Positions 1 to 64,000 of a stretch of 64,000 nt of DNA are shown here, one piece after another; position 1 is the first letter of the stretch; each line of letters opens with the position of its first letter. Below the pieces are notes generated by a model, which ran no database searches, was not told where the DNA came from, and saw only the letters and a list, made by a program, of their open reading frames with translations. The stretch lies in NCBI RefSeq assembly GCF_024436435.1, contig NZ_JAFMZP010000001.1, forward strand, positions 62,001 through 126,000. Direction: 5' to 3'. Position numbers and translations under genes: made by a program. This DNA is from Desertivirga xinjiangensis. Its GTDB lineage: Bacteria > Bacteroidota > Bacteroidia > Sphingobacteriales > Sphingobacteriaceae.

Positions 1-257
1 ATATTGACTATAAATATAATGCTCCGGACGATCCTGAAAGGATCTATTACCGCTCAGACCATTACAACTTCGCAAAACATAATATTCCGATCATCTTCTA
101 TTTCAACGGAATTCATGAAGACTACCATCAACCTGGAGACGAAATATCTAAAATAGACTTTCCGTTGTTAGTAAAGCGCGCGCAACTGGTTTTCTTCACT
201 GCCTGGGATTTGGCCAACCGGGATAAAAGGCCAGTGGTGGATGTGCGTAAAGAGTGA
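1..257 (+). CDS. M28-family zinc peptidase, C-terminal fragment
   Basis: The open frame enters from the left edge (first full codon at position 3) and ends at TGA 255-257, giving the last 84 residues of a larger protein. Visible motifs are IYYRSDHYNFAKHNIPI followed by IFYFNGIHEDYHQPGDE, which is the standard C-terminal metal-site region of M28 aminopeptidases: the His in HEDYHQPGD is a zinc ligand. Such enzymes in this phylum are normally secreted and trim peptides in the periplasm. The signal peptide and the other zinc ligands lie outside the window, so activity cannot be judged here. The gene converges on the next one and shares a terminator with it. Confidence 0.85.
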   Translation, partial: IDYKYNAPDDPERIYYRSDHYNFAKHNIPIIFYFNGIHEDYHQPGDEISKIDFPLLVKRAQLVFFTAWDLANRDKRPVVDVRKE

Positions 258-338
258 TGAATTCTACGCTCTTCGGGACTCCCGCTCTTTGGGATTTATA
301 AATCCCGAAGCAATATCATAGGATCTGTGATCCGCATA

Positions 339-381
339 AAAGAGAAATGGCTTGATATCTAATGTCAAGCCATTTCTCTTT
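339..381. terminator. Bidirectional terminator hairpin between convergent genes
   Basis: A perfect 17-bp stem (339-355 pairs with 365-381) closes a 9-nt loop. The left arm begins with A residues and the right arm ends in T residues, so it can stop transcription from the M28 gene on the plus strand and, if read-through occurs, from the minus side. Just upstream lie two smaller palindromes: a perfect 16-bp one at 291-306 and GGATC-TGT-GATCC at 321-333. Confidence 0.8.
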
Positions 382-392
382 ATTGTTGTTAA

Positions 393-875
393 CTAGAACG
401 TTATCCTTACCGATAAGCCAACACCCCGCGGGTCAAAATCAGTATCTGGAGCCAGTTCAAGAGCAGGTTTCCAGTCGAGTGAAAGGTTGATCGGTGCGCC
501 GTCGAATTTGTAATCAAGACCCAGCACGCCATCAACGCTTAAAAGAAGATCATTGTCTCTATCACGCCAATCATTTTTGTAGTCCACACTACCAAGGGTA
601 CCACCGCCACCATAATACCATCTTAGGCCGGGAGCTCCCTGAATCGCATTGTGTACCTCATACAGACCGGTTAAACGAAATTCGGAATAATTGCTCCTGC
701 TACGAATATTGAGGATGAAATCTAAAGCTCTATCTGACTGAAGGAAGGTTTTAAATGTAACGCCATAAGCATCTCCAAGCCTCACACCCAAAGCGTTTTT
801 ATATTGAGCTTTAGTAGATGTAGAAGCAAACATTAAAAATGATGCGAATAGGATTGATAAGAATAATTGTTTCAT
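393..875 (-). CDS. Small secreted outer-membrane beta-barrel-like protein
   Basis: 160 residues. The N-terminus is a clear signal peptide with likely cleavage after TKAQ (about residue 24). The mature part is rich in alternating hydrophobic and aromatic strands, has glycine-rich turns (YYGGGGTLG) and ends in VGLSVRITF, a C-terminal beta strand with terminal Phe as expected for a protein assembled by the BAM machinery. The size fits a small eight-stranded barrel. I do not recognise a named family or ligand. It stands alone, convergent with the M28 gene and divergent from the FKBP pair. A -7-type box 30 bp upstream fits the chosen ATG. Confidence 0.7.
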   Translation of the reverse strand: MKQLFLSILFASFLMFASTSTKAQYKNALGVRLGDAYGVTFKTFLQSDRALDFILNIRSRSNYSEFRLTGLYEVHNAIQGAPGLRWYYGGGGTLGSVDYKNDWRDRDNDLLLSVDGVLGLDYKFDGAPINLSLDWKPALELAPDTDFDPRGVGLSVRITF

Positions 876-904
876 AAACTTGATAAATTTGATAGAATAC
901 AGTG

Positions 905-912
905 CAAATCTA
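905..912 (-). promoter_or_regulatory. Candidate -7 box for the outer-membrane protein gene
   Basis: Read on the minus strand this is TAGATTTG, matching the Bacteroidota TAnnTTTG box, 30 bp before the start codon. No convincing TTG -33 element lies at the expected distance, so it is only a candidate. Confidence 0.35.
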
Positions 913-1030
913 GTATTGTTTGAGTATTTTCTTACGCGGGTTTATAAAATGAATCTTCAGTCCTGCGTTATTTAACATTTTTTAGCGTTTATGTTGTCTT
1001 TTCCGGATGAGAGAACTATGAAATTTTATG

Positions 1031-1038
1031 TAAGTTTG
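1031..1038 (+). promoter_or_regulatory. Candidate -7 box for the FKBP gene pair
   Basis: TAAGTTTG matches TAnnTTTG and lies 17 bp before the ATG of the first FKBP gene. No clear -33 element is present. Confidence 0.35.
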
Positions 1039-1054
1039 TGTCCTTAACGAATAG

Positions 1055-1522
1055 ATGAAAAAGGTATTATTTTTAGCTTTGGTTCTTATTGCCTCACTTA
1101 CTTCCTGTAAGAAATCAGAGCCCTACGATGCTGCTAAACAGTTGCAGATCGATGAACAAATAATTAAAGATTTTCTGAAAGCAAATGATCTGAACGCTTC
1201 GCGTGATACTTCAGGGATTTATTATATAGTCACCAGGGGTGGTTCTGGGAATGTGAAATATACGGCTTCGACAGAAGTCAAAGTGAAGTATACGTTAAGG
1301 CTGTTAGATGGAACCGTCATTCCACAGACGACAGAACCAGTAAAATTTACGTTGGGAAACGTTATTCCCGGATGGCAAATAGGAATCCAGAAGATCCAGC
1401 CAGGCGGTAAGATCCGCCTCCTTGTACCTTCTGTGTATGCCTACCAGCAGCAAAGTCAGGGTGGAATCCCTGCAAACGCTGTGCTTGATTTTGATATTGA
1501 ATTATTAGAGATTGTATATTAA
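1055..1522 (+). CDS. FKBP-type peptidyl-prolyl isomerase lipoprotein
   Basis: 155 residues. The lipobox LTSC places the lipidated Cys at residue 18, followed by KKSE, a charged stretch of the type linked to surface or outer-membrane sorting in this phylum. The FKBP fold covers about residues 60-155, with VKVKYTLRLLDGT, the hallmark VIPGWQIGIQKI, and PANAVLDFDIELLEI at the end. Expected role: cis-trans isomerisation of prolyl bonds in exported proteins. It sits 6 bp before a second, larger FKBP gene, so the two are almost certainly co-transcribed. Confidence 0.88.
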   Translation: MKKVLFLALVLIASLTSCKKSEPYDAAKQLQIDEQIIKDFLKANDLNASRDTSGIYYIVTRGGSGNVKYTASTEVKVKYTLRLLDGTVIPQTTEPVKFTLGNVIPGWQIGIQKIQPGGKIRLLVPSVYAYQQQSQGGIPANAVLDFDIELLEIVY

Positions 1523-1528
1523 TTAAAG

Positions 1529-2521
1529 ATGAAATTGAATCTGAATACCGGATCTATATTAGTTATCTCAGCCTTACTGCTTTGTTTTGGCTGTAAAAAG
1601 GAATACGAAAGTATAGAAGAACTGGATGAGAAGAACATAGAAGAATATATCACGAGCAATAATTTGCAGATTGAGACCAGTAATGGTATTCGTTATCAGA
1701 TTATTAAACCAGGGACCGGAGCCGACTTAACATACAAGGAAGTAGTGCCGGTAATTTTTACCGTACGATCTTTAGACGGGCAGTACGTGTCTTCTGATAC
1801 GTTTTCTACCGGGAATCGTTATGGAGCATTTGGAGCAAACACCTATTACGCGGGTGTTGTGCCGAGTGATTTTCTTGGGTACTTTGGTCGTGAGAAACGT
1901 TATCCTGAAGCTTTAAAGACTGCCGTAGTTGAGATCCTTAAAAAGAGAGGTGGAGAGATCCGGGTGATTGTTCCTTCAAGAGAGGCCTATGGCAGAAATG
2001 GGCTGGGTACTATACCTGGCAATGCTTCGCTTGATTACTCTATAAAAGTGCTTAACGAGAATGATATTGTCGCTTATGATGACGAAAGTATCAATAAGTA
2101 TATGCAGGCGAATGGTTTAACCGGCTTTTCATCGATGAAGGTCAATGTAAGAAATCCGGATCGTGCCGGTACCACAGATTCCGTTGAAACGAAGCTTTAT
2201 TATAAAATAAATGATGCGGGCAGCGGAAGCCCCATAACCTTAGATTCTACAATTACAGCCGAATATACAGGCAAGTTTTTCAACGGACAGGTGTTCGACC
2301 AGGCAGCAAGTTCTAATCCGGCAAGCTTCCTTTTGTCGAATGTTATACCTGGCTGGCAAAAAAGTATCCCGATGATTAAGGGTGGCGGAAGTATCCGGCT
2401 ACTTATACCTTCGACGCTGGCCTACGGCTTTGCGGGAAGCAGAAACGACTATGGTACTGTTACTATCCCAACGGCCTCGTGTCTTGATTTTGAAGTTAAA
2501 GTTACTGATGTAGCGCCGTAG
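1529..2521 (+). CDS. Tandem-domain FKBP-type peptidyl-prolyl isomerase lipoprotein
   Basis: 330 residues with lipobox CFGC (Cys 22). There are two FKBP-like units, about residues 55-170 and 225-330. The second is canonical: NVIPGWQKSIPMIKGGG, then IPSTLAYGF and the closing LDFEVKV strand. The first keeps the frame (VPVIFTVRSLDG, GGEIRVIVPSREAYG, NASLDYSIKVL) but where VIPGW should stand it has GVVPSDFLGYFG and an insertion, so it may not be catalytic and could act as a chaperone or binding module. Likely periplasmic or outer-membrane-attached foldase, in an operon with the preceding FKBP gene. Confidence 0.87.
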   Translation: MKLNLNTGSILVISALLLCFGCKKEYESIEELDEKNIEEYITSNNLQIETSNGIRYQIIKPGTGADLTYKEVVPVIFTVRSLDGQYVSSDTFSTGNRYGAFGANTYYAGVVPSDFLGYFGREKRYPEALKTAVVEILKKRGGEIRVIVPSREAYGRNGLGTIPGNASLDYSIKVLNENDIVAYDDESINKYMQANGLTGFSSMKVNVRNPDRAGTTDSVETKLYYKINDAGSGSPITLDSTITAEYTGKFFNGQVFDQAASSNPASFLLSNVIPGWQKSIPMIKGGGSIRLLIPSTLAYGFAGSRNDYGTVTIPTASCLDFEVKVTDVAP

Positions 2522-2541
2522 AAGACAACGAAACCTAAAGT

Positions 2542-2571
2542 AAATAAAGCTGCCGAAAGGCGGCTTTATTT
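2542..2571. terminator. Bidirectional terminator
   Basis: A 13-bp stem (2542-2554 with 2559-2571, one T-G wobble) closed by a GAAA tetraloop, A-rich on the left and T-rich on the right. It separates the FKBP pair from the convergent photolyase gene, whose stop codon begins 2 bp later. Confidence 0.8.
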
Positions 2572-2572
2572 G

Positions 2573-3886
2573 TTATTGGAGAGCCCGTTTGTAGGCTTCA
2601 AGGGCCCGCTCGCGGGCGAAACGATGTTCAACTATGGGTTGAGGATATGAAAACGGCTCATCAAATTCAGGGATCCACTTCCTGATATATTCCAGGTGCG
2701 GATCGAATCTTTTTGTTTGCAGATCCGGACTGAATACTCTGAAATAAGGTGCTGCATCATTGCCAGTTCCGGCAGCCCATTGCCAGCCGCCTACATTACT
2801 GGCCTGGTCGTAATCAATAAGTTTTCGTGCAAAATAGGCTTCACCCCATCGCCAATCTATCAGAAGGTGTTTACAGAGAAAGCTTGCTGTGATCATCCTC
2901 ACCCGGTTATGCATCCAGCCAGTGGCGTTCAGTTGACGCATCCCTGCATCAACAATGGGATAGCCGGTAGTTCCTGTGCACCATGCTTCAAACTCCTGTT
3001 CATTGTTTCGCCAAATTATTTTGTCAAACAGTTTTTTGAAAGAGGAGTGAGCCGAATACGGAAAGTGCCATAATATCATCGCATAGAAATCGCGCCAGAT
3101 CAATTCTGACAGCCAGGTTTTGTCATGAGCCTGAAAGGCAGCTCTTGCAGCCTGGCGTATACTTATAGTGCCGAACCGTAGGTGCACACCGATGAGCGTT
3201 GTACCCGCCACTGCAGGAAAGTCGCGGGTTTCTTTGTACTTTTCAATGATTTCCTTGTAATCCTGCAAAGGAAATGTTAGCGAGCTCGTTGTGAAGCCGA
3301 GATCTTTTAATGAAGGAATGTTTCGGCTTTCATCCTGACTAAAATTGTTATGGTATCTATTACATGAATAAGCTTTAAAATGAAACTCATCGTTTAATTT
3401 TTCAAGCCATTTGCGTTTGTAAGGAGTAAAAACCGTGTAGGGACTGTTGTTTTCTTTAATTATTTCGTCTTTTTCGAAAATAAGATGGTCCTTAAAGGAA
3501 TAAAAAGGGATTTCATGACTTTTCAAAAGCGCACTGATTTCCTGATCACGACTTCTTCCATACGGCTCATAATCATTGTTTGTAAAAACGGCTCGTACAT
3601 TAAACTCCGCAAGGATCTCCTGCCAGGCAAGTGCGGGTGTGGAATGTTTTACAAGCAAAGAGGATCCCAGCATTCTTAGGTCGGCATTGAGTCTATCAAT
3701 AGCTTCGTAAATATAGCTTACCCTGGCGTCGTCTTTGTCCTCCAGCTTGCTTAGAATGAGCTGGTCAAAGATAAAAAGAGGCATCACCGGCCATTCCGAT
3801 TTAAGCGCATGATAAAGTCCGGCATTGTCGTCTAATCTCAAATCCCTTCTGAACCAGAACAGGCTAACTGCTTTTTTCTCCAGCAT
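2573..3886 (-). CDS. phrB: Deoxyribodipyrimidine (CPD) photolyase, class I
   Basis: 437 residues, normal length for bacterial class I enzymes. The N-terminal antenna domain starts SLFWFRRDLRLDDNAGLYHA. The C-terminal FAD domain shows LIWRDFYAMILWHFP, ATGWMHNRVRM, the pocket motif DYDQASNVGGWQWAAGTGND, and the closing FDPHLEYIRKWIPE. All expected flavin-contact motifs are intact, so it should split cyclobutane pyrimidine dimers using blue light. Its start lies inside the end of the upstream epimerase gene (23-bp overlap), so translation is probably coupled. Confidence 0.93.
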   Translation of the reverse strand: MLEKKAVSLFWFRRDLRLDDNAGLYHALKSEWPVMPLFIFDQLILSKLEDKDDARVSYIYEAIDRLNADLRMLGSSLLVKHSTPALAWQEILAEFNVRAVFTNNDYEPYGRSRDQEISALLKSHEIPFYSFKDHLIFEKDEIIKENNSPYTVFTPYKRKWLEKLNDEFHFKAYSCNRYHNNFSQDESRNIPSLKDLGFTTSSLTFPLQDYKEIIEKYKETRDFPAVAGTTLIGVHLRFGTISIRQAARAAFQAHDKTWLSELIWRDFYAMILWHFPYSAHSSFKKLFDKIIWRNNEQEFEAWCTGTTGYPIVDAGMRQLNATGWMHNRVRMITASFLCKHLLIDWRWGEAYFARKLIDYDQASNVGGWQWAAGTGNDAAPYFRVFSPDLQTKRFDPHLEYIRKWIPEFDEPFSYPQPIVEHRFARERALEAYKRALQ

Positions 3887-4781
3887 AGATGTTTTTTAAA
3901 GCTTGATCTATTGTGTCAAACTTAAACCGGAAACCGGCCTCTTTGATTTTACCATTGGATGTTTTGGTGCTGTTTAATACGATAGCGCTCATGTGTCCAA
4001 GAATGACTCTCAGGATGAATGCAGGAACTGCGGGTGCCCACAGGGATTTATTTAAGTGTGAAGCAATGGCCCTGGTGAGGTCAATATTGGTAAGAGGATT
4101 ACTTGTGGCAGCATTGAATGCACCAGTCAGAGTTTCGTTTTCGAGCGCAAAGAGATAAAGTGCTGTAATGTCGTCGAGATGTATCCATGGCATCCATTGT
4201 TTACCCGATCCAAGTGATGATCCCATACCTAGTTTTACCGGTTTATCCATTTTTTGCAAAGCACTAGCAGCGTTAGACAGCACTACTCCGGTTCGTAATT
4301 TTACCACCCTCAGGCCCTTAGCTTCGTCGACAGCTCTCTCCCACTCCTTGCATGTGATTGCTAGAAAATCGCTGCCCGGACTGCTTGTTTCAGTAAGAAT
4401 TTCATCGCCGCGGTCGCCGTAGATGCCAACAGCAGATGCTGAAATAACCGACTGTACCTGATGTTCGGGATGCTTCTCGAGCAGATTATAAATTAGCCTG
4501 ATGGATTGGGTCCGGCTTTCGATGATCTTTTTCTTTCGATCATTTGTCCAGGGCCTGGCGCCGATGTTTTCTCCAGCAAGATGAACAATAGCTTGTACGC
4601 CCTGAATACAAGCAGTGTCTATCTCGTTTTCCTCAGGGGCCCAGCGGAAAACTTTTACCCCTGGTATAGCCCGGTGGTTTCGACTCAAATGAAAAACCTC
4701 ATAACCACTTTGCAATAAAAGCTCAGTAAGTGATTTTCCGATTAAGCCGCTTCCTCCGGTTATGAGAATAGTTTTTTTCAT
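3864..4781 (-). CDS. TIGR01777-family NAD(P)-dependent epimerase (YfcH/SDR39U1-like)
   Basis: 305 residues. The Rossmann start ILITGGSGLIGKSLTELLL holds the GxxGxxG nucleotide-binding pattern. VVKLRTGVVLSNAASALQKM and the DUF1731-like C-terminal stretch (residues about 245-300, ending DTIDQALKNIYAG) are typical of this family. The substrate is unknown; in other bacteria the family often neighbours division or light-response genes. Here it overlaps the photolyase gene by 23 bp and starts divergently from the ferredoxin-like gene, with only 32 bp between the two starts. Confidence 0.85.
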   Translation of the reverse strand: MKKTILITGGSGLIGKSLTELLLQSGYEVFHLSRNHRAIPGVKVFRWAPEENEIDTACIQGVQAIVHLAGENIGARPWTNDRKKKIIESRTQSIRLIYNLLEKHPEHQVQSVISASAVGIYGDRGDEILTETSSPGSDFLAITCKEWERAVDEAKGLRVVKLRTGVVLSNAASALQKMDKPVKLGMGSSLGSGKQWMPWIHLDDITALYLFALENETLTGAFNAATSNPLTNIDLTRAIASHLNKSLWAPAVPAFILRVILGHMSAIVLNSTKTSNGKIKEAGFRFKFDTIDQALKNIYAGEKSS

Positions 4782-4800
4782 TTCCTTATAAGGATATTGC

Positions 4801-4808
4801 TACTTTTG
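4801..4808 (+). promoter_or_regulatory. Candidate -7 box directly before the ferredoxin-like gene
   Basis: TACTTTTG fits TAnnTTTG and ends 5 bp before the ATG. If used, transcription would begin at or very near the start codon, giving a leaderless message. No -33 box is obvious. Confidence 0.3.
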
Positions 4809-4813
4809 GTGAT

Positions 4814-5161
4814 ATGCTATATACCAAACACGTTTTTATTTGTACTAACCAACGCCCGGAAGGTTCCAGGGTAAGTTGTGGTGAAGGTCATGGATTGGCA
4901 CTGGTTGCTGCATTTAAAAAGTTGATCAAAGACAAAGGATTGAGCACCGAAATCCGGGCACAAAAAACAGGATGCCTTGAGGCCTGTGAGGCAGGGCCCA
5001 GTATCGTTATTTACCCTGAGGGTGTTTTTTATGGCAACGTTCAATTGGACGATGTTGAGGAAATCGTGAGTGAGCATCTTGAAAATAATAGGGTTGTTGA
5101 TCGATTAGTAATGGACTTTGATAAACTACCCTGGTATTTGAGAAAAAAGGAGAACGGCTAA
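4814..5161 (+). CDS. Thioredoxin-like [2Fe-2S] ferredoxin
   Basis: 115 residues with four cysteines in the spacing of thioredoxin-fold ferredoxins: Cys10 (FICTNQRPEGS), Cys22 (VSCGEGHG), then Cys54 and Cys58 (KTGCLEACEAGP). These would hold a [2Fe-2S] cluster. It is a small soluble electron-transfer protein whose partner is unknown. The C-terminus LPWYLRKKENG is basic. It converges with the CBS protein gene (2 bp between stops). Confidence 0.85.
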   Translation: MLYTKHVFICTNQRPEGSRVSCGEGHGLALVAAFKKLIKDKGLSTEIRAQKTGCLEACEAGPSIVIYPEGVFYGNVQLDDVEEIVSEHLENNRVVDRLVMDFDKLPWYLRKKENG

Positions 5162-5163
5162 AC

Positions 5164-5592
5164 TCAACTGCTGATATAGTTCTCCAGCTGCTTAATGGTG
5201 GCTTCTTGTGCTTCCATAATGCATTTTACCAGGTCGCCAATTGAAATCATACCGGTGACTTCAGTGTTTTCCACCACTGGAAGGTGCCGGATATGGTTCT
5301 CTGTCATGATCTTCATGCATTCATCAATAGTTGTATTCACCGTTACAGTCATTACCTTACGGCTCATTACATCCTTAATGCTGGTCTCTCTTGAAGCTTT
5401 GCCCTGCAGGATGATCTTGCGGGCATAGTCTCTTTCGGTAAAGATGCCAAGGAGTACTTTGCCTTCTGTTATCAGAAGAGCACTTATGTTCTTATCCATC
5501 ATTACTTCAAGTGCTTCGTACACTGATAGTTCCGGGCGGACAGAAAAAATGCCTCTTTTTTTGTTTTGAAGAATATGTTGTACTGTTTTCAT
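5164..5592 (-). CDS. Tandem CBS-domain protein
   Basis: 142 residues consisting of two CBS motifs and little else: residues about 10-65 (SVYEALEVMMDKNISALLI, GIFTERDYARKI) and 72-130 (VMTVTVNTTIDECMKIMTE, HIRHLPVVE). Paired CBS domains form a Bateman module that binds adenine nucleotides and regulates a partner. Stand-alone forms like this are common in the phylum, but the partner cannot be deduced. On the minus strand a TATCTTTA stretch upstream of the start is a weak promoter candidate. Confidence 0.85.
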   Translation of the reverse strand: MKTVQHILQNKKRGIFSVRPELSVYEALEVMMDKNISALLITEGKVLLGIFTERDYARKIILQGKASRETSIKDVMSRKVMTVTVNTTIDECMKIMTENHIRHLPVVENTEVTGMISIGDLVKCIMEAQEATIKQLENYISS

Positions 5593-5790
5593 AAGACCAT
5601 TGGTAAGTAGTTTAAAGATAAGGTTTTTTCCGTATAATCAATAGGAGGCCCGGAAAATTTAGACAGTGCCGGGCAGAGTTTGCTTGTTAATACTTTATGT
5701 CTAATGGATGTAATTATTAGAATTGAAAACTTGTTAACGATAGAGTAATCGCGGAATTTTCAGTAATTTGCGAGCCTTACTAAAGGCTTT

Positions 5791-7065
5791 ATGAGTGGGA
5801 AGACCATCCTTGTTTGGTTTCGTAACGATTTAAGGATTCATGACAATGAAATTTTGCTTGAAGCAGTAAGACGGGCAGAACAGATTGTGCCTGTTTATTG
5901 CTTTGATCCAAGGTACTTTGAATTATCCAGGTACGGTACCAAAAAGACAGGTGAATTACGGGCTAAGTTCCTTTTGGAAAGCGTAAACGGATTAAGGGAA
6001 TCTTTGAAACAGCTGGGAGGAGAACTGATAGTTAAAGTAGGGCGGCCTGAGGATATCCTGCCTGAAATCTGCTCTCAGTATGAAGTCGCAGAAGTTTATC
6101 ATCACAGAGAGGTTGCGTCGTTCGAAACAGATATATCTGCAATAGTTGAAGAAGCTCTTTGGAAAAAACAAATTAATCTTAAACACTTTATCGGACATAC
6201 CCTGTATCATAAGGAAGATCTTCCTTTTCCGATAAAAAATATTCCGAACGACTTTGCGGCGTTCCGCAAAAAAACCGAAAGAGACAGTGTTGTAAAACCT
6301 TGTTTTGATACTCCTGGATTTATCAGGATCCCGGAAAATATGGAAACTGGCGATCTGCCTTCATTTTCGGATCTGAATCTGGATGAAGAACTGCTGCATG
6401 AATCCGAGCAGGGCTTTATAGGGGGCGAGCAGGAGGGATTACAGCGCCTGAACAAGTTTTTATTTACTGAAGAGCCAAAAGTAAAAGGCAGCCGAAACGC
6501 CATGTCCACTTCCAGACTATCACCGTGGTTATCTCTGGGCTGTTTGTCTTCACGTGAAGTTTATTGGGCTGTTAAAAAGCATAAGAGCCGTCAGCCGGTC
6601 AATGATACTGCTTCGAAGTTGATCATTGAGCTTCAGTGGAGAGACTTTTTTCGGTTTATGCTTAAAAAGCATGGCAGTTCAATTTTGGATGATAAAGAAA
6701 CGGGACGTGACTTAAGCGAAAGCGAACTAAAAAACTTCGAAAAATGGCGGGACGGAAAAACCGGAACAATTTTAGTTGATGCCTGTATGAAGGAGCTTGT
6801 TTCGAGTGGGTATTTAAATGACAAAGTTAAGCAATACGTATCCTCTTTTTTGGTTAAGGAACTAGGAGTTTTTTGGAAAGCTGGTGCAGCTTTTTTTGAA
6901 GAAGTGGCGATAGATTATTCTCCTGCGAGCGACTGGGGAAACTGGGCTTATATTATTGATAGCGAAATTATGTCGATAAATCGCCCGTTGACCATAAAAT
7001 CTGATGAAATTGCTGAAGATTTTGGAGTGAAAAGATGGTTTTCCGAACTAACTAGTCAGAATTAA
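5791..7065 (+). CDS. Divergent DASH-type cryptochrome/photolyase homologue
   Basis: 424 residues. The N-terminal half is clearly DASH family: ILVWFRNDLRIHDNEIL, VYCFDPRYF, ELRAKFLLESVNGLRESL, HHREVASFE, PNDFAAFRKKTE. The mid part keeps SPWLSLGCLSSREVYWA and ELQWRDFFRFMLKKHG. The C-terminus departs from the family: where NRxRQ is usual it reads YLNDKVKQYVSSFL, and the FAD-pocket stretch D-Y-D..SNWGNWQY-AGVGNDPR is replaced by IDYSPASDWGNWAYI and then IDSEIMSINRPL, with the GVGNDPR block missing. It may have altered or lost flavin binding. It is close to, but not in an operon with, the intact photolyase. Confidence 0.82.
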   Translation: MSGKTILVWFRNDLRIHDNEILLEAVRRAEQIVPVYCFDPRYFELSRYGTKKTGELRAKFLLESVNGLRESLKQLGGELIVKVGRPEDILPEICSQYEVAEVYHHREVASFETDISAIVEEALWKKQINLKHFIGHTLYHKEDLPFPIKNIPNDFAAFRKKTERDSVVKPCFDTPGFIRIPENMETGDLPSFSDLNLDEELLHESEQGFIGGEQEGLQRLNKFLFTEEPKVKGSRNAMSTSRLSPWLSLGCLSSREVYWAVKKHKSRQPVNDTASKLIIELQWRDFFRFMLKKHGSSILDDKETGRDLSESELKNFEKWRDGKTGTILVDACMKELVSSGYLNDKVKQYVSSFLVKELGVFWKAGAAFFEEVAIDYSPASDWGNWAYIIDSEIMSINRPLTIKSDEIAEDFGVKRWFSELTSQN

Positions 7066-7127
7066 AATAGAAAACATTAATAAATCAGAAAAGTTTAAAT
7101 AAGTGGCTTATTATAAGGTTAAACTTT

Positions 7128-7135
7128 TATTTTTG
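7128..7135 (+). promoter_or_regulatory. Candidate -7 box for sucAB
   Basis: TATTTTTG fits TAnnTTTG, 25 bp before the sucA ATG. A -33 TTG is not evident. Confidence 0.3.
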
Positions 7136-7160
7136 CCGCTACCTTTAGAATTAAAAATAC

Positions 7161-9953
7161 ATGGATAATTTGTCTTATCTCAGTAACGCAGATTCAGCTT
7201 ATATAGATTCACTTTACCAGTCATATCAGGAGGATCCTGAATCAGTAGATTTTGGCTGGCAGAAGTTCTTTGAGGGCTTCGACTTTGGTCGGGGTTCGGA
7301 GGCTAATGTCGCAGGCGGTGAAACCCCTGAACACTTCCTTAAAGAAATTAAAGTGTTAAACATGATTCACGGGTACCGTGACAGGGGACATTTGTTTACT
7401 AAAACAAATCCTGTACGGGAGCGCCGGAGATATTTTCCAGGAAAAGAACTTTCCACATTTGGCTTAAGCGACGCCGATTTGAATACTGTATTTAATGCAG
7501 GTGTTGAGGTTGGCTTAGGTCCTGCCAGACTCAAAGATATATTAAATCTTCTCGAAGAAACTTATTGCCAGTCTATTGGTGCAGAGTTTACTTATATCCG
7601 CAATCCGCAGAAAGTAAAATGGTTTCAGGACAGGATGGAAAAGGAGCGCAATAAGCCTCAGTTCTCCATTGAAACTAAAAAACGTATCCTTAAGAAACTA
7701 AACGAAGCTGTTGTATTTGAAAACTTCCTTGGTACAAAGTTCTTAGGTCAGAAGCGATTTTCATTAGAAGGGGCTGAAGGCGTTATTCCTGCTCTCGATT
7801 CAGTTATTGAAAAAGGTGCGGACCTGGGTATTGAAGAGTTTGTGATTGGTATGGCGCACCGGGGGCGTTTGAATGTGCTTGCCAATATTATGCACAAAAC
7901 CTACAAAGATATTTTTGCAGAATTTGAAGGTAAGGGTTATGATGAAACCAAACCTTTTGATGGCGACGTAAAGTATCACTTAGGTTTCTCCACAGACGTA
8001 ACAACTGATGCGGGGAAAAAAGTGCACTTAAGCCTTTGCCCGAATCCTTCTCACCTTGAAACGGTGGATCCGGTGGTGGAAGGTATCACCCGCTCTAAGA
8101 TCGATTTCAAATATGCTGGTGACAATACGCGTATTGCACCTATCCTGATTCACGGTGATGCATCGGTGGCTGGCCAGGGTATTGTTTACGAGGTTTTGCA
8201 GATGGCTAAATTAGACGGTTATAAAACCGGCGGAACCATTCACCTTGTAATTAATAACCAGGTAGGTTTTACTACCAATTATAAAGATGCCCGTTCATCT
8301 ACTTATTGTACAGATATTGCCAAAGTTACACTTTCTCCGGTTTTCCACGTGAACGGCGATGATGTGGAAGCTTTAGTTTACGCGGTTAACATGGCAGTTG
8401 AATATCGTCAGAAGTACCATAATGATGTGTTCATCGATGTCCTGTGTTATCGCCGCTACGGGCATAACGAGTCTGACGAACCTAAGTTTACTCAGCCATT
8501 ATTATACAAGACCATTGAAAAACACCCTAATCCAAGGGAGATTTATAATAAGAAGCTGATGGAGCAAGGAAGCGTTGACGCCAACCTTGCTGTAGAAATG
8601 GAAAAAAGCTTTAGGGCTTTACTTCAGGAACGCCTGAATGAGTCCAAAGAGAGCAATGTCTATGAGCCTAATCCAATGTTCTCAGGAGCCTGGTCGGGTA
8701 TTCGGATGTCTGTTCCCGGCGACTTTGAAACTAAAGCAGACACTAAAGTTTCTGAAGAAACCTTGCTGAGTGTAGCTGAAACCTTAACCACTTTGCCGAA
8801 GGATAAAAAGTTCTTCAAAAAGATCGAAAAACTTTTCGACGACCGGAAGAAAATGGTTGAGAATCGTACGTTCGATTGGGCAATGGGTGAGTTAATGGCC
8901 TACGGAACATTATTAAATGAAGGTTTCCGGGTTAGGTTAAGCGGTCAGGATGTGGAACGCGGTACGTTCTCGCATCGTCACGCAGTGGTTAAGATGGAAG
9001 ATTCTGAAGAGGAATTTATCCCATTAGCGGAAATAAAAAGCGGTGGCGCCCAGTCTAAATTTGATATTTACAATTCACATCTTTCTGAATACGGAGTGCT
9101 TGGATTTGAGTATGGTTACGCTCTAGCTAATCCACAGTCGCTTACCATCTGGGAAGCGCAGTTTGGAGATTTCTTTAATGGCGCCCAAATCATTGTCGAC
9201 CAGTTCCTGGTAAGTGCCGAAACGAAGTGGCAGCGCTCAAACGGTTTGGTGTTACTATTGCCGCACGGTTATGAAGGCCAGGGTCCAGAGCACTCTTCAG
9301 CCCGCGTTGAGCGGTTCCTTGAGCTGTGTGCCAACGATAATATCCAGGTAGCGAATATTACCACTCCAGGTAATTACTTCCATTTGCTGCGTCGTCAGCT
9401 CAAGCGCGAATTCCGTAAGCCATTGGTTGTGTTTACTCCAAAGAGTCTTTTACGTAATGCCAATTGCGTATCTAACATTGATGAATTTACTCAAGGCTCT
9501 TTTAGGGAAGTTATTGATGATACTTTTGTATCAGAGGGTGATGTTAAACGTGTGTTGTTTTGCACTGGTAAGATCTACTATGATTTGCTGGAGAAACAAC
9601 AGGCTGACCAGCGTAAAGACATTGCTATTGTGCGCGTAGAGCAATTGTTCCCTACTCCATATACTCAATTAAGAGAGTTAAAAGCCAAATATACGGGTGC
9701 TGAGTTTTTCTGGGTTCAGGAAGAACCTGAGAACATGGGTGCCTGGCCATATATCTGCCGCAAGTTCAGAAAGTCCGACCTTAACCTGGAAGTCATCTCA
9801 CGAAAAGAAGCCAGCAGCACTGCAACTGGCTATGCTAAACAGCATATCTCCCAACAGATGTATATTGTTGGCAAAGCGTTTGAAGACAGAGCGGGCAAAG
9901 AGGTTGAAAAGGCAATTGTAAAAACGACTAAAAAAGTTGTAAACGTAGATTAA
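7161..9953 (+). CDS. sucA: 2-oxoglutarate dehydrogenase E1 component
   Basis: 930 residues, full length for the family. Residues 1-40 are the short N-terminal E2-docking-type segment (YIDSLYQSYQEDPESVDFGW). The thiamine-diphosphate domain shows GMAHRGRLNVLAN, HLETVDPVVEG, HGDASVAGQGIVYE and YRRYGHNESDEP. The pyrimidine-binding domain holds RGTFSHRHAV, GFEYGYAL, EAQFGDFFNGAQ and HGYEGQGPEHSS. It decarboxylates 2-oxoglutarate and passes succinyl groups to lipoyl-E2 in the TCA cycle. sucB follows 26 bp later; the E3 gene lpdA lies about 4 kb downstream on the same strand. Confidence 0.97.
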   Translation: MDNLSYLSNADSAYIDSLYQSYQEDPESVDFGWQKFFEGFDFGRGSEANVAGGETPEHFLKEIKVLNMIHGYRDRGHLFTKTNPVRERRRYFPGKELSTFGLSDADLNTVFNAGVEVGLGPARLKDILNLLEETYCQSIGAEFTYIRNPQKVKWFQDRMEKERNKPQFSIETKKRILKKLNEAVVFENFLGTKFLGQKRFSLEGAEGVIPALDSVIEKGADLGIEEFVIGMAHRGRLNVLANIMHKTYKDIFAEFEGKGYDETKPFDGDVKYHLGFSTDVTTDAGKKVHLSLCPNPSHLETVDPVVEGITRSKIDFKYAGDNTRIAPILIHGDASVAGQGIVYEVLQMAKLDGYKTGGTIHLVINNQVGFTTNYKDARSSTYCTDIAKVTLSPVFHVNGDDVEALVYAVNMAVEYRQKYHNDVFIDVLCYRRYGHNESDEPKFTQPLLYKTIEKHPNPREIYNKKLMEQGSVDANLAVEMEKSFRALLQERLNESKESNVYEPNPMFSGAWSGIRMSVPGDFETKADTKVSEETLLSVAETLTTLPKDKKFFKKIEKLFDDRKKMVENRTFDWAMGELMAYGTLLNEGFRVRLSGQDVERGTFSHRHAVVKMEDSEEEFIPLAEIKSGGAQSKFDIYNSHLSEYGVLGFEYGYALANPQSLTIWEAQFGDFFNGAQIIVDQFLVSAETKWQRSNGLVLLLPHGYEGQGPEHSSARVERFLELCANDNIQVANITTPGNYFHLLRRQLKREFRKPLVVFTPKSLLRNANCVSNIDEFTQGSFREVIDDTFVSEGDVKRVLFCTGKIYYDLLEKQQADQRKDIAIVRVEQLFPTPYTQLRELKAKYTGAEFFWVQEEPENMGAWPYICRKFRKSDLNLEVISRKEASSTATGYAKQHISQQMYIVGKAFEDRAGKEVEKAIVKTTKKVVNVD

Positions 9954-9979
9954 TCGTATCACCAAGAATATAAAAAACT

Positions 9980-11497
9980 ATGAGTTTAGAGATCAAAGTT
10001 CCGCCGGTAGGCGAATCAATTTCAGAAGTAACCTTATCCCGATGGATAAAAAAGGATGGTGATCATGTTGAAATGGATGAAGTTATCGCTGAACTTGAAT
10101 CTGATAAAGCCACTTTTGAGCTTACAGCAGAAAAAGCAGGAACACTAAAAACTATCGCACAGGAAGGCGATACATTAGAAATTGGTGCTGTAGTTTGTAC
10201 AGTAGAAGAAGGCGGATCATCATCAGCTTCGGCTGCACCACAAGCTGACGGTATGTCTGCATCAGCTGCGCCGTCTTCATCTGCGGAAACTAAAACCGTA
10301 GAGGTAAAAGTTCCGCCGGTAGGCGAGTCTATAACTGAAGTAACACTTTCAAAATGGTTGAAGCCTGAAGGTTCTGTGGTGGCTATGGACGAGCAAATTG
10401 CAGAGCTAGAGTCAGATAAAGCTACTTTTGAGCTTACTGCAGAAGTTGCTGGTGTATTAAAGTACGTAGCCAGCGAAGGAGATACTTTAGAGATCGGGTC
10501 AGTAGTATGTTCTATTGAGTCGGGAGCAAGTGCAGCTGCGCCGGCTAAGGAAGCGCCTGCTGCTTCGGAAGCTAAGCCATCTGTTCAGTCCGATAGATCA
10601 TACGCTGCTGGTACTCCATCTCCATCGGCAGCTAAAATACTTGCTGAAAAAGGGGTTAACGCCAGTTCCATAAGTGGAACAGGTGTTGGCGGACGTATCA
10701 CCAAGGATGACGCTGTTAAAGCGGAAGTTAAGAAAGCAGAACCTGCAAAATCAGAAAGCGCGAAAACGGCTCCTGTACAGGCAGCAGCTCCGGGCGCCAG
10801 AAATGAGCGCAGAGAGAAAATGTCTGGTCTACGCAAAACCATTGCGAAACGTTTGGTTACTGTTAAAAATGAAACGGCAATGCTTACCACTTTTAACGAA
10901 GTGGATATGAAGCCTATCATGGATATCCGTGCGAAGTACAAGGATAAGTTCAAAGAAACACACGGTGTTGGTTTAGGATTCATGTCTTTCTTTACCAAAG
11001 CGGTTTGCGAAGCCATGAAGTCATTTCCAGCAGTAAATGCACGTATCGAAAACGAAGAGATCGTATACAGTGATTTCGTGGATGTCTCGATCGCGGTATC
11101 AGCACCTAAAGGTCTGGTTGTCCCGGTTATCCGTAATGCAGAGCAATTGTCTTTAGCTGGTATTGAATCGGCTGTAGTGGCCCTTGCAGGAAAGGCGCGT
11201 GATAACAAGTTAACTATTGAAGAGATGACTGGTGGTACTTTCACGATCACTAATGGTGGGGTGTTTGGCTCAATGATGTCGACGCCGATCATTAATGCGC
11301 CTCAATCGGCTATACTAGGTATGCATAATATCGTCGAACGCCCTGTGGCTATTGCAGGCCAGGTAGTTATACGTCCTATGATGTATATTGCATTGTCTTA
11401 TGACCATCGTATCATCGACGGTCGCGAGTCTGTTGGTTTCCTTGTTAAGGTTAAGCAATTGCTCGAAGATCCAACAAGATTGTTGCTAGGGGTTTAA
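9980..11497 (+). CDS. sucB: 2-oxoglutarate dehydrogenase E2 (dihydrolipoyl succinyltransferase), two lipoyl domains
   Basis: 505 residues. There are two lipoyl domains, residues about 2-77 and 107-180, each with the lipoylation motif [11 protein letters not shown] (Lys43 and Lys147), separated by an Ala/Ser/Pro linker. A peripheral-subunit-binding domain follows ([18 protein letters not shown], about residue 213), then another flexible Ala/Lys-rich linker and the catalytic domain ending in [12 protein letters not shown]. The single-lipoyl form is the textbook SucB, so the duplication is notable; the two copies are also close at DNA level. The partner is certainly E1 encoded immediately upstream. 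Confidence 0.95.
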
Positions 11498-11526
11498 TCC
11501 TGTTTATAAAAAAATAAGTAATTTCG

Positions 11527-11558
11527 ACCCGTCCCCATTGGAGACGGGTTTTTATTTT
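11527..11558 (+). terminator. Rho-independent terminator of sucAB
   Basis: ACCCGTC (11527-11533) pairs with GACGGGT (11543-11549) and is followed by a T-rich run, 30 bp after the sucB stop. Confidence 0.85.
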
Positions 11559-11578
11559 ACACCAAATACACACGAATT

Positions 11579-12283
11579 ATGAATCGATGCTTTAAAATAG
11601 CTTTGGGAGCTATTTTACTTTTCCCTTTTTCTGCTTTCTCTCAAACGGTTGAGCAGACAGGCTGGTTGGCCTGGTTTAACAGCTACAAACTTAAAGAACG
11701 CTGGGCCATGCATTTAGATGTACAATTACGAAGCGCAGACGACCTTGATTACTCCAGAAACCTTTTGGTTAGGCCAGGATTAACCTACCACATTAATCAA
11801 AATCAAAACGTAACTGCAGGGTATGCCTGGATTGAAACATTTGATAATCCTGATTTGAGTACTGACAAGAATTTAACCGAACACCGCATATGGGAACAAT
11901 ATGTTTTATCCTATAAGCTTAAAGGACTGCCATTGACACATCGTTTTAGACTGGAGCAGCGTTTTATTGAACGGCCTGCCGAAGACATTTTTTCACAGCG
12001 TCTTCGATACTTCGCCAGGGTAATGGTGCCATTCAAAAAAGACAAGGCTGCATTCAACAAAGGTGTATTTGCTGCGCTTCAAAATGAGGTGTTCTTAAAC
12101 CTGCAGAATAAGAATAAATTGAATGACAAGGTCTTTGACCAAAACCGGGCTTACGTTGCCATTGGTTACCGGGTTAACCGGAGGTTTGACCTTGAAGCCG
12201 GCTATCTTAACCAGTATGTTGATGGCTTAGGTTCAAACACTGTCAATCATGCCGGGCAGCTGGCATTATATACGAGGTTCTAG
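11579..12283 (+). CDS. DUF2490 outer-membrane protein
   Basis: 234 residues. Signal peptide with cleavage near AFSQT (residue about 22). The mature protein begins EQTGWLAWFNSYKLKERW and contains RNLLVRPGLTYHINQNQN, VTAGYAWIET and EHRIWEQY, followed by strands ending in Phe (AGQLALYTRF). This is the DUF2490 pattern, a predicted beta barrel of unknown function. Here it sits alone between the sucAB terminator and a convergent peptidase gene; its stop abuts a short heptamer repeat. Confidence 0.85.
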   Translation: MNRCFKIALGAILLFPFSAFSQTVEQTGWLAWFNSYKLKERWAMHLDVQLRSADDLDYSRNLLVRPGLTYHINQNQNVTAGYAWIETFDNPDLSTDKNLTEHRIWEQYVLSYKLKGLPLTHRFRLEQRFIERPAEDIFSQRLRYFARVMVPFKKDKAAFNKGVFAALQNEVFLNLQNKNKLNDKVFDQNRAYVAIGYRVNRRFDLEAGYLNQYVDGLGSNTVNHAGQLALYTRF

Positions 12284-12286
12284 TGC

Positions 12287-12307
12287 TGAGTTATAAGTTG
12301 TAAGTAA
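12287..12307. repeat. Heptamer array (TAAGTTN type), three units
   Basis: The units TGAGTTA, TAAGTTG and TAAGTAA follow in exact 7-bp register right after the DUF2490 stop codon, in the gap between two convergent genes. Related arrays occur at 21175-21270 and 43624-43637. Confidence 0.5.
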
Positions 12308-12322
12308 GTATTACGCTCCTTA

Positions 12323-13978
12323 TTATTTTATAACATCAATATAAAAGTTATCGGTGTCAACCTGTATCGAAGATACAGCGCCCTTGAAATTAAGGTTTCG
12401 GGCCTTATTACTTGCCGGGTAAATGAATTGCCATTCATCCTTGCCCGGCAATTTAATTTTTACGGGCATATCAAAATTGCTCACATCTGCTTTCCAGCGG
12501 TATGAAATGGTGCTGGCACTGGCCCTCCTAATTTCCAGGGTAGGTATGGTAGCATGATTTAAATATTGCTCAAATACCTTAGTAAGGTTTCTTCCCGACT
12601 TTTCATTTATATAAGATATAATCTCTGCGCTTGTAACTGTTTTTAGGCCAAAAGTGTGATTGAGGCCCTTGAGAATGTTTCTCCATTTATCGTCGTCATT
12701 AATAATCGTACGTATGCTATGTAAAAGGTTGGCACCCTTAAAATACATGTCGCCAGAGCCTTCATTATTGACATTGTAGGAACCAATGATAGGACCGTCA
12801 TTTTTAATAGCCGATCGCTCGCCTTTTATATAAGCAGCTCCTGCTTTTTTACCTTTTAAACATTCAACAAATAAACCCTCAGAATAAGTGGTAAATGCTT
12901 CATGGATCCAGAGATCTGCAAAATCTTTAGCCGTAATATTATTGCCGAACCACTCATGTCCTGATTCATGTATAATGAGGTAATCCCAGCTCAAGCCAAG
13001 CCCGGTTTTTGACCAGTCGCTGCCCTGATAGCCTTTTTGATACTTGTTTCCATAGGCAACGGCACTTTGGTGTTCCATACCAAGATAAGGCGATTCAATA
13101 AGCTTATACCCGTCACGATAGAAAGGATAGGGGCCAAACCAGTATTCAAAGCATTTCAACATGGTTCTAACATCTTTGAAATGCTGTTTTGCTTTCTCCA
13201 GGTTTTCGCGGAGGACATAATAATCTAGTGAGAGCTTCCCCTCTTCTCCTTCATAAGTGTCAGAAAAGTGCGCAAAATCACCAATGTTTAAAGTTACGTT
13301 GTAATTATTTATGGGATAAGACACGAACCAATTAAACCTGGTGCTGCCATCGGCCTGGACCTCTTTGGAAATGAGGCGACCGTTACTGATGTTTTGAAGA
13401 CCCCGGGGAACGGTGATGCTGATCAGCATACTGTCAACCTCGTCACTTTGATGATCTTTGTTTGGCCACCATGAGCTGGCACCCAGACCCTGGCAGGCTA
13501 CTGCTACCCAGGGAGCCCCACCCGAGTCTTCGGTAAAAATAAAGCCTCCATCCCATGGAGCATTCGGCGCTATAAGAGGATTTCCTGAATAAAATACAGT
13601 CAGTTCTTCTATTGCACCTTTTCTTATCAATTCAGGAAAATCTACAAATATAGCATCGTATTCTGTTGTGAAATTCAGTTTTCGACCTTTAAAGGTTATT
13701 TGTTGAATTTCAAAATTATCGAACAGATCTACCTGCAATTTGTTGAAGTCCCGTGTAGCAGTAAAGCGTATAAGGTTTGATCCGGAGATATATTGCTTGT
13801 CAACGTCGACTTTCACATCAAGATGATAATAGTTTACATCAAAACAGGCGCGAAGTGGGCTAAGAGTTCCGCGGAGCGAGTCGGCGCGTGTGAAGGTTTT
13901 AGAGCTTGAATTGCTTTGCGAAAAGGTATGCAGACTGAAAAGAAGCAGGAGTAATAATAAAAAATTAAATCTTTTCAT
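12323..13978 (-). CDS. Secreted M1-family metallopeptidase
   Basis: 551 residues from the ATG at 13978; this start is preferred over one 63 bp upstream because it begins a clean signal peptide (MKRFNFLLLLLLLFSLHTFS). The catalytic core shows YLGMEHQS, equivalent to the GAMEN exopeptidase loop, and HESGHEWFGNNIT followed by LWIHEAFTTY: HExxH plus the distal Glu zinc ligand. It lacks the long C-terminal helical domain of aminopeptidase N, as is common for shorter bacterial M1 enzymes. Likely a periplasmic or cell-surface aminopeptidase. No operon partners on its strand. Confidence 0.9.
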   Translation of the reverse strand: MKRFNFLLLLLLLFSLHTFSQSNSSSKTFTRADSLRGTLSPLRACFDVNYYHLDVKVDVDKQYISGSNLIRFTATRDFNKLQVDLFDNFEIQQITFKGRKLNFTTEYDAIFVDFPELIRKGAIEELTVFYSGNPLIAPNAPWDGGFIFTEDSGGAPWVAVACQGLGASSWWPNKDHQSDEVDSMLISITVPRGLQNISNGRLISKEVQADGSTRFNWFVSYPINNYNVTLNIGDFAHFSDTYEGEEGKLSLDYYVLRENLEKAKQHFKDVRTMLKCFEYWFGPYPFYRDGYKLIESPYLGMEHQSAVAYGNKYQKGYQGSDWSKTGLGLSWDYLIIHESGHEWFGNNITAKDFADLWIHEAFTTYSEGLFVECLKGKKAGAAYIKGERSAIKNDGPIIGSYNVNNEGSGDMYFKGANLLHSIRTIINDDDKWRNILKGLNHTFGLKTVTSAEIISYINEKSGRNLTKVFEQYLNHATIPTLEIRRASASTISYRWKADVSNFDMPVKIKLPGKDEWQFIYPASNKARNLNFKGAVSSIQVDTDNFYIDVIK

Positions 13979-14073
13979 TTTTTCGAACGGTAGATTATTG
14001 AAAACGGTTAATAAACATCTAAATTGTCCCCAATTTTTCAAATAAAATTAACGATTAATATCAGAGACCTTAA

Positions 14074-15231
14074 ATGAAGATAACAGAAGTTCAAAATAGT
14101 CAGGATGAAAGAGATTTTTTGGAGCTTCCATTGTTTATTCATAAAGATGATGCAGCATATATACGCCCTCTCGATGAGGATGTTACAAGTGTTTTCGATA
14201 AAGAAAAAAATAAGCTTCTTGTAGAAGGCAAGTGTATACGCTGGATACTCATTGATGGGGACAAGGTGATAGGAAGAATAGCAGCCTTCGTCGATCCATC
14301 AACAGCGTATAGCTCAGAAATCCCGACAGGAGGAATCGGATTTTTTGATTGTATCAATGACAGGACGGCCGCTTTTATGCTTTTTGATGAGGCTGTAAAT
14401 TGGCTTAAAAAGCAGGGGATGCAAGCCGCTGACGGCCCGGTTAACCTGGGAAGCAGAGAACGGTGGTGGGGTTTGCTGGTGGATGGGTTTCATCCACCCT
14501 GTTATTGTTGCAACTACAATCCGCCGTATTACCAGGAGATGTTTGAAGAATACGGATTTCAGCTTTACTTCAAGCAATACACTTATATCAGGGATGTCCA
14601 TGAACCACTGAAGCCAGTCCTTAAGGCGGTTGCTGAACGCGTGAGCCGCCATCCTGAGTATACGTTCAGGCCATTTAGCCTGGATAACCTGGACATGTTT
14701 GCAGAGGACTTCAGAACTATATATAACAAGGCCTGGGTGAAGCACGAGGGAGTAGGTGAGATGAGTTTCGAACAAACCCGGAAACTGATACATTCATTAA
14801 AAGCGGTGATTGACGAGCGGATTATTTGGTTTGCTTACCATGATGAAAAGCCTATAGGGTTTTTTGTGAGTATTCCTGAGTTAAACCAACTGTTTGTAAA
14901 GTATGTTAATGGTCGTTTGGATACTTTTGGAAAACTAAGGTTACTCTATAATAAATGGAGAGGGAACACTAAATCCATGTATGGCTTAGTGTTTGGAATA
15001 ATTCCGGAACATCAGAGAAAAGGGGTAGAAATTGCCTTGATTTCTGCGGCGTCGGATGCCATGCGTAATAAAGTGCCCTATAGTAATATCCAAATGAACT
15101 GGATTGGAGACTTTAACCCGAGAATGATGCATGTTGCTGAACAAATTGGCGCAAGAATTTACAAAACACATCACACTTATCGGTATTTGTTTGACAGAAG
15201 TAAAGAATTTGAAAGGCATCCGGATATATAA
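14074..15231 (+). CDS. GNAT-like N-acyltransferase family protein
   Basis: 385 residues. The C-terminal part has the acyl-CoA-binding pattern of GNAT enzymes, YGLVFGIIPEHQRKGVEIAL, followed by a helix. The N-terminal half (WILIDGDKVIGRIAAFVDP) looks like a second degenerate GNAT lobe, and GPVNLGSRERWWGLLVDGF is a conserved block of the Bacteroidota proteins of this type. Substrate unknown. It is divergent from the peptidase gene (95 bp between starts) and 61 bp upstream of lpdA. Confidence 0.7.
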   Translation: MKITEVQNSQDERDFLELPLFIHKDDAAYIRPLDEDVTSVFDKEKNKLLVEGKCIRWILIDGDKVIGRIAAFVDPSTAYSSEIPTGGIGFFDCINDRTAAFMLFDEAVNWLKKQGMQAADGPVNLGSRERWWGLLVDGFHPPCYCCNYNPPYYQEMFEEYGFQLYFKQYTYIRDVHEPLKPVLKAVAERVSRHPEYTFRPFSLDNLDMFAEDFRTIYNKAWVKHEGVGEMSFEQTRKLIHSLKAVIDERIIWFAYHDEKPIGFFVSIPELNQLFVKYVNGRLDTFGKLRLLYNKWRGNTKSMYGLVFGIIPEHQRKGVEIALISAASDAMRNKVPYSNIQMNWIGDFNPRMMHVAEQIGARIYKTHHTYRYLFDRSKEFERHPDI

Positions 15232-15264
15232 TTCATTTTCTTTTTCGAAAGAGCATTAATCCGT

Positions 15265-15272
15265 TAACTTTG
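15265..15272 (+). promoter_or_regulatory. Candidate -7 box for lpdA
   Basis: TAACTTTG fits TAnnTTTG, 20 bp before the lpdA ATG. A T-rich stretch about 20 bp further up is the only -33 candidate. Confidence 0.35.
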
Positions 15273-15292
15273 GGCGTACCAAAATCATTCCC

Positions 15293-16696
15293 ATGCAATA
15301 CGACGTTACAGTTATAGGCAGTGGTCCGGGCGGATATGTAGCCGCAATCCGTTGTGCCCAGTTAGGACTTAAAACAGCACTTATTGAGAAATACAGCACT
15401 TTTGGCGGAACCTGCCTTAATGTAGGTTGTATTCCATCGAAGGCGCTGCTGGATTCTTCAGAGCATTTTTATAACGCAACTCATACATTTAAAACACACG
15501 GTATTAATCTGAAGGATCTTAGCGTTGATCTGCCACAAATGATTAAACGGAAAAATGAAGTAGTTGAGCAAACAACAGGAGGTATTACTTTCCTGATGAA
15601 GAAAAATAAAATTACCACGTATCAGGGCGTAGGCTCTTTTGTGGATAAGAATACGATCAAAGTTTCAAAAGCAGAAGGTGCAGAAGAAACCATCAGTACA
15701 AAAAATGTGATCATTTCTACCGGCTCAAAGCCAACAGCGCTTCCTTTTCTTCCGATTGATAAAAGCCGTATCATTACTTCAACCGAAGCCTTAAACCTGC
15801 CTGAGGTGCCAAAACACTTAATCGTAATTGGTGGAGGTGTAATCGGGTTGGAATTAGGTTCTGTCTATGCTCGCTTAGGTGCTAAAGTTACGGTAGTTGA
15901 ATTTATGGATGGAATTATCGCCACCATGGATAAAACGATGAGTAAGGAACTTCAAAAATCCCTTACGAAGCTTGGATTTGATTTCCTGTTAAGTCATAAG
16001 GTTACCGGTGCGAGTGTAAAGGGAAAAAAGGTTACCGTTACTGCCGATAGTCCTAAAGGTGAGAAAATAACTATAGAAGGCGACTATTGCATTGTTGCGG
16101 TAGGAAGGACAGCGTATACTGAAGGTTTGGGTCTGGACAAGATAGGTATTCAGTTAGAGGAACGTGGGAAAAAGATCCCGGTAAATGATCACCTCGAAAC
16201 ACCTGTTAAAGGTATTTATGCCATCGGAGATGTAGTTCGCGGGGCAATGCTTGCCCACAAAGCTGAAGAAGAAGGAGTTTATGTTGCAGAGACTATTGCC
16301 GGGCAAAAGCCGCACATGAACTATAACCTGATTCCTGGTGTTGTGTATACCTGGCCCGAAGTTGCAAGTGTTGGATACACAGAAGAGCAATTAAAAGAAC
16401 AGGGTAAAAAATATAAATCCGGATCTTTTCCATTTAAAGCGAGCGGTCGTGCGCGGGCCAGTATGGATATAGATGGTTTAGTGAAAGTATTGGCCGATGC
16501 CGAAACAGATGAGCTCCTGGGTGTTCATATGATCGGGCCACGTGCTGCAGATATGATTGCAGAAGCAGTTGTCGCTATGGAGTTCCGGGCTTCGGCTGAA
16601 GATATCGGTCGTATATGCCATGCGCATCCTACATTTACAGAAGCCTTCAAAGAAGCAGCTCTAGCTGCCACTGAAAACCGGGCTCTGCATATCTGA
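15293..16696 (+). CDS. lpdA: Dihydrolipoyl dehydrogenase (E3)
   Basis: 467 residues, standard length. FAD-binding start VIGSGPGGYVAAIRCAQLG; redox-active disulfide GGTCLNVGCIPSKALL; NAD-binding VIGGGVIGLELGSVYARLG; FAD ribityl contact YAIGDVVRGAMLAHKAEEEG; C-terminal dimer domain with the catalytic His-Glu region CHAHPTFTEAFKEAAL. It reoxidises dihydrolipoamide for 2-oxoacid dehydrogenase complexes; the nearby sucAB makes 2-oxoglutarate dehydrogenase the obvious client, though one E3 may serve several complexes. Confidence 0.96.
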   Translation: MQYDVTVIGSGPGGYVAAIRCAQLGLKTALIEKYSTFGGTCLNVGCIPSKALLDSSEHFYNATHTFKTHGINLKDLSVDLPQMIKRKNEVVEQTTGGITFLMKKNKITTYQGVGSFVDKNTIKVSKAEGAEETISTKNVIISTGSKPTALPFLPIDKSRIITSTEALNLPEVPKHLIVIGGGVIGLELGSVYARLGAKVTVVEFMDGIIATMDKTMSKELQKSLTKLGFDFLLSHKVTGASVKGKKVTVTADSPKGEKITIEGDYCIVAVGRTAYTEGLGLDKIGIQLEERGKKIPVNDHLETPVKGIYAIGDVVRGAMLAHKAEEEGVYVAETIAGQKPHMNYNLIPGVVYTWPEVASVGYTEEQLKEQGKKYKSGSFPFKASGRARASMDIDGLVKVLADAETDELLGVHMIGPRAADMIAEAVVAMEFRASAEDIGRICHAHPTFTEAFKEAALAATENRALHI

Positions 16697-16719
16697 TTTC
16701 GCTGCTGATATTAATAGTT

Positions 16720-16747
16720 AAGGCTCTGGTTTTCCGGAGCCTTTTTT
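16720..16747 (+). terminator. Rho-independent terminator of lpdA
   Basis: A 10-bp stem (16720-16729 with 16734-16743, one T-G wobble) with a TTTT loop and a run of T residues, 24 bp after the stop codon. Confidence 0.85.
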
Positions 16748-16797
16748 TATAGTAATTGTCGTGCTCAGATAGTCTTTTATTGAGCTGTAATCACCGT

Positions 16798-17820
16798 ATG
16801 GGATATTCTAAAAGTACCTGGCCTGATAACTTGCGTGTAGTGGCTACCATAAGTATGGTACTGCTTCATATCGTTGCTCCTATTTTGCCTAAGTTTAATG
16901 TTGTCGGGAATGTGTTATGGCATTCTGGGAATATGCTGGATAGCATGTTAAGATTTTGTGTTCCGGTGTTCGTGATGTTGTCCGGAGCTCTGTTATTTCA
17001 AAAAGAGTATACGCTGGGTGAATTCATGCGCAAGCGTTTATTCAGAGTTATAATACCTTTTCTGTTTTGGAGTTTGATCTACATTATTTACAAATTGACC
17101 AATAGCCGGTTGGAATTTCAGTCCGCCGGGCGATTTATCGCCAACCAGCTGATACATGGGGCCTCCTATCATCTCTGGTATATTTATATGATCATAGGAC
17201 TGTACTTGTTTATTCCTGTTTTGGGACCATGGATCCGCGCTTGTTCAATGAACCAATTAAGGTACTTTCTTTTGATCTGGATTATTACCTTATTCTTTAA
17301 TCTGCCGTTGCTTGACAACTATAAACCAACATTCCAGCTTTCTTATTTTTCTGGTTATATAGGCTACCTGGTGCTTGGATATTATTTATCACGAAGAAAA
17401 TATGTCGGCAAAGATTGGCCGGTACGGTTGCCGCTTGGCCTGTTCTTCGCAGGTGCTCTGCTTACTGCAGCAGGAACTTATTTTATAACGAGCCAGGGAG
17501 GAAAGTTTTCGACTATACTATACCGATATCAGACCCCGAATGTTATGATCAGTTCTGTCGGCATCTTTATGCTTATTTCTAACTATAAGTTTAGATTCTC
17601 TGTTTCAGAAAGAGTTCGCAATTTTTTGTGTAAGCATAGTTATGGTATTTATCTTAGTCATGTACTGATCCTTACAGAACTTAATAAACTTGGGGTAAAC
17701 TGGTCTTTAATTAATCCCCTGGTCGGAATCTTGCTGACGCTCATAGCCTGTTTGTCAATCTCGGGCTTGATCGTCTGGCTGCTTAGCAGATTGCCTTATG
17801 GCAAGTACATTGCGGGATAA
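16798..17820 (+). CDS. Acyltransferase-3 family integral membrane protein
   Basis: 340 residues from the ATG at 16798; an upstream TTG start would add 14 residues with no sign of function. The start WPDNLRVVATISMVLLHIVAPI holds the R..A...V...H pattern of acyltransferase-3 (OafA/YrhL) proteins, and about ten hydrophobic helices follow. FCVPVFVMLSGALLF and HSYGIYLSHVLIL are characteristic. Such proteins O-acylate cell-surface glycans. No glycan cluster is adjacent, so the acceptor is unknown. Confidence 0.8.
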   Translation: MGYSKSTWPDNLRVVATISMVLLHIVAPILPKFNVVGNVLWHSGNMLDSMLRFCVPVFVMLSGALLFQKEYTLGEFMRKRLFRVIIPFLFWSLIYIIYKLTNSRLEFQSAGRFIANQLIHGASYHLWYIYMIIGLYLFIPVLGPWIRACSMNQLRYFLLIWIITLFFNLPLLDNYKPTFQLSYFSGYIGYLVLGYYLSRRKYVGKDWPVRLPLGLFFAGALLTAAGTYFITSQGGKFSTILYRYQTPNVMISSVGIFMLISNYKFRFSVSERVRNFLCKHSYGIYLSHVLILTELNKLGVNWSLINPLVGILLTLIACLSISGLIVWLLSRLPYGKYIAG

Positions 17821-17836
17821 AAACCTACACAAAAAA

Positions 17837-17858
17837 GGGGATGCTCTCCAGCATCCCC
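17837..17858 (-). terminator. Terminator of the RND efflux operon
   Basis: A perfect 9-bp stem (17837-17845 with 17850-17858) and a 4-nt loop; on the minus strand the stem is followed by six T residues. It lies about 130 bp beyond the RND stop. Confidence 0.75.
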
Positions 17859-17879
17859 CATCACTCTCACTCAATTTAA

Positions 17880-17998
17880 ACTAACCAGTTCAATTATCTT
17901 TGATGCCGGGCATCTTTTATTTTTTTACACTAACCAGTTCAATTATCTTTGATGCCGGACATCTTATATTTTTTTCACTAACCAGTTCAATTATTCTT
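17880..17998. repeat. Three tandem copies of a 48-49-bp unit at the 3' end of the RND gene
   Basis: Each copy starts with ACTAACCAGTTCAATTAT, at 17880, 17929 and 17977. Copies 1 and 2 continue with a small hairpin, GATGC-CGG-GCATC in copy 1, and a T-rich run, so on the plus strand each looks like a terminator for the acyltransferase gene. Copy 3 overlaps the last codons and stop of the RND gene, suggesting the gene end was the source of the duplication. Confidence 0.75.
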
Positions 17999-20900
17999 AA
18001 TCTCGAGCATTTCATATTCTTCGTCCATGATCTCGCCTGTATAAGGCTCTTCCATGAGTGCTTCGATGTCATGCGACTCTTTATTTCTTGTTACTTTCTT
18101 TATGATCTTGTCAAAGGCTTCGTAAACAAGTGGTACAATGATCAGGGTAAGGAATAAAGAACTCACCAATCCCCCTATAATAACCCATGCCAGACCATTT
18201 TTCCATTCGGCGCCTGCACCCTGTGCAATCGCAATAGGAAGCATACCGATCACCATCGCAATTGTCGTCATCAGGATCGGGCGTAACCGTGCATGGTTGG
18301 CTGCAATAAGCGCCTCACGGACAGATTTACCTTCCTCAATCTGCTGATTTGTAAAGTCTACCAGGATGATTGCATTTTTTGCCACCAAACCAATCAGCAT
18401 GATCAATCCCAATATGGTAAAGATATTCAGCGAGTTGTTTGTTAAAGCCAATGCCAGCAATGCCCCAATAATTGACAGCGGAATGGAAAATAATACAACG
18501 AACGGGTGGACATAATTATTGTATAAGGCAACCATAATTAAGTAAACCAATACAATTGACATCAATAAGGCAATACCCAGGGTTCCAAAACCTTCAGATT
18601 GATTTTCCATGTCACCACCGAAGATATAACTTACGCCTGCAGGACGTTTCAGATCTTTGATCTTAGTGTCAAGCTCAGAGAAAATAGTACCGGAAGGTCT
18701 ACCCACAACCTGAGCCTGAACAGACACTTTCGTAGTCTTGTCCTGACGCTCTAACTGAGACGGTCCTGAGCTTTCGTTAACTGTGGCAAACTGATCCAAA
18801 CGTATTTTTTGTCCGGAGCCATTAATAAAGGTAAGCTCTCTTACGTCATTTATGCTTTTCCGGTTAAAGTTATCCAGCCGGATATTAATATCGTACTCAT
18901 ACTCACCCTGACGAAATTTGCCATCAGTATTACCGTTAAAGGCGGTCTGCATGGTTGCACCTACGGTTTGCAGGTTTAAACCAAGTGCCGACATTTTATC
19001 GCGGTCTACCTGAACCTTCACTTCCGGGTTACCACCTTCAACAGAAAGCTTCACCTCTGTGGCGCCGCTGATGCCCTGAAGTTGCCCTTTTACTACGTTA
19101 GCAAACTTTAATACACTGTCAAGCTCACTACCTCTTACGATAACCTCAACAGGAGCTCGTTCTGCGCTACCCAATATACTTACAGGGGTAGTTTTTACTT
19201 TGGCTCCTACAAGAAGCGGGGCCAGTTCTTTTTTGATCTTTGCAGCGTACACGTCTGCCCGGTCTGCCCGGTCTTTTCTGTCAACCAGGCGCACGGTGAT
19301 CTCCGAAGAATAAGCTGGGGACTGTTGCGCACCTGATCCATCACTGGATTGACCAACGGTTGTGATTAACCTTACGACTTCAGGTTTTTTGCTGAGAATA
19401 CCTTCTGCTTTGGTAGTAATCAGGTTTGTTTGTTCGATTGAAGCATCTTTAGGTAATTCAATCTGAACAATAAACTCACCCCTATCACTTTTTGGAAAGA
19501 ATTCAGTACCGATGTACCCTTTTCCCAATAGTGCAAATGATGCAAATAGCAAGACCGCGGTACCAAAAAGCACGGTCTTTTTATGCCCAAGCGACCATGT
19601 TAAAATATTGGTGATCCATGCTGTGAACTTGTCAAGGCCCCTTTCAAAGCTCAGAATGATCCGTCCAAAGAAGTTCTTACCTTCAATATGTTCCAGTTTC
19701 CCAAAGCGCGATGAAAGCAGGGGAACGATGGTAAACGAGGTCAGTAAGCTTAAAAGCGTTGCGATAATTACCACCATACAGAACTGGCGAAGGATGTCGG
19801 ATACCAAACCTGTACTGATTGCGATGGGGAAAAACACTACCACGATCACCAGCGTGATGGATGTTACGGTAAATCCAATTTCCTTGGTAGCTTCATAAGC
19901 TGCCCGTACCCGGTTCTTGCCCATTTCCATATGACGGTAAATGTTCTCCAGTACCACAATAGCATCATCCACCAGAATACCAACTACCAGGGATAATCCA
20001 AGAAGAGACATCAGGTTAAGGGTGTAGCCAAGCATGTTAATTCCGATAAATGTGGCGATCAGTGAAGCCGGGATCGAAACCATTACTATGGCCGCGTTAC
20101 GTAAGCTATGAAGGAAGAATAACATTACAAATGCTACCAGGATAACCGCGATAAATAAATCGTGGATAACTGCGTCAGCAGATTCCAGTGTATAAACCGA
20201 GCTGTCGTTTGCGATGGTAAGATCCAGGGCAATATTAGCATAATCTGATTTTAGAGTTGCTATACTCGCTTTAACACCTTCACTCACAGACACCGCATTG
20301 GCATCAGACTGTTTGATGATCTGCAAAGCGATAGAAGCCTTACGATCAACACGGGCAATTTTTTCAACGTCTTTTTGAGCATCCTGAACGTCGGCAATAT
20401 CGATCAGGCGAACCTGTATGCCCTCTCTGTCGGAAACGATCAGATTTCTTAATTCATAAACCGACGCGTATTTGCCCGCAAGACGCACAAGGATGTCGCG
20501 GTCTTCAGTCCTGATACTTCCTGTAGGGAAATCAAGGTTAGACGATTGAATCGCCTGTTGTACAGAAAGTAAAGACAATCCGTACGCTTCGAGTTTGTTT
20601 TCATCTATATTTACTTGAATTTCACGTTCCCGACCACCGATAATGTTCACCTGGGCAACACCTTCCACCCGGGAGATGCTTGGTACGATCCGGTTTTCAA
20701 CAAGGTCGAAAAATTTAGCATCATCCATTTTGGCTGTAGCTGACATGGTAATGATAGGGAGATCATCCAATGAAAACTTATTCAGTGAGGGAGGATCAAC
20801 GTCATCCGGCAACTCGGATAAAATTGAATTGACCTTACGTTGTGCATCATTAAGAGATATGTTTACATCGGTCCCTGTCTTTAGCTGGATGGTAACTAAC

Positions 20901-21166
20901 GATAAACTCTCGAATGAGGTTGCCTGGATCTTTTTAATGTTCTCCATAGAAGACACCGCATCCTCGATCTTTTTCGTTACGGTATTTTCCACTTCGCTAG
21001 GAGAAGCTCCCGGATATATTGTTGATACTGAAACCACTGCCGGTGAGAACTTTGGAAGCATCTCGTAGTTAAGTGATTTGTAGCTTATTATTCCTAACAA
21101 AGTCAGCACTGTAAACAGTACCACAACTATGGTTGGTCGTTTTATTGATATTTCAGCTATCTTCAT
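17987..21166 (-). CDS. RND-family multidrug efflux permease (HAE1-like)
   Basis: 1059 residues, 12 transmembrane helices expected. The start MKIAEISIKRPTIVVVLFTV is typical of inner-membrane RND pumps. VGILVDDAIVVLENIYRHME in TM4 holds the two Asp residues needed for proton relay; FPIAISTGL and GLVAKNAIILVDFTNQQIEEG are further hallmarks. Large periplasmic loops follow TM1 and TM7. The C-terminal tail is acidic. It works with the adaptor and TolC-like channel encoded just upstream to export drugs or metabolites. The start is 102 bp after the adaptor stop, across a heptamer-repeat region. Confidence 0.94.
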   Translation of the reverse strand: MKIAEISIKRPTIVVVLFTVLTLLGIISYKSLNYEMLPKFSPAVVSVSTIYPGASPSEVENTVTKKIEDAVSSMENIKKIQATSFESLSLVTIQLKTGTDVNISLNDAQRKVNSILSELPDDVDPPSLNKFSLDDLPIITMSATAKMDDAKFFDLVENRIVPSISRVEGVAQVNIIGGREREIQVNIDENKLEAYGLSLLSVQQAIQSSNLDFPTGSIRTEDRDILVRLAGKYASVYELRNLIVSDREGIQVRLIDIADVQDAQKDVEKIARVDRKASIALQIIKQSDANAVSVSEGVKASIATLKSDYANIALDLTIANDSSVYTLESADAVIHDLFIAVILVAFVMLFFLHSLRNAAIVMVSIPASLIATFIGINMLGYTLNLMSLLGLSLVVGILVDDAIVVLENIYRHMEMGKNRVRAAYEATKEIGFTVTSITLVIVVVFFPIAISTGLVSDILRQFCMVVIIATLLSLLTSFTIVPLLSSRFGKLEHIEGKNFFGRIILSFERGLDKFTAWITNILTWSLGHKKTVLFGTAVLLFASFALLGKGYIGTEFFPKSDRGEFIVQIELPKDASIEQTNLITTKAEGILSKKPEVVRLITTVGQSSDGSGAQQSPAYSSEITVRLVDRKDRADRADVYAAKIKKELAPLLVGAKVKTTPVSILGSAERAPVEVIVRGSELDSVLKFANVVKGQLQGISGATEVKLSVEGGNPEVKVQVDRDKMSALGLNLQTVGATMQTAFNGNTDGKFRQGEYEYDINIRLDNFNRKSINDVRELTFINGSGQKIRLDQFATVNESSGPSQLERQDKTTKVSVQAQVVGRPSGTIFSELDTKIKDLKRPAGVSYIFGGDMENQSEGFGTLGIALLMSIVLVYLIMVALYNNYVHPFVVLFSIPLSIIGALLALALTNNSLNIFTILGLIMLIGLVAKNAIILVDFTNQQIEEGKSVREALIAANHARLRPILMTTIAMVIGMLPIAIAQGAGAEWKNGLAWVIIGGLVSSLFLTLIIVPLVYEAFDKIIKKVTRNKESHDIEALMEEPYTGEIMDEEYEMLEIKNN

Positions 21167-21174
21167 TTTTTCTT

Positions 21175-21270
21175 TAAGTTTTAAGTATTATGTTTTAAGT
21201 TCTAAGTTCAGTATGCACAGCGAATTTTAAGGCGCCCATATTTATAACTTACAACTTATCACTTAGAACT
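21175..21270. repeat. Two opposed TAAGTTN heptamer arrays between adaptor and RND genes
   Basis: On the plus strand 21175-21209 holds five heptamers (TAAGTTT, TAAGTAT, TATGTTT, TAAGTTC, TAAGTTC) in perfect register. At 21241-21270 the minus strand reads TAAGTGA, TAAGTTG, TAAGTTA with partial units at both ends; the array runs into the adaptor stop codon. The two arrays are inverted relative to one another, so the mRNA of the operon could fold here. Confidence 0.65.
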
Positions 21271-22333
21271 ATTTCACTACCTGCACTTCAGTGCCATCGA
21301 CCAGGTTGATCTGTCCACTGGTGATCACCGTTTCACCTTCTTTAATTCCGTCCAGCACTTCAACACGGTCTCCAAGGATCCTGCCCGCCGTAACCTGGCG
21401 CTCCTTTGCCTGGTTGTTTTCAAGTACATATACCTTATTGCTATTTACACTGCCAACAAACGCAGTACGTGGCACTGTTAAGGCCGCATTCTGTTTGGGG
21501 AAGTCAAATACCGCGGTTCCGTACATCCCTGCTTTTAGCTGGCTGCCTGAACTGTTGCTCACTTCAACTTCAACAGGGAAGTTCAAGCTGGCATCAGCCT
21601 TAGGTGCGATGAAACTCACTCTTCCGCCGAACGAGCTGTTCGGGAATACGTTCGATTTTATCATTACCCTGTCGCCCATTCTCAGGTTTACTACCTGGTT
21701 CTCATTAGCGGTAACCTTAAGCTTAAGTTTGGATACATCCACAATTTCAAATAGTTGCGCACCGGGGTTTACATAAGAGCCTTGTTCGATAAAACGCTTA
21801 TTTATAATACCAGAGATCGGTGCTTTAATATTTGCGTCGTTTGATTTACGGCTTGCAGACTGAACCTTTGATTTTTCGGTTTGAACTTTGAGGCGTGCAT
21901 TGTCTAGCTCCTGCCGTGTAACACCTCCCGTTTTGAATGAACTTTCATAGCGTTCAAGATCACGTAAAGCATTCTGATAGTTTGCCTGTGCTGTTTGTGC
22001 ATCAACGTCAAGAAGCTCGTCGTCAATGCGGGCAAGGACCTGCCCTTTGCTGACCCTTGAACCTTCATCCACCAGGATCCTTGTTACACGTCCTGAATTC
22101 TCAGCTGAAAGTGTGAGATCCTGATTCGAAGCAAAAGTGCCATTAGAGCTGAAATCAAGATTGATATCAGATTTCGCTACTTTTTCAACATTTACAGCAA
22201 CTGCGCCAGTGCTTCCTTCGGCTACAACAGCTGTAGTTTCCGCATTTTTCTTTTTATTTTTTTGTAATACCGCAATTATCAATGCCAGCGTTGCAAGAAC
22301 TGCCACTATCGATATTATACCTTTCTTTGTCAT
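21269..22333 (-). CDS. RND efflux periplasmic adaptor (membrane fusion protein)
   Basis: 354 residues. One N-terminal hydrophobic helix (residues 5-24), then the half-lipoyl motif SGRVTRILVDEGSRVSKGQVLARIDDE, seen here in parts, a coiled-coil hairpin (QTAQANYQNALRDLERYES), the second lipoyl half IKAPISGIINKRFIEQGSYV, a beta-barrel domain and a membrane-proximal domain ending VDGTEVQVVK. It links the RND pump to the TolC-like channel. It starts 4 bp after the tolC-like stop, so these genes are in one transcript. Confidence 0.93.
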   Translation of the reverse strand: MTKKGIISIVAVLATLALIIAVLQKNKKKNAETTAVVAEGSTGAVAVNVEKVAKSDINLDFSSNGTFASNQDLTLSAENSGRVTRILVDEGSRVSKGQVLARIDDELLDVDAQTAQANYQNALRDLERYESSFKTGGVTRQELDNARLKVQTEKSKVQSASRKSNDANIKAPISGIINKRFIEQGSYVNPGAQLFEIVDVSKLKLKVTANENQVVNLRMGDRVMIKSNVFPNSSFGGRVSFIAPKADASLNFPVEVEVSNSSGSQLKAGMYGTAVFDFPKQNAALTVPRTAFVGSVNSNKVYVLENNQAKERQVTAGRILGDRVEVLDGIKEGETVITSGQINLVDGTEVQVVK

Positions 22334-22337
22334 CGTA

Positions 22338-23672
22338 TTAGTTTAAGAGTGATTTTATGTTTCCGTTCGATTTTATTAGCTGTATTTCAGCTACTTTATA
22401 ATTCAATAAGGCCTGTGAGTAATTGCTCTGTGCTGAGGTAAGAGCGTCTTCAGAATTGAGAAGATCGGTTAATGTTGCCAGCCCGTTATTGTAATTGTTT
22501 TGAGTGCTGTTATAAATTTCCTGGGCAAGCTTAACGTTCTCGTTTTGAGAGTTTATAGTGTTTAAGCTGTTCCTGATCTTCAATTTTGCATTTTCATATT
22601 CCAGGTTAAGTGTCTGAGCAGTGTTGCGGATATCCTCCTTGTTTTTTTGAATTTCAACTTCAGCCTGTCTTACTCTGGAACGGGTTGCGTTGCCATTAAA
22701 GATGGGTATACGTAATGTTAAGCCGATAGAAGAAGCATCATACCAAATGGCGCTTCCCCCTGACCTGTACAAATCGAAAGCATCACTTTGTCCTGTAGAC
22801 GTGAAGTTTCCGGTTAAGGCCAGGCTTGGATAATACTCAGCTTTATAGGCTTTCTTCTGAAGATCAAGTAAATTTTCCTGAGTTCTAATCAGCTTGTATT
22901 CTATGCGATTAGATAGATTGATACTATCCTGCAACTGAGCAACCGTCGATATGGTCGACAATTCTATTTCAGGAATAATAATAGTGTTTTCTACCGGCAT
23001 ACCAATGTTAAACTTAAGAGTGTTTTCCTGCTCGGTTATGGCGGTAGACAATTTCTCTCTTTCAATACTTAAATTTGAAATATTCACCTTCACGCGATCG
23101 AGATCAATCTTCTTAGCCAGGCCATTTTTGTATTTCGAAGCAATAATACTCTCGGTTCTTTGGGCGTTTTTGATGTTTGTCTCAATAACGGCAAGCTGTC
23201 TTCTGTTAACCAAAACCTGGTAATAAGCTGCAGAAACCTGTTCAATGATCTGCTCTTCACTCAAATTTGCACTCAGGTTATAATAATCTTCACTGGCTTT
23301 TGCCGCTTTTAGTCCTGTAAAAACCTGCTGGTTAAAAACTTGTTGATTTAGCTGTACACCTGCTGACGAGTTCCATTCCCGGCCCATTTGAAAAACCTGG
23401 TCCCCAACTACCAACTGACCGATGACAGGATTATAAGTCAAATTGCCTGTACCGGAAATCTGAGGCAAAGCTTCAGCTCGTATCTCCGCTACTCTGTGTC
23501 GTCCATTCTCAATGTCGAGCTTGGCCTTGCGTACCGTGGCATTGTTCTGAATCGCATAATTCAATGCATCTTTTAATGTCAGGGTAACAGTTTGTGCATT
23601 CGCCAGGCTCCCGCTGAGGATCGCCAGCAGCACCAATGCTACCTTTATCGATTTAAAATTTTTTGTGTTCAT
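22338..23672 (-). CDS. TolC-family outer-membrane efflux protein
   Basis: 444 residues. Signal peptide ending SLANAQT (residue about 27). Two OEP repeats of long helices: LKDALNYAIQNNATVRKAKLDIENGRHRVAEIRAE-type start, seen here in parts, and NNYNNGLATLTDLLNSEDALTSAQ near the C-terminus. This forms the trimeric channel through the outer membrane and the periplasmic tunnel of the pump. It lies between the tetR gene (20 bp gap) and the adaptor gene. Confidence 0.92.
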   Translation of the reverse strand: MNTKNFKSIKVALVLLAILSGSLANAQTVTLTLKDALNYAIQNNATVRKAKLDIENGRHRVAEIRAEALPQISGTGNLTYNPVIGQLVVGDQVFQMGREWNSSAGVQLNQQVFNQQVFTGLKAAKASEDYYNLSANLSEEQIIEQVSAAYYQVLVNRRQLAVIETNIKNAQRTESIIASKYKNGLAKKIDLDRVKVNISNLSIEREKLSTAITEQENTLKFNIGMPVENTIIIPEIELSTISTVAQLQDSINLSNRIEYKLIRTQENLLDLQKKAYKAEYYPSLALTGNFTSTGQSDAFDLYRSGGSAIWYDASSIGLTLRIPIFNGNATRSRVRQAEVEIQKNKEDIRNTAQTLNLEYENAKLKIRNSLNTINSQNENVKLAQEIYNSTQNNYNNGLATLTDLLNSEDALTSAQSNYSQALLNYKVAEIQLIKSNGNIKSLLN

Positions 23673-23692
23673 TGTTATTATATTCGTGATGT

Positions 23693-24304
23693 TTAGTTTT
23701 TTAATCCGTTCAGAAAGATCTCCGTCAGAGCTTTCTGCTTCGTTAATACTTCTTCAAAGCCTTTGCTCTCCGGCATCAGTTGCTTTTCCTGTTTCCCCAT
23801 CACGCACATACCCAGACCGATTATGGAGTCCATATAGAGTTCCGCGATTTGTTTGCTTTCATTAGCTTTCAATTCGCCTCTCTTTATACCAGTCTCAAAA
23901 AGATCTTTGATAAGGACATTTTCTTTTTCCCTGGTCTGCTGCATAAGTGCTTTAATCCCTTCGTGGTTAAGGTTCATATCCGAAGGCGTATCACCTATAT
24001 GGAGCATAAAGTATTTTTTGAAGAAGATTTTTCTTAGTTCAATAGTCTCGTTTAGTGCTTCCTGCACTGTCGCGCTTTTGAGTATTATATGTTCAAGCCG
24101 GGTAAAGAACTCATTGAAAATTCTCTCTGCAACAGCAATCACCAGGCTGATCTTGTCGGGGAAATAATAGTAAAGCGATGGCTTCGAAATCGCCAGGTCC
24201 TCTGCTATATCATTCATAGTCGTTTTATTGATGCCGAAATGCGCAAAACGCAATAAGGCCTTGTCTAAAATCAACTCCCGTTTTTTATCTGCAGCTTCTA
24301 TCAC
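23693..24304 (-). CDS. TetR-family repressor of the efflux operon
   Basis: 203 residues if translation begins at the GTG at 24302-24304. A longer frame opens at a TTG (24382), but its extra codons run through a 27-bp palindrome that looks like the operator, and the shorter start gives the usual 8-12 residues before the DNA-binding domain. The HTH is ALLRFAHFGINKTTMNDIAE followed by LAISKPSLYYYFPDKISL. The ligand-binding C-terminal half is variable as usual. As first gene of tetR-tolC-adaptor-RND it probably represses its own operon. It is paralogous to the neighbouring TetR. Confidence 0.85.
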   Translation of the reverse strand: MIEAADKKRELILDKALLRFAHFGINKTTMNDIAEDLAISKPSLYYYFPDKISLVIAVAERIFNEFFTRLEHIILKSATVQEALNETIELRKIFFKKYFMLHIGDTPSDMNLNHEGIKALMQQTREKENVLIKDLFETGIKRGELKANESKQIAELYMDSIIGLGMCVMGKQEKQLMPESKGFEEVLTKQKALTEIFLNGLKN

Positions 24305-24328
24305 TTTTACCTTTCTACTTTTAGACTG

Positions 24329-24355
24329 TTTGACTTTTTTAATTAAATAGTCAAA
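24329..24355. promoter_or_regulatory. Candidate TetR operator
   Basis: TTTGACT (24329-24335) and AGTCAAA (24349-24355) form a perfect inverted repeat around a 13-bp AT-rich spacer with a TTAATTAA core. It lies 25 bp before the proposed GTG start, where an autoregulatory operator would be expected. Confidence 0.55.
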
Positions 24356-24439
24356 AGTACAAACAATAGAAATTGCAGTCAATAGAAATATTGAAAAAGC
24401 AATGGTAAGTCGTTAAGATTACAGGTTAATGACGATTTG

Positions 24440-25024
24440 TTACAGGCCGTTCATGAAGATCTGGCCTAATTGCTTTTGCCGGCGCAGTACGATGTCAAAT
24501 TCCTCATCGTTTATAAGAAAAGTTTTTTTCCTACTAAATAAGGCCATTCGCATTCCCAGGAATGCATCGATCAGGAGTGAGGCTGCTTCAGTAGCCTTCG
24601 CCAGATCAATCTCCTTTTTTTGAATAGCCATAGAGATTTGTCTGACTTCGGTGTTCCTGGCATCTTCAAGTGTTTTTATCACTTGTGGAGGAAGGTCGGT
24701 TCCCGCAGTGCGGAGGAAATCAAGGATGTTATAGTATTTTTTTATATAGTAGTGGCGGCGGTCGATATAAAATGCAAGTGCTTCTTGTGGATCCTTAATG
24801 CTGCGCATTTTTTCCTCGATGTCTGTACTTACGATATTGATGATATTTTCTAAAACTGCAGCGTAGAGGTTTATTTTATCAGGAAAGTAATAATATAATA
24901 GGGCTTTAGACAGGGAAAGGTCAGAAGCGATTTCGGTCATAGTAGTTTTAGCTAAACCAAAATGAGCAAAACGTTTTACTGCAGCTTCGATGATCTGTTC
25001 TCTTTTCCTGTCCTGATTTTCCAT
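24440..25024 (-). CDS. Second TetR-family regulator
   Basis: 194 residues. HTH: VKRFAHFGLAKTTMTEIASD and LSLSKALLYYYFPDKINLYA, closely matching the neighbouring TetR (FAHFG.-KTTM..IA.DL..SK..LYYYFPDKI.L), so the two are tandem paralogues. The ATG is preceded at once by the stop of a 14-codon frame that begins with the same five codons, see 25025-25069. Its target is not evident: it may act on the efflux operon downstream, on hemH upstream, or only on itself. Confidence 0.87.
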   Translation of the reverse strand: MENQDRKREQIIEAAVKRFAHFGLAKTTMTEIASDLSLSKALLYYYFPDKINLYAAVLENIINIVSTDIEEKMRSIKDPQEALAFYIDRRHYYIKKYYNILDFLRTAGTDLPPQVIKTLEDARNTEVRQISMAIQKKEIDLAKATEAASLLIDAFLGMRMALFSRKKTFLINDEEFDIVLRRQKQLGQIFMNGL

Positions 25025-25069
25025 TTACCTAAAAAGTTGGATTTTGAAATGGAAGTCCTGATTTTCCAT
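25025..25069 (-). CDS. Possible 14-residue leader peptide from a duplicated start site
   Basis: Reads MENQDFHFKIQLFR and stops with TAA directly before the TetR ATG. The first five codons are the same as those of the TetR (MENQD) because a 17-bp block is repeated (25010-25026 and 25055-25071, 45 bp apart). It could couple translation or simply be a relic of a small duplication. The same stretch holds AAATGGAA (25047-25054) inverted to TTCCATTT (25064-25071), a possible operator. Confidence 0.3.
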   Translation of the reverse strand: MENQDFHFKIQLFR

Positions 25070-25156
25070 TTGCTGTAAAAATATAATTTTTTGAGATGAC
25101 AGGATACATGAAGAAGGAAAAAACAGTAAGATCTCCCATCACCAGGTTGGTTTGCC

Positions 25157-25181
25157 GGTAAAGGGTTATGAGCCCTTTACC
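25157..25181 (-). terminator. Hairpin overlapping the hemH stop codon
   Basis: GGTAAAGGG (25157-25165) pairs perfectly with CCCTTTACC (25173-25181); the hemH stop codon lies in the loop. There is no T-run after the stem, so it may stabilise the 3' end rather than terminate. Confidence 0.4.
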
Positions 25182-26182
25182 ATTTTCTCCAGGGCTGCAA
25201 TCCATTTTGGATTGTCGTTAAGGCTTTCAACGAGCTGTACCTTTTCGCCACCAAGGGCTACAAACTCGTCATGGTACTCTTCTACAATTTCGTAAAGGGT
25301 TTCCAGGCAGTCGGCCACAAAAGCCGGACTGAAAACCAGCAGTCGCCTGGCGCCTTTCGCTGCAAGATCTTTGAGGACGTCGGTCGTGTAAGGCTTCTTC
25401 CATGGTGAGTTACCTAAACGGGATTGGAAACAAACCGTATATTTTTCTTTAGGAATATTCAGCTTTTGGGCAAGAAGCCGTGCGGTATCATGCGATTGAG
25501 CGGAGTAGCACATGCGATTTGCATCGTTAAATCGCGAACAGCAGTCGGGTACCTGCAAACAATACTTACCCGTATCATCTGCTTTAAGCAGTTGTCTCTC
25601 CGGCAGGCCGTGGAAACTAAAGAGTACGTGATCAAAGTTTTCAGGCTGATGTTTCCTTGCATTGTCTGCAAAAACTTCGAGCATTCCTTCATTATCATGG
25701 AAAGAGCTGATGAAGGATATATCCGGTATGGTTTGCCATTTACTGACAATTTCCATGATCTTCTGATTAACCGAACCGGTTGAGGCAGAAGCATATTGTG
25801 GAAACAGTGGAATAACTTTTATGCCCAACACCTGCTTCTTCTTTAGCGATTCCAGCGCTGACTCTATCGACGGACTTTGATAGCGCATGGCCAATTCAAC
25901 CACATAATCGTTTCCTAAGGCCTGCTGCAATAGTTCTTTTTGTCTTTCACTGTAATAAAGAAGCGGCGAGCCTTTGTCTGACCAAACCTTTTGATAGATC
26001 TTCGCAGACTTCGGTCCCCGAAAGGGAACAATTATGCCTTTAACAAGAAGTGTTCTGTTGATTGGATTAATGTCGATTACTCTTTCATCCATTAAGAATT
26101 CATCCAGATAACGGCGTACATCAGGGACTGAAGGGCTGTCAGGCGTTCCCAGATTTACTAATAGCACTCCTTGTTTTCTCAT
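25166..26182 (-). CDS. hemH: Ferrochelatase
   Basis: 338 residues. Begins GVLLVNLGTPDSPSVPDVRRYL, the classic HemH start; FHGLPERQL carries the catalytic His (LFSFHGLPER), and FQSRLGNSPWKKPYT plus the Glu-bearing C-terminal segment (LETLYEIVEEY) complete the active site. It inserts Fe(II) into protoporphyrin IX, the last step of haem synthesis in this pathway. The gene has its own promoter and a structured leader of about 100 bp containing a tiny open frame (26209-26241). Confidence 0.96.
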   Translation of the reverse strand: MRKQGVLLVNLGTPDSPSVPDVRRYLDEFLMDERVIDINPINRTLLVKGIIVPFRGPKSAKIYQKVWSDKGSPLLYYSERQKELLQQALGNDYVVELAMRYQSPSIESALESLKKKQVLGIKVIPLFPQYASASTGSVNQKIMEIVSKWQTIPDISFISSFHDNEGMLEVFADNARKHQPENFDHVLFSFHGLPERQLLKADDTGKYCLQVPDCCSRFNDANRMCYSAQSHDTARLLAQKLNIPKEKYTVCFQSRLGNSPWKKPYTTDVLKDLAAKGARRLLVFSPAFVADCLETLYEIVEEYHDEFVALGGEKVQLVESLNDNPKWIAALEKMVKGS

Positions 26183-26285
26183 CTTTTTTATGAAAGTCTA
26201 ATTGTTTTTTAAAGGCTGCAAGAACCTTCAAACATTTTCATCCTCCGTATGTGAGCGCTGCTCATGAAGGTTTTTATTCAGAATG

Positions 26286-26316
26286 CAAATATAGAATGGA
26301 CGGAACATATAGCAAT
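26286..26316 (-). promoter_or_regulatory. Bacteroidota-type promoter of hemH
   Basis: On the minus strand ATTG (26313-26316) is followed by a 19-bp spacer and TATATTTG (26286-26293), an excellent match to the TTG-N19-TAnnTTTG arrangement described for this phylum. It gives a leader of about 95-100 nt. The leader contains AACCTTCA/TGAAGGTT (26223-26230/26265-26272) and TGAGC/GCTCA (26252-26256/26260-26264) inverted repeats. Confidence 0.65.
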
Positions 26317-26350
26317 CAAAAGATGAAAGGTTTTGACTTAATAAACACAA

Positions 26351-27019
26351 TTATTTAAGTTTCCATAAGAGCCACCATGGAGTGCCAGGCGAATCGTGGT
26401 GCTCATAATGATAACCAAAGAAATAGCAGGACAGGAATGCCACTACATGATTCTTTTTTTGTGTACGTGAATGGTGCTTATTGACGTGCTGGCCATGATG
26501 GGGGAGCCAGGTGCCAAAGTAAAACAATTGAAGGGTACTCAGCAAAGAGGGTATAACCCAGAAAAGAAGCAGGTTTATTTCATCTACCCAGGTCTTAAGG
26601 ATATTAAAAATCAGCGCGAGAATGAGAATCTGCCAGATGGAAAGGTATTCTTTCATAAACCTAACATACCAGGAAACAAAATTGCCATTGTGATAATCAG
26701 GGTCATCTTCAGAGTGAACGTGGCGGTGATGCTGGTGATGTTTTGTGTTCAGTTTGTTAAAGGGAAACGCAGCATACAAGCCAGTACAAATCTGACCAAT
26801 GACTCTGTTTAGGGGCCGGTCGGAAGATATGGTGCCATGCATTGCGTCGTGGGCTGTAATAAACAGGCCTGTGTATAAATGCATCTGCAGCAGGATCGCC
26901 AGATAGGTAAGAGGATTTTTAAAAGAAAAGTTCCAGCTTAACAGCAGGCAAAGGCTTACAGCCCAGGCGGTTATAAGCAGTATGGCTATTAAGACGCCCG
27001 TGTAGGATTTAAACTGCAT
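26351..27019 (-). CDS. crtW: CrtW-like beta-carotene ketolase / fatty-acid-desaturase-fold enzyme
   Basis: 222 residues with several hydrophobic helices. Histidine motifs in order: AHDAMHG (about residue 57), KHHQHHRHVHSEDDPDYHNG (about 93), FGTWLPHHGQHVNKHH (about 168) and GYHYEHHDSPGTPWWLLWK at the end. The HDAMHG, DPDY, FGTWLPH and EHH.SP..PWW set is that of CrtW 4,4'-ketolases rather than ordinary lipid desaturases. It would add keto groups to carotenoid rings. It ends an operon-like minus-strand series with ispH, a glycosyltransferase and an acyltransferase. A carotenoid hydroxylase-like role is the main alternative. Confidence 0.75.
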   Translation of the reverse strand: MQFKSYTGVLIAILLITAWAVSLCLLLSWNFSFKNPLTYLAILLQMHLYTGLFITAHDAMHGTISSDRPLNRVIGQICTGLYAAFPFNKLNTKHHQHHRHVHSEDDPDYHNGNFVSWYVRFMKEYLSIWQILILALIFNILKTWVDEINLLLFWVIPSLLSTLQLFYFGTWLPHHGQHVNKHHSRTQKKNHVVAFLSCYFFGYHYEHHDSPGTPWWLLWKLK

Positions 27020-27070
27020 GCAAAACGGTATATTGTTAAATTAAGCCGGTGTTGCCCCGGGCTTATATAA

Positions 27071-27919
27071 CTAAAAAGTCTCCAGGAGAGTTTTTACATT
27101 TTGCATAAGCCACATGGGAGTGGAAGTTGCGCCGCAAATTCCTACTCTATCACCAGGATTGAACATGGAGATATTTAATTCTTCCGGCTGGGAAATGAAC
27201 ATGGTCTCAGGGTTATGCTGTTTACAAACTTCGTAAAGAACTTTTCCGTTGGATGATTTCTTTCCAGATACAAACACGATCTTATCAAAGTTTTTGACAA
27301 ACTTAGCCAGGTCGTCATACCTGTTTGATACCTGGCGGCAAATGGTATCATTTGCTTTTACTTCGTAACCACGACTTAAAAGTTCAGCCTTGATCTGATA
27401 AAACTTATCGGTACTTTTGGTGGTCTGGCTGTAAAGCGTAAATTTTGAGGGGAGCTCGGCATGATCTAATTCACTGATGTCCTGGAAAACAAGTGCTTCA
27501 TTGTTTGTCTGTCCCTGTAAGCCGATCACTTCAGCGTGGCCATGTTTGCCAAAAATGAGGATCTTCTCTTCTGCATCGTGAGAGTTTTTTATGCGATTCT
27601 GTAGTTTAAGCACAACTGGGCAAGACGCGTCAATAAGCGTTATGTTTTTCTCCAGTGCTACTTTGTAAGTTTCGGGTGCTTCTCCATGTGCACGGATAAG
27701 CACTTTTTCGTTTGATAAAGACTCCAGGTCTTCATGCTTTATAATCCGGAGGCCTTTCGCTTTGAGACGTGCCACTTCTTCATCGTTGTGGACGATATCG
27801 CCCAGGCAATACAGATATCCGTCTTCGTCAAGGATCTCCTCCGCCATATCTATCGCGTACACTACACCGAAGCAGAAACCTGAATCCTGATCTATCTTTA
27901 CCTGAAGATTATAAGCCAT
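27071..27919 (-). CDS. ispH: 4-hydroxy-3-methylbut-2-enyl diphosphate reductase
   Basis: 282 residues. The three cluster cysteines are visible: GFCFGVVYAIDMAEE (residue about 16), DASCPVVLKLQ (about 98) and NDTICRQVSNRYDDL (about 191). Other family features: HGEAPETYK-type His region, TLYSQTTKSTD, and VSGKKSSNGKVLYE. It makes IPP and DMAPP in the last MEP step, feeding isoprenoids including carotenoids. 33 bp separate it from the glycosyltransferase stop upstream. Confidence 0.95.
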   Translation of the reverse strand: MAYNLQVKIDQDSGFCFGVVYAIDMAEEILDEDGYLYCLGDIVHNDEEVARLKAKGLRIIKHEDLESLSNEKVLIRAHGEAPETYKVALEKNITLIDASCPVVLKLQNRIKNSHDAEEKILIFGKHGHAEVIGLQGQTNNEALVFQDISELDHAELPSKFTLYSQTTKSTDKFYQIKAELLSRGYEVKANDTICRQVSNRYDDLAKFVKNFDKIVFVSGKKSSNGKVLYEVCKQHNPETMFISQPEELNISMFNPGDRVGICGATSTPMWLMQNVKTLLETF

Positions 27920-27923
27920 AATG

Positions 27924-27931
27924 CAAAATTA
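27924..27931 (-). promoter_or_regulatory. Candidate -7 box directly before ispH
   Basis: On the minus strand TAATTTTG lies 4 bp before the ispH ATG. If functional it would give ispH an internal, leaderless promoter within the longer gene series. Confidence 0.3.
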
Positions 27932-27952
27932 AACAAAAAAAAATTGAGAAAA

Positions 27953-29044
27953 TTAAGTACTAATAGTTCTTCCCTTCCAGTTAACTTTTCTAGTAACGTG
28001 TTTCTTTACTGAGATTACTGACAGTATGATGAATGATACCATCTGAAGCGGATGGAGAAAGATATTTAAAAATACGTTCTGTCCACTGGCAAATGAGATC
28101 ATGATGCGGCTTAGGATTATTAAGGTAAGGGCAAATGAAAGTAGCCCGGTATTCAAATAAATAGCTATAAAGACAGGGCCGGCCATTACCAATAGTAAAT
28201 AACAAAGAAGGCCTGCTATATTATTTCCAAACCCTGCAAGAAGGTTTTTACTAAAGCCATCCAAAGCCTCGCTATAACCCCTATACATGCGACAAAACAG
28301 ATAGCCATTAGCTAAAAGCGACTCCGTTTTATAGCGATAAGCTTTAATGAGTTTCATAATTTCGATATCTTCGACCACTTTATCTTTTACCTGGGCATGC
28401 CACAAATGCTTGTGATAGTTTGCAGCATCAAACATCATGAACTGGCCGCTGGCAGCGGAAAATGCTGGTTTATCGGATAACCGGACAAGACGAAGCGGGA
28501 GGGTGTTTAATAGTAAAAAATGCATGAGGGGCACTACCAGACGTTCTCCCGCAGAAGCCATGATCTGGTTAGCAAACAAGCTTAACAAAGTTAGCTTGCC
28601 GATCTTCATTCGGTGTAAGGTATTATTTATCAGCCCGTCTTTAACGATCTCATCAGCATCCAGAAAGAGTAAATATTTACCTTTTGCCTGTAAGGCCAGC
28701 TGATGGCATGCAAAGTTTTTTCCAAGCCAGTTCTCAGGTAGTTCATCTCCCCTGATTACATTAAAACGGCTGTCGCTTCGGCAGAAGTTATAACACACAT
28801 CAAAAGTATTGTCTGTAGAATCGTCATCGAGGATGATCACCTCAATATTCTGGTAATTTTGATCTTTCAGCGATTGCAACAATGTTATTATGCGTTCCTC
28901 CTCGTTACGGGCGGGTATAAGTATGGAAACCAAATGATCATAGGTTCTGGATGCTGCGGTAAGCTTCGGGTTAGAAATGAAATTGAACAGCGTAACTGTA
29001 AACCTCAGTATAAGAAAGAAAAAAACAACATAGAATATGAGCAT
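27953..29044 (-). CDS. Membrane-anchored GT2 glycosyltransferase (CruC/CrtQ-like)
   Basis: 363 residues. One N-terminal transmembrane helix, then a GT-A fold: VSILIPARNEEERIITLLQS, VIILDDDSTDNT, the metal-binding FLDADE, and KVVEDIEIMKLIKAYRYKTE with the acceptor-site ED. GDELPENWLGKNFACHQLA is a block typical of carotenoid and hopanoid-type glycosyltransferases. Three or more C-terminal helices follow. By family and by company (CrtW-like, IspH, acyltransferase) it may glycosylate a xanthophyll, but a lipid acceptor is possible. It starts 3 bp after the acyltransferase stop. Confidence 0.72.
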   Translation of the reverse strand: MLIFYVVFFFLILRFTVTLFNFISNPKLTAASRTYDHLVSILIPARNEEERIITLLQSLKDQNYQNIEVIILDDDSTDNTFDVCYNFCRSDSRFNVIRGDELPENWLGKNFACHQLALQAKGKYLLFLDADEIVKDGLINNTLHRMKIGKLTLLSLFANQIMASAGERLVVPLMHFLLLNTLPLRLVRLSDKPAFSAASGQFMMFDAANYHKHLWHAQVKDKVVEDIEIMKLIKAYRYKTESLLANGYLFCRMYRGYSEALDGFSKNLLAGFGNNIAGLLCYLLLVMAGPVFIAIYLNTGLLSFALTLIILSRIMISFASGQNVFLNIFLHPLQMVSFIILSVISVKKHVTRKVNWKGRTIST

Positions 29045-29047
29045 CGT

Positions 29048-29659
29048 TTATATTGTAATCCGGCATTGCTGCTGCCGTGAGTTTTTATAGTGAACATTAT
29101 AGGCACTTTGTATCAATGCTAAATTGTCTAAGTCTGCGTAATCATGATTCTGCAGATAACAAGTTACCAGTGGTTTCGGTGTGTCAAAATAATCAACGAA
29201 AGTAGCAGCAAAAAGGTATTGAAAATTTTTGGAAGAATGATCTATTACTCTGGATAATCCTTTGCCAAACTCTATTTGCTCCAGGTGGTTTGAGAATAGT
29301 TTTCCCTGGGGGAAGATGAGAAGCAGGTTGTTTTTATCGTTAAGCAGTCGTCCGGCCAACACCAAAGTATGTAACATATCCCTCGATTGTTTTTTTATCG
29401 GAAATGCTCCCAGATATTTTAGAAAAGATATGTTTTTATAATTTTCATCTGTTACCATGACATGGAACCTTCGTTTGAAAAAAACTTTGTTGAGGTGGAA
29501 CATAAGAAAGCCGTCCCACCACGAGAAGTGGTTAGCAACAAGCAGAATAGCTTTGCTTTCATTCAACGTGACAGTGTTGAAAGTAAAGGATTCGAAGTTC
29601 CGGCTAATTAAAAAACTGATATATTTATTAAAGAAAATGTATACAAGCCTTTTTATCAT
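29048..29659 (-). CDS. PlsC-like (1-acyl-glycerol-3-phosphate type) acyltransferase
   Basis: 203 residues from the ATG at 29659; an earlier TTG only 6 bp up is less likely. The HX4D motif is ANHFSWWDGF and the second block is FPQGKLFSNH (FPEGT in the family), so the catalytic pair is present. The short length and the tight link to the GT2 gene recall CruD, which acylates carotenoid glycosides in green sulfur bacteria; ordinary lysophospholipid acylation is the alternative. pruA ends 7 bp upstream. Confidence 0.75.
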   Translation of the reverse strand: MIKRLVYIFFNKYISFLISRNFESFTFNTVTLNESKAILLVANHFSWWDGFLMFHLNKVFFKRRFHVMVTDENYKNISFLKYLGAFPIKKQSRDMLHTLVLAGRLLNDKNNLLLIFPQGKLFSNHLEQIEFGKGLSRVIDHSSKNFQYLFAATFVDYFDTPKPLVTCYLQNHDYADLDNLALIQSAYNVHYKNSRQQQCRITI

Positions 29660-29666
29660 ATGCAAT

Positions 29667-31301
29667 TTACTTATCGTGCATAAATGGGTATCTGTAATCT
29701 GTAGGTGGGTCGAAGGTTTCTTTTATCGCCCTTGATGATACCCAGCGCAGTAAATTGATCATGGAGCCGGCCTTATCGTTAGTGCCCGAACCCCTGGCTC
29801 CGCCAAAAGGTTGCTGACCCACTACTGCACCCGTACATTTATCGTTGATGTAGAAATTGCCGGCGGCATTGCGCAAAGCATGGCTGGCTTTCTCTATAGC
29901 ATAGCGGTCTTTTGCAATGACAGCCCCTGTCAGAGCGTAAATGGATGTTTGGTCGATAAGTTGAAGCGTTTTTTCAAAGTCGGTATCTTCATAAACATAA
30001 ATACTTAGTACCGGCCCAAAAAGCTCTTCGCACATCGTGACATAATGCGGGTCTTTGGTGACGATCACCGTTGGTTCAATAAAGTAACCTTCGGCTTTAT
30101 TGTAGTTCCCGCCTGAAATGATTTCAAGGGTAGGATCTGCTTTCGCTTCGTCAATAGCTTTAGCCAGCTTATCAAAGGATTTTTCATCGATAACGGCATT
30201 CAGGAAATTGCTAAAATCTTCGGCAGGTCCCATTTTTAAGGAAGAAAGGTCTGCCAACATCAACTCTCTGATCTGAGGCCAGACTGAACGGGCGATATAC
30301 ACACGCGAAGCGGCAGAACACTTTTGTCCCTGGTATTCAAAAGCGGCACGAATAATGGCGGTGTTGGCTGCTTTTACATCTGCCGAATCATGCACCAGTA
30401 TGAAATCTTTTCCTCCGGTTTCGCCTACTATGCGAGGGTAGCTTTTGTACAGATGTATGTTGTTGCCGATGGTTTGCCAGATTTCCCGGAATACTTTGGT
30501 AGACCCCGTAAAATGAATGCCTGCAAAGTCCGGATGGTTAAAAATCACTTCTCCGGCATCGGGCCCATTCACGTATATCAGGTTAATAACTCCATCTGGT
30601 AAACCGGCTTCTTTAAAAATCTGCATGATCATGTTAGCAGCAAGGATCTGGGTATCGGCAGGCTTCCATACTACCACATTTCCCATAAGAGCGACCGAAG
30701 AAGGCAGGTTGCCTGCGATGGCTGTAAAGTTGAAAGGGGTTAGTGCAAATACGAAGCCCTCAAGGGGACGTTGTTCTACACGATTCCATGTACCACGCGG
30801 CGAAACAGGGGGCTGCTGCGAATAGATCTCGGACATGTACTGAACGTTGAAGCGCAAAAAGTCGATCAATTCGCAGGCGGAGTCGATTTCTGCCTGGTAG
30901 GCATTTTTAGATTGCCCTACCATGGTGAGTGCATTCAATTTGAAACGATAGGGGCCGGCGATAAGGTCGGCCGCCTTTAAAAATATGGATGCCCTGTGTT
31001 CCCAGGAAAGCGTTTCCCAGGAAGCTTTAGCGGTTAAAGCTGCATTAATAGCATCCAGGACATGGCTTTTATCGCCACGGTGAAATTGTGCGACCACCTG
31101 TTTATGATTGTGAGGAGGACGGATCTCTATACGCTGGCCGGTATAAACGTCCTGGCCGCCAATATGCATCGGAATATCGGCCTGGTGCAGGTACACTTCA
31201 GCAATAGCCTGCTTAAGTTTTTCCCGTTCTGCACTTTGCGGAGCATAGCTTAAGGCGGGTTCATTAACCGGAACCGGCACTTTAAAAAATCCTTTATTCA
31301 T
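29667..31301 (-). CDS. pruA: 1-pyrroline-5-carboxylate dehydrogenase
   Basis: 544 residues, the length of the stand-alone P5C dehydrogenase (RocA/ALDH4A1-like) form. FALTPFNFTAIAGNLPSSVA and HFTGSTKVFREIW mark the NAD site; GETGGKDFILV carries the catalytic Glu and YQGQKCSAASRVYI the catalytic Cys. It oxidises glutamate semialdehyde to glutamate in proline breakdown. Only 7 bp separate it from the acyltransferase gene, so proline catabolism and the putative carotenoid genes may share a transcript; no proline dehydrogenase is in the window. Confidence 0.94.
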   Translation of the reverse strand: MNKGFFKVPVPVNEPALSYAPQSAEREKLKQAIAEVYLHQADIPMHIGGQDVYTGQRIEIRPPHNHKQVVAQFHRGDKSHVLDAINAALTAKASWETLSWEHRASIFLKAADLIAGPYRFKLNALTMVGQSKNAYQAEIDSACELIDFLRFNVQYMSEIYSQQPPVSPRGTWNRVEQRPLEGFVFALTPFNFTAIAGNLPSSVALMGNVVVWKPADTQILAANMIMQIFKEAGLPDGVINLIYVNGPDAGEVIFNHPDFAGIHFTGSTKVFREIWQTIGNNIHLYKSYPRIVGETGGKDFILVHDSADVKAANTAIIRAAFEYQGQKCSAASRVYIARSVWPQIRELMLADLSSLKMGPAEDFSNFLNAVIDEKSFDKLAKAIDEAKADPTLEIISGGNYNKAEGYFIEPTVIVTKDPHYVTMCEELFGPVLSIYVYEDTDFEKTLQLIDQTSIYALTGAVIAKDRYAIEKASHALRNAAGNFYINDKCTGAVVGQQPFGGARGSGTNDKAGSMINLLRWVSSRAIKETFDPPTDYRYPFMHDK

Positions 31302-31483
31302 ATCAGATGACGCTTATGATCAAACTTACATAAAAACCAGCATGAGTGAAACTCGTAAAGGGAGATGAAAGTTTGGAGCAGATTTCTTATTGCCTGTGCG
31401 CAAACGTTCATCCCTTGCTGGCGAACTCGCAATGTCGTTATTTAAGCTTTCGTCTGTCCTTAGGAGTTCCGGAGGAGCTCTAA
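31302..31483. other. Intergenic stretch without a recognised gene
   Basis: Upstream region of pruA (minus strand) and of a decayed frame on the plus strand. It has no open frame of useful size, no clear promoter box, and no strong hairpin. Confidence 0.5.
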
Positions 31484-31669
31484 GGATTCAGAAATAAAAG
31501 GAGTCTCGGACTCCGTTTTGCTGGGCCCAAAGCAGAGCAGCTTTGTGACCAGGCAGACGATGATCTGCTGGAGGCAGCTTTGAGATCACTTTCAAATATT
31601 TTCAGTCGAGCGCACGACGAAATAAGGGCAGCGCTGGTCCGTGAAAAGCTGCCGCAGAAAAGATTTTGA
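31484..31669 (+). pseudogene. Probable remnant of a flavin amine oxidase C-terminal region
   Basis: A 61-codon frame with no start codon, opening right after a TAA and ending in TGA. It reads GLRFAGPKAEQLCDQADDD and then LLEAALRSLSNIFSRAHDEI followed by RAALV. The order G..AGP.A..L....D..L...AL.SL..IF....E.IR..LV resembles the C-terminal part of FAD-dependent monoamine oxidases, after which the expected W..DPF..GAYSY block is missing. The parent gene seems to be deleted on both sides. This rests on remembered family pattern only. Confidence 0.35.
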
Positions 31670-31716
31670 ACAATTCGGCAGAGAAGATCAGTTAGCCGCC
31701 CTAATCGCTAAAACGC

Positions 31717-31724
31717 TATCTTTG
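31717..31724 (+). promoter_or_regulatory. Candidate -7 box directly before lpxK
   Basis: TATCTTTG fits TAnnTTTG and ends 5 bp before the ATG, which would make the lpxK message leaderless. No -33 TTG at the usual distance. Confidence 0.3.
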
Positions 31725-31729
31725 CGGCC

Positions 31730-32782
31730 ATGCAGTATTTGCGACTTTTGTTGCTTCCTTTTTCGGTTCTATATGGACTAATTATCTGGCTACGAAATAA
31801 AGCCTATGATTCAGGTGTCTTTTCATCGAAAAAGTTTAATATCCCCGTGATTTGCATTGGTAACCTGGCGGTTGGCGGAGCTGGTAAAAGCCCGATGGCG
31901 GAATATATTATTCGCCTTTTAAATGAGCGCCACAAGGTAGCAGTTCTAAGTCGTGGTTACGGGCGGAAAACAAAGGGATTCAGATTGGTAGGGCAGACGG
32001 ACACAACTTTGGAAGCAGGCGATGAGCCCATGCAGTTTAGAAGGAAATTTAAGGATATTACGGTTGCTGTTTCCGAAAAAAGAGTTATCGGACTTAATAT
32101 CCTGCAAAAGAATCATGAGGTGGTTGTGCTGGATGACGCTTTTCAACACCGGGCCGTGGATCCTGGATTAAGCATCCTGCTGTTCGACTATACCCGACTT
32201 GATGAATTTTTGCTCATGCTTCCCGCGGGTAATCTCCGGGAGCCGTTTTCCGGAAGGAAGCGAGCAAATATCATCGTAATAACTAAAACTCCGGATAATC
32301 TTGATCAACAGGAAAAGGACCGGATCATCAACAGACTTAGGCCCTGCAACAACCAGCAAGTGTTTTTTTCTTATTTGGAATATGGAGGACTGGTCCCGGT
32401 TTATGATGTTCAGCCCGAAGCAGTACAGGCTCTTCATAAAGATACCCTGGTTTTTCTGCTAACGGGAATCGCAAATCCATATCCCCTGGTAGAGAAGCTA
32501 AAAAATACCAGTAAGAATGTTAAACACTATGATTATCCGGATCATCACCCTTTCAGCAAAAAAAATATTCTTAAACTTGTAAGTGATTTCAAAGAAGCAT
32601 CTGGTAAGGATAAAATCATTATTACCACAGAAAAAGATGCGCAGCGTTTGCAGCTGCCTGAGCTGAAAGAACTTTTGGCTAAACAGCCCGTTTATTACTT
32701 GCCCGTTATGGCGAAAATACATGAACCTGATGTTATGCGGTTCAATGAGATGATAGAGAGATATGCTACAAAACATATATAG
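31730..32782 (+). CDS. lpxK: Tetraacyldisaccharide 4'-kinase
   Basis: 350 residues. N-terminal membrane anchor (LLLLPFSVLYGLIIWLRN), then CIGNLAVGGAGKSPMAEYII with the P-loop, VLSRGYGRKTKGF, GDEPMQFRRKF and VVVLDDAFQHRAVDP, all LpxK hallmarks. It phosphorylates the lipid A precursor at the inner membrane. Its 3' end overlaps the nucleoside phosphorylase start by 20 bp. Confidence 0.95.
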   Translation: MQYLRLLLLPFSVLYGLIIWLRNKAYDSGVFSSKKFNIPVICIGNLAVGGAGKSPMAEYIIRLLNERHKVAVLSRGYGRKTKGFRLVGQTDTTLEAGDEPMQFRRKFKDITVAVSEKRVIGLNILQKNHEVVVLDDAFQHRAVDPGLSILLFDYTRLDEFLLMLPAGNLREPFSGRKRANIIVITKTPDNLDQQEKDRIINRLRPCNNQQVFFSYLEYGGLVPVYDVQPEAVQALHKDTLVFLLTGIANPYPLVEKLKNTSKNVKHYDYPDHHPFSKKNILKLVSDFKEASGKDKIIITTEKDAQRLQLPELKELLAKQPVYYLPVMAKIHEPDVMRFNEMIERYATKHI

Positions 32783-33578
32783 TACAACCGAATATATTAA
32801 ACGCCGGATAGGTGATTTTGAGCCGGAGATAGGCGTGATTTTGGGGACCGGCCTGGGGGCACTGGTAAACGAAATAGAGATCCAGCACAAGCTGATGTAT
32901 TCGAATATACCTAATTTTCCGATCTCAACGCTTGAATTTCACTCAGGCCGGTTGATCTTCGGAATGTTGAAAGGAAAAAAGGTGGTAGCTATGCAAGGGC
33001 GTTTGCATCATTACGAAGGCTACGATATGAAACAGATCACTTTTCCGGTACGGGTGATGAAAATGCTTGGAATTAAGCAGCTTTTTGTATCAAATGCCAG
33101 TGGCGCCTTGAACCCTGACATAAAAACAGGAGATCTGATGATCATTGAAGATCATATTAACCTTCAGCATGATAATCCGCTGAGAGGGAGGAACTATGAG
33201 GAGCTGGGGCCCCGCTTTCCTGATATGAGTCAGCCTTACAACAAAGAGTTTATACAAAAAGCCTCAGAGATAGCTAAGCAGCATAACATCAGGTGTCATA
33301 CCGGCGTTTATGTGTCTGTGGCGGGCCCAAATCTTGAAACTAAGGCGGAATATCGTTACTTGCGTATCATCGGTGGTGATGCTGTAGGAATGAGTACCGT
33401 ACCGGAGGTTATAGTGGCAAAACATATGGGATTGCCCGTCTTCGCAATATCAGTCATTACTGATGAAGGTTATCATGAAGAGCTCGAGCCGGTTTCTGTG
33501 GAGCAGATCCTGAAAGTGGCCGAGGAGGCTGAACCGAAGATGACTCTCATCCTTAAAGAACTACTTGGCTCATTTTAA
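32763..33578 (+). CDS. Purine nucleoside phosphorylase (trimeric type)
   Basis: 271 residues. Phosphate and base sites: VILGTGLGALVNEI, HSGRLIFGMLKGK, MQGRLHHYEGYDM, VSNASGALNPDIKTGD, YVSVAGPNLETKAEYRYL and VGMSTVPEVIVAKHMG. This is the PNP/MTAP family class related to human PNP. It splits purine nucleosides with phosphate for salvage. It overlaps lpxK by 20 bp and the porin gene starts at the very next base after its stop, so the three are probably co-translated. Confidence 0.95.
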   Translation: MLQNIYSTTEYIKRRIGDFEPEIGVILGTGLGALVNEIEIQHKLMYSNIPNFPISTLEFHSGRLIFGMLKGKKVVAMQGRLHHYEGYDMKQITFPVRVMKMLGIKQLFVSNASGALNPDIKTGDLMIIEDHINLQHDNPLRGRNYEELGPRFPDMSQPYNKEFIQKASEIAKQHNIRCHTGVYVSVAGPNLETKAEYRYLRIIGGDAVGMSTVPEVIVAKHMGLPVFAISVITDEGYHEELEPVSVEQILKVAEEAEPKMTLILKELLGSF

Positions 33579-35552
33579 ATGAAGTGTCTTTTTTTACTCG
33601 TTTGCGGATTGTTGTTTGGGCTTGGAGTACAAGCTCAGGTTCGTGTGGGCCGGGATGCAGATGCTGAACTGGACTCCCTGCGAAAGCTGGAGGAAGGAAA
33701 GCAGGATACTGTTATTTTTACCGCGAAATTTATCAGGTATACGACGCTAGGTCTGCTACAGGATAGTACTCAGACAATCCCCTTAGATACCACCCTGAAC
33801 AGATTTCATCAATACAACCCTCTCGTCGTACCTGAACGGCCTACCATAGGTCTGGGCAATATGGGTTTAGCCTACCGGGAGATGTTGTTTGAACCCAGGA
33901 AGAACATTGGCTTTGATCCAGGGTTTCATTCCCTTGATATTTATCGCCTTACGCAGGACTCGCTCAAATATTATAGAGCCCGGACCCCCTACACTTCTAT
34001 GTACTATGTTAATGGTACACGCGCCGAACAAGTGTTCAGGGTAACACATTCTCAGAACATAAAACCGAACTGGAATATAGGAGCCAATTATTTCAGGATA
34101 ACGGCTGAAGGGTTTTATACCAATCAGAAGTCGGATCATCTTAACGGTGCTTTTTTTACATGGTATGAATCGCCGAAAAAGAGGTACAACTTACTGGCTA
34201 ATGCCATATTTAATACATTAAAGGCTGCAGAGAACGGCTCTATTATTAATGATAATATTTTTGAAGAAGATATAAATAATAACATCCCCGTGACGGTAAG
34301 ACTAAATGACAGGGATGCGGTAAAGAATACCTGGAAGCAGAAAAACTTTTTTCTGAAACAGTTTTACTATCTGGGGCGTCTAGATACTGCCAAAAATGCA
34401 AATCCGGCATCGAACGTTTTACCTACGCAGAGGATATCTCACGCTTTCAGCTATTCCTCAGATTCTTATAAGTTTTATAAAAACCAGGATGACCCTTACG
34501 AAGCTTTCCCGGATATACTTGATGAGCCCGATCTGGTAAAGGATTCGACCAATGTGACCAATATACGTAACGAGTTTATGTATAGTTTTTACCTCCGGGG
34601 ACGCTCTCTGAGCTTTATAAAGAACGAGCTGAAACTGGATGTGGGCATACAGCATGATCTTTATCGATATGAACAAGCCCAGGTCGACGTAACCCATCAA
34701 AAGTTTTCATTTCAGAACCTGATGGTGAAAGGTGATATAGGCTATCGTTTCAGCGACCGGGTTTCTATTGCCGGAAAGATCCAGCAGATAGCGCAGGGAC
34801 GCAATGCAGGCGACTATTTTTATGACGCCCAAACCCAGTTCCTGTTAAGCAAGTCTGTTGGTCGCATAGTGCTTGGCGCTTACATTCAGAATAAATCGCC
34901 GGAACATATCTTTGAACAGAGTAACTATACTTATAACAACTGGAACGAGAGCTTTGATAATACCAAGGTCAATAACCTGTCTTTCACCTACCTGAACCCT
35001 AAATTTAAGTTTAAAACCAGGGCGGAGTACTTTCTGATCGGGAAATACCTTTATTTCGAAGGGCAGCCAGATAGTACAATCTTACCTGTTCAGGCAGGGG
35101 ATGTGATAAATATGGTGAAGGTGACGGTAAACAAAAATTTTCAGTTTGGAAGATTTAACCTGGAGAGTTTTGTTGCTCTTCAGAAAACGGATTTTGGGCG
35201 GATCCTTAGGACGCCGGATCTGTATACGTACAATAGTTTTTACTATGCGAGACGGTTTTCTAAGTCGGTTGCTGCAAATGCCGGTTTCGATATTCGCTGG
35301 AACTCGAAATTTTACGCCCCGGCGTACGCAATCAACGTAAGTCAGTTTTACAACGATGCTAATCCTGCACGATTTGATTCTTTCCCGATAGTAGACGTTT
35401 GGGCGCGTTTCGCCTTAAACCGGGCAAACATTTTTGTGCGTTATGATTACGCTAATCAGGGTTTGTTTTCTAAAGGATATTATACTGTCAATCGCTACCC
35501 AATGCCGAACTCTTTATTTAAGTTCGGGGTAATGTGGAATTTTTACGATTAA
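33579..35552 (+). CDS. Putative porin (PF14121-type beta barrel)
   Basis: 657 residues. Signal peptide with cleavage after VQAQV (about residue 20). The mature protein opens with a charged region and LPQPNP-like segments (FHQYNPLVVPERPTIGLGNM), then long alternating strands with many aromatic residues, ending FGVMWNFYD. This pattern, including YTSMYYVNGTRAEQVFRVTH and NWNIGANYFRI, is that of the large putative porins of Bacteroidota. Substrate unknown. No gap to the upstream phosphorylase gene. Confidence 0.85.
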   Translation: MKCLFLLVCGLLFGLGVQAQVRVGRDADAELDSLRKLEEGKQDTVIFTAKFIRYTTLGLLQDSTQTIPLDTTLNRFHQYNPLVVPERPTIGLGNMGLAYREMLFEPRKNIGFDPGFHSLDIYRLTQDSLKYYRARTPYTSMYYVNGTRAEQVFRVTHSQNIKPNWNIGANYFRITAEGFYTNQKSDHLNGAFFTWYESPKKRYNLLANAIFNTLKAAENGSIINDNIFEEDINNNIPVTVRLNDRDAVKNTWKQKNFFLKQFYYLGRLDTAKNANPASNVLPTQRISHAFSYSSDSYKFYKNQDDPYEAFPDILDEPDLVKDSTNVTNIRNEFMYSFYLRGRSLSFIKNELKLDVGIQHDLYRYEQAQVDVTHQKFSFQNLMVKGDIGYRFSDRVSIAGKIQQIAQGRNAGDYFYDAQTQFLLSKSVGRIVLGAYIQNKSPEHIFEQSNYTYNNWNESFDNTKVNNLSFTYLNPKFKFKTRAEYFLIGKYLYFEGQPDSTILPVQAGDVINMVKVTVNKNFQFGRFNLESFVALQKTDFGRILRTPDLYTYNSFYYARRFSKSVAANAGFDIRWNSKFYAPAYAINVSQFYNDANPARFDSFPIVDVWARFALNRANIFVRYDYANQGLFSKGYYTVNRYPMPNSLFKFGVMWNFYD

Positions 35553-35572
35553 AGCTGAGGGTTGCAACCAGC

Positions 35573-35595
35573 ACACGGGGCACGCGTGCCCGTGT
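35573..35595. terminator. CACGCGTG-centred palindrome between convergent genes
   Basis: A near-perfect palindrome with the core GGCACGCGTGCC and flanking ACACG/CGTGT arms, interrupted by one extra G. It separates the porin gene from the convergent secreted-protein gene and can serve both. The same CACGCGTG core recurs at 37970-38010. A small GGTTGCAACC palindrome lies just before it. Confidence 0.6.
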
Positions 35596-35611
35596 ACCAA
35601 TTTTCAATCCA

Positions 35612-36868
35612 CTATGTTTTTTGTTTCTTCTTCTTTGCAGCCGGGAACAATACGTTATTCAAAATCAAACGGTATCCTGCAGAATTAGGATGCAGGTTCA
35701 GGTCGGTTTGGGGATCACCAACAGCATGCTGATAATCTTCCGGATCGTGTCCGCCGTAAAAGGTCCATTGTCCTTTGCCAAATTCGCCATGAATGTACCG
35801 GGCTTCATTAGAAGTTTTGGTTTCTCCCATTACAAGAACATCCGGCTTAATCAACTCTTTTCTAAACGCCGTCGTCTGCCCCATGAACCCTTTCACCACT
35901 TTATCATGACTTTGTGTAAGCATCGCGGGCACTACATCCCATTTAGCTGAAAAATCGAACAATGTAAAAAAGTCATTGCTTTGATTAAGCATGCGGGTTG
36001 GGGTGGCATCTATGTTTGAAAACTCGTAATTAGCTGGATTCGGATCAAGTTTAAAGTTCTGAAAAGCGAAAGTTTTTGAAAAATCCAGCTTGGCCTGTGC
36101 CTGCGGATCGGCTCCGTCGCCATCATACATACTTTCACAGATGTCGACACCTTCGGCCGCCAGGGCGATGTCAAAACTATCCGTTCCGGAACACATTGCG
36201 AATAAAAAACCTCCGCCGGAGCAAAAGTTAGCGATGCCTTTAGCTACGGCCAGCTTCATCTGTGAGACTTTTTTAAATCCCAGTTTGCTTGCAGTTGCCT
36301 GCTGAAGCTTAACGTCTTCGATATACCATGATGCGGTACGGTATACAGACCAAAATCTCCCGAACTGACCGGTAAAGTCTTCATGGTGGAGGTGCAGCCA
36401 GTCATATTTAGGCAGTTCGCCTTTTAACACCTCTTCATCGTAAACAACGTCATATGGGATCTCAGCGTAAGTTAGCACCATGGTTACTGCGTCATCCCAG
36501 GGAAGCTTGTTCTTAGGAGAATAAACGGCGATTTTAGGCGCTTTTTCTAACTTCACCAGATCCATGTTAGCTGAAGGGTCCGTTATTTCGTTGAGAATAG
36601 CGGTTACCTTTGCATCCGCAATCACCTCATACGACACTCCTCTGATCTTACATTCGTTTTCGATGTCTTTTACATATTTCATCATAAAGCTGCCTCCACG
36701 GTAATTTAAAAGCCAGTCAGCTTCCTGTCCGTTTTTCAATGTCCAGAATGTAATCCCATATGCTTTGAGATGATTTTGCTGGTTTTCATCCATTGGAATA
36801 AGAATTGAGGCAGCCTTTGAACAAAAAGCCATTAACAACAGAGTCAGTAAACAATGGAATTTAAGCAT
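35612..36868 (-). CDS. Secreted conserved protein with a GATase1-like fold; often labelled asparagine synthetase B
   Basis: 418 residues. Signal peptide cleaved near SKAASIL (residue about 20). The mature start LIPMDENQQNHLKAYGITFW, and WLLNYRGGSF, KLPWDDAVTMVLTYAEIPYD, DWLHLHHEDFTGQFGRF, CSGGGFLFAMCSGTDSFDIA and TFYGGHDPEDYQHAVGDP are highly conserved in Bacteroidota homologues. Databases commonly call it asparagine synthetase B, but there is no N-terminal Cys glutaminase and no ATP-binding synthetase domain. The alternating strand and helix order with a CSGGG turn suggests a glutamine-amidotransferase-like scaffold. The basic tail KKKKQKT is also conserved. Function unknown. Confidence 0.75.
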   Translation of the reverse strand: MLKFHCLLTLLLMAFCSKAASILIPMDENQQNHLKAYGITFWTLKNGQEADWLLNYRGGSFMMKYVKDIENECKIRGVSYEVIADAKVTAILNEITDPSANMDLVKLEKAPKIAVYSPKNKLPWDDAVTMVLTYAEIPYDVVYDEEVLKGELPKYDWLHLHHEDFTGQFGRFWSVYRTASWYIEDVKLQQATASKLGFKKVSQMKLAVAKGIANFCSGGGFLFAMCSGTDSFDIALAAEGVDICESMYDGDGADPQAQAKLDFSKTFAFQNFKLDPNPANYEFSNIDATPTRMLNQSNDFFTLFDFSAKWDVVPAMLTQSHDKVVKGFMGQTTAFRKELIKPDVLVMGETKTSNEARYIHGEFGKGQWTFYGGHDPEDYQHAVGDPQTDLNLHPNSAGYRLILNNVLFPAAKKKKQKT

Positions 36869-36960
36869 AAGATAAATAACGTAATTCGCTGCTCTAAGTT
36901 ATAAAAAGGCCTCTAATCTTCGATTTTTTAAAAGGTTAGATGCATTGTAACTGAAATAAT

Positions 36961-36968
36961 TAACTTTG
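36961..36968 (+). promoter_or_regulatory. Candidate -7 box for the cyclophilin gene
   Basis: TAACTTTG fits TAnnTTTG, 26 bp before the ATG; no good -33 box. Confidence 0.35.
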
Positions 36969-36994
36969 CACGCTCTAATCTAAAAAGAACAAAC

Positions 36995-37435
36995 ATGAGT
37001 AAAGCAATTATAAAAACAGAAAAAGGTGACATGACCGTACAGTTCTATGATCAGGATGCACCGAATACCGTAGCAAACTTTTTGAAGCTTGCTAAAGAAG
37101 GATTCTATGATGGTGTGACCTTTCACCGCGTAATTCCTGATTTTGTGATCCAGGGGGGAGATCCAACAGGTACTGGTGCAGGCGGCTCAGGCACACGCAT
37201 CAAATGTGAGCTTACAGGTGGAAATCAATACCATGACAGAGGTGTATTATCTATGGCTCATGCAGGACGTGATACAGGAAGTTCACAGTTCTTTATCTGC
37301 CACAGCCGTAATAATACCGCCCATTTAGACCGTAATCATACCTGCTTCGGGAAAGTGATTGAAAATGTTGACGTGGTTGACGATATTCGTCAGGGCGATA
37401 AGATTTTAGGCATCGAGATCATCGAAGAAGGGTAA
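36995..37435 (+). CDS. Cyclophilin-type peptidyl-prolyl isomerase, cytoplasmic
   Basis: 146 residues, no signal peptide. Active-site blocks: FHRVIPDFVIQGGDPTGTG, RGVLSMAHAGRDTGSSQFFI and HLDRNHTCFGKVIE, with the catalytic Arg in FHRV and the QFFI pocket intact. It resembles PpiB. It catalyses prolyl isomerisation of cytoplasmic proteins. The DUF5606 gene follows after 16 bp and is probably co-transcribed. Confidence 0.94.
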   Translation: MSKAIIKTEKGDMTVQFYDQDAPNTVANFLKLAKEGFYDGVTFHRVIPDFVIQGGDPTGTGAGGSGTRIKCELTGGNQYHDRGVLSMAHAGRDTGSSQFFICHSRNNTAHLDRNHTCFGKVIENVDVVDDIRQGDKILGIEIIEEG

Positions 37436-37451
37436 TTGACCATACAATAAT

Positions 37452-37952
37452 ATGAATTTAAGAGGAATAGTATCTGTTTCAGGAAAACCGGGCTTGTTTA
37501 AAGTGATAGGCCAAAACAAATCTGGTTTTGTGCTAGAGAGTTTGGATGCTCAGAAGGTAAAGCTTGTAGTGAATTTATCAACCGCTAAACTTGCATCGTT
37601 AGAAGATATTACGGTATTTGGTGAGGACGAAGATCTGAAACTGGTTGATATCTTTGCTAAAATGAAGGATAGTGCTTCCGTGCCTGATCCAAAGGCTGAT
37701 GGTAAAGTTTTGCGTGATTTCTTCCGTGAAATAGCTCCTGATCATGATGAAGAAAAGGTGTATGCTTCCGATATGAAGAAGATCATCACCTGGTATAACA
37801 TTATTAAGGAGTTGCCCTTATTTACTGAAGAGGCAGAAGTAGCAGACGGGAACCAGCAGGTTCCTGAAGAAGAAGTTATTGCTGCAGTTGAAGAAGTAAA
37901 AGCTCCGAAGAAAGCTGCTAAGAAAAAAGCTGGTTCAGCTGATAATAGCTAG
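37452..37952 (+). CDS. DUF5606 protein
   Basis: 166 residues. MNLRGIVSVSGKPGLFKVIG begins the conserved N-terminal domain, which resembles a small beta barrel, followed by FVLESLDAQKVKLVV, ASLEDITVFG and a helical segment (VLRDFFREIAPDHDEEKVY, SDMKKIITWYNIIKE). The tail is a low-complexity Glu/Lys/Ala region rich in KKAAKKKAG, often seen in nucleic-acid-binding proteins. Function unknown; the family is nearly universal in the phylum and here follows a cyclophilin gene. Confidence 0.85.
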   Translation: MNLRGIVSVSGKPGLFKVIGQNKSGFVLESLDAQKVKLVVNLSTAKLASLEDITVFGEDEDLKLVDIFAKMKDSASVPDPKADGKVLRDFFREIAPDHDEEKVYASDMKKIITWYNIIKELPLFTEEAEVADGNQQVPEEEVIAAVEEVKAPKKAAKKKAGSADNS

Positions 37953-37969
37953 ATCCAGGGTCCACGAGG

Positions 37970-38010
37970 CACGCGTGATCCGGCAAGTAACAGTTGCTGG
38001 CGCACGCGTG
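37970..38010. repeat. Intergenic element with paired CACGCGTG boxes
   Basis: CACGCGTG occurs at 37970-37977 and 38003-38010. As each is self-complementary, the two can pair. Between them CCGGCAA and TTGCTGG form a second hairpin around 7 nt. The layout resembles the element at 60576-60642 and the palindrome at 35573-35595. It lies between the convergent DUF5606 gene and the small membrane protein gene. Confidence 0.55.
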
Positions 38011-38071
38011 TCGCATGTGCAACACTCCTAATTGAAAGCCGTCCTACAGTTTACGAAGGGTCGCTAATGAC

Positions 38072-38200
38072 TTAAAATAAATAAATAATGCAGGCCGCCA
38101 GCACAATGGCTATAACAATAGCTAGCCAAAAGCGTTTCTGCTCAGAACCTGGATTAATACCTTTATAGCGGTAGTTTCTCGGTTTAAATCCTTCTATCAT
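38072..38200 (-). CDS. 42-residue single-span membrane protein
   Basis: ATG at 38198-38200, stop TAA at 38072-38074. It begins MIEGFKPRNYRYKGINP, has a charged segment SEQKRF, then one hydrophobic helix (WLAIVIAIVLAACIIYLF) that ends the protein, so N-in/C-out topology is expected. It starts 17 bp after the rlmH stop on the same strand, so the two are likely one operon. No known family recognised; the clean basic N-terminus and full-length helix make a coding role credible. Confidence 0.6.
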   Translation of the reverse strand: MIEGFKPRNYRYKGINPGSEQKRFWLAIVIAIVLAACIIYLF

Positions 38201-38217
38201 AATTGCTTAACGTTGTT

Positions 38218-38691
38218 TTATTCATGATGGTATGGTTCGCCTTTCAAAATTGTAAAGGCCCTGTAAAGTTGTTCAACAAAGAAAAGCCGAACCATCTGGT
38301 GCGAAAAGGTCATGCGGGATAGGGATAGCTTATCTTTTGCCTGAGCATAAAGGGATGGATCAAAGCCGTAAGGCCCACCAACAATAAACACAAGGTTTTG
38401 CAGGCTGCCAAGCATCTTTTTGTTGATAAATCCAGAGAATTGTGTGGAAGTGAATTCTTCGCCTTTGTCGTCCAGTAAAACAATATGATCATTGAACGAC
38501 AGATGCTTAGACAGTAACTCGGCTTCTTTAGTTTTCTGTTGTTCTTCAGACAGATTTTTTGTGTTTTTCAGCTCAGGTATTTCTATAATTTCGAACCGGA
38601 TATAATGCTTAAGTCGCTTCAGGTACTTATCAATACCTTCCTTAAGGTATTTATCTTCCGTTTTACCTATAACCAAAAGTGTAATTTTCAT
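38218..38691 (-). CDS. rlmH: 23S rRNA (pseudouridine1915-N3)-methyltransferase
   Basis: 157 residues from the ATG at 38691. A longer frame adds 32 residues upstream without family similarity; MKITLLVIGKTEDKYLKEGI is the standard start. VFIVGGPYGFDPSLY holds the SAM-binding knot (GGPYG) and LSLSRMTFSHQMVRLFFVEQ and YRAFTILKGEPYHH close the SPOUT fold. It methylates Psi1915 in helix 69 of 23S rRNA. Confidence 0.95.
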   Translation of the reverse strand: MKITLLVIGKTEDKYLKEGIDKYLKRLKHYIRFEIIEIPELKNTKNLSEEQQKTKEAELLSKHLSFNDHIVLLDDKGEEFTSTQFSGFINKKMLGSLQNLVFIVGGPYGFDPSLYAQAKDKLSLSRMTFSHQMVRLFFVEQLYRAFTILKGEPYHHE

Positions 38692-38813
38692 TAGAATACA
38701 AAGGTAAAGCAACATCTGCACAAGCATATATTTATTTATTCTTATTTTTAGGATCTGGATACATTGTTTGGCCAGTTGAGTGGCCATATTAAGTATAAAA
38801 ATTAAAGAATGCT

Positions 38814-39923
38814 TTGATAAAACAAAAGAAGGACTTTTATAAATATTTCAGGCTTATCATCATTCCAGCTGTTTTTCTTGGATTTTATGTGCTGACTTTC
38901 CTGATCGATCCTTACAGGCTGTGGACCGAATACTTCAAACGAACCAGCTTCGAAATAGCTGCGGAGTGGATCTTCGTGTTGGGCTTCTGCTGGATCCTCA
39001 CCGAAGTCAGCTTGCTGATATCCAGGAAGCTGGATGCGAAGCTTTCCTGGGTGTCGTATCCACTAACAAGATTTTTGGTGCAATTCAGCATACAGATCAT
39101 CACAACAATTGTATTGTTATATTTGTACCTGCATGCCTGTTTGCTGGCATTAGCCGAAACTAAGATATCTACAGACCTCGATGAGCTCGTTGTTCGCCAG
39201 GCATTCGGTGTGAGCATCCTGTTATCCATCCTGATTAGTCTGGTGTTCACAGGCAACTTTTTCTTTCAGAAATGGAAGGCGGCACTGCTGGAAAGTGCTG
39301 AGCTCAATCTGAAAGCTTCAAAATTTAAGCAGATCGCTCTTGAGGCTCAACTGCAGTCGCTCAAAATGCAGCTGGATCCTCACTTCATGTTCAATAATTT
39401 TAGTACACTATCTGCCCTGATAGAGGAAGATCAATGTCTGGCGCAACACTTTCTTGAAAACTTGTCGCGGGTTTACCGTTACATGATCGTTAATATAAAG
39501 AGGAATATTATTTCCGTGGAAGAAGAGATCTGCTTTGCAAAGGCATATTTCTATCTTATTAAAATAAGGTTGGGGGAGAACGTGAAGATGGAAGTCAATA
39601 TCAAGGATGAACTGAGTCAAAAAGGCATCCCTCCAATCACTTTGCAACTGCTTATCGAAAATGCGATCAAGCATAATACAGCCTCGCGTTCCAGACCGCT
39701 GCACATTTTGATAAGTAATGACGACCAGGGAAATCTCATCATTTCAAACTCCCTGCAAAGGCTCAACTACAATATCCCTTCTACCTGTACTGGACTGAAA
39801 AACATCGGAAGCCGGTATGGTTTATTATCTAGCAGGGTTCCCGAAGTCACAGAAACTGAAGATACATTCAGTGTTAAACTACCTTTACTTAGCATCGGAG
39901 TTCATGCAGATACTGATCATTGA
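38814..39923 (+). CDS. LytS-type sensor histidine kinase (PF06580)
   Basis: 369 residues from a TTG start; no in-frame ATG lies early enough. Four transmembrane helices occupy about residues 14-155, with little periplasmic sequence, so it probably senses within the membrane. The kinase core is LQSLKMQLDPHFMFNNFSTL, where the phosphorylated His lies in LDPHFMFN, and LQLLIENAIKHNTA is the N box of the ATPase. It acts with the LytTR regulator whose gene overlaps its 3' end by 20 bp. Confidence 0.88.
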   Translation: MIKQKKDFYKYFRLIIIPAVFLGFYVLTFLIDPYRLWTEYFKRTSFEIAAEWIFVLGFCWILTEVSLLISRKLDAKLSWVSYPLTRFLVQFSIQIITTIVLLYLYLHACLLALAETKISTDLDELVVRQAFGVSILLSILISLVFTGNFFFQKWKAALLESAELNLKASKFKQIALEAQLQSLKMQLDPHFMFNNFSTLSALIEEDQCLAQHFLENLSRVYRYMIVNIKRNIISVEEEICFAKAYFYLIKIRLGENVKMEVNIKDELSQKGIPPITLQLLIENAIKHNTASRSRPLHILISNDDQGNLIISNSLQRLNYNIPSTCTGLKNIGSRYGLLSSRVPEVTETEDTFSVKLPLLSIGVHADTDH

Positions 39924-40659
39924 AGACGAGCAGCTTAATGCTAACCGCTTGAAAAACCTGGTAAAAGAGATCAAGCCGCAGGCGGTGATTCTTGATATGC
40001 TGGAAAGCGTAGCAGATAGCATAGATTGGTTCGCTGGTAACAAGGAGCCGGATTTGATATTGATGGATGTCAGGTTGACGGATGGCTTGTGCTTTGAGAT
40101 ATTCTCAGCCGCCAAATTTAAAACTCCTGTAGTTTTTACTACAGCCTATGATGAATACGCCATCAGGGCTTTCAAAGTTAACAGTATTGACTATTTGCTG
40201 AAGCCGGTGGATAAACAGGAACTTGCAGGGGCCTTAAGCAAATATGAACAACTTGCTCCTTTGCAGTCAAACGATCTGATCCATGAACTCGCCGACCTGA
40301 TGAAGAAACAGGACGTAGCTTACAGGTCGCGTTTTCTCATCCCACTCCACGACGGATATAAAACGGTTGCTGTTCATGATATCGATTATATGTATTCCGA
40401 GTTTAAGATCTCACATATAGTTCTAAAAGATGGAAGCATACACCCTGTTTTGCAAACCATGGACGAATTGGAGGAACAGTTGGATCCTGGGATCTTTTTC
40501 CGGGCGAACCGGCAACATCTTATTCATGTGGAAAGTATCAAAAGCATCCATAATTATTTTAACGGCAAGCTAAAAGTGATTCTAAATCAAAAAATGGATG
40601 AAGAGATCTTTATTAGTCGTGAAAAGGCCAGCAGCTTTAAACACTGGTTAGATAGATAG
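39904..40659 (+). CDS. LytTR-family response regulator
   Basis: 251 residues from the ATG at 39904, which begins the receiver domain (MQILIIEDEQLNANRL). The phospho-acceptor Asp is in LILMDVRLTDG, the switch Thr in PVVFTTAYDEYAIRAF and the Lys in YLLKPVDK. The C-terminal LytTR DNA-binding domain runs from about residue 145 (RFLIPLHDGYKTVAVHDID, FFRANRQHLIHVESI). It is the output partner of the overlapping sensor gene. LytTR sites in the window were not identified. Confidence 0.9.
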   Translation: MQILIIEDEQLNANRLKNLVKEIKPQAVILDMLESVADSIDWFAGNKEPDLILMDVRLTDGLCFEIFSAAKFKTPVVFTTAYDEYAIRAFKVNSIDYLLKPVDKQELAGALSKYEQLAPLQSNDLIHELADLMKKQDVAYRSRFLIPLHDGYKTVAVHDIDYMYSEFKISHIVLKDGSIHPVLQTMDELEEQLDPGIFFRANRQHLIHVESIKSIHNYFNGKLKVILNQKMDEEIFISREKASSFKHWLDR

Positions 40660-40872
40660 ATATCTGGATAGATACCGTGTCTGAACTTTAAGAAAAATTG
40701 GCATGCCTCATATTTTGTCATTTCGGCGAGAATTTTGACCGCTTCAGATGTCAAAAAATCGTCTTCGGTCATTTTGCCTGTTCGTGTTGCTCATGTTGGA
40801 CCTAATTTTGATGAGAATTCTGTAATCGGACTGTTATCAAACAGGGTGATCTTTCGTATTGTCAAGGCAACA

Positions 40873-41673
40873 ATGAAACTATATATATATATTTCTCTAA
40901 TCTTTCTTCTGGGAATAAGCGGATGCGATAATTTGGAGTATAGTCCCAACCAGGCATTCGATAAAAACACTCCCACAGATCTTAATAATAAAAACCTGGA
41001 TAAATTATTTGCGGCTCCGGCAGACGACACTATACGCTTTGTTGTGGCTGGCGATACCCAGCGTCAGTACAAGAATACCAGGGACCTTGTGAATACAGTA
41101 AACAAGATACCTAACATAGATATGCTTTTGCTTGCTGGTGATATATCAGAGTTTGGGCTGCTGGAAGAGATGGAACAGATCAATGAGCTGTTGGAAAAGC
41201 TTACTATTCCATACATAACAGTGGTGGGTAACCATGATTTTGTGGGAAATGGAGACCAGGTATTTAAACGGATGTTTGGAAAGCTCAATTTTTCATTTGT
41301 ATACCATGGTACGAAATTCATTTGTCATAATACAAATAGCAGGGAATTCAAATTTAATGGCAGAGTACCAGATCTGAACTGGCTGACAGAGGAGTTTTTA
41401 CCGGAACCGGGAGTAGATAACTATGTAGCAATTGCCCATATCTTGCCTTTGTCCTGGGATTTTGATGTTTCTCTAACGGAACAATATATCAACGTTATTA
41501 ATGGGAATCCCAAAACCCGGGCTGCTTTTTATGCGCATGATCATAGTTATAGTATTCACTATCCACATAATCAGAACATTCCCTATGTAGTTACCAATGC
41601 TATGATTAACAGGGAATTTCTGCTAGTAGAAATAATTAATGGAACGCTCAGTTATAAAAATATCAAATATTAG
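40873..41673 (+). CDS. Lipoprotein metallophosphoesterase
   Basis: 266 residues from the ATG at 40873; an open extension upstream has no signal features. Lipobox GISGC (Cys 18). Calcineurin-like motifs in order: FVVAGDTQRQ, LLLAGDISEFG, VVGNHDF, AIAHILP, and YAHDHSYS in place of the usual GHxH. All metal ligands can be assigned. It should be a periplasmic or surface phosphohydrolase. It overlaps the next gene by 35 bp, a strong sign that the two products act together. Confidence 0.82.
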   Translation: MKLYIYISLIFLLGISGCDNLEYSPNQAFDKNTPTDLNNKNLDKLFAAPADDTIRFVVAGDTQRQYKNTRDLVNTVNKIPNIDMLLLAGDISEFGLLEEMEQINELLEKLTIPYITVVGNHDFVGNGDQVFKRMFGKLNFSFVYHGTKFICHNTNSREFKFNGRVPDLNWLTEEFLPEPGVDNYVAIAHILPLSWDFDVSLTEQYINVINGNPKTRAAFYAHDHSYSIHYPHNQNIPYVVTNAMINREFLLVEIINGTLSYKNIKY

Positions 41674-42280
41674 ATCAGGTTTTTACCTTTTTTCGCTACT
41701 GATCATCTCCACTGTAATTAGTCAACGAGCCAAAGGTCAATCTATTAAAGCTTTGTTGCCAGAGTCGGCTGCCTTACAATATGCCGGCAGTATTGGCTAT
41801 TTAAGTGCAGGCGTAGGCTACGATCTGTTCAAAAATAATAGAGGGGCATTAGAATTCAGGTATGGATATGTTCCCGAAAATAAGGGCGGAGAATTGCATA
41901 TTGTTACAGCCAAGTTTAACTACAGGCCCTTCGAAATTAATATAAATGATTGGGCCAAAGTCTATCCGGCCAACCCGGGAGTGTTTATTAGTTATACGGC
42001 CGGCGAAGAATGGGAAATTACCTGGGATAAAGATCAATATGTAAAAGGCTATTACTGGTGGTCGCCGGCCATAAGGCCACATGTTTCGCTAAGTACAGAG
42101 TTAAGCCTTAATACAAAAAAGCTTCTGCATTCTTCACGGATTAAATCACTAAGCATTTATTCGGAATTTAATACCAACGAATTGTATTTTGTCAGTCAGG
42201 TTAAAAGTGGTGGTGTTTTGTCCCTCGGAGATATCATCAAATTAGGAATCGGTGTGAGAATGAACTTCGACTGGCATTAG
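41639..42280 (+). CDS. Outer-membrane protein encoded with the metallophosphoesterase
   Basis: 213 residues. Hydrophobic signal segment at residues 14-30 and probable cleavage near AKGQS. The mature chain has alternating strands (LQYAGSIGYLSAGVGYDL, GALEFRYGYVP, AKFNYRPFEI) and ends IKLGIGVRMNFDWH, consistent with a beta barrel. No family recognised. The ATG lies 35 bp inside the upstream phosphoesterase gene, so it is probably translated by coupling. Confidence 0.7.
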   Translation: MERSVIKISNIRSGFYLFSLLIISTVISQRAKGQSIKALLPESAALQYAGSIGYLSAGVGYDLFKNNRGALEFRYGYVPENKGGELHIVTAKFNYRPFEININDWAKVYPANPGVFISYTAGEEWEITWDKDQYVKGYYWWSPAIRPHVSLSTELSLNTKKLLHSSRIKSLSIYSEFNTNELYFVSQVKSGGVLSLGDIIKLGIGVRMNFDWH

Positions 42281-42326
42281 CGTTAGAATAAAAATCAGGG
42301 ATTAAACGTTATCTTTAAAAACTGAT

Positions 42327-42794
42327 ATGAAAACTTTCGGTATTTTTACTTGTCTTTTGTTTATGGTCTTGACATCCTGCGGACAGGATAAATCTACCGG
42401 ACAAGGCAATTCAAAAGTAGAAAAGATGGAATATAATAAGCTAACGCCTGAAGAAGAAAGAGTTATAGTTCATAAGGGGACCGAGTACCCTGGAACAGGA
42501 AAACTACTTAATAACAAAGAAACCGGGACCTATATCTGCCGCCGGTGTAATGCCCCCCTTTATCGTTCTGAAACAAAGTTTGACTCTCATTGCGGGTGGC
42601 CCAGCTTTGATGATGAGATTAAAGGAGCTGTCAAAAGGATTCCCGATCCAGATGGTATGCGGACTGAAATCATCTGTGCAAACTGTGGTGGTCACCTGGG
42701 TCATGTGTTTTTAGGTGAAGGTTTTACTGCCAAAAATACCAGACATTGCGTTAACTCGGTTTCTATGAGTTTTATTCCGGATGAAAAAAAGTGA
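42327..42794 (+). CDS. msrB: Exported peptide-methionine (R)-S-oxide reductase
   Basis: 155 residues. Lipobox LTSC (Cys 18) makes it a lipoprotein, unlike cytoplasmic MsrB. Zinc ligands CRRCNAPL and [10 protein letters not shown] are both present, and [13 protein letters not shown] has the catalytic Cys and substrate loop. It repairs oxidised methionines, here probably in the periplasm or at the cell surface. Confidence 0.94.
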
Positions 42795-42798
42795 TGCC

Positions 42799-42830
42799 TT
42801 GCTTTAATGACTGACTCTATACTATATTTG
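42799..42830 (+). promoter_or_regulatory. Candidate promoter of the FtsB/DivIC gene
   Basis: TTG (42799-42801), a 21-bp spacer and TATATTTG (42823-42830), close to the phylum's consensus. The -7 box ends 5 bp before the ATG, so the message would be leaderless. The -33 element overlaps the region just after the msrB stop. Confidence 0.4.
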
Positions 42831-42835
42831 TCATT

Positions 42836-43150
42836 ATGAAACGGACAGTTGGGGTAATCAGCAATAAATATTTTTTGGTGACAGTTTTCTTTGTTGCCTG
42901 GATGTTGTTTTTTGACAGAAACGACCTTTTATCCCAATATGAATACCGGACTCAGTTGGCAAAGTTAGAAGAGGAAAAGGAGTTTTACACCCGCGAAACT
43001 TCACAGGTTAAAAAGGATCTGGAAGAACTGACATCCAACAGGGAAATGCTTGAAAAGTTTGCCCGGGAAAAGTATTTCATGAAGAAGGAAAATGAAGATG
43101 TTTACGTTATCATAAAAGAGAAGGTAAAAAAAGAGAGATCTTTATTTTAG
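42836..43150 (+). CDS. FtsB/DivIC-family septum formation initiator
   Basis: 104 residues: a short cytoplasmic start, one transmembrane helix (KYFLVTVFFVAWMLFFD), then a coiled coil (LAKLEEEKEFYTRETSQVKK and following) and the family motif EKFAREKYFMKKENEDVYVI. It is a bitopic division protein that joins the FtsL/FtsQ complex at the septum. Confidence 0.88.
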   Translation: MKRTVGVISNKYFLVTVFFVAWMLFFDRNDLLSQYEYRTQLAKLEEEKEFYTRETSQVKKDLEELTSNREMLEKFAREKYFMKKENEDVYVIIKEKVKKERSLF

Positions 43151-43161
43151 ATTCTGATGTT

Positions 43162-43626
43162 ATGCCCCTACGTGCTGTTATATTTTTAATTGGATTTTTT
43201 TTTACAGTCCTTTCAAGGGCTCAGTCGCCAATGCCCTCTCAACCCCAGGAGAATGACGTACTAACCTCTGGAGAGTACAGACCGGTAACTGATAGCTTAG
43301 CACAGCAACTGTTATATATCGGTGAAATAAAAGGTAAATCATACATAAAGATCAAGCTTCAGCCCGTTCATACTCCCTCTATCTACGGTGCAGGCAATTC
43401 AGAAGTCTTAAAATACAAAGGGTCATACTATGAGTCGGTAAGTGGGAAATTTTATCCTGTTACAGGAGATTTTGATCCGGAGCTCAGGACCTGGACGTTT
43501 ATATGTTTCAATAAAGACAATCAGCCGATTTTTAGTTTCAGCGGAAAGCAGGCACCCGATGGGGGAATTACAGGAACCTGGAAAAGTAAAAACACTACCC
43601 GATTGTTCTATCTTCGCCCTTCTTAA
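43162..43626 (+). CDS. Secreted protein of unknown function
   Basis: 154 residues. Signal peptide with likely cleavage after SRAQS (residue about 21). The mature part is a small beta-rich domain (LLYIGEIKGKSYIKIKL, SFSGKQAPDGGITGTW, FYLRPS). The GTWK and F.G. pattern suggests a lipocalin- or barrel-like fold, but I do not recognise a family. It starts 11 bp after the division gene. Its stop codon is part of a heptamer pair shared with the convergent gene. Confidence 0.6.
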   Translation: MPLRAVIFLIGFFFTVLSRAQSPMPSQPQENDVLTSGEYRPVTDSLAQQLLYIGEIKGKSYIKIKLQPVHTPSIYGAGNSEVLKYKGSYYESVSGKFYPVTGDFDPELRTWTFICFNKDNQPIFSFSGKQAPDGGITGTWKSKNTTRLFYLRPS

Positions 43627-43637
43627 GTTATAAGTTA
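43624..43637. repeat. Two TAAGTTA heptamers holding both convergent stop codons
   Basis: Two identical adjacent heptamers. The first supplies the TAA stop of the plus-strand gene; the second ends in the TTA that is the stop codon of the minus-strand gene. Confidence 0.45.
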
Positions 43638-45722
43638 TAGCGTTCCGTTCCTTTTCCGGCCAAACCACTCAAGGCTTATCAGCGTAAGGATCAGTGCAAA
43701 TATCCACTTGATATTTATCAGCTCCTCAAAGCGTTTATCTTCCCATGAAATTGTTTTAACAAGCTCGTTCTCTTTGATCAGAGCCGGAAGGTTTTTTATC
43801 TCAGATGGAAGAATGAGTTTGGCGCCGCTTTGATCAGCCAGGTTGAACAGCACCTGATGGTCCGCAGTGGTTTGGCTAAGTTCAGCCTGCTGTTGTGTAA
43901 TAACAAACTGCCCGCCAGCCGTATATTTGATTTTTCCTAATTGCGTTTGCGCATTAAAAGAATATTCACCAGGGGGTAAAGCACCCGCATCAAGAATGTA
44001 TGATTTGTCTGTACGGGAAAAGGTGAACGGGTAACTTTTGGTTCGATCTTTAATGACGACCCGGGCTTCCGGGGTATTAACCAGTTCATAAGCGTCATTA
44101 TATAACTCTGCATTAAGAACTATGTGTTCTCCCTCATCGAACGAATTGCGGCCTGCATAGACCCGGAACTTTCGCTTGTCTTCTTTGCTCGAAAGGAACT
44201 GCACTGCTTTACTAAGCAACTCATCTATAGCGGCATGATCACCATTTTCTTTGAAGTCTTCCAATCGCCAGCGCCAGATTCCTTCCCCTGAAAGTACCGC
44301 GGTTTTTCTTGTTCCGTCTGAGGAAAATGCAAGCAATGGCCTATCGGTATCTAGTTTTCCGATTTTTTGAGTTAGCAGCACTGAAGCCTGGGATTTTAAC
44401 GTGTAGTTTCCAAATGGGCTAAGTAGAGGAGGGAACCCCGACAATTTTTTTGCCGTAGATTCACTGAGTGTAAATTCATAAAATTGAGGATTCACTGTCG
44501 GGAAGACTTCCTGAATAGCACCCGCGGATACAATGTTCAGGACGTTTTGCGACGATGCAAACGCTTGGGTGTTTGATTGGGCGCCAAGAATATACCAAAC
44601 ATTCTTTTTGTTGAGAAGCGACGATAGGTTCAAGCCTGGTACAGCAAGTGAGGGAATTTGATGAAGGATGGTGAGATCGGCCTGACCGAGGTCGCCCCTG
44701 TTAAAGTCGTTGATGAAACCCGATTTTACTTCGTAATTTTTATTACTCTCAATACTTTGTTTCAGTGCAGCGATATCCGGATGTGGTGAAGCTGCAAGAA
44801 TAAATACCTGTTGCCTGCCGTCTATAACCTCTATAAAAAAGGTTTGAGTATTATTTTCCCTGGAAAGCTCTCCCGGAATACCAGTGATTGTGGCAGTGAA
44901 ACGTTGGATGCCTTTTTTTCTGGCCGACAATGTAACCGGTATCGAAGCTCTGTACTCATTAGAGTTAATGCTTATTGATTTTGTGAAAAGTGGGCCTGAT
45001 TGTCCCGTTACAATTATTCGTGCAGCGGAGCCTTTGCTTTGGTGCGCTTCAATGTTCAGTTCGATTTGAAAGTCGTTTCCCAGGTAAACCAGCTTATTGT
45101 AATTGACATTGCTGATCAGCAGATCTTTCTTTGGTATCGTATCGCCCAATGCAATAGTATAAATTGGCGATTTGATGTTCTTGGCTATGTATTGCGGATT
45201 GCCGCCCTGGTTATAAATGCCATCGCTGGCCAGGATAACCGCCCCGATATTACGATTTGAGAAACCCTCGTTAATGTATTTAAGGGCGGCACTAATATTT
45301 GTTCCCTTTCCCGGATACTCCGAACTAAGTCCCTCAGAAACCTTGCTTCCAAAACTTAAAGTCCTCACATCATAGTCGTTCTTTAAACTTGTCTCAAGGT
45401 TTTTTAATTGCTGGGAATATGCTGAGAGGTCGAAACCTGCGGGCCGCGCTATACTTATCGATGCAGAATTATCTTGCAGAAGAAAGACCAACGGCTTTTC
45501 AAGGATTTTATTGGTGGTTTTGACATAGGGAGCAAAAAATAGGAAACATATCAGGGCGACCACGACCGCGCGTAAAACAAAAAGCAGCCGGGTAAGACCA
45601 GTAGACAGTTCGGCCTTTGGACTTTTATATAATAAGGCTGCATATCCCAGTCCTAGAATAAGACTGAAGACTATCCACAGAACGGAAGGGGTGGTAAATT
45701 GTAGCTGAAATAAAAGCGGCAT
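43635..45722 (-). CDS. Membrane protein with a VWA-like domain and GATase-like region
   Basis: 695 residues. Two N-terminal transmembrane helices (VLWIVFSLILGLGYAALLY and LLFVLRAVVVALICFLFFA), a VWA-type fold with the MIDAS motif FLLQDNSASIS plus GTNIS and VILASDG, then a CARDB-like beta region, an amidotransferase-like stretch (VFILAASPHPDIAALKQSIE, WYILGAQSNT), a second beta-sandwich region and a final helix (WIFALILTLISLEWFG). This is the layout of BatA/BatB-neighbour-type membrane proteins of Bacteroidota. Role unknown. The ATG lies inside a 13-bp hairpin arm. Confidence 0.75.
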   Translation of the reverse strand: MPLLFQLQFTTPSVLWIVFSLILGLGYAALLYKSPKAELSTGLTRLLFVLRAVVVALICFLFFAPYVKTTNKILEKPLVFLLQDNSASISIARPAGFDLSAYSQQLKNLETSLKNDYDVRTLSFGSKVSEGLSSEYPGKGTNISAALKYINEGFSNRNIGAVILASDGIYNQGGNPQYIAKNIKSPIYTIALGDTIPKKDLLISNVNYNKLVYLGNDFQIELNIEAHQSKGSAARIIVTGQSGPLFTKSISINSNEYRASIPVTLSARKKGIQRFTATITGIPGELSRENNTQTFFIEVIDGRQQVFILAASPHPDIAALKQSIESNKNYEVKSGFINDFNRGDLGQADLTILHQIPSLAVPGLNLSSLLNKKNVWYILGAQSNTQAFASSQNVLNIVSAGAIQEVFPTVNPQFYEFTLSESTAKKLSGFPPLLSPFGNYTLKSQASVLLTQKIGKLDTDRPLLAFSSDGTRKTAVLSGEGIWRWRLEDFKENGDHAAIDELLSKAVQFLSSKEDKRKFRVYAGRNSFDEGEHIVLNAELYNDAYELVNTPEARVVIKDRTKSYPFTFSRTDKSYILDAGALPPGEYSFNAQTQLGKIKYTAGGQFVITQQQAELSQTTADHQVLFNLADQSGAKLILPSEIKNLPALIKENELVKTISWEDKRFEELINIKWIFALILTLISLEWFGRKRNGTL

Positions 45723-45750
45723 ATGTACTGAACGTAAATATGCCGCTTTT
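45712..45750 (-). terminator. Hairpin after fabG that contains the next start codon
   Basis: A perfect 13-bp stem (45712-45724 with 45738-45750) around a 13-nt loop; on the minus strand the downstream arm ends in TTTT followed by ATTT. It can end fabG transcripts, yet the ATG of the VWA-like gene (45720-45722) is inside that arm, so it could also hide that start from ribosomes. Confidence 0.6.
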
Positions 45751-45787
45751 TATTGAAAATATATAACGCTTATAACATATTATGAGA

Positions 45788-46531
45788 TTATAACATGCCG
45801 CCGTCAACAGCGATAACCTGGCCTGTAATATAGGCGCTTAGATCAGAAGCGAGAAATACGCATGCATTAGCTACATCTTCCGTTTCGCCAGCACGCTTTA
45901 ACGGTATTCCTGCTTCCCAGCCTTCAACAACTTTAGGATCGAGCACTTCGGTCATTTCAGTTTTTATGAAACCAGGAGCAACTACATTTGTTCGAATATT
46001 TCTTGAGCCAAGCTCTTTCGCCATCGATTTAGAGAATCCAATGATTCCGGCTTTTGAGGCGGCGTAATTACCCTGTCCGGCATTGCCCTGAACACCCACT
46101 ACCGAGCTCATATTGATGAAAACGCCTTTGCGGTTTTTCATCATGATTTTTGAAGCAGCCTTGGTTACATTGAAGATAGATTTGAGGTTAACTTCAAGTA
46201 CCTCATCCCACTGCTGCTCATTCATTCGCATTAATAGTCCGTCTTTAGTTATTCCGGCATTGTTTACCACAACGTCAATTGTGCCAAAATCTGCTACTAT
46301 ATCGGTGATTAGTTGCTCAGCCTGATCAAATTTGGAAGCATCAGAGCGATAGCCTTTTACCTTCGTGCCCAGAGCCTGTAACTCCTGCTCTAAAGCCTGA
46401 CCTTTTTCTACGGATGACAAATATGTAAAGGCAACATTAGCCCCTTGTTCGGCAAACTTTTCAGCGATTTTACGGCCGATACCTTTTGATGCTCCGGTAA
46501 CTAAAGCGGTTTTTCCTTCAAGTAATTTCAT
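45788..46531 (-). CDS. fabG: 3-oxoacyl-[acyl-carrier-protein] reductase
   Basis: 247 residues, standard length. ALVTGASKGIGRKIAEKFAE is the NADP-binding start, VVNNAGITKDGLLMRM the NNAG block, and MSSVVGVQGNAGQGNYAASK contains the Ser and Tyr-xxx-Lys catalytic residues. The end CVFLASDLSAYITGQVIAVDGG is typical. It reduces 3-ketoacyl-ACP in fatty-acid elongation. Confidence 0.95.
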   Translation of the reverse strand: MKLLEGKTALVTGASKGIGRKIAEKFAEQGANVAFTYLSSVEKGQALEQELQALGTKVKGYRSDASKFDQAEQLITDIVADFGTIDVVVNNAGITKDGLLMRMNEQQWDEVLEVNLKSIFNVTKAASKIMMKNRKGVFINMSSVVGVQGNAGQGNYAASKAGIIGFSKSMAKELGSRNIRTNVVAPGFIKTEMTEVLDPKVVEGWEAGIPLKRAGETEDVANACVFLASDLSAYITGQVIAVDGGML

Positions 46532-46859
46532 TGTTATATTATTGAGGGGGTGAAGGTATAGATTTTTGAATAAAGATTAAAACCAACTATGGGCGACTGC
46601 TTAAACACGCAGTATTTAAGACAGGAGGTATGAATGAGTCTCGAATATGTCTGAGGGAATTTATTGTGCAGCTTTGAAATTCTATTAACTAAGCTGAATA
46701 AAACTGTCTTACGTCAAAAAAACGTTTCTCACGGTCTCAAAAGGCCATTTTGTTAAGCTCAACATAATACAAAGCTAATCTGATGTTAATATTGGCAATG
46801 CACTTTTGCGCCCGGTTATTGACACTAAACGCAATAGCCGACTAGAACTTTTTTGTATT
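46532..46859. other. Regulatory region between divergent fabG and SusC genes
   Basis: 328 bp without a real gene. It holds an AGGAGG-type sequence before tiny frames near 46624, an unusually strong Shine-Dalgarno match for this phylum. Two interleaved inverted repeats, ACTGC (46596-46600) with GCAGT (46609-46613) and TTAAA (46601-46605) with TTTAA (46615-46619), could make an H-type pseudoknot on the SusC leader. No clear TAnnTTTG box. Confidence 0.35.
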
Positions 46860-49800
46860 ATGAACAGAACTTTTACTAAATGTAGTACGGCGCTTTTTAA
46901 GACCGCTCTGCATTTAAGCAAGCAGTTTGGCACATGGAGAGCAAGCTTTTTAGGCGGTTCTCTGAACATGCGCCTGTATGTCATTCTACCATTGATGATC
47001 GTCGCTCAGGTAGCACCGCCAATGGTCATTTCATCGTTTGCTCAGCAGGCGGAAATTATAACTGTGAAAGGTACCGTGATCGATAATAGTGACTCGATGC
47101 CTTTGGCAGGAGTATCTATTTCCGACGCACAACGTCGGAGCTTTGGTATTACCGATGGGAACGGTGCATTCACGGTCAGGGTTCCCAAAGGCACCGAACT
47201 TCGGTTTAATTTTCTCGGGTACGAGACGTTTACTGCTACCTATTCATCTAATCAGAACCTTATAGCTATTCGTATGAAATCTGCTTCAAATACGATGAAT
47301 GAAGTTGTGGTTACAGCACTTGGTATTAAACGGGAACAAAAATCCCTTGGTTACGCTGTATCTGTCGTTGATAGTACGGCTCTTACAAATGCTGTTTCCA
47401 GTAACTGGACAGACGCTCTGTCGGGAAAGGTTGCAGGATTAAATCTTGTTCGCAACAGTGGCCCGGGAGGTTCTAATAAAATCATTCTTCGGGGCGAGAA
47501 CAATCTTACCGGGGATAACGAAGCACTGATCGTTATTGACGGGGTGGTGGCCAGCTCCAGCAGATCAAGGAGCACATCTCCATCAGGAGGAGTCTATGGT
47601 GTATCAGGTGACAACATGCCGGTTGACTACGGAAATGCCCTTGCCGACTTAAATCCCGAAGATATTGAAAGTGTAACTGTGTTGAAGGGACCTGGAGCAT
47701 CGGCTCTTTACGGACAACGTGGCGCTAACGGTGCAATATTGATTACAACCAAATCCGGAAACAGGAAACAAAAAGGGGTAAGCATCAACCTTACCTCTAA
47801 CTTATCATTTGAAGACATTAACCGGAAACCGGATTTGCAGAGAGAATACGGACAAGGACTTCGTGGCGCTGCTTATTATTCGAGGGGCGCATCGGCAGAC
47901 GGGCCAAATACTAACGGGACAAGCTCGGCATGGGGGCCTAAATTTGACGGACAATATTACTTCCAGTTTGATCCTGAGCTTCAGAACACCGGACTTACCC
48001 GTACTCCTTGGGTAGCGAAAGAGAATCCAATAGATGCTTTTTTTACAAGAGGTTTTGACTCCCATACCACTGCCAGCATAGATGGGAACATAAAAAATAC
48101 AAACCTGCGCCTGGCAATAAGTCATAATGATAATAATTGGATCGCGCCAAATACCGGGTACGAACGCAATCAAGTGGCTCTGTCGGTGAATTCTAAGATT
48201 ACTAAGAAGCTGACTCTCACGGGTAAAGCTATTTATAATAGAAGAACCAGCGAAAATTTGCCTACGACAGGTTTTGGTAACCAATCGTACATGTACTGGG
48301 TGTATTTCTCACAACCAAACGTAGACCCCAACTATTATAAAGAATACTGGCTTCGCGGGTCAGAGGATCGCGCGTTCATTAATATCACCACAAGTACTCT
48401 GGAGTCGCCTTATGCAATATCCTATGAGTATTTAAACCCGCAAAACCGTAAAGGAATTGTAGGAAATGTCCAGCTTTCGTACCAGCTTGCAAAAGGACTG
48501 ACCGCACAAGTACGTGCTTCGCTCGATAGAAACAGGAATATAACCGAGCAGCTACGCCCTTACGATGCTGCCGGAGCAAAATTCGCACAAGGTTCATACC
48601 GTATCCAGAATGCTATAACTTTTGAGAAAAATGCTGATGTTTTGCTGAAGTATGACACCAGGTTCAGTAAAGACGTTCAGCTGAATATATCCGGAGGAGG
48701 TAGCATGCTGAGAAACGAATACCGGAAAGACGAACAACGGGCCGATGGTTTGAAAGAGCCAGCAATTTACGATCTGTCTAACAACCTTAATCCAATACTT
48801 TCGATTCCTGATACTTCTAGATACCATTTCAACAGTGTATACGGGCTTGTCTCTGCATCGTATAAAGACTATTTGTTTTTAGATGTTACCGGTCGTCAGG
48901 ATTGGAGCAGTGTTTTAGCATCTCCACTAAAGGATGCAGATGTCAGTTTCTTTTACCCGTCGGTTAACATGGCCTTTATTCCTTCAGATCTTTGGAATCT
49001 ACCAAAAGTGTTTGATTTTGTCAAGTTGAGGGCGTCTTACTCACAGGTAGGTAGCGGTAGTACCACTCCTTATCTTACTGCATATAATTATTCACCTGCT
49101 GCTAACGGACTGTATCCTAACGGCTCGACCGCCAATCCTACAGTTCTTCCTGCCCTGGATCTGAAACCACTTATGACCACAACTTACGAAGTGGGAACAG
49201 ACATCCGGATGCTTAAGAGCCGCTTAAATATCGATGTAGCTTTATACAAGGGAAATACTAAAAATCAGATACTAAGCCGCGTACTAGATCGCTCATCGGG
49301 CTTTGCAACTGCTGTTATTAATGCAGGAAGGGTTGATAACGAAGGTATCGAAATCGGCGTAAACGGAACGCCTCTTCAAACAAAAGGTAAAAATCCTTTC
49401 AAATGGACAGCCTTTGCCACATTCTCTGCCAACAGAAATGAAATTAGGGAATTGGTTGATAGCTCGGTAGTTCTTCGTAACAGTCCGATCGCTAACGCAC
49501 AGGTAATTGCAAACGTGGGAGGTAGTATGGGAGATATGTATGGTCTTGGCTTTGTTCGTTCTCCTGATGGCGACATTGTATACAAAGATGGAATGCCGCA
49601 GATTGCTCCCGATCCGGTTTATCTTGGCAACTCTATTCCTAAATTTAAGACAAGTTTGGGAAGCCAGTTCAACTACAGGAATTTAAGTTTGAGCGTGTTG
49701 TTCGATGCCCAGTTTGGAGCAGTCGGCAATGCCTTTTCTATTGCCCGTTCGGCTGAGAACGGAAAGTCTGCTCTTACGCTTCCTGGCCGGTATAATGGTA

Positions 49801-50171
49801 TCATTGGTAAAGGTGTTGCGCAGAATGCCGATGGCTCCTTCCGTCCGAACGATGTTATTGCAACGGATGTTCCAGCGTATTATAAAGCGACTTATTATGA
49901 TAATGCTGAAGGTTCTATGTTCAGCACCGACTTTGTTAAGTTCCGTGAAGCTAGTCTCACCTATACGTTACCAACGCGTATTGTACGGAAAATGCGCCTG
50001 AGCAAGCTTACGATCGGTGGTTTTGGACGTAACCTGTTCATTTGGTCCCCATGGCCTGTATTCGACCCTGAGTTCGGGTCCTTAGCAGGTACTGATATTG
50101 TAACCGGTTTTGAGGTGGGGCAACTTCCGTCGACACGCACTTATGGATTTCGCTTAGTGGTGGGTATATAA
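46860..50171 (+). CDS. SusC/RagA-type TonB-dependent outer-membrane transporter
   Basis: 1103 residues from the ATG at 46860; an in-frame start 54 bp up adds sequence of no visible use. A long basic N-terminus precedes the signal helix (MRLYVILPLMIVAQVAPPMV). Then a carboxypeptidase-like domain (VKGTVIDNSDSMPLAGVSI), the TonB box region MNEVVVTALGIKREQKSLGY, the plug (LSGKVAGLNLVRNSGPGGSN, VLKGPGASALYGQRGANGAI) and the barrel. It has no STN domain, so it is not expected to signal to an anti-sigma factor. It imports an unknown nutrient with the SusD-like lipoprotein encoded downstream. Confidence 0.94.
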   Translation: MNRTFTKCSTALFKTALHLSKQFGTWRASFLGGSLNMRLYVILPLMIVAQVAPPMVISSFAQQAEIITVKGTVIDNSDSMPLAGVSISDAQRRSFGITDGNGAFTVRVPKGTELRFNFLGYETFTATYSSNQNLIAIRMKSASNTMNEVVVTALGIKREQKSLGYAVSVVDSTALTNAVSSNWTDALSGKVAGLNLVRNSGPGGSNKIILRGENNLTGDNEALIVIDGVVASSSRSRSTSPSGGVYGVSGDNMPVDYGNALADLNPEDIESVTVLKGPGASALYGQRGANGAILITTKSGNRKQKGVSINLTSNLSFEDINRKPDLQREYGQGLRGAAYYSRGASADGPNTNGTSSAWGPKFDGQYYFQFDPELQNTGLTRTPWVAKENPIDAFFTRGFDSHTTASIDGNIKNTNLRLAISHNDNNWIAPNTGYERNQVALSVNSKITKKLTLTGKAIYNRRTSENLPTTGFGNQSYMYWVYFSQPNVDPNYYKEYWLRGSEDRAFINITTSTLESPYAISYEYLNPQNRKGIVGNVQLSYQLAKGLTAQVRASLDRNRNITEQLRPYDAAGAKFAQGSYRIQNAITFEKNADVLLKYDTRFSKDVQLNISGGGSMLRNEYRKDEQRADGLKEPAIYDLSNNLNPILSIPDTSRYHFNSVYGLVSASYKDYLFLDVTGRQDWSSVLASPLKDADVSFFYPSVNMAFIPSDLWNLPKVFDFVKLRASYSQVGSGSTTPYLTAYNYSPAANGLYPNGSTANPTVLPALDLKPLMTTTYEVGTDIRMLKSRLNIDVALYKGNTKNQILSRVLDRSSGFATAVINAGRVDNEGIEIGVNGTPLQTKGKNPFKWTAFATFSANRNEIRELVDSSVVLRNSPIANAQVIANVGGSMGDMYGLGFVRSPDGDIVYKDGMPQIAPDPVYLGNSIPKFKTSLGSQFNYRNLSLSVLFDAQFGAVGNAFSIARSAENGKSALTLPGRYNGIIGKGVAQNADGSFRPNDVIATDVPAYYKATYYDNAEGSMFSTDFVKFREASLTYTLPTRIVRKMRLSKLTIGGFGRNLFIWSPWPVFDPEFGSLAGTDIVTGFEVGQLPSTRTYGFRLVVGI

Positions 50172-50238
50172 TAGAATAAGAAAAAATGAAGTTTGTATGT
50201 TTGCTCATGCAGATCATCTCCATAAAAAAAATATTCTG

Positions 50239-51789
50239 ATGAAAAGTATTAAAATAAAATTAGTCTGTATCGCTTTAATTGCCGGCAATTTGATGTCGTC
50301 ATGTAAAGATTTCGAGGAAGTGAATACCGACCCGATCGGTGTTCCAACAACAGAACCTGGCAAATTGCTGGCACCTTCACTAGTGAACTTGCTTACAGTA
50401 AACATGCTGCGGGGACGGACATTTAACAATGAGCTTATGCAGGTATCGGTATCGACCAGCAGTGCCGAAGGAACAGTGAACCGGTATGACTTTCGCCGTA
50501 ACTGGGCTGATTATACCTGGAATGGTTTGTATACAGAGTTAACAAATGTCCGCGACATCTATGCGCTTGCCAGCCAGCCGGAGGACCAGAGTAACTCGTT
50601 TATGGGTATTGCAAGAATTCTCGAAGCTTACGGATTCTCCATTTTAACAGATACCTATGGAGATATTCCTTACACGGAGGCCAACAAAGGTAAGGAGGGG
50701 ATTGTTGAAGCTAAATTTGACAGGCAGAAAGACATTTACCTCGACCTGTTCAAAAACCTGGAAGAGGCTAATTCCCTGTTAACCGGGGCAAAAGCTATTC
50801 CAGAAGACAGCGATCCGGTTTTCAATGGAGATGTTGTAAAATGGCGTAAGCTTGGCAATTCACTATATCTGCGGTTATTACTTCGTATTTCAGGAAAGTC
50901 AGAAGTTTCAGCAACTGTAATCGACAAATTCAAAGAGATAGTTAATAACCCGGTAAAGTATCCGATCATGGAAACAAATGACGACACTGCAAACCTGCTC
51001 TGGACCACTTCGGTCACTAGTACTGCATTATATTCGTCGCCATATACAAGTATCCGGGGCCTTGATTTCAGATCCGCATTATCGCAATTCTTTTTAGATA
51101 ATTTGCGTAACTGGAACCATCCAGTTGTGAGTAACACTTATGGCAGAGGTGGCGTTAACCGATGGGGAATAAGCAGAGTTGGAGGAAACCTTGTAGGTAT
51201 ACCAAGTGGATTTTCTCCTGGCAGTATAGGTTCTGGTGAATCCTCATTTTACTCACATGATAATGTTCCAGGTCGTACTACTGAAACCCCTGGATATACG
51301 CTCCAGAATGACCCTTATACCGGCATTATTATGAATGTGGCCGAAGTTGATTTCATACTTGCTGAAGGGGTTTTGCGAGGATGGATAACAGGCTCGGCAG
51401 AAGAATATTATAACAAGGGTATTTTAGACATGATCCAATATTGGATTCCGGCTTATCCGGCCGCTAATTTATCAGCGCATATAACCGCAGCAGATATCGG
51501 CTGGGAAGATGGACAATCATTCGAAAATAAATTGGAAGCGCTTCAACTGCAAAAGTACTATGCATTATTCCTGGTTGATTCGCAACAATGGGCAGAACAG
51601 CGTCGCACCGGATATCCTGCTTTTAAGACAGATTTGCCTGGTACCTCGTTTTCAAACGGTGGTAAGATGCCTGCGCGCTTGTATTACCCGGTTATTGCTC
51701 AAACAGCTAACACGGATAACTATAATGCTGCTGTAGCAATACAGGGACCGGACGAGATTAATACTCAAATCTGGTGGCAGAAACCATAG
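50239..51789 (+). CDS. SusD/RagB-like nutrient-binding lipoprotein (SusD-like_2 type)
   Basis: 516 residues from the ATG at 50239 (an earlier in-frame ATG would spoil the signal peptide). Lipobox MSSC (Cys 22) followed by KDFEE, a surface-export signal. The N-terminal part DFEEVNTDPIGVPTTEPGKL and later ARILEAYGFSILTDTYGDIP, SLYLRLLLRIS-like and EGVLRGWITGSAEEYYNKGI-type TPR segments place it in the SusD-like_2 group. It sits on the cell surface as lid of the preceding SusC channel. Confidence 0.9.
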   Translation: MKSIKIKLVCIALIAGNLMSSCKDFEEVNTDPIGVPTTEPGKLLAPSLVNLLTVNMLRGRTFNNELMQVSVSTSSAEGTVNRYDFRRNWADYTWNGLYTELTNVRDIYALASQPEDQSNSFMGIARILEAYGFSILTDTYGDIPYTEANKGKEGIVEAKFDRQKDIYLDLFKNLEEANSLLTGAKAIPEDSDPVFNGDVVKWRKLGNSLYLRLLLRISGKSEVSATVIDKFKEIVNNPVKYPIMETNDDTANLLWTTSVTSTALYSSPYTSIRGLDFRSALSQFFLDNLRNWNHPVVSNTYGRGGVNRWGISRVGGNLVGIPSGFSPGSIGSGESSFYSHDNVPGRTTETPGYTLQNDPYTGIIMNVAEVDFILAEGVLRGWITGSAEEYYNKGILDMIQYWIPAYPAANLSAHITAADIGWEDGQSFENKLEALQLQKYYALFLVDSQQWAEQRRTGYPAFKTDLPGTSFSNGGKMPARLYYPVIAQTANTDNYNAAVAIQGPDEINTQIWWQKP

Positions 51790-51896
51790 TTCAACGGGCA
51801 ATCAATTTATTCAAATGAAACCTTGATAAGCCGCTGCTTATAAAAAGATATAATGACTTATCGAAGCCTATTACCATTAAAGAACAAACTTCACTA

Positions 51897-53459
51897 ATGA
51901 AAAAGATATTATTCAAATGTTTCCTTCTCGTAGCCGCAGCTGTTGTCTGGTCAGGTTGTGATGATGAAAATTCGTACGATGGTGGTGTACCCAGTCCGTA
52001 CATTTTTGTATTTGATGTGCTTAAGATCCATAAAGGAACTGATGTGGTGCTTACGACCAAAAACATGGGAGGTGCCAATTCGATACAAGGAGTTGTCGTT
52101 TCAGATCATACTTCCGGAAATATGCTTGATGGATACCTGATGGTTCAAAATGCCCGGAAAATATCTTCTGCCGACTCTATCAGGGGGATTGCAATTGCAG
52201 CCGGCGCCGCAGCGGCAAATTTTAAGGTGGGTGATCTAGTACGCGTGAAAGTGGAGGGAAAAACACTTACCCGGCGCAACGGGATGCTTCAGGTGATTGA
52301 GGTTTCTGAATCAGACATCGTCAAAGTATCATCCGGAAATGTAATCCAGACGAATAAGGCAACTACAGCAGAAATTCTGGCAGATCCGAAACTTTACGAA
52401 AGTTCCCAGGTCACTGTATCTAAAGCTACGTTCAATCCGGTACTAGGACCGAATGAGACTTATTCGGGAGATAAAGTGTTAAACGACGGGCCAGGCAATC
52501 TTGTCTTGCGGACAGATGCGGAAGCAACCTTTGCAAATGACAAGCCAAATGAATTCGGTAATTACACTGGTGTGGTTGTATTGACAGAAGATGCCAGCGG
52601 TAAGCTTATTCCGCACTTAAGAATGCGCAGTGGGGCAGATGTCTTGATCCTTTCGCCTCCTGAGCCGCCTGCTTTCGTCATTTCAGGAATATGCCCGGAT
52701 CCTATAGGTACTGATGCTGATTATGAATACATTCAGTTTAAAGCCTTGCGGGATATTAATTTTTCAACCGAGAATTATTCTGTTGTGACCACTAATAATG
52801 CGGGGAGTAACGGCACACCGTTACATGGATGGGCTACCGCTGGTGCAAGAACTTATAAATTCGATCTTACGTCGGGTACCGTAGCTAAAGGCGAGTATTT
52901 TTATGTGGGTGGTACGAAGAAACAGATTAATGGGGCAGGCTCTTCTGATATATCATCGTCTAAATGGATCCGGTCATATGATTACACCAAGGATGCCAGT
53001 GACCTTCTGAACGGGGCTAACCTGGCTGGAGGAAACAAAACCAATAATTTGCTTGCAAACAGCGGTAACGCCTCTGGGGTAGCGGTGTTTACAGGTACCG
53101 TAGTCGATAAAAATACAGTTCCCGTAGACGTGATCTTTATTGGAACGGGCGGTCAGATCTATAGTGCAGGTCCGCCGGTTGAGGGCTATCGTATCACAAC
53201 CACCGATATTTATGACAGGTTAGACCCGGCGACTGGCGCTCCGCAGGAGTATTATCGTGCCGGAACTAATACTATCGGCTTTCCTTACGTCGAACCTGCA
53301 AACTTAGGGAATTTTCAGGCCTTCGGCGGTGTTTATGACACTACCATTGGTCGCGGAAAATGGACTAAGTTCAGGTCGCAAAAAACTATCCTGATGACTG
53401 CTACCTCAACTGTAGCTGAGATAGAAAATGTACCAGGTGTGACGACTGAAGTTAAATAG
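51897..53459 (+). CDS. DUF5689 lipoprotein
   Basis: 520 residues. Lipobox VWSGC (Cys 21) followed by DDENSYD, an acidic surface-export signal. Residues about 35-250 are the DUF5689 region, an OB-fold-like beta domain (SIQGVVVSDHTSGNMLDGYL, FKVGDLVRVKVEGKTLTRRN). The C-terminal half (ICPDPIGTDADYEYIQFKAL, SSKWIRSYDYTKDASDLL) resembles lamin-tail-like domains. It is the third gene of a SusC-SusD-DUF5689 set and is probably a surface accessory binding protein. Ligand unknown. Confidence 0.78.
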   Translation: MKKILFKCFLLVAAAVVWSGCDDENSYDGGVPSPYIFVFDVLKIHKGTDVVLTTKNMGGANSIQGVVVSDHTSGNMLDGYLMVQNARKISSADSIRGIAIAAGAAAANFKVGDLVRVKVEGKTLTRRNGMLQVIEVSESDIVKVSSGNVIQTNKATTAEILADPKLYESSQVTVSKATFNPVLGPNETYSGDKVLNDGPGNLVLRTDAEATFANDKPNEFGNYTGVVVLTEDASGKLIPHLRMRSGADVLILSPPEPPAFVISGICPDPIGTDADYEYIQFKALRDINFSTENYSVVTTNNAGSNGTPLHGWATAGARTYKFDLTSGTVAKGEYFYVGGTKKQINGAGSSDISSSKWIRSYDYTKDASDLLNGANLAGGNKTNNLLANSGNASGVAVFTGTVVDKNTVPVDVIFIGTGGQIYSAGPPVEGYRITTTDIYDRLDPATGAPQEYYRAGTNTIGFPYVEPANLGNFQAFGGVYDTTIGRGKWTKFRSQKTILMTATSTVAEIENVPGVTTEVK

Positions 53460-53480
53460 TCTTAAATTTATTAATAAGTT

Positions 53481-53514
53481 AGGGTGCCCAGAAAACCGGG
53501 GCACCCTTTTTTTT
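53481..53514 (+). terminator. Rho-independent terminator of the first Sus locus
   Basis: AGGGTGCCC (53481-53489) pairs perfectly with GGGCACCCT (53499-53507), followed by a run of T residues. Confidence 0.9.
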
Positions 53515-53575
53515 GCCTTTTAATGCAACGTAAATTTTTAAAACTTTTCATTATATTCGTTTAGGGCAAAGATAA

Positions 53576-54157
53576 ATGGCGAACTATACTGAACTCTCAG
53601 ATCAAAAGCTGGCTTTTTTGTTAAAACAAGGTGATCACGCCGCTTTTTCGGAAGTTTACGACAGGTATTGGCAGGCACTCTATCTGCATGCCCTAAAAAT
53701 GCTGCGGGATCCGGACGATGCCATGGACGTTGTTCAGGATGTGTTTACTACTATTTGGAAAAAGTGTGAAGAGACTCTGCTTAATACTTCTGTCAAAGCT
53801 TATTTATATACCTCGGTGCGTAATCAGACGATTAAAATGATCAACAGGGGCAAGCTACGTGATAAATTTATTCTCGCAATGGCTGAAAGTATGAGTGAAG
53901 GTATTGAATATGTTGATGACCAGATCAATTTCAACGAACTTTCAGCACTCATTGAGAATGAGATTCAGCTATTGCCGCCTAAAATGCGTACCATCTTTGT
54001 AATGAGCCGTACCGAAGGACTTTCTCATAAAGAAATCGCGGAAGCACTCGACATTTCTGAAAATACTGTAAAAACCACTATCCACCGCGGATTGAATATC
54101 CTCCGCTCTAAATTTACCCTTTCTGCTGGTGCATTATGGGTTCTATTACACTCGTAA
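53576..54157 (+). CDS. ECF sigma factor, FecI-like
   Basis: 193 residues. Region 2: YDRYWQALYLHALKMLRDPD and VVQDVFTTIWKK; region 4: LPPKMRTIFVMSRTEGLSHK and EALDISENTVKTTIHRGLN. It belongs to the Bacteroidota Sus-linked sigma family and should be held by the FecR protein encoded 115 bp downstream, then released when the STN-bearing SusC is loaded. Confidence 0.92.
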   Translation: MANYTELSDQKLAFLLKQGDHAAFSEVYDRYWQALYLHALKMLRDPDDAMDVVQDVFTTIWKKCEETLLNTSVKAYLYTSVRNQTIKMINRGKLRDKFILAMAESMSEGIEYVDDQINFNELSALIENEIQLLPPKMRTIFVMSRTEGLSHKEIAEALDISENTVKTTIHRGLNILRSKFTLSAGALWVLLHS

Positions 54158-54272
54158 TTACTGCACGCTTATTTAATTTAAAGGTTTCTTAACTTTTTTT
54201 TAATTCTGATGTATACCAAGCCTTAAGTTATGGCTCTTACCAATAACAGGACAAACAGGTTCTGTCATTGGG

Positions 54273-55406
54273 ATGGATAAAATTAAAGCTGAAGAACTTT
54301 TTCAAAAATATACCGAAGGCAAATGCACAGAGGAAGAGAAACTACTGTTTGAAAGCCTTTACAACAAAGTTGCTCAAAAACAAGAATCTCTAAGTTCACC
54401 GGAAGATTTTGAGCGTATAAAGAAAATTATATACACACGGCTTCCTCAACCGGAAAAACAACATTCAATAAAACGCTGGTATACCTATGCCGCGGTCGCC
54501 TGTCTAGCAATTGCAGTTGGTGCTGCTCTCTTTTACAGAGCTGAAACCAACCGGACGAATCTGGACCTAAGCAAGAACAAAGTCTATGATATTCCTCCAG
54601 GCGGCAATAAGGCAGTCCTTACATTAGCAGATGGAAGGAAGATAGTTCTTAACAACATCCAGAATGGCGAATTAGCTGATGAAGCGGGGATCAAGATCAC
54701 TAAAACCGGCGATGGACAACTTGCTTACCATATTTCGGATGCAGGCGACAAGCAAGCAGCCGCTGTAAGCTTTAATGTTATAGAAACGCCAAATGGGGGG
54801 CAGTACCAGGTAACCTTGCCTGACGGCACTAAGGTTTGGCTAAACGCTGCCTCTTCTTTAAAGTATCCGGTTCGGTTTTCTTCCAACGAGCGTCTTGTTG
54901 AGCTTTCGGGTGAAGGATATTTTGAAGTGGCAAAAAATACGAAAAAGCCTTTCAGGGTAGCATCCGGAAATCAGAAAGTGGAGGTGCTTGGTACTCATTT
55001 TAATATTAACAGTTATAGTGATGAGCCGGCTATAAGGACTACGCTGACTGAGGGGGCTGTGAGGGTTATTCAAACTGCAACACAAGAATCTCGCCTTTTG
55101 AAGCCTGGTGAACAGTCCGTGCTTGAATCCAATAGGCTCAGTGTAAGGAATGCAGATATGCTTAATACCCTGGCCTGGAAGAATGGTGAATTTATTTTTG
55201 ATGATGGAGATTTTAGAGCAGTGATGCGAAATATAGCGCGCTGGTATGATATAGAAGTGGTTTATGATCCGTCTGCTCCGCTCGACTTTGAGCTGGGTGG
55301 TTTTATTTCACGGTCCAAAAATATATCAGCCGTCCTGAAACTCATAGAATTAACAGGGAAAGTTCATTTTAAAATTGAAGGAAGGAGGGTGTTTGTGACA
55401 AAATAG
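54273..55406 (+). CDS. FecR-family anti-sigma factor
   Basis: 377 residues. The cytoplasmic N-terminus binds sigma; one transmembrane helix lies at about residues 70-88 (YAAVACLAIAVGAALFYRAE). The periplasmic FecR domain has VIETPNGGQYQVTLPDGTKV and LNAASSLKYPVRF, and the DUF4974-type C-terminus has FIFDDGDFRAVMRNIARWYD and ISAVLKLIELTGKVHF, which contacts the STN domain of the transporter. It belongs with the preceding sigma factor and the following SusC. Confidence 0.93.
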   Translation: MDKIKAEELFQKYTEGKCTEEEKLLFESLYNKVAQKQESLSSPEDFERIKKIIYTRLPQPEKQHSIKRWYTYAAVACLAIAVGAALFYRAETNRTNLDLSKNKVYDIPPGGNKAVLTLADGRKIVLNNIQNGELADEAGIKITKTGDGQLAYHISDAGDKQAAAVSFNVIETPNGGQYQVTLPDGTKVWLNAASSLKYPVRFSSNERLVELSGEGYFEVAKNTKKPFRVASGNQKVEVLGTHFNINSYSDEPAIRTTLTEGAVRVIQTATQESRLLKPGEQSVLESNRLSVRNADMLNTLAWKNGEFIFDDGDFRAVMRNIARWYDIEVVYDPSAPLDFELGGFISRSKNISAVLKLIELTGKVHFKIEGRRVFVTK

Positions 55407-55559
55407 TAATAAGACTCATCCTGTTAAAATGACAAAGCCAGAAGTGCTCGTAACACGACTGGCCGATGTCTGGATAATGCTGAAAATTATATAAATCAAT
55501 TAATTCATGCTTGTAATGGCTGTAACCTGATGGCAAGCGTGCAAATCCTGACTAAACAA

Positions 55560-58500
55560 ATGTATAAAAAATGTACTAAACGAGTCGGTATATCTGACCA
55601 GTATTTCCGTAGATTATTTCTGATTATGCGATTGACCATCGTTATTATGATAGTATCTCTGATGCAGGTATCTGCAGCCAGCTTTGCCCAGCGAATCTCT
55701 TTAAGCCAAAAGAAGATCTCACTGGAGAAGGTCTTCAGGGAAATTCACAATCAAACAGGTTATGATTTTCTTTACGACAAGCAGCTTTTGAGTAAAAGAA
55801 AGCCTGTGAATGTTAATGTGAGCAATGAAAGCCTGGAAGAAGTTCTTGAACATTGTCTTGAGGGCCAGGCACTGGAATATAAGATCGAAGAGAGGACGGT
55901 AGTGATCAGGGAAAAGAAAGAATCCATCATTGAAAGGGTCATTAGAGAACTCAGAGCTATTGACATTCGTGGCCGGGTGACTGATTCGGTTAATGTACCC
56001 CTGGCTGGAGTTACCGTTCAGATAAAGGGTGCTAACCGCGGAACTGTGACTGATGAAAAGGGGGAGTTTTACCTGCAAAATGTAGAAGAAGGGGCTGTGT
56101 TGGTTTTAAGCTATATCAGTTTTAAAACCAGGGAAATTGTTGTTGAGAAGAGTGATTTTCTGACCATAAAATTGTCTGAGGAAAATCGTGCGCTTAATGA
56201 AGTGGTAGTGGTTGGATATGGTACCCAGAAGAAGGTCAATGTAACTGGATCAGTAGAGACCGTTACGGAAAAACAAATTGCAGGCCGGGCTCAGCCAGAT
56301 ATATCCAACTTACTGACCGGTCAGGTTCCAGGTTTAACCATTGTTCAAAACTCTGGTCAGCCGGGGCGTGATGGCGGAACATTACGGATCAGGGGGATCG
56401 GAACACTTGGAAACAACGAGCCTTTGGTAATAGTCGATGGAATAGAGTCGGGTTATTCAAACATAGAGCCTAATGATATAGAAAGTGTATCAGTCCTCAA
56501 AGATGCCTCCGCTTCCGCTATTTATGGAGTAAGAGCAGCCAACGGAGTGTTATTGATAACCACCCGGCGGGGAAAAACCGGAAAGCCAACGATCAATTAC
56601 AATAACTATTTCGGGGCACAAAACGCCACTCGGCTGCCCGATTATGCCAACTCTGCGGATTATGCGTTTTTATATAATGAAGCTTTGACGAATGATGGAG
56701 GGACTCCCTTGTATTCAGCCGAGGATATCCAAAAATACAGGGACGGCAGTGATCCGGATAATTATCCCAATTCAGATTGGGTAGGATCGTTATTCTCAGA
56801 AGCGGGCTTTCAGCAAAATCACTATCTGGGAATTAACGGAGGATCTGAAAATACTCGGTACAACTTATCTTTCGGGTACCTTGACAGGAATGGCCTTGTT
56901 GTGAATACCTCCAATGAGCGGTATACCATGCGGGTCAATTTCGATCAGGATTTTTCTAAGCGATTTAAAGTCCGGGTAAATCTTTCTGGAAGCAGGCAGA
57001 GCATTGTAGACCCCTCCATGAATCTTGGCGATCTTGTTCACCGGGCCTACCGGGAATCTCCCACTGCGACAATCAGGTATTCTAATGGAAACTGGGGCGG
57101 TTATCCGTACGACCATAATTCCACGGCGATCGCCAGGGACGGAGGATATCAGAATACGTTCAATAATATCTTTATTTCTTCTCTAAATGCAGAGTATGAA
57201 TTGCTTAAGGGCTTGAAATTAAGAGGTATTGCCGGAGTGACCAACAATACTTATAAATACCATGGCTTCACTAAAAATCTGCAACTCTATAACAATAACG
57301 ATGTAACTACCACATATAGGAGCTACGTAGGAGATGCGCGATCTGAAACTATGGAGTTAAACCTTCAGGCATTCCTGGACTATGACCGCTCATTTAGCGG
57401 TATGCATAACGTTTCGGCGCTTGTGGGCTATAACCAGATCAGTAATGATTATGATGAAATTACTGCCGGTATTTACGATCTTCCAAGTGATTCGCAGGAT
57501 CAGTTGAATGCTGGAAATAAAGCAACGGTGCTCAACTCAGGTAATGCATCAGACTACCGGCTAAGATCATATTTCGGACGCCTCAAATATAATTTTAAAG
57601 AACGCTATCTGTTAGAAGGGAACTTTCGCTATGACGGAACTTCAAGGTTTCCTAAAGATAACCGCTATGGCTTTTTTCCATCATTTTCTGCAGGCTGGAA
57701 CATTTCCAGGGAACCCTTTTTTCCAAGCGTAAGGTGGATTGACAATATTAAGATCAGAGGATCGTGGGGACAGCTGGGCAATCAGGAAATTGGTAATTAT
57801 GCCTTTCTGCCCACTTATGCACTTGGTATCAACTACACCTTCGGCGGTACTTTGTCACCTGGAATCGCTGAAAACAGCAGTTTAGCAAACGAAACGATTA
57901 GCTGGGAAACGAGTACGGAAACAAATATCGGTTTAGATGCCGACATATTTAAAGGCAGATTATCCATCACTGCCGAGTACTATTCCAGAGATACTGAGGA
58001 TATCCTTTTAAATCTGCCTCAGCCATCAACGCTGGGCGGGTATCCTCCTACAATAAATGCCGGAGCAGTTTCAAATAAAGGCTTTGACTTTATTGTAAGG
58101 CATCAAAATCAAATTGGAAAAGCGGGCTACTGGATAAATGGCAATTTTTCGTACGTGAAAAATCGTATTACGGATCTTGCTGGTGGGGATACGCCGGGAC
58201 GATCGGTAGGAGATCCGATTAATAATATTTATGGTTATGTGGCAATGGGCCTTTTTCAATCGGCTGAAGAGATTGAGAACGCGCCAGACCAGACGGCAAC
58301 TTTTGGTGGAGCACAACCAGGAGATATCAGGTATGTTGACATTAGTGGCCCTGATAAAGTCCCTGATGGCATCATTGATACCTACGACCGGAAGTCCTTA
58401 GGCAGTTCGTTTCCAAAAGTTAGTTACGGGTTCCAGCTTGGGGCAAATTATAGGAGTTTCGATTTTTCCTTTAATGCTCAGGGGGTAAGTAAAGTGTCTA

Positions 58501-58916
58501 ACTACCTTGGAGGCCAGGCAATACAGCCTTTTCCAAATATGGGTAAAGCACTAAATGCACATTTTGACAGATGGACCCCTGAAAATCCTAACGCTGCCTT
58601 CCCGCGGATTTCATTGAGTGCTGCATCAAGGAATTACGGCTCGGTGAATTCATTTTTTGTTAAAGATGCTTCTTATTTAAGAATCAGGAATATACAAGCT
58701 GGCTATAGTTTTCCGGCTAAGGTGCTAAATAGAATTAAGGTTAGCAGGCTTCGTGTTTATCTCAACATAGACAATCCGTTCTTATTTACCTCCTTTTACG
58801 ACGATTTCGATCCGGAAGCGCCGGCTTATCCAACAGTGGGGTGGTTAAGTTATGCTGCAGGCAACTATTACCCCCAGGTAACTACAATAACAGGAGGAAT
58901 AAATCTTACATTTTAA
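55560..58916 (+). CDS. SusC/RagA-type TonB-dependent transporter with STN signalling domain
   Basis: 1118 residues from the inner ATG (MYKKCTKRVGISDQYFRR); one 30 bp earlier is also possible. The signal helix is LTIVIMIVSLMQVSAASFAQ. The STN domain (about residues 50-120) shows ISLEKVFREIHNQTGYDFLY and EEVLEHCLEGQALEYKI. Next come a carboxypeptidase-like domain, the TonB box NEVVVVGYGTQKKVNVTGSV and the plug (VLKDASASAIYGVRAANGVL). The STN domain plus upstream fecI/fecR indicate that substrate binding is signalled to transcription. Confidence 0.94.
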   Translation: MYKKCTKRVGISDQYFRRLFLIMRLTIVIMIVSLMQVSAASFAQRISLSQKKISLEKVFREIHNQTGYDFLYDKQLLSKRKPVNVNVSNESLEEVLEHCLEGQALEYKIEERTVVIREKKESIIERVIRELRAIDIRGRVTDSVNVPLAGVTVQIKGANRGTVTDEKGEFYLQNVEEGAVLVLSYISFKTREIVVEKSDFLTIKLSEENRALNEVVVVGYGTQKKVNVTGSVETVTEKQIAGRAQPDISNLLTGQVPGLTIVQNSGQPGRDGGTLRIRGIGTLGNNEPLVIVDGIESGYSNIEPNDIESVSVLKDASASAIYGVRAANGVLLITTRRGKTGKPTINYNNYFGAQNATRLPDYANSADYAFLYNEALTNDGGTPLYSAEDIQKYRDGSDPDNYPNSDWVGSLFSEAGFQQNHYLGINGGSENTRYNLSFGYLDRNGLVVNTSNERYTMRVNFDQDFSKRFKVRVNLSGSRQSIVDPSMNLGDLVHRAYRESPTATIRYSNGNWGGYPYDHNSTAIARDGGYQNTFNNIFISSLNAEYELLKGLKLRGIAGVTNNTYKYHGFTKNLQLYNNNDVTTTYRSYVGDARSETMELNLQAFLDYDRSFSGMHNVSALVGYNQISNDYDEITAGIYDLPSDSQDQLNAGNKATVLNSGNASDYRLRSYFGRLKYNFKERYLLEGNFRYDGTSRFPKDNRYGFFPSFSAGWNISREPFFPSVRWIDNIKIRGSWGQLGNQEIGNYAFLPTYALGINYTFGGTLSPGIAENSSLANETISWETSTETNIGLDADIFKGRLSITAEYYSRDTEDILLNLPQPSTLGGYPPTINAGAVSNKGFDFIVRHQNQIGKAGYWINGNFSYVKNRITDLAGGDTPGRSVGDPINNIYGYVAMGLFQSAEEIENAPDQTATFGGAQPGDIRYVDISGPDKVPDGIIDTYDRKSLGSSFPKVSYGFQLGANYRSFDFSFNAQGVSKVSNYLGGQAIQPFPNMGKALNAHFDRWTPENPNAAFPRISLSAASRNYGSVNSFFVKDASYLRIRNIQAGYSFPAKVLNRIKVSRLRVYLNIDNPFLFTSFYDDFDPEAPAYPTVGWLSYAAGNYYPQVTTITGGINLTF

Positions 58917-58935
58917 TATGCTAGAACTGAAAGTG

Positions 58936-60546
58936 ATGAAAAGACATATATACATAATTATTTGTGCTGTTTTGTTGAGCATGACTTCTTGCGACAAAGA
59001 CTTTCTTACAGTAGCCCCCAGGGATCAGATATCGGGAGAAAGCTTTTTTAAAACTGCTAAGGATGCTGAACAGGCAGTTGTTGGCGTATATAATACATTG
59101 ATACAGGATGCCGATTTTACCATGATCCAAAAGGTACTTGCCCAAAATACCTGGTCGGATGATGCCGTTAACGTATGGCTGGGATCTAACTACAATAACA
59201 TTGCAGACGGATCTTTTAATTCTTCGGAAGGACTTTTTAACAGCAACTGGACTTCCTTATATAGAAATATACGCCGGGCCAATGTATTCCTTACTAATGT
59301 TGTTGGTATCCAGATGGACGAACGTCTGAAAGAACGGTATATCGCTGAGGTGAAATTTTTCAGGGCATACTATTATCATCAGCTGCTTATGCTTTTTGGC
59401 GGTGTGCCGATCATTGACAAGCCTTTGAACCTGGAAGAGCTTAAAACACCCAGAAATAAACGAGAGGAAGTTGTTGAATTTATTCTTTCGGATCTGAATG
59501 CTGCGATCCCTGCTTTGTCTGCGGATGCTACTCAGCCTGGGAGAGTGACGAGCGGCGCGGCGCTGTCTTTAAAATCCCGGGTTCTTTTATATGAGTACCG
59601 TTTCCCTGAAGCTGCTGCTGCTGCGGAGCTTGTAATGAGCAGCAATAAATACCACCTTTACAGGGCTGAGGGGGCACAAAGCTATATCAGACTGTTCGCT
59701 CAGGCGAATGAAAACAATCAGGAAGTAATCTTTGATGTTCAGTTTACTAACCAGTCGGGGTATGGGAGTCCGGAACAGTTATGGCTAAATGTTAATTCGA
59801 TTGGCGGATGGGGAGCTTTAAATCCTACTAAAAGCCTCCGGGACGCTTTTGAGGACATAGAGGGTAATCCAATCACTGCTTCAACGGTATACGATCCCAC
59901 TGATCCCTACGCCAACCGGGATCCAAGGCTAGAAATGTCGATTTTACACACAGGAAGCACCATAGTTGACCGGAATGGAAACGTCCGAACGATAAACACC
60001 ACGTCTGGAACCGATGCCAGTTCACGAACCGGGCTTTTTCCCAGGAAGGGCGCCGATCCGGAATCGTTTATTTCAGAAGTTACTTCAGGGAAGAACTACA
60101 TCCTGATCCGGTATGCGGAGGTACTCTTAAATTATGCTGAAGCAAAAAATGAAAGTTTAAACTCTCCAGATCAAACAGTTTACGATGCGGTAAACGATGT
60201 TCGGGATCGTGCAGGTATGCCTGATCTGCCAGAAAATCTTACAAAATCCCAAATGCGTGTAAGAATCAGAAATGAACGGCGGGTGGAACTTAATCTTGAG
60301 GGGCATCGCTTCTTTGATATTAAGCGCTGGGGTATTGCAGAAACAGTAATGAACGGACCAGTTTATGGCGTAAACAGCACATCGCCGGTCGTGACGAGAG
60401 TTTTTGACCCTGCTAAGCATTACTTGTTTCCTATCTTCAATACGCAGATAGATCTTACAGGTAAGGATATCTTACTTCAGAACCCCGGATATGGTTCGCC
60501 CACTTTTCAGGATTCCAAATATCCAAAGCCGGAATTATTTCAATAA
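58936..60546 (+). CDS. SusD/RagB-like nutrient-binding lipoprotein
   Basis: 536 residues from the ATG at 58936; an alternative ATG lies 18 bp up, only 1 bp after the SusC stop. Lipobox MTSC (Cys 19) followed by DKDF. Family motifs: AEVKFFRAYYYHQLLMLFGG, the TPR core (GAALSLKSRVLLYEYRFPEA), ILIRYAEVLLNYAEAKNE and RRVELNLEGHRFFDIKRWG. It captures glycans on the cell surface for the preceding transporter. Confidence 0.94.
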   Translation: MKRHIYIIICAVLLSMTSCDKDFLTVAPRDQISGESFFKTAKDAEQAVVGVYNTLIQDADFTMIQKVLAQNTWSDDAVNVWLGSNYNNIADGSFNSSEGLFNSNWTSLYRNIRRANVFLTNVVGIQMDERLKERYIAEVKFFRAYYYHQLLMLFGGVPIIDKPLNLEELKTPRNKREEVVEFILSDLNAAIPALSADATQPGRVTSGAALSLKSRVLLYEYRFPEAAAAAELVMSSNKYHLYRAEGAQSYIRLFAQANENNQEVIFDVQFTNQSGYGSPEQLWLNVNSIGGWGALNPTKSLRDAFEDIEGNPITASTVYDPTDPYANRDPRLEMSILHTGSTIVDRNGNVRTINTTSGTDASSRTGLFPRKGADPESFISEVTSGKNYILIRYAEVLLNYAEAKNESLNSPDQTVYDAVNDVRDRAGMPDLPENLTKSQMRVRIRNERRVELNLEGHRFFDIKRWGIAETVMNGPVYGVNSTSPVVTRVFDPAKHYLFPIFNTQIDLTGKDILLQNPGYGSPTFQDSKYPKPELFQ

Positions 60547-60575
60547 AATTGAGGTGTATGAAAAGCCGGCTTCTT

Positions 60576-60642
60576 CACACGCAGCATGCCAGCGTTAGCA
60601 TTTGCTGGCCTGCTGAAGGCTCCTGCCTGCGTGCCGCGTGTG
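60576..60642. repeat. Structured intergenic element
   Basis: CACACGC (60576-60582) pairs with GCGTGTG (60636-60642), enclosing a second hairpin CAGCA-T-GCCAGC (60582-60593) with GCTGGC-C-TGCTG (60604-60615). The design (outer CAC.CG/CGTG arms, inner CCAGC/GCTGG hairpin) resembles 37970-38010. Here it lies within an operon, between SusD and the beta-helix gene, where it could tune downstream expression. Confidence 0.5.
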
Positions 60643-60694
60643 CTGATCTTTTGATCTTTTACAATCCGGTTATGCTGCTATAAAAGCAAGTACA

Positions 60695-62251
60695 ATGAAC
60701 AAGTTATTAAAAAGATTATATCCATTACTTCTGTTAGGAATATCCTTTACCGGTTGCGGAAAGAAGAGCTTCGGTACGGTTCCGGAAGTCTCTATTGAAA
60801 AATTAAAGAACGTGTATGTATCGACAGAAGGCAGTGATGCTAATAAGGGCGAGATTAATAGCCCGGTGAGAACTATTCAAAAAGGACTTGCCCTGGCTAA
60901 ACCCGGAGATACGGTGTTTGTACGATCGGGCACTTATAAGGAAAAGATAAACGTGCTAAAATCGGGAACTAGGGACAAATACATTAGCATAATGCCCTAT
61001 CCGGAAGAACGGGCTGTTATAAGTGGCGATGGTCTCGGCGCTTATGGGAATGAAGGCCTGGTTGTATTAAGCAATGTAAGTTGGATAAGGTTAGAAGGGT
61101 TTGAAATCTGCAACTTTAAAACTTATAATGCCTGGGCAAATGTCGACGGTATCGTGGTGAAGTCAGGGGCGAATAATATCGTTATTAAAAACAATAAAGT
61201 CTTCGATATACAAAACAATTCCGCTCCGGATCAAGGAAGAAGCGCTCATGGAATACATATCATCGGCAATACGGAGGTTCCAATAACAGAGATCCTGGTG
61301 GAGAACAATGAAATATTTGACTGCAATACCGGATATAGCGAAAACCTTACGGTCAATGGTTATGTCGATGGTTTTGAAATTATCAACAACAAGGTTTACA
61401 ATGGTGAAAATATTGGGATCGTTGTTGCAGGAGGGTATGCCGCAAATCCTAATCCTTTGTATAACTATGCCCGCAACGGGGTAATTAGCAATAATGAAGT
61501 TTATGCAATTTTGGGATCTTCGGGCCCGATTCCCACTTACCAGGGTACATTTGGTGCCCCGGGAATCTATATCGATGGAGCACGCGATATCATTGTTGAG
61601 AAAAATAGGGTTCACGATAATGATCGCGGCATTGGCGTTATGAGTGAGAATAAAGGTTTCCCTACCTCTAACTGTGTTATCAGAAACAACTATGTTTTTA
61701 ACAATTATACCTCCGGAATCTACCTTGGCGGATACGAGGATCAGGCGGGCGGCGGCGGGACGGTAAATTGTGTTTTTGTAAACAACACGCTGTTCTACAA
61801 CAACAGGGAGAATGGATACTTTGGTGAGATCGAAGGGGAGTTTCGTTTGAAACAGGGTTGTACAGGTAATACATTTAAAAACAACATTGTCTATACGCGG
61901 CCGGATAAAGGTGTTTTCGTCAACAAAGAAAACACGGGGGGATCAGATAACACGTTCGACTATAATGTGTACTATTCGGGCGGAGCGTCCAAATGGATCT
62001 GGGATAAAATAGTTTATTCTGATGTCGATCAATGGCGGGCAGCTGTCGGAGGAGACTCTAATTCATCTTCGGGGCTTGACCCTAAACTGATCAACTTAAA
62101 TCTGCCTGATCTGGGGCTCCACCCCGCATCTTTAGCAAAGAATACGGGTGTCTTTATATCTGAAGCTATTAATGGGACTACAGACATCAACAACCGCCCG
62201 CGGATTGCTGATGGTAAAATTGACCGGGGTGCCTATGAACTTAGTCATTAA
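60695..62251 (+). CDS. Right-handed parallel beta-helix lipoprotein
   Basis: 518 residues. Lipobox FTGC (Cys 21). The start VYVSTEGSDANKGEINSPVR and TIQKGLALAKPGDTVFVRSG is the DUF1565-like cap, followed by stacked rungs with N-ladder motifs (NNIVIKNNKVFDIQNN, EILVENNEIFDCN, FEIINNKVYNGENIG, VISNNEVYA, IIVEKNRVHDNDRGIGVM). Such folds bind or cleave acidic polysaccharides. No lyase family can be assigned from sight. In this PUL it is the best candidate for a surface or periplasmic glycan-processing protein. Confidence 0.8.
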   Translation: MNKLLKRLYPLLLLGISFTGCGKKSFGTVPEVSIEKLKNVYVSTEGSDANKGEINSPVRTIQKGLALAKPGDTVFVRSGTYKEKINVLKSGTRDKYISIMPYPEERAVISGDGLGAYGNEGLVVLSNVSWIRLEGFEICNFKTYNAWANVDGIVVKSGANNIVIKNNKVFDIQNNSAPDQGRSAHGIHIIGNTEVPITEILVENNEIFDCNTGYSENLTVNGYVDGFEIINNKVYNGENIGIVVAGGYAANPNPLYNYARNGVISNNEVYAILGSSGPIPTYQGTFGAPGIYIDGARDIIVEKNRVHDNDRGIGVMSENKGFPTSNCVIRNNYVFNNYTSGIYLGGYEDQAGGGGTVNCVFVNNTLFYNNRENGYFGEIEGEFRLKQGCTGNTFKNNIVYTRPDKGVFVNKENTGGSDNTFDYNVYYSGGASKWIWDKIVYSDVDQWRAAVGGDSNSSSGLDPKLINLNLPDLGLHPASLAKNTGVFISEAINGTTDINNRPRIADGKIDRGAYELSH

Positions 62252-62308
62252 GTGCATCTATAACAAATTAAATTGATCTGCAAGATCTAAAGTGTAAATC
62301 TTAAGACG

Positions 62309-63709
62309 ATGATAAAAGAAAAGAAATTAAGGATTTTCGGTTTTAGTATGGTGCTGATATTTCTATTTTCAGCAGTGCTGGCATGCAAAAAAAGCTCACC
62401 GAAAGCTGAACCGGAGCCGGAGATAGAGGTGCCGGTTGAGGAAGGGTTTTTGTATGAGCCATCAACGGCCATATTTCCTAACACTGAACGAGGTTTTACA
62501 AGAACCTACTCGATCTACGCAGAGGGACAGCCATTAAACCTTGCCCAGCTAAAGCAGCTGCGGAATCAGAATGTTACTTTGATCGTTGTTGTGTTTTACT
62601 TCAATACTTTCAAAGATAAGGCGCTTAGTCAGGCGGAGTTAAGTCTTATCCAGGCAAACCTCGATTACATACGCGAGGCCGGACTTAAAGGAGTGCTTCG
62701 TTTTGCATATACCGATGCTATTGGAGTTGCGGATGCTTCTCTGGCGACTATAGAGCAACATTTGGACCAGCTGAAGCCGGTTTTTGATGCCAATAAGGAT
62801 GTCATAGCATTTTTGCAGGCTGGCTTTATAGGTGCCTGGGGAGAATGGCATAGCTCTTCCAATGGACTCACAAGCGTGGAAAACCAAAAGATGGTGTTGA
62901 CAAAGATCCTCAATACACTTCCTCCGGAGATCATGGTGCAGGTAAGGACTCCCTCTCAAAAACAACAGGTTTTTAACAGCACTATTCCGCTGGCCGAAAG
63001 TCAGGCATATACCAGCGAAAGCATTGCAAGGGTTGGTCACCATAACGATTGTTTCTTGTCAGGAGGAACTAATTATGGCACCTACATAAATATTGCAGCC
63101 GAAAAGCAGTACATCAGCAAGGAAGGCTTGTATGTGCCAGTAGGTGGTGAAACATGCCCGCCTGAGCCTGGCTATATCGCTACTTGTTTTGAAGGTCGTA
63201 CAGAGATGAAGCTCCTTAAATGGACATATTTGAATCTCGACTGGTACGTGCCCACCATCGATGCCTGGAAAAGCTCCGGGTGTTTTGACGAATTTCAGCG
63301 AAATCTTGGTTATCGCTTAGCTTTGGTAAGTGCCGTAATCCCGGAGGAGGTCAATAGTGAGAGTGATTTGAAACTGGCCATCAAGATAGTTAATAATGGC
63401 TATGCGCCGCTATATAACAGGAAGAACACCAGCCTGATATTAAAAAACAAGGCGAGCGGTACATTTACTGAACTCAAGCTTGCATTCGACATTAGGTCTT
63501 GTAAGCCTGGCAGCACAATTAAACTGGAAGAATCAGTCCGTCTTGCAAATGTTCCTGCCGGAGATTATGCTCTTTACTTACGGATCGCCGATCAGGCAGA
63601 GAGTTTGAAGAACAGGATCGAGTATGCGGTAAGACTGGCAAATAATAATGTATGGGTAGAAGAAAACGGCGGCATGAACGATCTGAAGTTAAGTCTGAAG
63701 ATTAAATAA
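62309..63709 (+). CDS. DUF4874/DUF4832 lipoprotein, predicted TIM-barrel glycoside-hydrolase-like
   Basis: 466 residues. Lipobox VLAC (Cys 26) and a Pro/Glu linker (PEPEPEIEVPVEE). DUF4874 part: FPNTERGFTRTYSI, LIVVVFYFNTFKD, GLKGVLRFAYTDAIG, VIAFLQAGFIGAWGEWHSSS. DUF4832 part: HNDCFLSGGTNYGTY, and a C-terminal Ig-like sandwich (LKLAIKIVNNGYAPLYNRKN). The alternation of strands ending in FYF, LRFAY and GAWGEWH is what a (beta/alpha)8 hydrolase would show, with the Glu of GEWH as a possible catalytic acid. No characterised activity known to me. Confidence 0.75.
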   Translation: MIKEKKLRIFGFSMVLIFLFSAVLACKKSSPKAEPEPEIEVPVEEGFLYEPSTAIFPNTERGFTRTYSIYAEGQPLNLAQLKQLRNQNVTLIVVVFYFNTFKDKALSQAELSLIQANLDYIREAGLKGVLRFAYTDAIGVADASLATIEQHLDQLKPVFDANKDVIAFLQAGFIGAWGEWHSSSNGLTSVENQKMVLTKILNTLPPEIMVQVRTPSQKQQVFNSTIPLAESQAYTSESIARVGHHNDCFLSGGTNYGTYINIAAEKQYISKEGLYVPVGGETCPPEPGYIATCFEGRTEMKLLKWTYLNLDWYVPTIDAWKSSGCFDEFQRNLGYRLALVSAVIPEEVNSESDLKLAIKIVNNGYAPLYNRKNTSLILKNKASGTFTELKLAFDIRSCKPGSTIKLEESVRLANVPAGDYALYLRIADQAESLKNRIEYAVRLANNNVWVEENGGMNDLKLSLKIK

Positions 63710-63741
63710 TTCAAGTATTAATCCTACAAGAAAAGTACAAA

Positions 63742-64000
63742 ATGAAAAAAAGACTAATATTTTTATCAGCATTTGCATTTTTCATGCTGGCTGGTTTATT
63801 CGCTAAAGCAGACGGAATTGTTATAGACGGTTCGTTTACTGATTGGACAGCCATTCCACATTTGCATACTAACAACCAGGGTTCAAGTTCCCGGTATACA
63901 AGCTTGAAGGCCTTCGGTGATGCTGACAATATCTATTTTTACATAGAAGGTAATACTGAAATTTCGCCCGGGATTATCGACTTCTATATTGACGTGGATA
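63742..64000 (+). CDS. Secreted CBM9/DOMON-like protein, N-terminal fragment
   Basis: The frame starts at ATG 63742 and runs off the window after 86 codons. Signal peptide (RLIFLSAFAFFMLAGLFAKA) then GIVIDGSFTDWTAIPHLHTN and LKAFGDADNIYFYIEGNTEI. The IDG.F.DW..IP start with later D..NIYFYIEG is typical of CBM9-like or DUF1083-type beta-sandwich domains that bind sugars. It continues the second PUL. Confidence 0.7.
   Translation, partial: MKKRLIFLSAFAFFMLAGLFAKADGIVIDGSFTDWTAIPHLHTNNQGSSSRYTSLKAFGDADNIYFYIEGNTEISPGIIDFYIDVD

Follow-up and report, generated by a model that had tools for sequence, protein, structure and literature searches.

CruC/CruD-type enzymes tailor carotenoids in green sulfur bacteria, and CruF and CruG take part in myxol glycoside synthesis in cyanobacteria. 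For Rhodothermus and Salinibacter, the accessible part of one report (PMC5822342) describes CruC and CruD as a predicted glycosyltransferase and acyltransferase that carry out the closing steps on a monocyclic carotenoid bearing a keto and a 1'-hydroxy group; according to the same part of that text, Rhodothermus uses CrtY and CrtO, yielded no CrtC or CruF homologue and carries cruC away from its carotenoid cluster. The locus described here is predicted to end a pathway in the same way, a likeness drawn from published descriptions and gene context; in contrast to Rhodothermus, it would draw on CrtYcd, CrtW and CruF, and its acyltransferase and glycosyltransferase genes lie side by side. The crtB, crtI, cruF, crtD, crtYcd and crtW types of the pathway in the accessible part of PMC10784355, where the words 'glycosyl' and 'acyltransferase' do not appear, all occur in the present genome, with the two transferases as additions and with no crtZ identified by a PF04116 search. 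As with CruF/CruG, relatives place a CruF-type hydratase beside a membrane glycosyltransferase, but our proteins score far below the corresponding models (glycosyltransferase 100.2 bits against NF045692, CruG, cut-off 600; CruF 28.7 against NF045693, cut-off 400).

We analysed a 64,000-nucleotide stretch of the Desertivirga xinjiangensis genome (the window). Five of its minus-strand open reading frames follow one another in the order pruA, acyltransferase (AT), family 2 glycosyltransferase (GT2), ispH and CrtW-like ketolase, with gaps of 7, 3, 33 and 51 bp, a layout given by the sequence-only reading on which open reading frames and profile searches agree:

29667..31301, minus strand: pruA, L-glutamate gamma-semialdehyde dehydrogenase, 544 aa (TIGR01236, 799.8 bits; cut-off 613.6)
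29048..29665, minus strand: PlsC-like acyltransferase (AT), 205 aa from TTG (PF01553, 37.8; cut-off 23)
27953..29044, minus strand: membrane family 2 glycosyltransferase (GT2), 363 aa (PF00535, 86.4; cut-off 23.3)
27920..27952, minus strand: GT2-ispH junction, 33 bp, the cruF site in relatives (from synteny)
27071..27919, minus strand: ispH, HMBPP reductase, 282 aa (NF002187, 355.1, cut-off 276; TIGR00216 over cut-off)
26351..27019, minus strand: CrtW-like beta-ring 4-ketolase, 222 aa (PF00487, 73.2; cut-off 29.7)
25166..26182, minus strand: hemH, ferrochelatase (PF00762)

AT likely starts at the in-frame ATG at 29659 rather than at the TTG, which gives the 7-bp gap to pruA. A scan for the Bacteroidota-type promoter pattern (TTG, 17-22 bases, TAnnTTTG) returned 3 and 4 matches on the two strands, where shuffled sequence would give about 4.1, and a match 5' of hemH therefore carries no weight; 5' of ispH the pattern is represented by its downstream half-site only.

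On gene content and context, we consider it highly probable that AT, GT2 and the CrtW-like protein serve late carotenoid steps and stem from a carotenoid cluster of Bacteroidota and Ignavibacteriota that is scattered in this genome. The commonest order in Sphingobacteriaceae is (crtD)-AT-GT2-cruF-ispH-crtW-hemH. Of 84 family-level GT2 loci, the window included and five duplicates and one incomplete locus (L049) dropped, 68 have AT as the immediate upstream gene, 78 have ispH downstream and 55 have CrtW no more than 3.5 kb away, and from these counts the gene arrangement is more than chance. Among 24 distant loci, separated from the family-level set by locus number and identity rather than by a taxonomy tool, AT is upstream in 21, cruF lies within 3.5 kb in 22 and crtB within 10 kb in 13, and ispH accompanies none; the loci given by name are the top 80 among the matches listed. 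Counts of crtI at up to 10 kb, which take in cross-matches to crtD, were left aside. Several Bacteroidota and Ignavibacteriota far from the family have the AT-GT2 pair inside clusters with crtB, crtI, crtYcd and crtD, whole carotenoid clusters including the pair occur at two loci (L149 and L164), and in five of the six GT2-bearing genomes of one genus (g20) crtB shares the contig of GT2 at a distance of 10-18 kb. Because relatives hold these genes with other pigment genes, the locus appears to be a fragment that came away from an old pigment cluster, and not a new kind of system. The earlier view of a set that ketolates, glycosylates and acylates carotenoids is supported by the company that AT and GT2 keep, with cruF, crtD and crtW in the family and with crtB, crtI and crtYcd further afield.

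Presence and absence across 151 genomes point the same way. With five weak GT2 matches of 94 set aside (G007, G021, G032, G049 and G119) and shared ancestry ignored, GT2 and cruF are both present in 78 genomes and both absent in 56; the figures for GT2 and crtW are 78 and 61.

The backbone genes whose presence the sequence-only reading left to a genome check were found: the profiles PF00494 (crtB type) and TIGR02734 (crtI type), run over the whole genome, gave matches that all lie outside the window, CrtID and CrtD exceed their cut-offs, and crtYcd is on contig C2. The 'separate tailoring island' proposed earlier fails: the locus belongs to a larger cluster that has been rearranged. Three PF04116 proteins are candidates for crtZ, and the one of them scanned against NCBIfam, beside crtI, matched no model.

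GT2 and cruF are adjacent (within 400 bp) in 77 of the 78 surveyed genomes that carry both, and the lone exception is the genome of the window, where cruF, encoding the carotenoid 1',2'-hydratase predicted to supply the hydroxyl that GT2 would glycosylate, lies at C11:401800-402438, outside the window and about 312 kb away. The earlier reading, which saw the window alone, could not show that cruF had gone from the locus and stood elsewhere. The displaced gene may be of foreign origin; CruF evolves fast, which makes its origin hard to judge. The CruF proteins of two genus sisters share 48%, and in the CruF tree no starred set within half of the rows includes the displaced cruF.

A pathway can be proposed from these genes. 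Their identities by profile, their order, their synteny and their co-occurrence are observed; which substrates are used, how the steps follow one another, which sugar and acyl chain are attached and what the pigment does are predictions. Phytoene would be made by crtB (C21), desaturated by CrtID (C2), cyclized at one end by CrtYcd (C2), hydrated at 1',2' by the displaced CruF (C11:402 kb) and desaturated at 3',4' by CrtD (C21); the products of the window would then add the 4-keto group (CrtW), glycosylate the 1'-OH (GT2) and acylate the sugar (AT). The likeliest product would resemble salinixanthin: a 4-keto, 1'-hydroxy monocyclic carotenoid bearing an acylated sugar. It would sit in the membrane and probably guard against photo-oxidative damage.

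The CrtW-like protein has the histidine motifs HDAMHG, HHQHH and HYEHH, and its best model, though with a score below cut-off, is NF045690 (CrtW, E 5e-71). GT2 keeps its acidic residues D74, D129, D131, E225 and D226, and the HX4D motif is present in 90 of 90 extracted AT sequences. A membrane GT2 with intact acidic residues, paired with a PlsC-like acyltransferase, fits the CruC/CruD type, and we propose that GT2 is a CruC-like glycosyltransferase for the carotenoid 1'-OH and AT a CruD-like enzyme acylating the carotenoid sugar. Relatives encode such a pair with hydratase, desaturase and ketolase; here the window holds CrtW alone and the rest lie elsewhere in the genome. NCBIfam scans of GT2 and AT gave no model named CruC or CruD among their matches. 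Against solved structures, the GT2 profile matched GT2 domains with other functions and the AT profile had no match.

Several results count against the carotenoid reading. The ketolase reaches 239 bits where the CrtW cut-off is 350; the best NCBIfam model for the crtB protein is HpnD, below cut-off; CruF exceeds the PF04240 cut-off but misses that of TIGR03460 (72.2 against 154.7); GT2 scores low against CruG and against its best NCBIfam model, HpnB (TIGR03469, 105 bits; cut-off 379.25). Six of the 151 genomes have cruF without GT2, and five that are 99-100% complete (G004, G014, G029, G057 and G115) keep GT2 adjoining ispH and gave no crtB, cruF or crtW match.

The retention of GT2 in these five genomes means that a second substrate may exist, and the alternative that GT2 serves a further lipid besides carotenoids, a role that would account for its survival after pathway loss, is unlikely but deserves weight. 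The Mucilaginibacter members of the five retain the catalytic residues checked, and the orphan GT2s of that clade have ordinary branch lengths; set against this, three distinct GT2s of the Solitalea agri clade are without the ED pair, as in decay, and no second substrate is known for GT2. That GT2 and AT instead make another membrane glycolipid, be it a hopanoid, a glycerolipid or another polyprenoid, and met carotenoid genes through the ispH locus, is improbable: the same five genomes, the top rank of HpnB and the resemblance of AT to lysophospholipid acyltransferases speak for it, but both proteins fall far below the cut-offs of hopanoid and phospholipid models, and at the 24 distant loci AT-GT2 keeps company with cruF in 22 and with ispH in none. 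A hopanoid role for GT2 was rejected on the missed cut-offs and on a genome search that gave no squalene-hopene cyclase match (PF13249); as far as tested, the grouping with hopanoid or phospholipid enzymes that the sequence-only reading named as contrary evidence was not seen.

A dedicated operon, in which ispH would be a local source of isoprenoid units and pruA would have a functional link to the set, is very improbable in spite of the 7-bp pruA-AT gap, since the LYTB profile has a single match in the whole genome, the ispH of the locus, pruA has no match in 120 other stretches, and two genus sisters carry panB and pseudouridine synthase 5' of AT. IspH shares the locus with the tailoring genes while being the only HMBPP reductase found in the cell; as the sole match it is a housekeeping enzyme, and a second, dedicated copy was sought and rejected. 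The earlier idea of locally supplied isoprenoids falls with it. The pairing of pruA with AT is not supported either, pruA probably being a neighbour in this genome and not part of the system. hemH, in the same downstream place at most loci of the family, is a conserved neighbour with its own function.

Returning to the carotenoid reading, we put forward only tentatively, and with some doubt, a wider picture in which all of the following hold together: acylated 4-keto carotenoid 1'-glycosides resembling salinixanthin are widespread products of Pedobacter, Mucilaginibacter, Daejeonella and their kin, AT-GT2 is an old module common to Bacteroidota and Ignavibacteriota, the pigment may serve as a light-harvesting antenna in rhodopsin-bearing relatives, and GT2 has acquired another task, independent of carotenoids, in some genomes that lost the pathway. 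Rhodopsin exceeds its cut-off in 24 of the 151 genomes, 20 of them with GT2; for the host of the window, an antenna role was discarded, as PF01036 had no match in its genome. If the carotenoid reading is true, two genes with generic annotations, as glycosyltransferase and as phospholipid-type acyltransferase, would gain a role in carotenoid tailoring in much of a large environmental family and also outside it, and a glycosylated, acylated keto-carotenoid would be predicted where a literature search found none described. D. xinjiangensis would then offer a natural experiment, a genome whose hydroxyl-forming step has left an otherwise fixed operon.

The five tightly spaced minus-strand genes described in the sequence-only reading (gaps of 7, 3, 33 and 51 bp) were borne out by the ORF list and the sequence, the gap figures assuming an acyltransferase start codon at 29659 (ATG). 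In profile scans, the five were identified as PruA, a PlsC-like acyltransferase (AT), a family 2 glycosyltransferase (GT2), IspH and a CrtW-like membrane oxygenase.

26351-31301, minus strand: the five-gene block, followed by hemH
29048-29665, minus strand: AT
27953-29044, minus strand: GT2, a membrane protein
21269-25024, minus strand: after hemH, two TetR-type regulators, an outer membrane efflux protein and an HlyD-type adaptor, which are an ordinary efflux set

PruA and IspH exceed curated cut-offs. CrtW is the top NCBIfam model for the CrtW-like protein, with a score below that model's cut-off; GT2 and AT exceed the cut-offs of general Pfam domains only, the nearest specific models for GT2 being HpnB (105 bits) and CruG (100 bits), both far below their cut-offs.

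Across 151 Sphingobacteriaceae genomes, strong GT2 matches occur in 89 (94 minus five weak matches), CrtW-like proteins in 79, PF04240 (cruF) in 84 and PF00494 (crtB type) in 121. In counts that take no account of shared ancestry, 78 genomes have GT2 together with cruF and 56 have neither; for GT2 and crtW the corresponding counts are 78 and 61. Of the 78 genomes with GT2 and cruF, 77 place the two genes no more than 400 bp apart; only the genome from which the window comes departs from this, and cruF is still in place in both of its surveyed genus sisters. Over 40 stretches fetched from the family survey and 80 named loci, which are the 80 best among the matches listed, the order (crtD)-AT-GT2-cruF-ispH-crtW-hemH recurs in Pedobacter, Mucilaginibacter, Daejeonella and other relatives, some of which show losses. 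Among 84 family-level loci, AT is upstream of GT2 in 68, cruF downstream in 67 and ispH downstream in 78, while CrtW and crtD lie within 3.5 kb in 55 and 22. In one genus, crtB sits 10-18 kb from GT2 on the same contig in five of six GT2-bearing genomes, and on a different contig in the sixth (G075). Some Mucilaginibacter loci (for example, L092, L096, L109 and L122) have a second, more distant PlsC-like acyltransferase ahead of the first.

At 24 loci of GT2 relatives further afield (39-48% identity; Bacteroidales, Ignavibacteriota and other Bacteroidota), AT is upstream in 21, cruF is within 3.5 kb in 22 and, on contigs that are often short, crtB is within 10 kb in 13; ispH is near GT2 in none of the 24. 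Two loci, L149 and L164, carry crtI-crtB-crtYcd-crtD-AT-GT2-cruF-crtW consecutively. Thus, AT and GT2 accompany carotenoid genes whether or not ispH is nearby, and the window's block is most plausibly a fragment of an older cluster that broke up.

The backbone genes covered by the analysis (crtB, crtI and a lycopene cyclase) are outside the window and present in the genome (5.5 Mb, completeness rated 99.98%); the idea of a separate tailoring island gives way to that of a part of the older cluster. The lycopene cyclase is encoded on contig C2, as is a CrtID that exceeds its cut-off, and the single PF00494 gene adjoins an isopentenyl-diphosphate isomerase gene (idi; over cut-off) on C21, another part of which encodes CrtD (over cut-off). 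The best NCBIfam model for the PF00494 protein is HpnD, below cut-off; we read the gene as a phytoene synthase because it is the only one of its type, idi lies alongside and a profile search of the genome gave zero matches to squalene-hopene cyclase. This crtB is displaced too, from its usual site between crtI and crtYcd (L012:8915-11765, C2) to idi (L002:8721-10102, C21), and in a small tree falls, with weak placement, outside a starred clade of six family crtBs. A conserved protein of ~170-190 residues precedes crtYcd (L012:10574-11083, L048:3277-3843, L052:14790-15302); the L012 copy has no Pfam or NCBIfam match. The single PF04240 gene (C11:401800-402438) is on the contig of the window, which spans C11:62001-126000. 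It is flanked by DUF4397 lipoprotein-like and PepSY_TM proteins in an apparent uptake locus (L068:4853-9817), where none of the listed ORFs looks like a transposase. No crtZ was identified in the genome, so the carotenoid ring may be without a 3-hydroxyl.

Two further proposals found no support. A profile search found one LYTB match in the whole genome, so the window's ispH is the housekeeping enzyme and not a dedicated local supply. The pairing with pruA did not recur: pruA had no match in 120 other fetched stretches, each of at most 20 kb, beyond which a more remote pruA would escape. In both genus sisters, the genes upstream of AT are panB and one for a pseudouridine synthase, and the adjacency seen here does not call for a metabolic explanation. 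A scan for Bacteroidota-type promoters gave 3 and 4 hits per strand, against about 4.1 expected in shuffled sequence.

Contrary cases exist. Five genomes (G004, G014, G029, G057 and G115; 99-100% complete) have GT2, still adjoining ispH, and no crtB, cruF or crtW match; six genomes have cruF without GT2. Three distinct GT2s of the clade with Solitalea agri have lost a conserved ED pair, replaced by GE or SE in the orphans L067, L069 and L080, a sequence change that suggests decay. The residues checked are intact in a fourth GT2 of that clade and in Mucilaginibacter orphans, and a second substrate is therefore possible.

In the proposed pathway, a monocyclic carotenoid would receive a 1'-hydroxyl at its open end from CruF, a 3',4' double bond from CrtD and a 4-keto group on the ring from CrtW; GT2 would attach a sugar to the 1'-hydroxyl, and AT a fatty acid to that sugar. 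Chemistry of this sort has been proposed for salinixanthin, with CruC and CruD as the enzymes (PMC5822342). Most of the flexixanthin genes proposed in Algoriphagus (PMC10784355) are matched by the aglycone genes here. A full-text literature search, with most subscription journals out of reach, returned no recognised description from Sphingobacteriaceae of this cluster or of an acylated carotenoid glycoside. Systems of this kind are already known, and this member has a gene order of its own. PF01036 rhodopsins exceed the cut-off in 24 of the 151 genomes (loci L171-L178 among them), of which 20 have GT2 and 22 cruF; none was found in the window's genome. In the rhodopsin-bearing relatives, the carotenoid may possibly serve as an antenna pigment.
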